From assembly GCA_958439775.1 (NCBI GenBank), contig CAUBWQ010000001.1, positions 1 through 20,643 on the forward strand: 20,643 nt of DNA. The letters are read 5' to 3'. The notes below the pieces were generated by a model, which was given only the letters and a program-made list of their open reading frames with translations, had not been told where the DNA came from and ran no database searches. Each line of letters opens with the position of its first letter. Within the stretch, counting starts at the first letter, position 1. Below, piece after piece: positions 1 through 20,643 of the stretch. Origin of the DNA: an uncultured Collinsella sp. (GTDB lineage Bacteria > Actinomycetota > Coriobacteriia > Coriobacteriales > Coriobacteriaceae). Made by a program: the position numbers and the translations under genes.

Positions 1-62
1 CATCTTGAACACCTTTCGCTCTTAACTAGGTGTCCAATTCATCATACCCACTCCAGTTTTCC

Positions 63-560
63 ATGAGTATAGACCTCAGGGTGAAGCACGACCTGGAGTC
101 CAGGAGGCGGGCCGTCGAGCTCTTCGACGCCGGTGTCGGCTGCAAGCCGGCGGCCGAGGCCCTATCCGTCCCCCGCGAGACCGTGAGAGAATGGCAGTGG
201 GTATACCGGGCGTTCGGAAGCGAGGCGCTGCTGTCCATGGGCGGGAAACAATCCAGGTACACATTCGAGCAGAGGGTCGCCGCGGCGTCGGCCGTGGTCG
301 ACGGCGGGATGGCGAAGGCCGACGCCATGGCTGAGTTCGGGATCAGGTCGAAGTCCCCGCTGGAGCGCTGGTGCAGGCTCTACCGCGAGGGCGGCGCCGA
401 GGCGCTGCGGTCCCGCCCGAAGGGCAGGCCGAGGGGGTCGAGGTCGAAACCCCGGGCCCGCACCCGCGAGCAGGAGCTCGAGGAGCGCTGCCGCAGGCTC
501 GAGGCCGAGGTCGCCTACCTAAAAAAATTGCGCGCCCTGGTCGAGCGGGACGGGCTCTGA
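63..560 (+). CDS. IS3-family transposase OrfA (DNA-binding subunit)
   Basis: This 165-residue protein is the first ORF of the insertion sequence and should bind the terminal inverted repeats. Two helix-turn-helix-like segments are visible: roughly residues 10-45 (RRAVELFDAG, then KPAAEALSVPRETVREW) and 60-100 (a YTFEQRVAAASAVVDGG segment followed by AEFGIRSKSPLERW). A basic linker with the SRPKGRPRG motif follows, then a heptad-like coiled coil near the C-terminus (EQELEERCRRLEAEVAYLKKL). This order matches IS150-type OrfA proteins. The ATG at 63 is preferred because it gives the family's usual N-terminus; a GTG at 30 is also in frame and has AGG just before it, so that start cannot be excluded. 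The frame ends at 560 unless ribosomes slip at 521-527 into orfB. Confidence 0.75.
   Translation: MSIDLRVKHDLESRRRAVELFDAGVGCKPAAEALSVPRETVREWQWVYRAFGSEALLSMGGKQSRYTFEQRVAAASAVVDGGMAKADAMAEFGIRSKSPLERWCRLYREGGAEALRSRPKGRPRGSRSKPRARTREQELEERCRRLEAEVAYLKKLRALVERDGL
521..527 (+). other. Programmed -1 frameshift site (A AAA AAA)
   Basis: Seven consecutive A bases are read in the orfA frame as CTA AAA AAA TTG, which is the A_AAA_AAA slippery heptamer used by many IS3-family elements. OrfB lies in the -1 frame and reads on as AAA AAA ATT GCG. It has no convincing start codon with a ribosome binding site of its own, so an OrfAB fusion by slippage is the likely route to the active transposase. The region downstream is very GC-rich and could form a stimulatory hairpin, but I did not resolve one. 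Confidence 0.7.
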
Positions 561-1432
561 CCAGGGCGGCGGCCGAGGCGGTGAGGGCGCTGCGCGCGGA
601 GGGGCACTCCCTGCGCCACCTGCTGGAGTGCTCGGGGCTCGGGAGGTCGACCTACTACTACGCGCTGGCGCACCCGCGGAGGCCGACCAGGCCCGAGCTG
701 CGCGACGCCGCGGCCGAGATATTCTCGCGCACCGCCAACGGCTGCGGGCACCGGCAGATAGCCATGTGCCTGCGCGCCGAGCTGGGCGCGGTCGTGGCCG
801 ACAAGACCGTGCTCAAGATGATGCGCGAGATGGGCATCCGGTGCGGGATACGCCGCCGGGGCTCCCGCCGCCGGTACAGCTCCTACAGGGGGCTCGTGGG
901 GAGCACGTTCGAGAACGTCATCGCGAGGGACTTCGGCGCCGAGGGGCCGTGGCAGAAGCTCGGCACCGACGTCACCGAGTTCAAGGTGGCCGGCGCCAAG
1001 GCCTACTGGGCCCCGGTGCTCGACTTCTGCACGAAGGAGATCGTGGCGAGCGACATATCGACCTCGCCGGACCTCGCCCAGCAGCACAGGATGCTCGACC
1101 GGCTCCTCGAGGCCCTGCCCGACGGGGCGGCACCGACCATGCACTCGGACATGGGCTGGCAGTACCAGCACGAGTCCTACGCCTCCAGGCTGGAGGGGGC
1201 GGGCATCACCCAGAGCATGTCGCGCAAGGGGAACTGCATCGACAACGCCGCCACCGAGCAGCTCTTCGGCCACGTGAAGGACGAGTTCTACCGCGGCAGG
1301 GAGTGGGGCAGCTTCGGGGACTTCAAGCGCGACCTGGAGGAGTACATAGCCCATTGGAACACGCGGCGCAGGCAGGTAAGATTGAAGGGCCTGACGCCGG
1401 AGGAGTTCCGGAACCGGGCCCTTGCGGCGTAG
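527..1432 (+). CDS. IS3-family transposase OrfB (DDE integrase core)
   Basis: OrfB is the catalytic half of the transposase, probably made only as an OrfAB fusion after -1 slippage at 521-527; the frame is open back to 371. An HTH_21-like segment comes first (GCGHRQIAMCLRAELG, near 745-790), followed by an rve integrase core. The triad is intact: Asp codon 968-970 in TDVTEF, Asp codon 1148-1150 in HSDMGWQYQ, and Glu codon 1256-1258 in NAATEQLFGH. There are exactly 35 residues between the second Asp and the Glu, the D(35)E spacing typical of IS3. The C-terminus carries the family motif HWNTRRRQ followed by LKGLTPEEFRNRA. There is no internal stop or frameshift, so the element may still be mobile. 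High confidence for family, moderate for the exact 5' boundary. Confidence 0.85.
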   Translation: MARPGRAGRALTRAAAEAVRALRAEGHSLRHLLECSGLGRSTYYYALAHPRRPTRPELRDAAAEIFSRTANGCGHRQIAMCLRAELGAVVADKTVLKMMREMGIRCGIRRRGSRRRYSSYRGLVGSTFENVIARDFGAEGPWQKLGTDVTEFKVAGAKAYWAPVLDFCTKEIVASDISTSPDLAQQHRMLDRLLEALPDGAAPTMHSDMGWQYQHESYASRLEGAGITQSMSRKGNCIDNAATEQLFGHVKDEFYRGREWGSFGDFKRDLEEYIAHWNTRRRQVRLKGLTPEEFRNRALAA

Positions 1433-1519
1433 TCGCTATTTATTCAGTCCAAGTTTCGGGGCGCAGTTCACTGTCCCCTTTGTGGTGGTTTTTGTTTTTG
1501 AGAGAGGGGCGGGACGCTG

Positions 1520-3145
1520 ATGGACGTCCGTACGGACGGCGATATTGCCGATAGCTTTTGGTGGCGGCGCACAACGCTGACGCGCCGCACTCCTCTGTAT
1601 GACGCCTGCGTATCGGCGGGGCTGCTGGTCGCGGCGACGATTGTGGGCGCGCTGCTCGACCATCCGGGTCTCGCGCCGAGCATCATGATCGTCTATGTGT
1701 TCGCCGTTCAGCTGTGCGCATTCTTTACCTGGAGTCGCCTGTATTGCTTGCTGAGCTCGGCTGCCGCCGTGGCACTCTACAACTTCTTGTTTGTCGACCC
1801 GCGCTACTCGCTGTCGCTTATCGACCGCGTCTATCCCGGCATGTTCTTCATCATGTTCGTGGTCTCGCTTGTGTCGAGCTCGATTGCGTTGGCCCTGCGC
1901 CGCGCCTTGGCACAGGCTGCCGCCAGCGACCGCCGCACGCATATGGTGCTCGAGACCAACCGCATGCTGCAGCGGTGCGCCGATCAGCAGCAGATCGTTC
2001 ATGCCATGGCAACGCAGCTGGCGCGTCTTTCGGGCTGTCCGGTCGTGTGGTACAGCGCCGACGCCGAGGGCGATGACCTGCTGCCGCGTGCGACATACAC
2101 GGCCGTGGGCGATGCCGCGCCGGTGCATGAACTGGCGCCGCAGATGCCGCCGCGGCTCTCGGCGTCCGCCTATGTGGGAACGCCGCTCGATGCAACCTAT
2201 GGCGGCTCGGCGTTTTATGGCATCTACCTGACGGTTCGCACGGGCGACGGCTTCGTCCGCTCGGGCGACCCCGCCTCGGTGGTGGGCGTGCTGGCTATCG
2301 TTGCCGAGCCCGACGTGCTGACGCATGAGGAGCGGACACTTGCCGATGCTATCGTGAGCGAAGGCGAGCTGGCGCTCGACCGCGCCCGCGCCATGGAGGC
2401 CCGCGAGGAAGCGGCGGTGCTCGCCAAAAACGAACAGCTGCGCGCCAACCTGCTGCGCTCCATCTCGCATGATCTGCGCACGCCGCTTACCAGTATTTCG
2501 GGTAATGCCGACGTGCTGCTCGATCAGGGCTCGACCGGCACCGCGGTGCTCGATGCCCAGACGCGCCGCGGCCTGCTTCTATCCATTCGCTCGGATGCGC
2601 TGTGGCTCAACGCCACCGTCGAGAATCTGCTCGCCATCACCAAGCTCGAGGGCGGCGGTATGCGCCTGTCGACCACGCTCGAGCTCATGGACGATATCGT
2701 CGAGGAGGCACTGCGCCACGTAAATCCGGCCGTGCGCGAGCACGACCTTAAGGTGGTGGCGTGCGATGAGCCGGCGCTCGTCAACGTCGACGCGCGCCTG
2801 ATGGTGCAGCTGGTGGTCAATCTGGTGAACAACGCCATCACCTATACGCCCGCAGGCTCGCATATCATGATTTCGATTAGCGTCGACGATGGACGTGTGG
2901 CGTGCTCGGTGGCTGATGACGGCCCGGGCATCGCACCCGAGGACCGTGAACGCATCTTTGAGTCGTTCTACACCGCCAACCACGGTCTTGCCGACAGCCA
3001 TCGCAGCGTGGGCCTGGGTCTTTCGCTCTGCCGCTCCATTGCGTTGGCGCATGGCGGTAGCATAGAGGTTGCCGCGGCGGACCCGCACGGCTCGGTCTTT
3101 ACGATTGAGCTTCCCGCCGCCGACGTTTCGTTTGATAAGGAGTAG
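1520..3145 (+). CDS. kdpD: KdpD-like sensor histidine kinase lacking the N-terminal KdpD/USP region
   Basis: A 541-residue membrane sensor kinase, expected to phosphorylate the KdpE regulator encoded next to it. From the N-terminus it shows a cluster of hydrophobic segments at about residues 28-130, a DUF4118-type four-helix membrane block with the NFLFVDPRYS segment typical of KdpD; a GAF-like region at about 150-290; the HisKA domain with SHDLRTPLTSISGNAD, phospho-acceptor His317; and an HATPase domain with N box NLVNNAITYTP, G1 box DDGPGIAPEDRERIFESFY and G2 box VGLGLSLCRSIALAHGG. Full-length E. coli KdpD is near 890 residues; the cytoplasmic N-terminal KdpD domain with its Walker motif and the USP domain are absent. 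The ATG at 1520 follows a purine-rich AGAGAGGGG. The next gene begins 4 bp after the stop, so the pair is co-transcribed. The insertion sequence ends only 49 bp upstream, and no kdpFABC genes are in view. Confidence 0.82.
   Translation: MDVRTDGDIADSFWWRRTTLTRRTPLYDACVSAGLLVAATIVGALLDHPGLAPSIMIVYVFAVQLCAFFTWSRLYCLLSSAAAVALYNFLFVDPRYSLSLIDRVYPGMFFIMFVVSLVSSSIALALRRALAQAAASDRRTHMVLETNRMLQRCADQQQIVHAMATQLARLSGCPVVWYSADAEGDDLLPRATYTAVGDAAPVHELAPQMPPRLSASAYVGTPLDATYGGSAFYGIYLTVRTGDGFVRSGDPASVVGVLAIVAEPDVLTHEERTLADAIVSEGELALDRARAMEAREEAAVLAKNEQLRANLLRSISHDLRTPLTSISGNADVLLDQGSTGTAVLDAQTRRGLLLSIRSDALWLNATVENLLAITKLEGGGMRLSTTLELMDDIVEEALRHVNPAVREHDLKVVACDEPALVNVDARLMVQLVVNLVNNAITYTPAGSHIMISISVDDGRVACSVADDGPGIAPEDRERIFESFYTANHGLADSHRSVGLGLSLCRSIALAHGGSIEVAAADPHGSVFTIELPAADVSFDKE
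3137..3142 (+). promoter_or_regulatory. Ribosome binding site fixing the kdpE start
   Basis: AAGGAG sits inside the last codons of the kinase gene, 7 bases before the GTG at 3150. It decides the start of the response regulator: the reading frame is open further upstream (to 3069), but an earlier start would add residues unrelated to the receiver domain. The placement implies translational coupling of kinase and regulator. Confidence 0.75.
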
Positions 3146-3149
3146 CGCT

Positions 3150-3863
3150 GTGCCGAACTCTGCCGTAAAACCGCTCATCTTGGTCGTTGAGGACGACCCC
3201 GCCGTTCGCAATCTTATTGTTGCCGCGCTCGAGGCGCACGGCTTGCGCCATATGGCTGTGGAGACCGCCCATGCCGCCATCGCCGCCGCCTCATCGCAGG
3301 CGCCGAGCATTGTGCTGCTCGATCTGGGCCTGCCCGATATGGACGGCGTCAAGGTGGTGGAGTCGGTGCGCGCATGGTCGGGCATGCCGATTATCGTGGT
3401 CTCGGCGCGCAGCGAGGATGCGGACAAAATCCGCGCGCTCGATGCCGGCGCCGACGACTACCTGACCAAGCCGTTTTCGGTCGAGGAACTGCTCGCGCGC
3501 ATTCGCACGACGCTCAGGCGCCTTTCGTATGCGCAGACGGGCGGCGTTGTCTCCGAGGGCTCGTTCGATACCGGTGAGCTGCATATCGATTTTGATGCCG
3601 GCATCGCTACGATGGATGGCGAGGAACTGCATCTGACGCCGATCGAGTATAAGCTCCTGTGCCTGCTGGCGCATAACGCCGACAAGGTACTGACGCACCA
3701 GTTTATCCTGCACGAGATTTGGGGCACGGCGACCAAGAGCGACCTGGCGAGCCTGCGTGTCTTTATGGGCACGCTGCGCAAGAAGATCGAGTCCGACCCC
3801 GCGCATCCGCGCTATATCCAAACGCACGTGGGTATCGGCTATCGCCTGGTCACCCAAGGCTAG
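3150..3863 (+). CDS. kdpE: KdpE-like response regulator (OmpR family)
   Basis: A 237-residue two-component regulator that should bind DNA when phosphorylated by the preceding kinase; KdpE proteins classically control the high-affinity potassium transporter kdpFABC. The receiver domain (about 8-122) has the acidic pair in VVEDDP (Asp15, Asp16), phospho-acceptor Asp58 in LLDLGLPDMDG, the switch residue in VVSARSEDADKIRALDAGADDY and conserved Lys107 in LTKPFSVEELLARIR. The C-terminal half (about 135-235) is an OmpR-type winged helix with LTPIEYKLLCLLAHNADKVL and a typical VGIGYRL ending. The VSARSE...DAGADDYL wording and the LDLGLPD motif match E. coli KdpE closely. The GTG start is fixed by AAGGAG 7 bases upstream. 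The usual target operon is not in the window, so the regulon is inferred only from family membership. Confidence 0.85.
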   Translation: MPNSAVKPLILVVEDDPAVRNLIVAALEAHGLRHMAVETAHAAIAAASSQAPSIVLLDLGLPDMDGVKVVESVRAWSGMPIIVVSARSEDADKIRALDAGADDYLTKPFSVEELLARIRTTLRRLSYAQTGGVVSEGSFDTGELHIDFDAGIATMDGEELHLTPIEYKLLCLLAHNADKVLTHQFILHEIWGTATKSDLASLRVFMGTLRKKIESDPAHPRYIQTHVGIGYRLVTQG

Positions 3864-3888
3864 ATAGCCAACCACCATCCCAATATGA

Positions 3889-3952
3889 GTTGCGGTGAAA
3901 TAGTTCCTGTTTGGGCCTTTACCAGGCTTTTTAGGAACTATTCCACCGCAAC
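3889..3952. repeat. 20-bp inverted repeat between convergent genes
   Basis: The arms 3889-3908 (GTTGCGGTGAAATAGTTCCT) and 3933-3952 are complementary at 19 of 20 positions, and the A at 3888 pairs with the T at 3953. Inside the 24-base spacer a second small stem, GCCT/AGGC around TTACC, can form. The single departure is A opposite C on the plus strand but G.U on the minus strand, so a minus-strand transcript pairs completely. It lies between the stops of kdpE and the rlmL-type gene and could act as a terminator or 3' end stabiliser, although no strong U-tract follows on either strand. A dispersed intergenic repeat is an alternative. Confidence 0.7.
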
Positions 3953-3957
3953 TTTGT

Positions 3958-6525
3958 CTATTTGCCCTTGGGCTTGCTGGCGTAGAACTTCTTCTTTTTG
4001 GGCTTGCCGGCAGGAGAGGGTTTGCCGGCAAAGTTCGACTTGCCGTTGCCGGCCTGCGCGTGCGCGGGTACTGCCGCACGGGGCTTGCGGGCCTCGGGGT
4101 TGCGCAGCTCCTCGGTTCGCTCGGCAATCTCCTCGGCGCTAAAGCCGACCTCGGCCATGGCGTCCTCGATGGGCAGTCGGCGCACGATGTAGCAATGGTG
4201 CACCTTCTGGTTGCGCGCGAAGTCCTCGGGAATGGTCTGCGCCGTAATGTCCTCCAGCACGACGCCCGCGCGCGCGAGCTTGCGCGTCTCGGGGCGGAAG
4301 CCACGCAGGTTGCAGCTAAAGATGGCGTGGCCGCCCTGTGCGAGCAGGCGCGATACGCCGGCCAAAAGCTCAACATGGTCGCGCTGGACATCCCAGGTGC
4401 GGCGGCCCATCTTGGATGAGTTCGAAAACGTGGGCGGGTCGACAAAAATCAGGTCCCAGCGGTTGCGCGTCTGGCGCTGGTCGCGAATCCAGGCAAGCAC
4501 GTCGTCGCGCACAAAATGATGCTGCGGACCAACAAAGCCGTTCTGGCGCATATTGCGCTCGGCCCAGTCCAGGTAGGTGTTGGAAAGGTCGACTGTCACG
4601 GTTTCCTCGACGCCGCCGTCGGCCGCATAGCACGTGGCGGTGCCGGTGTAGGCAAACAGGTTGAGGAAGCGGCGCGCCTGCTTGGCGTGCTCGCGCACCA
4701 GGTTGCGCGTGACGCGATGATCCAGGAAGATGCCCACATCCAAATAGTCGTCAAAGTTGACGGCAAAGGTGAGTCCGCCTTCTTCGATGAGCGGCAGGCG
4801 ACGGCGCGCGATGTTGGCGCGCTCGCCCGAGCCACCCTTGCCGGCGCCCTGCTTGCCGTACTGCGAGCCGCCGCGCGAACGCATGCGGGCCTTGGCGTGC
4901 ACATGCTCGGCGGGAACATCTAGGATGCGCGGCGCGATGGCCAAGATGTCGAGCATGCGGGCCTGGGCAAGCGCGGGGTCGATGGTCTTGGGCGCGGCGT
5001 ATTCGGCGATGACGAGCCAGCGGCCCGGCGTCTGCGGGCAGCCCTCGTACAGGTCGATGGCGGCGGAGTAGTCGGGCAGGTCGGCATCGTAGACGCGGTA
5101 GCAGCTCACGCCCTCGCGCTTGGCCCACTTGCGGCGCAGACGGGCATTCTTGCGCAGGCGGTTGGCGAACTGCTCGGACTCGGGGATGAGCACGGGCAGC
5201 GGTTTGCCGTCGCCCAAGTCGAGCGTGGCGGTAGGTTCGGGCATGGAGGAAGCGGCGGCTTCGTCGTTGGCTTCGTTGGCATCCGCAATCTCGGCCTCGG
5301 CATCCGCACTGGTCGCAGCCTCAAACGCTGCGGCGGCGTGGTCGAGCGAAGGCCAAACCTCAATAGCCGCCTCCGCGTTATTGGGCATGACGGCGATGGA
5401 GCGCGCGGGCTCGGCATGGAGCGCGCGGGCCATAAGGCCATCGCGGGTGAGTGCGGCGACCGGCGCCGAAGCGAGCTCGGGGGCGCGGCGCAGCTCGCCG
5501 ATGAGCGTCATGGCATCGTGCATGAGCGAAAGCGGGGTCTCGGTGGTGTCCGCGACCAGGGCGGCACCGGCGACGGCGCCCGCATGGTCCAGCACGGTGG
5601 CGGGCTTGGCGGCGCAAAAGTCGACAAAACGCTTGTAGCCGGCGCTCTTGACCATGCGCTCGGCGGTCTTGCGGGCGGCGGGGTCGATGTCTACGGCCAC
5701 GATGCGCGCCTGGCGCTCGCGCGCTGCCGCCTCGCGCTCGCGCGCCTCGGCAAGCAGCTGCTCCCACAGAGCGGCGTCGTGTAGCTGCCAGCCCTCAAAG
5801 CCCCAGCGCTCGCGTGCGGCGCCCGGGGCGCGGTCGGTCAGAATGTTCACGGCTTCCAGCAACAGGCCGCCGCCGGCGCATGAGGCATCGATTAGCGTGG
5901 GAAGGGCTTCATTCTCGTAATCGTCGGCCGTCAACTCGCGCTCGCACAGTGCGGTCCAGCCGACCTGCGCCAGCACCAGGGCGGCGTAGTCGGGGCGCAA
6001 CACGTGCGCACCCTCGCCGGCACGGGTCGCCGCGGGCGGCAGGCGCTTGAACAGCGGGTCGCCCGAAAGGTCCAGGCTTATGCTCGCGCGGCGCTGGCGC
6101 AGCGAAAGCAGTAGGTGAACATCGGGGTCGGCGGCGTCGACGTCGGCGCGACGGCCCGTGGTCTCGGCCAGACGGTCGCACAGCGCGTCTTTGGCGCGCA
6201 GGGCCGAGAAGCGCGTGTTGCGCAGCTGCTCGGTCACGCCGCGGGCGGTGATGGCGATGGTGGCGCCGGGGCGGACGATGCTCTCCCAGGCGATGTCGTA
6301 AACGCTATCGTACAGCTCGTCGGCATCCTGCGCCTCAAAGCGCCCGAGTACCACAAACACGCGGCTCGCCAGGCGCGACCACAGACAGGCGCGGTAGCCT
6401 TCTTCGAGCTCGCCCTCAAACGTGGCGCGGCCCTTCAGCCGGCGAACATGCGAAAGCCCGAGGCGTTTAAGCTCATCGGCGAGTGCGGACTCAAAGCCTT
6501 CGGGGCAGCTTGCGTAAAATTCCAT
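3958..6525 (-). CDS. rlmL: Fused 23S rRNA methyltransferase RlmL/RlmK type, N-terminal catalytic site degenerate
   Basis: An 855-residue homologue of E. coli RlmKL (702 residues), which methylates G2445 (N2, RlmL half) and G2069 (N7, RlmK half) of 23S rRNA. The THUMP region lies at about 40-155 (LWSRLASRVFVVLGRF; ASISLDLSGDPLFKR). The RlmL-half SAM motif, DPMCGSGTLLIEA in E. coli, is here DASCAGGGLLLEA (213-225), and the catalytic NPPYGER loop is replaced by ALVADTTETPL (322-332). An Ala/Glu-rich linker (about 395-440) follows. The RlmK half is well conserved: NRLRKNARLRRKWAKREG, RVYDADLPDYSAAIDLY, SAM site LNLFAYTGTATCYA (621-634) and DPPTFSNSS (696-704). A lysine-rich tail (about 812-855, ending KPKKKKFYASKPKGK) is extra and may bind RNA. 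The ATG at 6525 follows AGAGAGGT. I infer that RlmK activity is kept and RlmL activity lost. Confidence 0.85.
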   Translation of the reverse strand: MEFYASCPEGFESALADELKRLGLSHVRRLKGRATFEGELEEGYRACLWSRLASRVFVVLGRFEAQDADELYDSVYDIAWESIVRPGATIAITARGVTEQLRNTRFSALRAKDALCDRLAETTGRRADVDAADPDVHLLLSLRQRRASISLDLSGDPLFKRLPPAATRAGEGAHVLRPDYAALVLAQVGWTALCERELTADDYENEALPTLIDASCAGGGLLLEAVNILTDRAPGAARERWGFEGWQLHDAALWEQLLAEAREREAAARERQARIVAVDIDPAARKTAERMVKSAGYKRFVDFCAAKPATVLDHAGAVAGAALVADTTETPLSLMHDAMTLIGELRRAPELASAPVAALTRDGLMARALHAEPARSIAVMPNNAEAAIEVWPSLDHAAAAFEAATSADAEAEIADANEANDEAAASSMPEPTATLDLGDGKPLPVLIPESEQFANRLRKNARLRRKWAKREGVSCYRVYDADLPDYSAAIDLYEGCPQTPGRWLVIAEYAAPKTIDPALAQARMLDILAIAPRILDVPAEHVHAKARMRSRGGSQYGKQGAGKGGSGERANIARRRLPLIEEGGLTFAVNFDDYLDVGIFLDHRVTRNLVREHAKQARRFLNLFAYTGTATCYAADGGVEETVTVDLSNTYLDWAERNMRQNGFVGPQHHFVRDDVLAWIRDQRQTRNRWDLIFVDPPTFSNSSKMGRRTWDVQRDHVELLAGVSRLLAQGGHAIFSCNLRGFRPETRKLARAGVVLEDITAQTIPEDFARNQKVHHCYIVRRLPIEDAMAEVGFSAEEIAERTEELRNPEARKPRAAVPAHAQAGNGKSNFAGKPSPAGKPKKKKFYASKPKGK

Positions 6526-6552
6526 GGGTGACCTCTCTGGTTGCGTCGCTCC

Positions 6553-6558
6553 ATTATA
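6553..6558 (-). promoter_or_regulatory. Possible -10 element for the rlmL-type gene
   Basis: Read on the minus strand this is a perfect TATAAT, 28 bases upstream of the ATG at 6525. No good -35 is seen at the usual 16-18 base spacing, so this is a weak call. On the plus strand the overlapping TATGAT (6557-6562) could serve the divergent HAD gene, which would make this a compact shared promoter region of 75 bases. Confidence 0.35.
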
Positions 6559-6600
6559 TGATGGATACTTCGTTTACTCTCGCCCCCGAAAGGAACCCAT

Positions 6601-7428
6601 ATGATTGATGCGTGCCCCGATTCCGCCGTGCTCTTTTTTGACGTGGACGGCACGCTGACGTCGTTCGATCCCGACAACATGACCGACAAGGACTTTTCGG
6701 CGGTTCACCCCTCGCAGGCGGTCGTCGAGGCGTTTCATCGTCTGCGCGACGCGGGACACCAGGCATTTATCTGCACGGGTCGTCCCTTGTGGCTGATTGC
6801 CGATGGCCTGCGCGCGCTGAACCCGGCGGGTGTCGTTGCCATGGCGGGAGCGACGCTCGAGGTCGAGGGCCGCGTGGTGCACGAGGACTGCTTTGACGAG
6901 GACGTTATCGAGGAGCTTGCGCGCCGTATGGCCGCGGCAGGGATTGAGGCCTTTTTCGAGACCAACGTGGCTACTTTTGCCCTGGAACCCGCGGGTGTTG
7001 AGCAGTCGTCTCTGATCGGCACTTCTGTGGTGCACAGCACCGAGGAAATGCGCGTCGACGGCCGTTTGCGCGTGGGCAAGGTAGGCATCGTCGCGAGCGA
7101 CCTGGCTCGCGTGGCCAACGATGATGGCTTTATCGATCGCGAGTTTGAGCTGTGCAACACCGGTGGTCAGAATCGCGAGCTGAGCCCCAAGGGCATCGAC
7201 AAGGGCGTGGGCGTGGCGCGAGCGCTGGAATACCTGGGTCGCACCGGCAACGCACGCACCTTTGGCTTCGGCGATTCGGGTAACGACCTGGGCATGCTCG
7301 CTGCGGTCGAGACGGCTGTCGCCATGGGCAACGCCATGCCTGAGGTCAAGGCGGTCGCCGACTACGTGACCGACGATGTCGCACACGACGGCACCGTCAC
7401 AGCGATGCAGCATTTCGGCCTCATCTAA
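6601..7428 (+). CDS. Cof-type HAD-family phosphatase
   Basis: A 275-residue soluble hydrolase of the HAD superfamily, Cof/YidA-like branch, which dephosphorylates small phosphorylated metabolites such as sugar phosphates; the true substrate cannot be told from the sequence. Motif I is FFDVDGTLTSFD, with nucleophile Asp14 and acid/base Asp16. Motif II is ICTGRP near residue 60. A C2-type cap occupies the middle. Motif III/IV is FGFGDSGNDLGML followed by AVAMGNAMPEVKAVADYVTDD, the usual C-terminal Cof signature, near residues 220-260. The ATG at 6601 is preceded by GAAAGGAA (6587-6594) at good spacing. It is divergent from the rRNA methyltransferase gene and is followed after 193 bp by the transaldolase gene, so a sugar-phosphate context is possible but unproven. 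Confidence 0.82.
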   Translation: MIDACPDSAVLFFDVDGTLTSFDPDNMTDKDFSAVHPSQAVVEAFHRLRDAGHQAFICTGRPLWLIADGLRALNPAGVVAMAGATLEVEGRVVHEDCFDEDVIEELARRMAAAGIEAFFETNVATFALEPAGVEQSSLIGTSVVHSTEEMRVDGRLRVGKVGIVASDLARVANDDGFIDREFELCNTGGQNRELSPKGIDKGVGVARALEYLGRTGNARTFGFGDSGNDLGMLAAVETAVAMGNAMPEVKAVADYVTDDVAHDGTVTAMQHFGLI

Positions 7429-7621
7429 TGAATCCCGCGTTCTGACGTTTGCTCAAACTGCGACTCTTTGCTTTTACATGCTCAATCGATTTATCAATCC
7501 AAACACTGAGATGTTTATACCGTTCGCCGAGAAGATAAAAAACCGCAGTTCACGCCTTGATAAACGTAGGTAAAGTGTTTAGCAGTTTAACGCCCATGTG
7601 CAAGCGAAAGGAATCAGGCAG

Positions 7622-8326
7622 ATGGCAATCAAGGTGTTCGCTGACGGTGCAAACCTCGAAGGCATGCTCGACATGTACGAGAACGGCAACGTTCAGGGTT
7701 TCACGACCAACCCGTCCCTTATGAAGAAGGGCGGCGTGACGGATTACCGCGCGTTTGCCAAGGAGGTTCTGGCCCACATCGCCGATGTGTCCGTGTCGTT
7801 CGAGGTCTTTGCCGACGACGTCGAGACCATGGAGGTCGAGGCGCGCGAGATCGCTACCTGGGCCGAGAACGTCTACGTCAAGATTCCGTGCGTGACCACC
7901 AAGGGCGAGTCCACCGCCGAGCTGGTGCGCAAGCTTTCGGCCGACGGCATCAAGGTCAACGTCACCACCATCTTTACGCCTAAGCAGGTTGACGAGATGG
8001 TCGAGGCCGTTGACACCGAGACGCCGTCCATCATCTCGCTCTTTGCCGGCCGCATCGCCGACACCGGCGTCGACCCCATTCCGTTTATGACGGAGTCGGT
8101 CAAGAAGGCCGCCGCCAAGCCCAACTGTGAGGTCCTGTGGGCGTCCACGCGCGAGCTTATCAACATTTACCAGGCAGAAGCCTGCGGTTGCCAGATCATT
8201 ACGGTGCCCAACAGCATCCTGGCCAAGCGCAAGAACATCGGTCGCGACCCGTACGAGGTCTCGCTCGACACCGTGCGCGGCTTTGCCAAGGATATCGCCT
8301 CGCTCGGCTTTCATATTCTGCCGTAA
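7622..8326 (+). CDS. Small transaldolase (TalC/FSA-type fold)
   Basis: A 234-residue cytosolic class I aldolase of the short transaldolase group, interconverting sugar phosphates in the non-oxidative pentose phosphate pathway. The Schiff-base lysine is Lys87 in VYVKIPC, and the substrate-binding asparagine motif is FTTNPSLM (Asn30). By alignment from memory with E. coli FSA, FSA Tyr131 corresponds to Phe141 here, and FSA Ala129 to Ser139 (segment IISLFAGRIAD). That resembles the SPF-GRI segment of true transaldolases such as TalB, where Phe178 favours transaldolase over fructose-6-phosphate aldolase activity. I therefore favour transaldolase, without proof. The ATG at 7622 has AAAGGA at 7607-7612. 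The reading frame opens earlier (7598), but the added residues have no ribosome binding site. A strong terminator follows at 8408-8456. Confidence 0.82.
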   Translation: MAIKVFADGANLEGMLDMYENGNVQGFTTNPSLMKKGGVTDYRAFAKEVLAHIADVSVSFEVFADDVETMEVEAREIATWAENVYVKIPCVTTKGESTAELVRKLSADGIKVNVTTIFTPKQVDEMVEAVDTETPSIISLFAGRIADTGVDPIPFMTESVKKAAAKPNCEVLWASTRELINIYQAEACGCQIITVPNSILAKRKNIGRDPYEVSLDTVRGFAKDIASLGFHILP

Positions 8327-8542
8327 GCAAGGGTACCCCCTGTAGCGACGTGCAAAATCGCGAGTATTCAGCAAGGTAAAGGTCTTTATCAGTTAACCGA
8401 AGCATGGAACGGCCCCCGTTTTGGCTCTGACGACGCTAAAACGGGGGCCGTTTTTTGCTTTTTCGTCTCTGAGGGGCATCCGGAACGGTGGAATTTGCAG
8501 AATACTCGCGATTTTGCACGTCGCTGCAGGGGGTACCTTTGC
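8327..8542. repeat. Large nested inverted repeat (46-bp arms) filling a convergent intergenic gap
   Basis: Arm 1 (8327-8372) starts directly after the transaldolase stop codon. Arm 2 (8497-8542) ends 9 bases before the tex stop. The arms match at 43 of 46 positions as reverse complements; the shared core includes GGTACCCCCTG, GCGACGTGCAAAATCGCG and AGTATTC. Of the three differences, two give G.U or U.G pairs in a plus-strand RNA, so 45 of 46 positions can pair there. A complete hairpin terminator sits in the 124-base middle. Possible readings are a miniature inverted-repeat element, a strong RNA barrier between convergent genes, or a dispersed chromosomal palindrome. No protein is encoded. 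Confidence 0.85.
8408..8456 (+). terminator. Rho-independent terminator after the transaldolase gene
   Basis: A perfect 15-bp stem pairs 8408-8422 (AACGGCCCCCGTTTT) with 8438-8452, with a 15-base loop, followed by a T-tract (8451-8456) and more T-rich sequence. It is oriented for the plus strand. On the minus strand the stem also forms but the following bases are not T-rich, so it should act mainly on transcripts from the transaldolase gene. Confidence 0.9.
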
Positions 8543-8551
8543 TTTGGCGGT

Positions 8552-10699
8552 TTACTTGCCCTGCACCATGGTGAGGGAGATCTTCTTGCGGTCGCGATCG
8601 ACCTTTTCAATCCACACCTTGACCGTGTCACCGACGCGCACCACGTCGCTCGGGTGCTTGACAAAGCGGTTGGCCAGTTTGGAGATGTGCACGAGGCCGT
8701 CCTGGTGCACGCCCACGTCGACGAACGCGCCAAAGTCGACGACGTTGCGCACCGTGCCCTTGAGTTCCATGCCGGGCTCCAGGTCATCGATGGAAAGTGC
8801 TGAGCGGCTAAAGATCACCTCGGGCGCGTCGTCGCGCGGGTCGCGACCGGGCTTCTTGAGCTCGTTGACAATGTCGATGAGCGTCAGGGTACCGCAGTCC
8901 AGGTCGCTTGCCAGCGCCGAGATGCTGCCCAGACGGCGCTCGATGTCGGGCACGCCGCCGCGGCTGAGCTCGCTTGCCGCAACGCCGGCGCGCTCCAGGA
9001 CGGCCGTTGCCACCTCGTAGCTCTCGGGGTGGACGCTTGTCGCGTCGAGCGGGTTCTTGCCGCCGCTGATGCGCAAAAAGCCCGCGGCGTTCAGATATGC
9101 CTTGGGTCCCAGCTTGGGGACTTTCTTGAGCTGGCGGCGATCGGTAAAGGCTCCGTTTTCCTCGCGGTAGGCCACGATATTCTTAGCTACGCTCGGTGTG
9201 ATGCCCGATACGTATCCCAGCAGGCTTGCGCTCGCGGTGTTGACGTCGACGCCCACGCGGTTGACGACGTCCTCCACCACATGGCCCAACGTGCGCGAAA
9301 GCTCGGCCTGGTCAAGGTCGTGCTGGTACTGGCCAACGCCGATGGACTGGGGCGGGATCTTGACGAGCTCTGCCAGCGGGTCTTGCAGGCGGCGGCCCAG
9401 GCTCATGGCGCCACGCACGGTGACGTCCAAGTCGGGATACTCCTGGCTGGCGAGTTCGGAAGCCGAGTACACCGACGCGCCGGCTTCGTTAACGATGGTG
9501 TAGCGAAGGCTGGGCGCCTGCTCGGCAATGAACTCCGAAACGACTTCCTCGGTCTCGCGGCTGGCGGTGCCGTTGCCGATGACGATGGTGTTGACGCTGT
9601 CCTTCTTGACGAGGCGGGCGAGCTCGCGCTTGGTGCCGGCGACGTCGTGGCGCGGCTTGGTGGGGTAGACCACGCCGTGGTCGAGCAGCTTGCCGGTCTC
9701 GTCCATGACGGCGACCTTGCAGCCGGTGCGGTAGCCCGGATCGAGCGCGAGCACGCGGGCGCCACGGACGGGGCGTGCCGAGAGCAGGCCCTCGAGATTC
9801 TTGGCAAAGACGTTGATAGCCTCGGTCTGGGCGCGAACGGTGAGTTTGGCGCGGGCCTCGCGCTCCAGCGAGGGGGCCATCAGGCGCTTGTAGCCGTCGG
9901 CGATGGCGGCGTCAAAGACGGGCGCGAAAGCGCCCTGGCGACGGGGCCAACGGCTGCCGAGGCGTGCCGTGGCAGCGGCGCCGTCGACGTTCACGCGCAC
10001 GCGGAGCTTGCCCTCGCGCTCACCGCGGTCGATAGCCAGCACACGGTGGTTGGGGATGCGGCGCAGCGGCTCATCATAGCTGTAGTACGGCTCGTAGGGA
10101 GTCTTCTCGGCGGGGTCGGTCGCCTCGACGACGATGTCGGCGGTGTTTTGCGTAAAGGCGCGCAGGTCGGCGACGTTCTCGGGGTCTTCGGCCACCGTCT
10201 CGGCCGCGATGTCCGCCGCGCCGGCGAGCGCCTTCTCGGGCGTGTCGAAGCCGGCTTCCTCGTTGACGTAGGCCGCGGCGGCGTCGAGCGCGCTGCCCTT
10301 GGCGGATGCCTGCATGATGATCATGTTGGCAAGCGGCTCCAGGCCTGCCTCGCGGGCCTTCTGCGCGCGGGTCATGCGCTTTTTGCGGTAGGGCTTGTAG
10401 AGGTCCTCGACACGCTGGAGCTGCGTGGCCTCGCGAATCTGCTGTTCGAGCTCGGGCGTAAGTTTGCCCTGGGCGTCGATGAGCAGAATGACGTCCTCTT
10501 TGCGCTGTTCAAGATTGCGCAGGTAGGACAGGCGCTCGTCGAGTGCGCGCAGGGCGACGTCGTCCATTCCGCCTGTGGCTTCCTTGCGGTAGCGCGAGAT
10601 AAAGGGGATGGTGTTGCCCTCGTCGATGAGCTTGACGGCCGCCTCGATGTTGGCGGCCTTAAGGTTGAGCTCGTGGGCGAGCTGGGCGATAAGATCCAT
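8552..10699 (-). CDS. tex: Tex-family S1 RNA-binding protein
   Basis: A 715-residue cytoplasmic nucleic-acid-binding protein of the Tex (YhgF) family, linked in other bacteria to transcription and RNA handling. In order: the Tex N-terminal helical region with DEGNTIPFISRYRKEATGGM (about 28-47); a YqgF/RNase H-like domain near residues 315-440 (ARVLALDPGYRTGCKVAVMD); tandem helix-hairpin-helix motifs (NTASASLLGYVSGIT and KKVPKLGPKAYLNAAGFLRI); and a C-terminal S1 domain (about 637-712) with LKGTVRNVVDFGAFVDVGV and DGLVHISKL. The length is within the usual range for Tex. The start at 10699 (MDLIAQLAHELN) is chosen because AAGGAG lies just upstream; an in-frame start further up at 10786 would add a tail foreign to the family. 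It is convergent with the transaldolase gene. Confidence 0.9.
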   Translation of the reverse strand: MDLIAQLAHELNLKAANIEAAVKLIDEGNTIPFISRYRKEATGGMDDVALRALDERLSYLRNLEQRKEDVILLIDAQGKLTPELEQQIREATQLQRVEDLYKPYRKKRMTRAQKAREAGLEPLANMIIMQASAKGSALDAAAAYVNEEAGFDTPEKALAGAADIAAETVAEDPENVADLRAFTQNTADIVVEATDPAEKTPYEPYYSYDEPLRRIPNHRVLAIDRGEREGKLRVRVNVDGAAATARLGSRWPRRQGAFAPVFDAAIADGYKRLMAPSLEREARAKLTVRAQTEAINVFAKNLEGLLSARPVRGARVLALDPGYRTGCKVAVMDETGKLLDHGVVYPTKPRHDVAGTKRELARLVKKDSVNTIVIGNGTASRETEEVVSEFIAEQAPSLRYTIVNEAGASVYSASELASQEYPDLDVTVRGAMSLGRRLQDPLAELVKIPPQSIGVGQYQHDLDQAELSRTLGHVVEDVVNRVGVDVNTASASLLGYVSGITPSVAKNIVAYREENGAFTDRRQLKKVPKLGPKAYLNAAGFLRISGGKNPLDATSVHPESYEVATAVLERAGVAASELSRGGVPDIERRLGSISALASDLDCGTLTLIDIVNELKKPGRDPRDDAPEVIFSRSALSIDDLEPGMELKGTVRNVVDFGAFVDVGVHQDGLVHISKLANRFVKHPSDVVRVGDTVKVWIEKVDRDRKKISLTMVQGK

Positions 10700-10794
10700 G
10701 GGACTCCTTGCGTTTAAGGTGCGTTTGCAGCACAGGGCTACCAAGGATACCACCCGTCCCAAAAGACTGTTTTGGAGCCGCACCACGAAAACGA

Positions 10795-10928
10795 CCTATC
10801 TACTACGTTTGAACCGCATGGGTCGACCATGCCTGGTTTTACCGGAAATCGGCAAGCCGTCTACCTGAGGTTTTTATGTCGCGAAATTTGGCATGGTTGA
10901 GGGCGATCGGTTAAACGTAGTAGACAGG
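10795..10928. repeat. 134-bp nested inverted repeat
   Basis: The outer arms are 10795-10816 (core CTACTACGTTT) and 10908-10928 (core AAACGTAGTAG), pairing over about 21 bp with one bulged G and one A/C position that becomes G.U on the minus strand. A second stem pairs ACCATGCC (10826-10833) with GGCATGGT (10890-10897), and CGGCAAGCCG (10850-10859) makes a small hairpin in the middle. GCATGG and CCATGC around 10816-10832 can form an alternative local hairpin. Both flanking genes are on the minus strand, matching the better-paired strand. It could be a structured RNA, a miniature transposable element or a regulatory leader; the sequence alone does not decide. Confidence 0.75.
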
Positions 10929-11009
10929 CCCATTCCGTGGCGTACGAACCAAGCCGAGATGCAAAATAGCCCCCCCGCCCCAGAAAAATCGACTGCTCTG
11001 TAGCATAAG

Positions 11010-11039
11010 GCCCCGCGGGCAGGAGGCTGCTCGCGGGGC
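11010..11039 (-). terminator. Hairpin after the SDR/MFS/oxidoreductase genes
   Basis: GCCCCGCG (11010-11017) pairs with CGCGGGGC (11032-11039), and the stem extends inward through GCAG/CTGC to about 13 bp with a GAGG loop. It lies 72 bases beyond the oxidoreductase stop. The bases that follow on the minus strand are only modestly T-rich, so it may be a weak or factor-assisted terminator. Confidence 0.6.
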
Positions 11040-11111
11040 AAAGAAGAGGGGCTTGTTGGTGGCGGGCCGAGGCGCTCGGCGGGGAGTTTGCCGCGGCCCG
11101 CTCTTAAGGCA

Positions 11112-12152
11112 TTACAGCTCAACGAGCTGGCCGGTCTCGGCGGCCTCCTTGATGGCGTTGAGAAGCGTGAGCGTCTTGACGTTATCGGCGGGGGTCACGA
11201 CGGGCTCGACCTCGCGGCGGACAACCTTCACAAAGTGCTTGAGCTGCATCTTGTGCGGCAGTGCCGGGTCGACGGCCGGAATCTCCATTTGCAGCGGCTT
11301 GTGCCAGTTGGAGGCGCCGTCGTAGGAGAACTGGTGCAGGCGGGGCAGCGACAGGGCGCCCTTGGTGCCGCCGATAAAGTAGGCGTCGGCGTCGAAGGGG
11401 CGGTACTGCGGATCCTCGCGAGCGGTCGCCTCCGAGGCCCGGGGGCTGGCGGTGGGGGGGGGGATGGTCATGCTCGCGAGCGCGCCGTCGGCAAAACGGA
11501 CGTTGACCACGGCGGAGTCCTCGGTCTCAAAACCGCGGGCGGCGCTGGACTGCATACCCTGGACGGCAACGGGCTCGCCCAGCAGGTAGCGGAGCAGGTC
11601 GACGTCGTGCACCAGGTTGACCAGGATCGGGCCGGCACCCTTCTTGCGGCGCCACTCGACGTCGAAGTACTCGTCATTCTTATAGATCATGTAGTGGAAG
11701 CTCGACACGGTGAGCTTACCCAGCTCGCCGGACTCGATGATCTCCTTGGCCTTGTTGACGAAGGGGTTGTGGCGACGGTGCTGGCCCACGAGCACGGGCA
11801 CGCCGGCGGTCTCGGCCTCGGCGGCGAAGGCCTGAGCATCCTCAAGGTCGTTGGAGATCGGCTTTTCGACCAGCGGTACGATGTTGCGCTTTACAGCCTC
11901 GCGGGCAACGCCCAGGTGCAGGTCGTTGGGGGTGGCGATGATGACGGCCTCGGGCTTGACCTCGTCCATCATTTGGGCGGGATCGGTGTAAAACGGCACG
12001 CCGGCGGCCTCGGCCGTGGCGCGGGCGCCCTCAAAGGCGTCGGCGATGGCGACGAGCTCGGCCTCGGGCTCCTCGGTGACAAAGCGGATGTGGTTGCGGC
12101 CCATGGCGCCGGCGCCGATAACGGCAATGCGGACGGGGTTGAGCTCAGACAT
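11112..12152 (-). CDS. Gfo/Idh/MocA-family NAD(P)-dependent oxidoreductase
   Basis: A 346-residue dehydrogenase of the Gfo/Idh/MocA family, acting on a sugar, polyol or sugar acid that cannot be named from the sequence. The N-terminal Rossmann fold starts VRIAVIGAGAMGRNHIR (GxGxxG at 13-18). Further family marks are TPNDLH (74-79), the dinucleotide/substrate motif VEKPIS (95-100), and the C-terminal-domain catalytic segment LVNLVHDVDLLRYLLG (178-192), with the conserved His/Asp at 182-186. The ATG at 12152 has AAGGAG (plus-strand 12158-12163). Odd feature: residues 229-243 read TIPPPTASPRASEAT where family members usually carry a D-T-x-A-S-P-W-x-W-E-like stretch, and the DNA there is a run of ten G on the plus strand (11454-11463). 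It follows the MFS and SDR genes on the same strand and may share their substrate pathway. Confidence 0.85.
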   Translation of the reverse strand: MSELNPVRIAVIGAGAMGRNHIRFVTEEPEAELVAIADAFEGARATAEAAGVPFYTDPAQMMDEVKPEAVIIATPNDLHLGVAREAVKRNIVPLVEKPISNDLEDAQAFAAEAETAGVPVLVGQHRRHNPFVNKAKEIIESGELGKLTVSSFHYMIYKNDEYFDVEWRRKKGAGPILVNLVHDVDLLRYLLGEPVAVQGMQSSAARGFETEDSAVVNVRFADGALASMTIPPPTASPRASEATAREDPQYRPFDADAYFIGGTKGALSLPRLHQFSYDGASNWHKPLQMEIPAVDPALPHKMQLKHFVKVVRREVEPVVTPADNVKTLTLLNAIKEAAETGQLVEL

Positions 12153-12182
12153 TTCGACTCCTTAATACTGGTGACCGGTGGA

Positions 12183-12213
12183 ATGCGACAAAGGGACTGT
12201 CCCTTTGTCGCAT
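12183..12213. repeat. Perfect 31-base palindrome
   Basis: ATGCGACAAAGGGAC (12183-12197), one central T, then its exact reverse complement (12199-12213). It lies in the 69-bp gap between the MFS stop and the oxidoreductase ribosome binding site, on an otherwise continuous minus-strand gene row. The tiny centre makes it awkward as a standard terminator; an operator, an RNA processing hairpin or a dispersed repeat are alternatives. A related half, CACTGTCCCCTTTGTGG, occurs at 1469-1485 beside the insertion sequence end. Confidence 0.8.
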
Positions 12214-12221
12214 CGGTAAAA

Positions 12222-13478
12222 CTAGGCGGACTTCTTCTTGCTGTCGGAGACCATCATGTAGACGGTGAGCACGACGGCGATGGCGGCGATCACAATGGCG
12301 CCGTAGAAGGACTGCTGGTAGGCGGCGCTGCCGGCCTCGGCGTGATACAGCACGGCGGTGATGGGCTGGCTGATCCAGGTGGAAGCGGCGTAGCCCAAAA
12401 ACATGATGCCGTAGTTGACGCCGATGTTGCTGGTGCCAAAGGCGCCACCGGTGAGCGGCGGGTAGATGACGAGCAGGGCGCCAAAGCTAAAGCCAAGCAG
12501 GGCGAGTGCGACAAAGAACATGCTCTGCGTAAAGCTCATCGACATGATGACGAGCGCGACGATGGTGACGACAAGGCTGATGAGCAGCGACTTGTAGGCA
12601 CCGAGCTTGTCGATGATCTGGCCAAAGGACAGACGACCGACCAGGTTGGCGCAGGTGTTGACGGAGACGACCACACCGCCGAGGGCGACGGCCGCGGCGC
12701 TCGTGGGGTCGGCGAAGAGCTGGACGGCGGCGATGGAGGCAACCTTGCCTACGAGCAGGGTGCCCGCGGTGGCGGCAAAGGCGAAGGTGACGATGAGGAC
12801 CCAGAAACGCGGGGTCTTGACCATCTCGCCCGGGGTGAGGTCACCGAAGGTGCCGGCGTGCGCGCCGCCCTTGGGGGCCTCGAAGCCTTCGGGCAGCCAA
12901 CCGGCCTCGGGGGCTTTCAGGAACAGGGCGGAGGCGGCGATCATCACAAAGAAGATGACGCCGAGCGCCTTAAGGGCGCCAAAGATGCCCAGGCTCGGGA
13001 TGAGCAGCGAGGCGAGCACCGGGGACAGCACGGCGGGGCCGGCGGTCGAAGCGGCCAGGGTGATGCCGGAGGCGAGACCCTTCTTGTCGATGAACCACTT
13101 TTGGCCGGTGGTGAGCGCCGGGTTGTAGCCCAGGCCGTTGCCGATGGCGGCGACGAGCGAGAACCACAGGTAGAACTGCCACGGCTCGGTGACGGTGCCG
13201 GACATAAACCAGCCCAGGCCGTAGCACACAGCGGCGGCGATCACGACGTTGCGCGGGCCGATCTTATCGGAGATACGGCCGGCGAAGATGCCCGTCACGG
13301 CCATGATGGTCTGAAAGACCGGGAAGGCCCAGGTAAGAGCGCTGGACCACTCGGGGTAGACGGCGAGCAGGTTCTTGCTCACGACGGAATACAGCGCGAT
13401 GGAGCTGATGAAGAACATGGTGACGCACGCGGCTGAAAGCACGACGGCGCGACCCTTGTTGGAGTTGGTGGAAGCCAT
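12222..13478 (-). CDS. MFS transporter, OFA (oxalate/formate antiporter-like) family
   Basis: A 418-residue integral membrane transporter with about twelve hydrophobic segments in two bundles of six, separated by a cytoplasmic loop near residues 205-235 that contains GWLPEGFEAPKGG and LTPGEMVKTPRFW. Family marks of the OFA group are visible: the loop 2-3 motif GRISDKIGPRNVV near 67-79, GNGLGYNPALTTGQKWF, and in the second half YPPLTGGAFGTSNIGVNY followed by GIMFLGYAAS. OFA members move small organic anions, often by exchange or proton symport; the substrate here is unknown. The ATG at 13478 follows AAAGAG. It sits between an SDR gene 65 bp upstream and the Gfo/Idh/MocA gene 69 bp downstream on the same strand, so uptake of the compound oxidised by those enzymes is a fair inference. 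Confidence 0.85.
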   Translation of the reverse strand: MASTNSNKGRAVVLSAACVTMFFISSIALYSVVSKNLLAVYPEWSSALTWAFPVFQTIMAVTGIFAGRISDKIGPRNVVIAAAVCYGLGWFMSGTVTEPWQFYLWFSLVAAIGNGLGYNPALTTGQKWFIDKKGLASGITLAASTAGPAVLSPVLASLLIPSLGIFGALKALGVIFFVMIAASALFLKAPEAGWLPEGFEAPKGGAHAGTFGDLTPGEMVKTPRFWVLIVTFAFAATAGTLLVGKVASIAAVQLFADPTSAAAVALGGVVVSVNTCANLVGRLSFGQIIDKLGAYKSLLISLVVTIVALVIMSMSFTQSMFFVALALLGFSFGALLVIYPPLTGGAFGTSNIGVNYGIMFLGYAASTWISQPITAVLYHAEAGSAAYQQSFYGAIVIAAIAVVLTVYMMVSDSKKKSA

Positions 13479-13543
13479 TGGACTCTTTCTAATCGATACG
13501 GGGGAGGAGCGGTCGTATCCGCGGGTCTCCCTGTTAGGTTGGT

Positions 13544-14425
13544 TTACTGGTCAGTCGGCTTGGCGACGCCGGACTCATCGGACCAAAGCTCGACACCCTT
13601 GTTCTTGAGGTAGTTGTCGGCATAGGCGCGACGGCCGCCGGGCTTGGCGGTGAGGTCGCCCATCATATTGGAGAAGCCACCATCGACCTTGATGGCGTCG
13701 CCGGTGGTAAAGTCCGAGCGCTTGGACGCCAGGAACATGACGGCGTTGGCGATATCACTGACCTCGCCGATGCGACGCGTGGCGATCAGGCGGCTGCGGC
13801 TCTTTTCGACCTCGGGGTCGGCGTAGAAGTTGGCCGACATCGGGGTCTTAACGAAGCAGGGCTCGACGCAGTTGGAGCGGACGCCGTAGGGGCCCCACTC
13901 GGCGGCGAGCATCTTGGACATCATGTTGACGCCGGCCTTGGTGGAGCTGTACACGCCCGAGAACGTCTCGGGGGAGTGGCTGGCGACGGTCGAGATGTGC
14001 ACCAGGCGACCCTGGCCGGCCTTGATCATCTCGCGACCAAAGCGCTGCGAGGTGATGAAGTAGCCGGTGAGGTTGATGTTGAGCACCTGCTCCCAGTCGC
14101 TCAGCGGCAGGTCTTCCATGGCTGCGAAGCGCAGGATGCCGGCGGTGTTGACGAGGACGTCGACGTGGCCGAAGTCGGCGATGGTGGCATCGACGGCGGC
14201 CTGAACCTCGGCCTCGTCGGTGGCGTTCATCTTGTAACCCTCGGCGTGGATGCCAAACTCAGCGGCGAGGTCGGCGGCAGCGGCCTTGACCTTCTCTTCG
14301 TCCAGGTCGAGCAGGACGACGTTGGCGCCGTGGCGGGCGAACTCGCGGCAAATCTCGACGCCCATACCGCCGAGCGCGCCAGTCACGGCGCAGACATCGC
14401 CCTCGAGCTTAAGCCAATTGCTCAT
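13544..14425 (-). CDS. SDR-family oxidoreductase
   Basis: A 293-residue classical short-chain dehydrogenase/reductase. The cofactor motif is TGALGGMG (15-22), with VVLLDLDEEK after strand 2; the acidic Asp40 at the end of that strand favours NAD(H) over NADP(H). NTAG follows at 93-96, and the catalytic pair is Tyr159 and Lys163 in YSSTK. Counting 13 residues back from Tyr159 lands on Thr146, next to Ser145 in HISTVASHS, so the catalytic serine position is either Ser145 or replaced by Thr. The C-terminus extends about 40 residues past the usual VDGGFS end, with GGRRAYADNYLKNKG. The ATG at 14425 follows AGAAGGGA. It is the first gene of a likely three-gene unit (SDR, MFS, Gfo/Idh/MocA), divergent from a LysR regulator. 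The substrate is unknown; sugar, polyol or hydroxysteroid dehydrogenases all share this fold. Confidence 0.85.
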   Translation of the reverse strand: MSNWLKLEGDVCAVTGALGGMGVEICREFARHGANVVLLDLDEEKVKAAAADLAAEFGIHAEGYKMNATDEAEVQAAVDATIADFGHVDVLVNTAGILRFAAMEDLPLSDWEQVLNINLTGYFITSQRFGREMIKAGQGRLVHISTVASHSPETFSGVYSSTKAGVNMMSKMLAAEWGPYGVRSNCVEPCFVKTPMSANFYADPEVEKSRSRLIATRRIGEVSDIANAVMFLASKRSDFTTGDAIKVDGGFSNMMGDLTAKPGGRRAYADNYLKNKGVELWSDESGVAKPTDQ

Positions 14426-14658
14426 AGGAACTTCCCTTCTTGTGCCTCCCGGTGGGTCGCTCCCATTAACCGACCCACGTGGTTTTCGCTGGTTATCGTA
14501 TGCTTTGCATTTGCGCAGGTGAATTGCATATTTGTTAGAATGGCGTTAACCGTAGGTTTATACTATGCGATGCAGTTTTTTCTCAATTGAGCGCGTGACC
14601 TGCGAAAACAACCCCCTGTGGCGCCATGTGGCCACGGGCGCGAAAACGGGAGATTGAC
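14426..14658. promoter_or_regulatory. Divergent regulatory region between the SDR and lysR genes
   Basis: This 233-bp AT-richer gap is the expected site of LysR control. An imperfect dyad, TGCATTT (14506-14512) and AATTGCA (14522-14528), has the general size of a LysR-type box. On the minus strand TTCACC (plus 14518-14523) and TACGAT (plus 14495-14500), 17 bases apart, form a possible promoter for the SDR gene, with the dyad overlapping its -35. On the plus strand TATACT (14559-14564) is a possible -10 for lysR. All of these are weak sequence matches. Confidence 0.4.
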
Positions 14659-15546
14659 GTGTACGATCGACGACTCGAGGCCATATCGGCCGCCGCGGAG
14701 CTGGGAAGCTTCTCACGGGCGGCGGCAAAACTGCGCGTGTCGACCCCGGCGCTCGTCAAGCAGGTGTCGGGCTTCGAGGCCGAGTTTGGCATCACGTTGT
14801 TCGAGCGCTCGCATTCTGGTGTTAAGGTGACGCCGGCGGGCGCTCTGCTGGTGGACGACGCGCGCTCGATCATGCGGCAGTCCGAGGACGCGCTACGCCG
14901 TGCCCGACGCGCGGCGGGCGATGGCGGGGCCGTGCGTCTGGGCGTGTCGATGATGTGCCCGGGGCGCCAAACGCTGTCGATGTGGTCGGACATTCACGAT
15001 CTGGAACCGTCGCTGCGATTTGAGATCGTGCCGGTGAGCGACCTCTACGACGAACGCGAATCCGTCATGCGCAGCTTGGGCCGCGAGGTCGATGTGGTGC
15101 AGTCGAGTTTTTCGACCCCGCGCTGGGGCGATGCCTGCCAAAAGCTCCGCATTGTCAACGTGCCGTTTTATATCGACGTGCCGCGCACGAGCCCGCTGGC
15201 GCGCAAGACACGCATTACGGTTGCCGACCTGGAGGGCATGCGCCTGCGCGTGCTCCGTCACGGCAACGACGCAATGGACAGCCTGCGCATCGATCTTTTG
15301 GCAGACTTGGCAGACGGCGGCGTTGACGTGATCGACGTGGACAGCTTTGACTTTGCGCTCTTTAACGAGGCGGAGGAAAAGGGCGACGCGGTGCTCACCT
15401 GCGGGGCGTGGTCGGGGGTGCACCCGGCCTTTGTGGGCGTGCCGTTCCTGTGCGGCCGTGAGGTGCCGGTCTTTCTGCACTACCCGCTCGAGCCTACCCT
15501 CCAAGTCCAAAAATTCGTCAACGCCATGGCCCAACTCCTCAAATAG
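14659..15546 (+). CDS. LysR-family transcriptional regulator
   Basis: A 295-residue regulator. The N-terminal winged helix-turn-helix (about 1-62) reads RRLEAISAAAELGSFSRAAA, then STPALVKQVSGFEAEFGITLFERSHSG and VKVTPAG, the classic LysR pattern. The remaining residues (about 85-295) form the effector-binding domain, beginning VRLGVSMMCPG; this part is divergent, with an unusually acidic stretch near VIDVDSFDFALFNEAEEKGD. The GTG at 14659 is chosen because CGGGAG (14647-14652) lies 6 bases upstream and the protein then starts like other family members; an ATG at 14626 is in frame but lacks such a site. Divergence from the SDR-MFS-oxidoreductase unit suggests it controls those genes in response to their substrate, which is the usual LysR arrangement but an inference here. 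Confidence 0.85.
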   Translation: MYDRRLEAISAAAELGSFSRAAAKLRVSTPALVKQVSGFEAEFGITLFERSHSGVKVTPAGALLVDDARSIMRQSEDALRRARRAAGDGGAVRLGVSMMCPGRQTLSMWSDIHDLEPSLRFEIVPVSDLYDERESVMRSLGREVDVVQSSFSTPRWGDACQKLRIVNVPFYIDVPRTSPLARKTRITVADLEGMRLRVLRHGNDAMDSLRIDLLADLADGGVDVIDVDSFDFALFNEAEEKGDAVLTCGAWSGVHPAFVGVPFLCGREVPVFLHYPLEPTLQVQKFVNAMAQLLK

Positions 15547-15666
15547 CTATCGTGTCGATGATTCTTTAATTTCCGTCCTAGAAAAATCATCTGGTAGAGT
15601 TGACCTCACGTGAATTTCAGCACACTGCGTATCACCTGTGCTTTTGTCATTTGGGGGAGTGAACTT

Positions 15667-16758
15667 GTGAATACTTCTGTCGCCAAGAAAGCCAGCCGGG
15701 CGATGCGCCTGCTCATGATGGTGCTCACGGCAGTTCTCATCTTCTTCTTCATTAATGTTATGCTGCTCGTCTCCGATATCCAGGGCACGGCGCGCGTGGT
15801 CAACTATGCCGGTCTGGTGCGCGGTACCACGCAGCGAATCGTTAAGCTCGAGGACGCGGGCCAGCCTCAAGACGACTTGCTCAAAGCCGTGGATTCATAC
15901 ATCAACGGCTTGCGTTACGGAAGTGGCGACCTCAACCTCGTCCGTCTCGACGACGATGAGTATCAGGCAAAGATGACCGAGCTTGCAAATTATTTTGATG
16001 AGCTTTGCGCCGAGATCAGCCGCGTGCGCGAAGTCGGCTACGAGAACACCGATATCATCGCGATGAGCGAGGAGTTCTTTGGTATTTGTGACGATGCTAC
16101 GCGACTCGCAGAGGACTACTCTCAGGAGAAGGCGTCGGCGCTCAACTATCTCGAGGGCTTGGTGATCATCGACATCGTGGGCTTGGTGGCGACCTTTGCG
16201 GTCGAACTTGTTCGCGCGGTGCGCACTGCCGCGCTTAATCGCGAACTGCAGAACAAAGTCTATCTCGACGAAGCCACGGGACTGCCCAACAAGAACAAGT
16301 GCGAGGAGATCTTGGGGCAGGAGCAGCCTGTCTCCGCGGAGGCGTCCGTTGCGGTGTGCGTCTTCGACCTTAATAATCTGCATACGGTCAATAACAACTT
16401 CGGCCACGAGAAGGGCGACGAATACATCCGTTCTTTTGCCCAGCAGCTGGGGCGCGTGGCGTCCGAGACCTGCTTTGTGGGCCGCGACGGCGGCGATGAG
16501 TTTATCGCGGTGCTGCGGGATGCCGATCGAGCTGCCGTGGAGTCCTGTCTCGCTCGGGTTCGTGCGAACGTGAACGAGTATTCCGAGGCTCATCCCGACA
16601 TGCCTATCAGCTATGCGGTGGGCTACGCGCTTTCCAGTGATTTTGATGAACCGCCTACGATGCGCGAGCTCTTTTCCCGGGCCGACAAAAACATGTACAT
16701 CGACAAGAGCCGCGTAAAGACAGCCGAGGCAGCCGGGCTGCAACGCGAGGAACGGTAA
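15667..16758 (+). CDS. Membrane GGDEF protein (probable diguanylate cyclase) with PilJ/nitrate-sensor-like input domain
   Basis: A 363-residue inner-membrane protein expected to make cyclic di-GMP. A first membrane segment (about 13-35, LLMMVLTAVLIFFFINVMLL) and a second (about 162-183) frame an extracytoplasmic helical region of about 125 residues. This opens with ARVVNYAGLVRGTTQRIVKLE (42-62), which resembles the conserved N-A-G-R-Q-R-M-x-S-Q-R helix of NarX/NarQ and PilJ-type sensors. The GGDEF domain begins at DEATGLPNKNK (201-211), with VFDLNNLHTVNNNFGHEKGDEY, and the active site GGDEF is intact at 275-279. The RxxD inhibitory site expected at 266-269 reads SETC, so product inhibition through it is unlikely. 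The GTG at 15667 follows GGGGGAG at 15653-15659; the frame is open from 15610, but without a comparable site. No EAL or HD-GYP partner is in the window. Confidence 0.82.
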   Translation: MNTSVAKKASRAMRLLMMVLTAVLIFFFINVMLLVSDIQGTARVVNYAGLVRGTTQRIVKLEDAGQPQDDLLKAVDSYINGLRYGSGDLNLVRLDDDEYQAKMTELANYFDELCAEISRVREVGYENTDIIAMSEEFFGICDDATRLAEDYSQEKASALNYLEGLVIIDIVGLVATFAVELVRAVRTAALNRELQNKVYLDEATGLPNKNKCEEILGQEQPVSAEASVAVCVFDLNNLHTVNNNFGHEKGDEYIRSFAQQLGRVASETCFVGRDGGDEFIAVLRDADRAAVESCLARVRANVNEYSEAHPDMPISYAVGYALSSDFDEPPTMRELFSRADKNMYIDKSRVKTAEAAGLQREER

Positions 16759-16779
16759 GCTTGTAACAGAGGGCATAGA

Positions 16780-16818
16780 AAAGCCTCCGCAGCTCGTGTG
16801 GCTGCGGAGGCTTTATTC
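16780..16818. terminator. Bidirectional terminator between the GGDEF gene and the ABC exporter
   Basis: A perfect 14-bp stem pairs 16780-16793 (AAAGCCTCCGCAGC) with 16801-16814 around a 7-base loop. It is followed by TTTATTCGTT on the plus strand and CTTTTCTATG on the minus strand. It lies 21 bases past the GGDEF stop and should end that transcript; for the convergent exporter operon it can serve as a back-up end. Confidence 0.85.
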
Positions 16819-16837
16819 GTTGCGGCGCATTGTGTTT

Positions 16838-16935
16838 GGGCCGTTGAGATGAGTCGATTTGCCCCGAAAGAGGAGGGCATTGACCTTAGAGTCATGCCCG
16901 ACGAATGAGCGGCAAATCGGCCATCTCGGCGGGCC
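16838..16935. ncRNA. Candidate structured RNA element with tandem G.A pairs
   Basis: Outer arms 16838-16863 and 16911-16935 pair over about 25 positions with one bulge, including CGATTTGCC with GGCAAATCG and GAGATG with CATCTC. An inner stem pairs GGGCAT (16875-16880) with ATGCCC (16894-16899) and continues through GAC/GTC around a CTTAGA loop. Between the stems, CGAAAGAG (16865-16872) faces CGAATGAG (16902-16909). In register this gives C-G, G.A, A.G, A-U, A.A, G.A, A.G, G-C and then a further G.A, A.G before the inner stem. Three U.G wobbles in the outer stem occur only in a plus-strand RNA. I know of no named RNA family that matches. It may be a 3' element, a small RNA or a DNA-level repeat; transcription is not shown. 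Confidence 0.5.
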
Positions 16936-16938
16936 GAA

Positions 16939-18858
16939 CTACTCCAGCTCAAACGCTCCGGTATAGAGCTGGTAGTAGTATCCGCGCTTGGCGATCAGCT
17001 CGTCGTGGTTGCCACGCTCGATGATGCGGCCGTGGTCCAGGCAGATAATCGCGTCGGAGTTGCGCACGGTGGAGAGGCGGTGCGCGATGACAAACGTCGT
17101 GCGGCCCTCCATGAGCTTGTCCATGCCCGCCTGCACAATGGCCTCGGTGCGGGTGTCAATGCTCGACGTGGCCTCGTCCAGAATCATCGCCGGCGGATCG
17201 GCGACGGCGGCGCGGGCGATCGAAATCAGCTGGCGCTGGCCCTGCGACAGCTGTGCGCCGTTGCCGGTGAGCATCGTGTCGTAGCCGTCGGGCAGGCGGG
17301 TGATAAAGTCGTCCGCGCCCGCGAGCTTGGCCGCCGCGATGCACTCCTCGTCGGTCGCATCCAGGTTGCCGTAGCGGATGTTGTCCATCACGGTACCGGT
17401 GAACAGGTTCACGTCCTGCAGCACCACGCCCAGCGAGCGGCGCAGATCGGCCTTGCGGATCTTGTTGACGTTGATGCCGTCGTAGCGGATCTTGCCGTCG
17501 GCGATGTCGTAGAAGCGGTTGATGAGGTTGGTGATGGTCGTCTTACCGGCACCGGTGGCGCCGACAAACGCGACCTTCTGGCCCGGCTTGGCAAACACGG
17601 ACACGCCGTGCAACACCTCGTGGTCGGGCGTGTAGCCAAAGTCGACGTTGTCCATGACTAGGTCGCCGCGCAGCGGCACGTACTCGATCGCGCCGGTTGC
17701 GCGGTGCGGATGTTTCCACGCCCACATGCCGGTGTGGTGGTCGGCCTCCTCGAGCTGCCAGGTGTCGGGGTTCACCTGAGCGTTGACGAGCGTCACATAG
17801 CCTTCGTCGGCTTCGGGCTTCTCGTCGATGAGCTCAAAGATGCGGTCGGCGCCGGCGAGGCCCATGACCACGGCGTTGATCTGCTGCGAGATCTGACCGA
17901 TTTGTCCGCAGAACTGCTTGGTCATGTTGAGGAACGGAACCACGACGGCGATGGACAGCGCCATGCCCGAGATGCTCAGGTTGGGCACGCCCAGCGCCAG
18001 GAAAATGCCGCCGGCAAGGGCCACCAACACGTAGAGCAGGTTGCCCAGGTTCATAAGGATAGGCATGAGGATGTTGGCGTACATGTTGGCCTTCTGTGAG
18101 ACCTCGAAGAGCTTTTCGTTGCGCTCGTCAAAATCGGCCTCGGCGGCAGACTCGTGGCAGAATGCCTTGACGACCTTCTGGCCGTTCATGACTTCCTCGA
18201 TATGGCCCTCGACCACGCCGAGCTCGGTCTGCTGCGCAATAAAGAAGCGCGCGGAGTGGGAGCCGCGCAGCTTGGTCATAAAGGTCATAAAAGCAACCCC
18301 GGCCACAATGACCAGGCACATCCACACGCTGTAGTACAGCATGATAAAGAACACCGTGACGATGACGATGGTCGTCATGAGCAGGTTGGGCAGCGACTGG
18401 CTGATCATCTGGCGCAGCGTGTCGATGTCGTTGGTGTAGTGGCTCATGATGTCGCCGCGCTGGTGCGTGTCGAAGTAGCGGATCGGCAGGTCCTGCATGC
18501 GGTTGAACATCTTCTCGCGCAGCTTCTCGAGCGAGCCCTGCGTGACGATGGCCATGGCGCGGTTCCAGAACAGCGAGGACAGGATGCCGACGCCGTAGAT
18601 GCAGGCGAGGGTGGTCACAAGCTTCAGAATCTTGGGCTGCGCGGTCGTCCAGTCGCCCGACTGCCACGAGTCGCTAATGATCTGCAGGGCGCTCTGAAGG
18701 AAGGTCGCGCCGATGGAGTTGATGATGGCGCAGAGCACCACGCCGGCGACGACGAGGGGCAAAAGCACGGGGTAGAAGCCAAAAAGCGTCTTGATGAGGC
18801 GCGACATGGTGCCGCCCTTGCGGTTGAGCGCGCGCTCGGCGGTCGTTGCCTTACTCAT
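16939..18858 (-). CDS. ABC exporter half-transporter, consensus-site subunit (TM288/BmrD-like)
   Basis: A 639-residue type IV (ABCB-like) exporter subunit: an N-terminal six-helix membrane domain (about 30-340) fused to an ATPase domain. Walker A is GATGAGKTT (433-441), the signature is LSQGQRQ (537-543), Walker B ends MILDEATSSID with catalytic Glu562, and the switch His593 is in AHRLST. The signature reads SQGQ instead of SGGQ, as known for the partner facing a degenerate site in heterodimers such as TM287/288. A stretch of about 55 residues between the membrane and ATPase domains (EADHHTGMWAWKHPHRATG) is extra and may be typical of this subgroup. The ATG at 18858 overlaps the end of the upstream gene by 8 bases (ATGAGTAA) and follows GGAGGCGAGG, so the two subunits are translationally coupled. 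A longer frame starting at 19002 only overlaps the neighbour. The substrate is unknown. Confidence 0.88.
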   Translation of the reverse strand: MSKATTAERALNRKGGTMSRLIKTLFGFYPVLLPLVVAGVVLCAIINSIGATFLQSALQIISDSWQSGDWTTAQPKILKLVTTLACIYGVGILSSLFWNRAMAIVTQGSLEKLREKMFNRMQDLPIRYFDTHQRGDIMSHYTNDIDTLRQMISQSLPNLLMTTIVIVTVFFIMLYYSVWMCLVIVAGVAFMTFMTKLRGSHSARFFIAQQTELGVVEGHIEEVMNGQKVVKAFCHESAAEADFDERNEKLFEVSQKANMYANILMPILMNLGNLLYVLVALAGGIFLALGVPNLSISGMALSIAVVVPFLNMTKQFCGQIGQISQQINAVVMGLAGADRIFELIDEKPEADEGYVTLVNAQVNPDTWQLEEADHHTGMWAWKHPHRATGAIEYVPLRGDLVMDNVDFGYTPDHEVLHGVSVFAKPGQKVAFVGATGAGKTTITNLINRFYDIADGKIRYDGINVNKIRKADLRRSLGVVLQDVNLFTGTVMDNIRYGNLDATDEECIAAAKLAGADDFITRLPDGYDTMLTGNGAQLSQGQRQLISIARAAVADPPAMILDEATSSIDTRTEAIVQAGMDKLMEGRTTFVIAHRLSTVRNSDAIICLDHGRIIERGNHDELIAKRGYYYQLYTGAFELE

Positions 18859-20643
18859 GTGCCTCGCCTCCTTCCTGGGTCTGGGCTTGCGTTGCGGATG
18901 CCTCGGTGTCGGCCTCGACGGCCCCTTCGCCCTCGGCAGACATCTTGTTTTGCGAGGTGAAGGTCTCGCGGTAGATCTCGCTCGTCTTGAGTAACTCGTC
19001 ATGGCTGCCGATCTGAGCGATACGGCCGCCCTCCATGACGATGATGCGGTCGGCGTCTTGCACGGAGCTGATGCGCTGGGCGATGATGAGCTTGGTCGTG
19101 TTGGGCAGATAGCTTGCCAGCCCTGCGCGAATCTTGGCGTCGGTCTTGGTGTCGACGGCGCTGGTGGAGTCGTCCAGGATCAAGATCTTGGGGCGACGCA
19201 GCAGGGCGCGCGCAATGCACAGGCGCTGCTTCTGACCGCCGGAAACATTGGAGCCGCCCTGTTCGATCCAGGTGTCATAGCCCTTGGGGAAGCCATCGAC
19301 AAACTCGTCGGCGCAGGCCAGATGCGCTGCCTCGCGGACCTCCTCGTCGGTGGCGTTCGGGTCGCCCCAACGCAGATTCTCGGCGACGGTGCCGCTAAAC
19401 AGCACGTTTTTCTGTAGCACCATGGCGACCTGGTGGCGCAGCGCGTCCAGGTCGTAGTCGCGTACGTCCATGCCGCCCACGCGCACGGTGCCTTCGGTGG
19501 CGTCGTACAGGCGGGCGATGAGGTTTACGAGCGTGGACTTGGCCGAGCCGGTGCCGCCGATGATGCCGATGGTCTCGCCGCTCTTAATGTGCAGGTCGAT
19601 ATCGTCGAGCGCCTGGCGCTTCGCATGCGCGGAATACTTAAAGCTCACGTGGTCAAAGTCGATGGAGCCATCGGCGACCTCGAGCACGGGCTCGGCGGGA
19701 TCGGCGATCGTGGGCTCGGCGGCCAGCACCTCGGTGATGCGGTGCGCCGATTCGTCGGCCATGGTCACCATGACAAAGATCATCGACAGCTGCATCAGAC
19801 TCATGAGGATTTGGAAGCCATAGGTAAAGATCGAGGAGAGCTGGCCCACGTCGAACAGCGTGCCCTGGCTCGTGATGATGAGCTTGGAGCCCAGGTAGAT
19901 GATGACGACAAACGCGCCGTTGACGCAGATGTTCATCATGGGGTTGTTAAAGGCGAGCAGCTTCTCGGCGCGGGTGAAGTCCATCTGGACGTCGCGCGCG
20001 GCGGTCGCGAACTTCTCCTTCTCAAAGTCTTCGCGCACGTAGCTCTTAACCACGCGCATGCCGGTGACGTTTTCCTCGACGGACTCGTTAAGGGCATCGT
20101 ACTTGTGGAACACGCGCGAGAAGATGGGGCGCACCTTAAAGATGATAAAGAACAGTCCAAAGCCCAGCAGCGGAATGATGATCAGGTAGACCATGGCAAC
20201 GCTGCCGCCCATGATAAATGCCATGGTAAAGGCGAAGATCAATACCAGCGGCGCGCGCACGGCGATACGGATGATCATCATAAAGGCCTGCTGCACGTTG
20301 TTGATATCGGTGGTCAGGCGCGTGACGAGCGAGGAGCTCGAGAATTCATCGATGTTGGCAAAGCTGAACGTCTGGATCTTATAGAACAGGTCGTGACGCA
20401 GGTTCTTGGCGAACCCGCAGCTCGCATGGCTGCAGGTGACGCCGGCAGCGGCGCCAAAAGCGAGCGACGTCAGCGCGATGAGCACCAAAAAGCCTGCGGT
20501 GGGCAGCATCTGGGCGACGGTGGCACCGTCTTTGATGGCGTCGATCAGGTTGGCGGTGATAAATGGAATCAGCATCTCGCAGAGCACCTCGCCAAGCACG
20601 AGCAGCGGCGTGGCAACGGTGACTTTCATATAGTCGCGGATGC
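18851..20643 (-). CDS. ABC exporter half-transporter, degenerate-site subunit (TM287/BmrC-like), 5' end outside window
   Basis: The partner subunit of the heterodimeric exporter. The frame is still open at the right edge: codons before the Met at 20629 read I-R-D-Y, typical of the start of the first membrane helix, so the real start lies beyond the window and a few N-terminal residues are missing. The membrane domain is followed by an ATPase domain with Walker A GGTGSAKST (Ala where Gly is usual; codons from 19558 down), a canonical signature VSGGQKQR, Walker B ILILDDSTSAVD with Asp in place of the catalytic Glu (codon 19169-19171), and AQRISS with Gln in place of the switch His (codon 19076-19078). 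These are the changes known for the degenerate site of TM287, BmrC and LmrC. A Glu/Ala/Gln-rich tail of about 30 residues follows. Its stop overlaps the next gene. Confidence 0.88.
   Translation of the reverse strand, partial: IRDYMKVTVATPLLVLGEVLCEMLIPFITANLIDAIKDGATVAQMLPTAGFLVLIALTSLAFGAAAGVTCSHASCGFAKNLRHDLFYKIQTFSFANIDEFSSSSLVTRLTTDINNVQQAFMMIIRIAVRAPLVLIFAFTMAFIMGGSVAMVYLIIIPLLGFGLFFIIFKVRPIFSRVFHKYDALNESVEENVTGMRVVKSYVREDFEKEKFATAARDVQMDFTRAEKLLAFNNPMMNICVNGAFVVIIYLGSKLIITSQGTLFDVGQLSSIFTYGFQILMSLMQLSMIFVMVTMADESAHRITEVLAAEPTIADPAEPVLEVADGSIDFDHVSFKYSAHAKRQALDDIDLHIKSGETIGIIGGTGSAKSTLVNLIARLYDATEGTVRVGGMDVRDYDLDALRHQVAMVLQKNVLFSGTVAENLRWGDPNATDEEVREAAHLACADEFVDGFPKGYDTWIEQGGSNVSGGQKQRLCIARALLRRPKILILDDSTSAVDTKTDAKIRAGLASYLPNTTKLIIAQRISSVQDADRIIVMEGGRIAQIGSHDELLKTSEIYRETFTSQNKMSAEGEGAVEADTEASATQAQTQEGGEAHE

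Follow-up and report, generated by a model that had tools for sequence, protein, structure and literature searches.

A family of facing inverted arms at twelve loci of Collinsella, one of them between tal and tex

A long inverted repeat in the gap between the transaldolase gene (tal) and tex of an uncultured Collinsella sp. belongs to a family of small elements. Each consists of two arms, which are roughly 42-bp sites in a fixed register and face each other across an interior specific to the locus. The reading that we favor, with a probability of about 0.58, is that this is an old MITE-like family that no longer jumps, whose arms are maintained as putative DNA-binding sites, and whose tal-tex copy has the tal terminator inside it. 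On this reading, the ancestor of the Collinsella aerofaciens group would have acquired the elements as MITE-like mobile DNA of a non-autonomous kind, and they would have been immobile since, with the arms retained through binding by a candidate DNA-binding protein. This protein may be transposase-like or host-adopted, and it would probably bridge the arm pair; the tal-tex interior would supply the terminator for tal. The oddity of a single gap becomes a family that can be counted over 12 loci and is defined by an explicit motif, with a second module at a rigid distance. Should the arms be bound, leftover transposon-like ends would serve the host in a common human gut genus.

The element between tal and tex

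The gap under study lies in a stretch of 20,643 nt, referred to here as the window. On one side is tal (7598..8326, plus strand; PF00923, E 2.9e-44), whose 3' end is at the element, and on the other is the convergent tex gene (8552..10786, minus strand; PF16921, PF09371 and PF00575). An earlier note on this DNA had described arms at 8327-8372 and 8497-8542 with 43 of 46 positions complementary, a distance of 9 bases between arm 2 and the tex stop, and a perfect 15-bp stem in the middle. Recomputation gave the same values throughout, with tex ending at 8552 (minus strand) and the 15 perfect pairs of the stem at 8408-8422 and 8438-8452. Of the three arm mismatches, two (G-T and T-G) become G.U wobbles in plus-strand RNA, and the third is A-A. 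The full repeat is slightly longer (8325-8374 and 8495-8544, 47 of 50 positions complementary), and its first two bases fall in the transaldolase stop codon (gene end 8326).

Arm 1, on the tal side (8325..8374, plus strand), is matched at 8326-8373 by the arm model R1 described below (51 bits, E 2.2e-15). Its motif parts are GGT at 8332-8334, GTGCA at 8350-8354, GAGTATTC at 8362-8369 and AGCA at 8370-8373. Arm 2, on the tex side (8495..8544, minus strand), is matched by R1 at 8496-8543 on the minus strand (48.5 bits, E 1.4e-14). The interior between them (8375..8494, no strand) is specific to the tal-tex locus and shows no resemblance above shuffle level to the interiors of the other loci.

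When the same 1 kb was base-shuffled 30 times, the best 46-nt inverted repeat with arms at most 250 bp apart reached 29/46, and the runner-up 1-kb tile of the window reached 30/46. The predicted fold of 8325-8544 has an energy of -149.2 kcal/mol, compared with -69.2 +/- 4.15 in 200 shuffles. A known structured RNA family was rejected as the identity of the element, there being 0 Rfam matches at gathering score in the window; the 11 other loci gave only two microRNA-family matches, both far under that score.

The inner hairpin (8408..8452, plus strand) has a 15-bp stem and a loop of 15 nt (8423-8437) and looks like an intrinsic terminator for transaldolase. Downstream of the stem, the plus strand reads TTTTGCTTTTTC, with T-runs, and the minus strand reads CCATGCTTCGG, without a T-run. 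The combination of a GC-rich stem and a following T-run is thus found on the plus strand only, and the terminator would therefore serve the tal side; a role as the tex terminator has no support, as the minus strand lacks a T-run after the stem. A simple terminator scan reported 2 sites in 8200-8700, compared with 0.7 +/- 0.9 in shuffles, and one of these is a small hairpin at 8438-8454; the scan takes loops of 3-8 only, so the 15-bp stem itself goes unscored. Hairpins like the inner one are visible by eye in the tal-tex copies examined. As a side observation, the relatives L321, L323, L324, L327, L330, L334, L339 and L341 have a short piece resembling the 3' end of tal, together with a second hairpin, between tal and the element.

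Arms and loci in other genomes

A 17-mer from the arm has matches in 12 Collinsella stretches of 39, some of them at a second type of locus with the same outline; the other 27 of the 39 come from other organisms and were set aside, taken as chance. L030, a contig of C. aerofaciens, shares 91-96% identity with the window and has a similar arm pair. We aligned 57 arms, which go together gap-free, and built from them the sequence-only model R1. Among the matches listed, R1 finds arms in 26 of 43 Collinsella genomes, with strong scores in 22 and weak ones in 4. Order-wide, again among the matches listed, those at E <=1e-4 come from 22 of 247 genomes and from 1 of 99 genera, which is Collinsella.

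The R1 matches amount to 306 arms in 22 Collinsella genomes, which form 151 inverted pairs (302 arms) and 4 singles. Two of the four unpaired strong arms, on contigs C15 and C23 of G010, look like one L-type element split across two contigs; another, on C35 of G028, lies near the contig end, and the last is on C9 of G064. Nine weak unpaired matches with E values of 0.006-0.25 were set aside before the count (two each in G013 and G021, one each in G030, G032, G035, G063 and G064), and these could include decayed single arms. Nearly all pairs (148/151) span 105-292 bp, falling into tight length groups of 211-221, 227-245, 255-259 and 272-292 bp, with two elements of 105 and 107 bp. The remaining three pairs, of 1,751-3,991 bp, carry inserted IS elements.

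Together with the window copy, the pairs make 152 elements, which clustering by flanking DNA assigns to 12 orthologous loci, each with 8-22 genomes. Copies elsewhere with varied middles, which the earlier note had named as the mark of a mobile or dispersed element, do therefore exist, at 12 loci in Collinsella. The neighboring genes are ordinary ones and encode asparaginase, a LacI-type regulator, glucuronate isomerase, phosphofructokinase, PEP carboxylase, lactate racemase, an aminotransferase, an M42 peptidase, an iron alcohol dehydrogenase, a helicase and an amidohydrolase. Genes are convergent around loci A (tal-tex) and K and run in the same direction around loci D, E, H and M. Loci D and E have long plus-strand ORFs antisense to the helicase and iron alcohol dehydrogenase genes, and are not divergent. 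By hand arithmetic, the elements found in three of the genomes all fall no farther than 722, 799 and 926 kb, respectively, from dnaA, a clustering that is not convincing for 12 loci.

At locus F, the element is part of the reading frame of a transporter ATPase (547 residues in G008), where it separates the two ABC domains in 22 of 22 carrier genomes. The linker measures 270-279 nt in intact carriers and 144-147 nt in two with an internal deletion; G030 and G059 have lost the interior in frame at this locus and kept both arms. The same linker has 78-264 nt in 14 arm-less Collinsella genomes, with 96 nt in the closest. Because the arm-less genomes vary so widely, their linkers are weak, if suggestive, evidence for insertion and do not amount to a clean empty site.

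The window element has no match among 50,697 phage or 72,556 plasmid records, and on this count a phage or plasmid origin was rejected; the D-locus stretch likewise has no match among the phage records. In viral contigs, a strict arm pattern was found 0 times. A looser pattern was found in 13 stretches, with one exact match each and a weak neighbor (3-4 mismatches) in two, and these matches were taken as chance. The pattern of the module described below, used alone, occurs in at least 119 viral stretches and is too weak a pattern there. Titles and the opening parts of abstracts in the open-access literature contain no description of these elements that we could find.

Conservation of the arm motif and of a second module

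The arm motif is GGT-N14-YGTGCA-A/T-rich-GAGTWTTC-W-GCA. Its CGTGCA and GGAGTATTC blocks have an identity of 0.89-1.00 across orthologues. Within loci, identity is 0.74-1.00 for the WGCA block, which is sometimes no better conserved than the interior, 0.66-0.94 for the interiors and 0.62-0.96 for the flanks, which are often coding. Over 15 core positions in 304 arms, 1.4% of letters are off consensus, a value to be read in the light of elements having been found via their arms, so that decayed copies may escape and core conservation be inflated. The scarcity of one-armed copies among the strong matches is the best internal control for this bias. Position 17 is A in 255 arms and T in 49, and never C or G, and the first four spacer positions are nearly all A or T. 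Such an A/T-only spacer suggests that a protein would read the minor groove here and the major groove in the blocks on either side. No binding protein for the arms was identified, which weighs against our reading.

Codons found in the locus F arms include GGA and AAA (22 of 22 genomes), ATA and CTC (21), AGA (16) and GTA (14). In the rest of the available locus F reading frame, GGA stands at 9.5%, GTA at 5.1% and ATA at 3.8%, and AGA is unseen. The presence of these rare codons in the arms points to a constraint on the DNA letters, and shared inheritance may account for part of the codon conservation.

At loci D, E, G, H, I, K and L, 79 of the 83 elements also have a direct-repeat module, TGYATA-N15-TGYATA, on the outer side of one arm. 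In 75 of these 79, the second TGYATA box begins 54 bp before GTGCA, and the intervening DNA differs between loci. Exact module matches near elements number 74 with a gap of 15 and 2 with a gap of 14. At any gap from 8 to 30, the module is absent from 356 kb of farther flanks, and with a gap of 15 it is absent from another 411 kb of Collinsella DNA; the total of ~767 kb consists partly of orthologous stretches. Loci A (tal-tex), B, C, F and M have no module on either side. The element at locus A is ~10 bp from tex, those at M and B are 10 and 35 bp after a stop, that at F is inside a gene, and that at C is 11 bp from an ORF without a Pfam match. That the module might be a promoter, which would fit this split, with module-less loci inside a gene or just past a stop codon, is only an idea. 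In L165 and L172 (loci L and K), a terminator-like hairpin overlaps the TGYATA module, which keeps its 21-bp period.

Pairing between the arms

One of the two explanations in the earlier note was a selected double-stranded RNA barrier at 3' ends, and more broadly the arms could be an RNA device that pairs as such a barrier or as an RNase III site. The very stable fold of the window element agrees with this, as does the complementarity of the core blocks between arms, and the five module-less loci, given their position inside a gene or just past a stop codon, would be transcribed. The comparison of arms, however, argues against it. Mean identity within elements and between loci is 0.446 vs 0.426 for the outer arm, 0.938 vs 0.935 for the core and 0.38 vs 0.45 for the spacer; outer columns -24, -23 and -8 match better within elements than between loci. 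At several loci, the spacer of one arm has an A-run and that of the other a T-run, and these are unpaired in the inverted register. Over the 15 core positions, a change is confined to one arm at 55 element-positions, which come down to 19 distinct combinations of locus, position and arm, and is present in both arms at 4. These 4 are G to A changes at position 15, in 4 elements from 2 loci; pairing or conversion would account for them, and they count against our best reading.

Since arms match as well between loci as within elements and core changes are mostly confined to one arm, arm-arm pairing does not, on average, appear to be the conserved property. The covariation of arms that the earlier note had expected of an RNA role is accordingly absent except at position 15. 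Interior folding gives a similar picture: with loci C, B and E left out and 40 column shuffles each, 7 of 9 loci have no consensus folding beyond shuffles, and the two that do, A and M, both hold terminator-like hairpins. For this test and for the comparison of interiors, the G013 elements at D and L were excluded from the profiles. One copy lies in coding sequence, and the genes on the two sides of D, E, H and M share one orientation and therefore have no converging 3' ends to protect. The A/T-only sites also sit poorly with pairing. An RNA barrier was thus rejected as the main reading, and we regard an RNA device of any kind as improbable.

The near-perfect arms of the window are an outlier in the family. 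They match at 39 of 41 positions, the second highest of 152 elements, where the median is 26 and the between-locus mean is 27.3. At the tal-tex locus, the tal-side arm in G013 and G030 has much the same letters as the tex-side arm in G059 and the window, which suggests that sequence has been copied between the two arms. Arm-arm exchange, rather than a special RNA role, would most simply lie behind the unusually perfect stem, and a template switch in the hairpin may have been the mechanism of the copying. The case illustrates how a strain can gain a near-perfect long palindrome without selection at the RNA level.

Origin of the elements and alternative readings

Loci D and G have related interiors (E 3e-7 vs a best shuffle of 0.06), and G013 has a K-type element at locus L and a G-like element near D. 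The D-G relation and the K-type element at L speak for past movement or exchange. Similarity between the G and K interiors (E 0.018) is barely under the best shuffle of 0.06, and that between D and I (E 0.013) appeared in one comparison and was not repeated in another; an interior shared between copies is clear only for D-G and the two G013 copies. Even genomes with almost the same tex sequence can differ in whether they have an element. In the element-free alleles of L, E and H, the module side is missing as well, and the element-free alleles of L, M, E, H and K either differ over a wider stretch than the element or show no repeat, with no clean target-site duplication at any of those compared. 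The IS elements inside the three long pairs have ends unlike the arms, and the 151 pairs include no further long pair and no visible autonomous relative with the same ends. Judging from these sequence comparisons, we take the elements for an old mobile family of the non-autonomous kind, whose copies recombination has since spread in some cases and removed in others. The other explanation in the earlier note, a miniature inverted-repeat element with a terminator, thus holds in kind, given paired copies elsewhere with different middles, but the copies stand fixed at 12 orthologous loci, and the comparisons brought up neither clean flanking duplications nor an autonomous relative.

The ends of Tc1/mariner elements and the TnsB ends of Tn7, which two-part DNA-binding domains bind, are bipartite sites with an A/T-rich spacer, face inward and have extra direct repeats. 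The Collinsella arms resemble them in these traits, but no transposase belonging to the arms was seen, and the module is placed beyond the arm and on a single side. Bacterial MITEs such as Correia, RUP and ERIC, reviewed in PMC10969869, resemble the Collinsella elements in being small, gene-free and dispersed, with inverted repeats at their ends and, in one case here, a terminator inside. Terminal inverted repeats are present in all 151 pairs, and 148 of the 151 are small and without a transposase gene; several copies sharing an interior, as expected of MITEs, are not the rule. Unlike those MITEs, the Collinsella elements have interiors mostly unshared between loci, no locus confined to a single genome, arms under apparent site-specific constraint, a direct-repeat module at a fixed distance and no demonstrated target duplication. 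The Rickettsia palindromic elements (RPE; PMC10969869) parallel locus F in having in-frame copies within genes, whereas the Collinsella elements lie in a gene at only 1 of 12 loci, have a low copy number and conserve a bipartite motif in two arms instead of a 150-bp palindrome. REP palindromes (PMC3733652) are likewise short conserved intergenic units, which here stand in inverted pairs. In contrast to REP, the Collinsella units are ~42 bp long, number 4 to 22 per carrier genome, are nearly always paired and occupy 12 fixed loci, and neither a GTAG nor a CGTC tag is conserved in the 57-arm alignment.

Were the elements functionless inverted-repeat relics of a dead MITE family, their arms would be alike through having started as identical terminal repeats. 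Inverted repeats, small size and dispersed copies would all be expected, as would the related D and G interiors, the K-type element at L in G013 and the patchy presence among close species. Against this, the core blocks of the arms are more conserved than the interiors at the same fixed loci, few strong matches are unpaired, and arms survive internal deletion. Rare codons are kept at locus F, and the 54-bp spacing of the module is fixed over unrelated DNA. We consider it rather unlikely that the arms are mere relics. A further tentative reading, which we would call possible without leaning toward it, is a clade-specific chromosomal site system, in which a DNA-binding protein of the C. aerofaciens group would act on about a dozen fixed composite sites, folding or marking the DNA, the mobile-element ends having been co-opted for a chromosomal role. 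Each composite site would be a pair of facing arms, often with the direct-repeat module at exactly 54 bp. Facing inverted sites at such a distance are also the usual architecture of invertible switches, in which the arms would be recombinase sites and the interior would flip. Yet the interior is inverted in 0 of the 147 elements tested (five were skipped, three with IS and two with an internal deletion), and a switch, rejected on this evidence, is very hard to credit.

Insertions and rearrangements near the elements

Counting within 1,400 bp of the 152 elements, a Mutator-family IS (PF00872) lies inside an element or at most 52 bp from one at 8 of 8 insertion sites (L170, L253, L307, L266, L270, L271, L286 and L152). 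Another 390 kb, from other stretches, contained three further copies, including one at the G locus of G025, where the element is absent, and intergenic bias may explain much of the proximity. At the tal-tex locus, foreign DNA starts within the tex-side arm in three stretches (L331, L335 and L337); the insert measures ~17 kb in G011, and those of G019 and G020 measure ~1.5 kb. At the phosphofructokinase locus (L316/L317 and L370), G064 has two K-type elements flanking a stretch whose counterpart in G059 is without an element and encodes an HTH_3 protein; by match orientation, this stretch is inverted between the two genomes.
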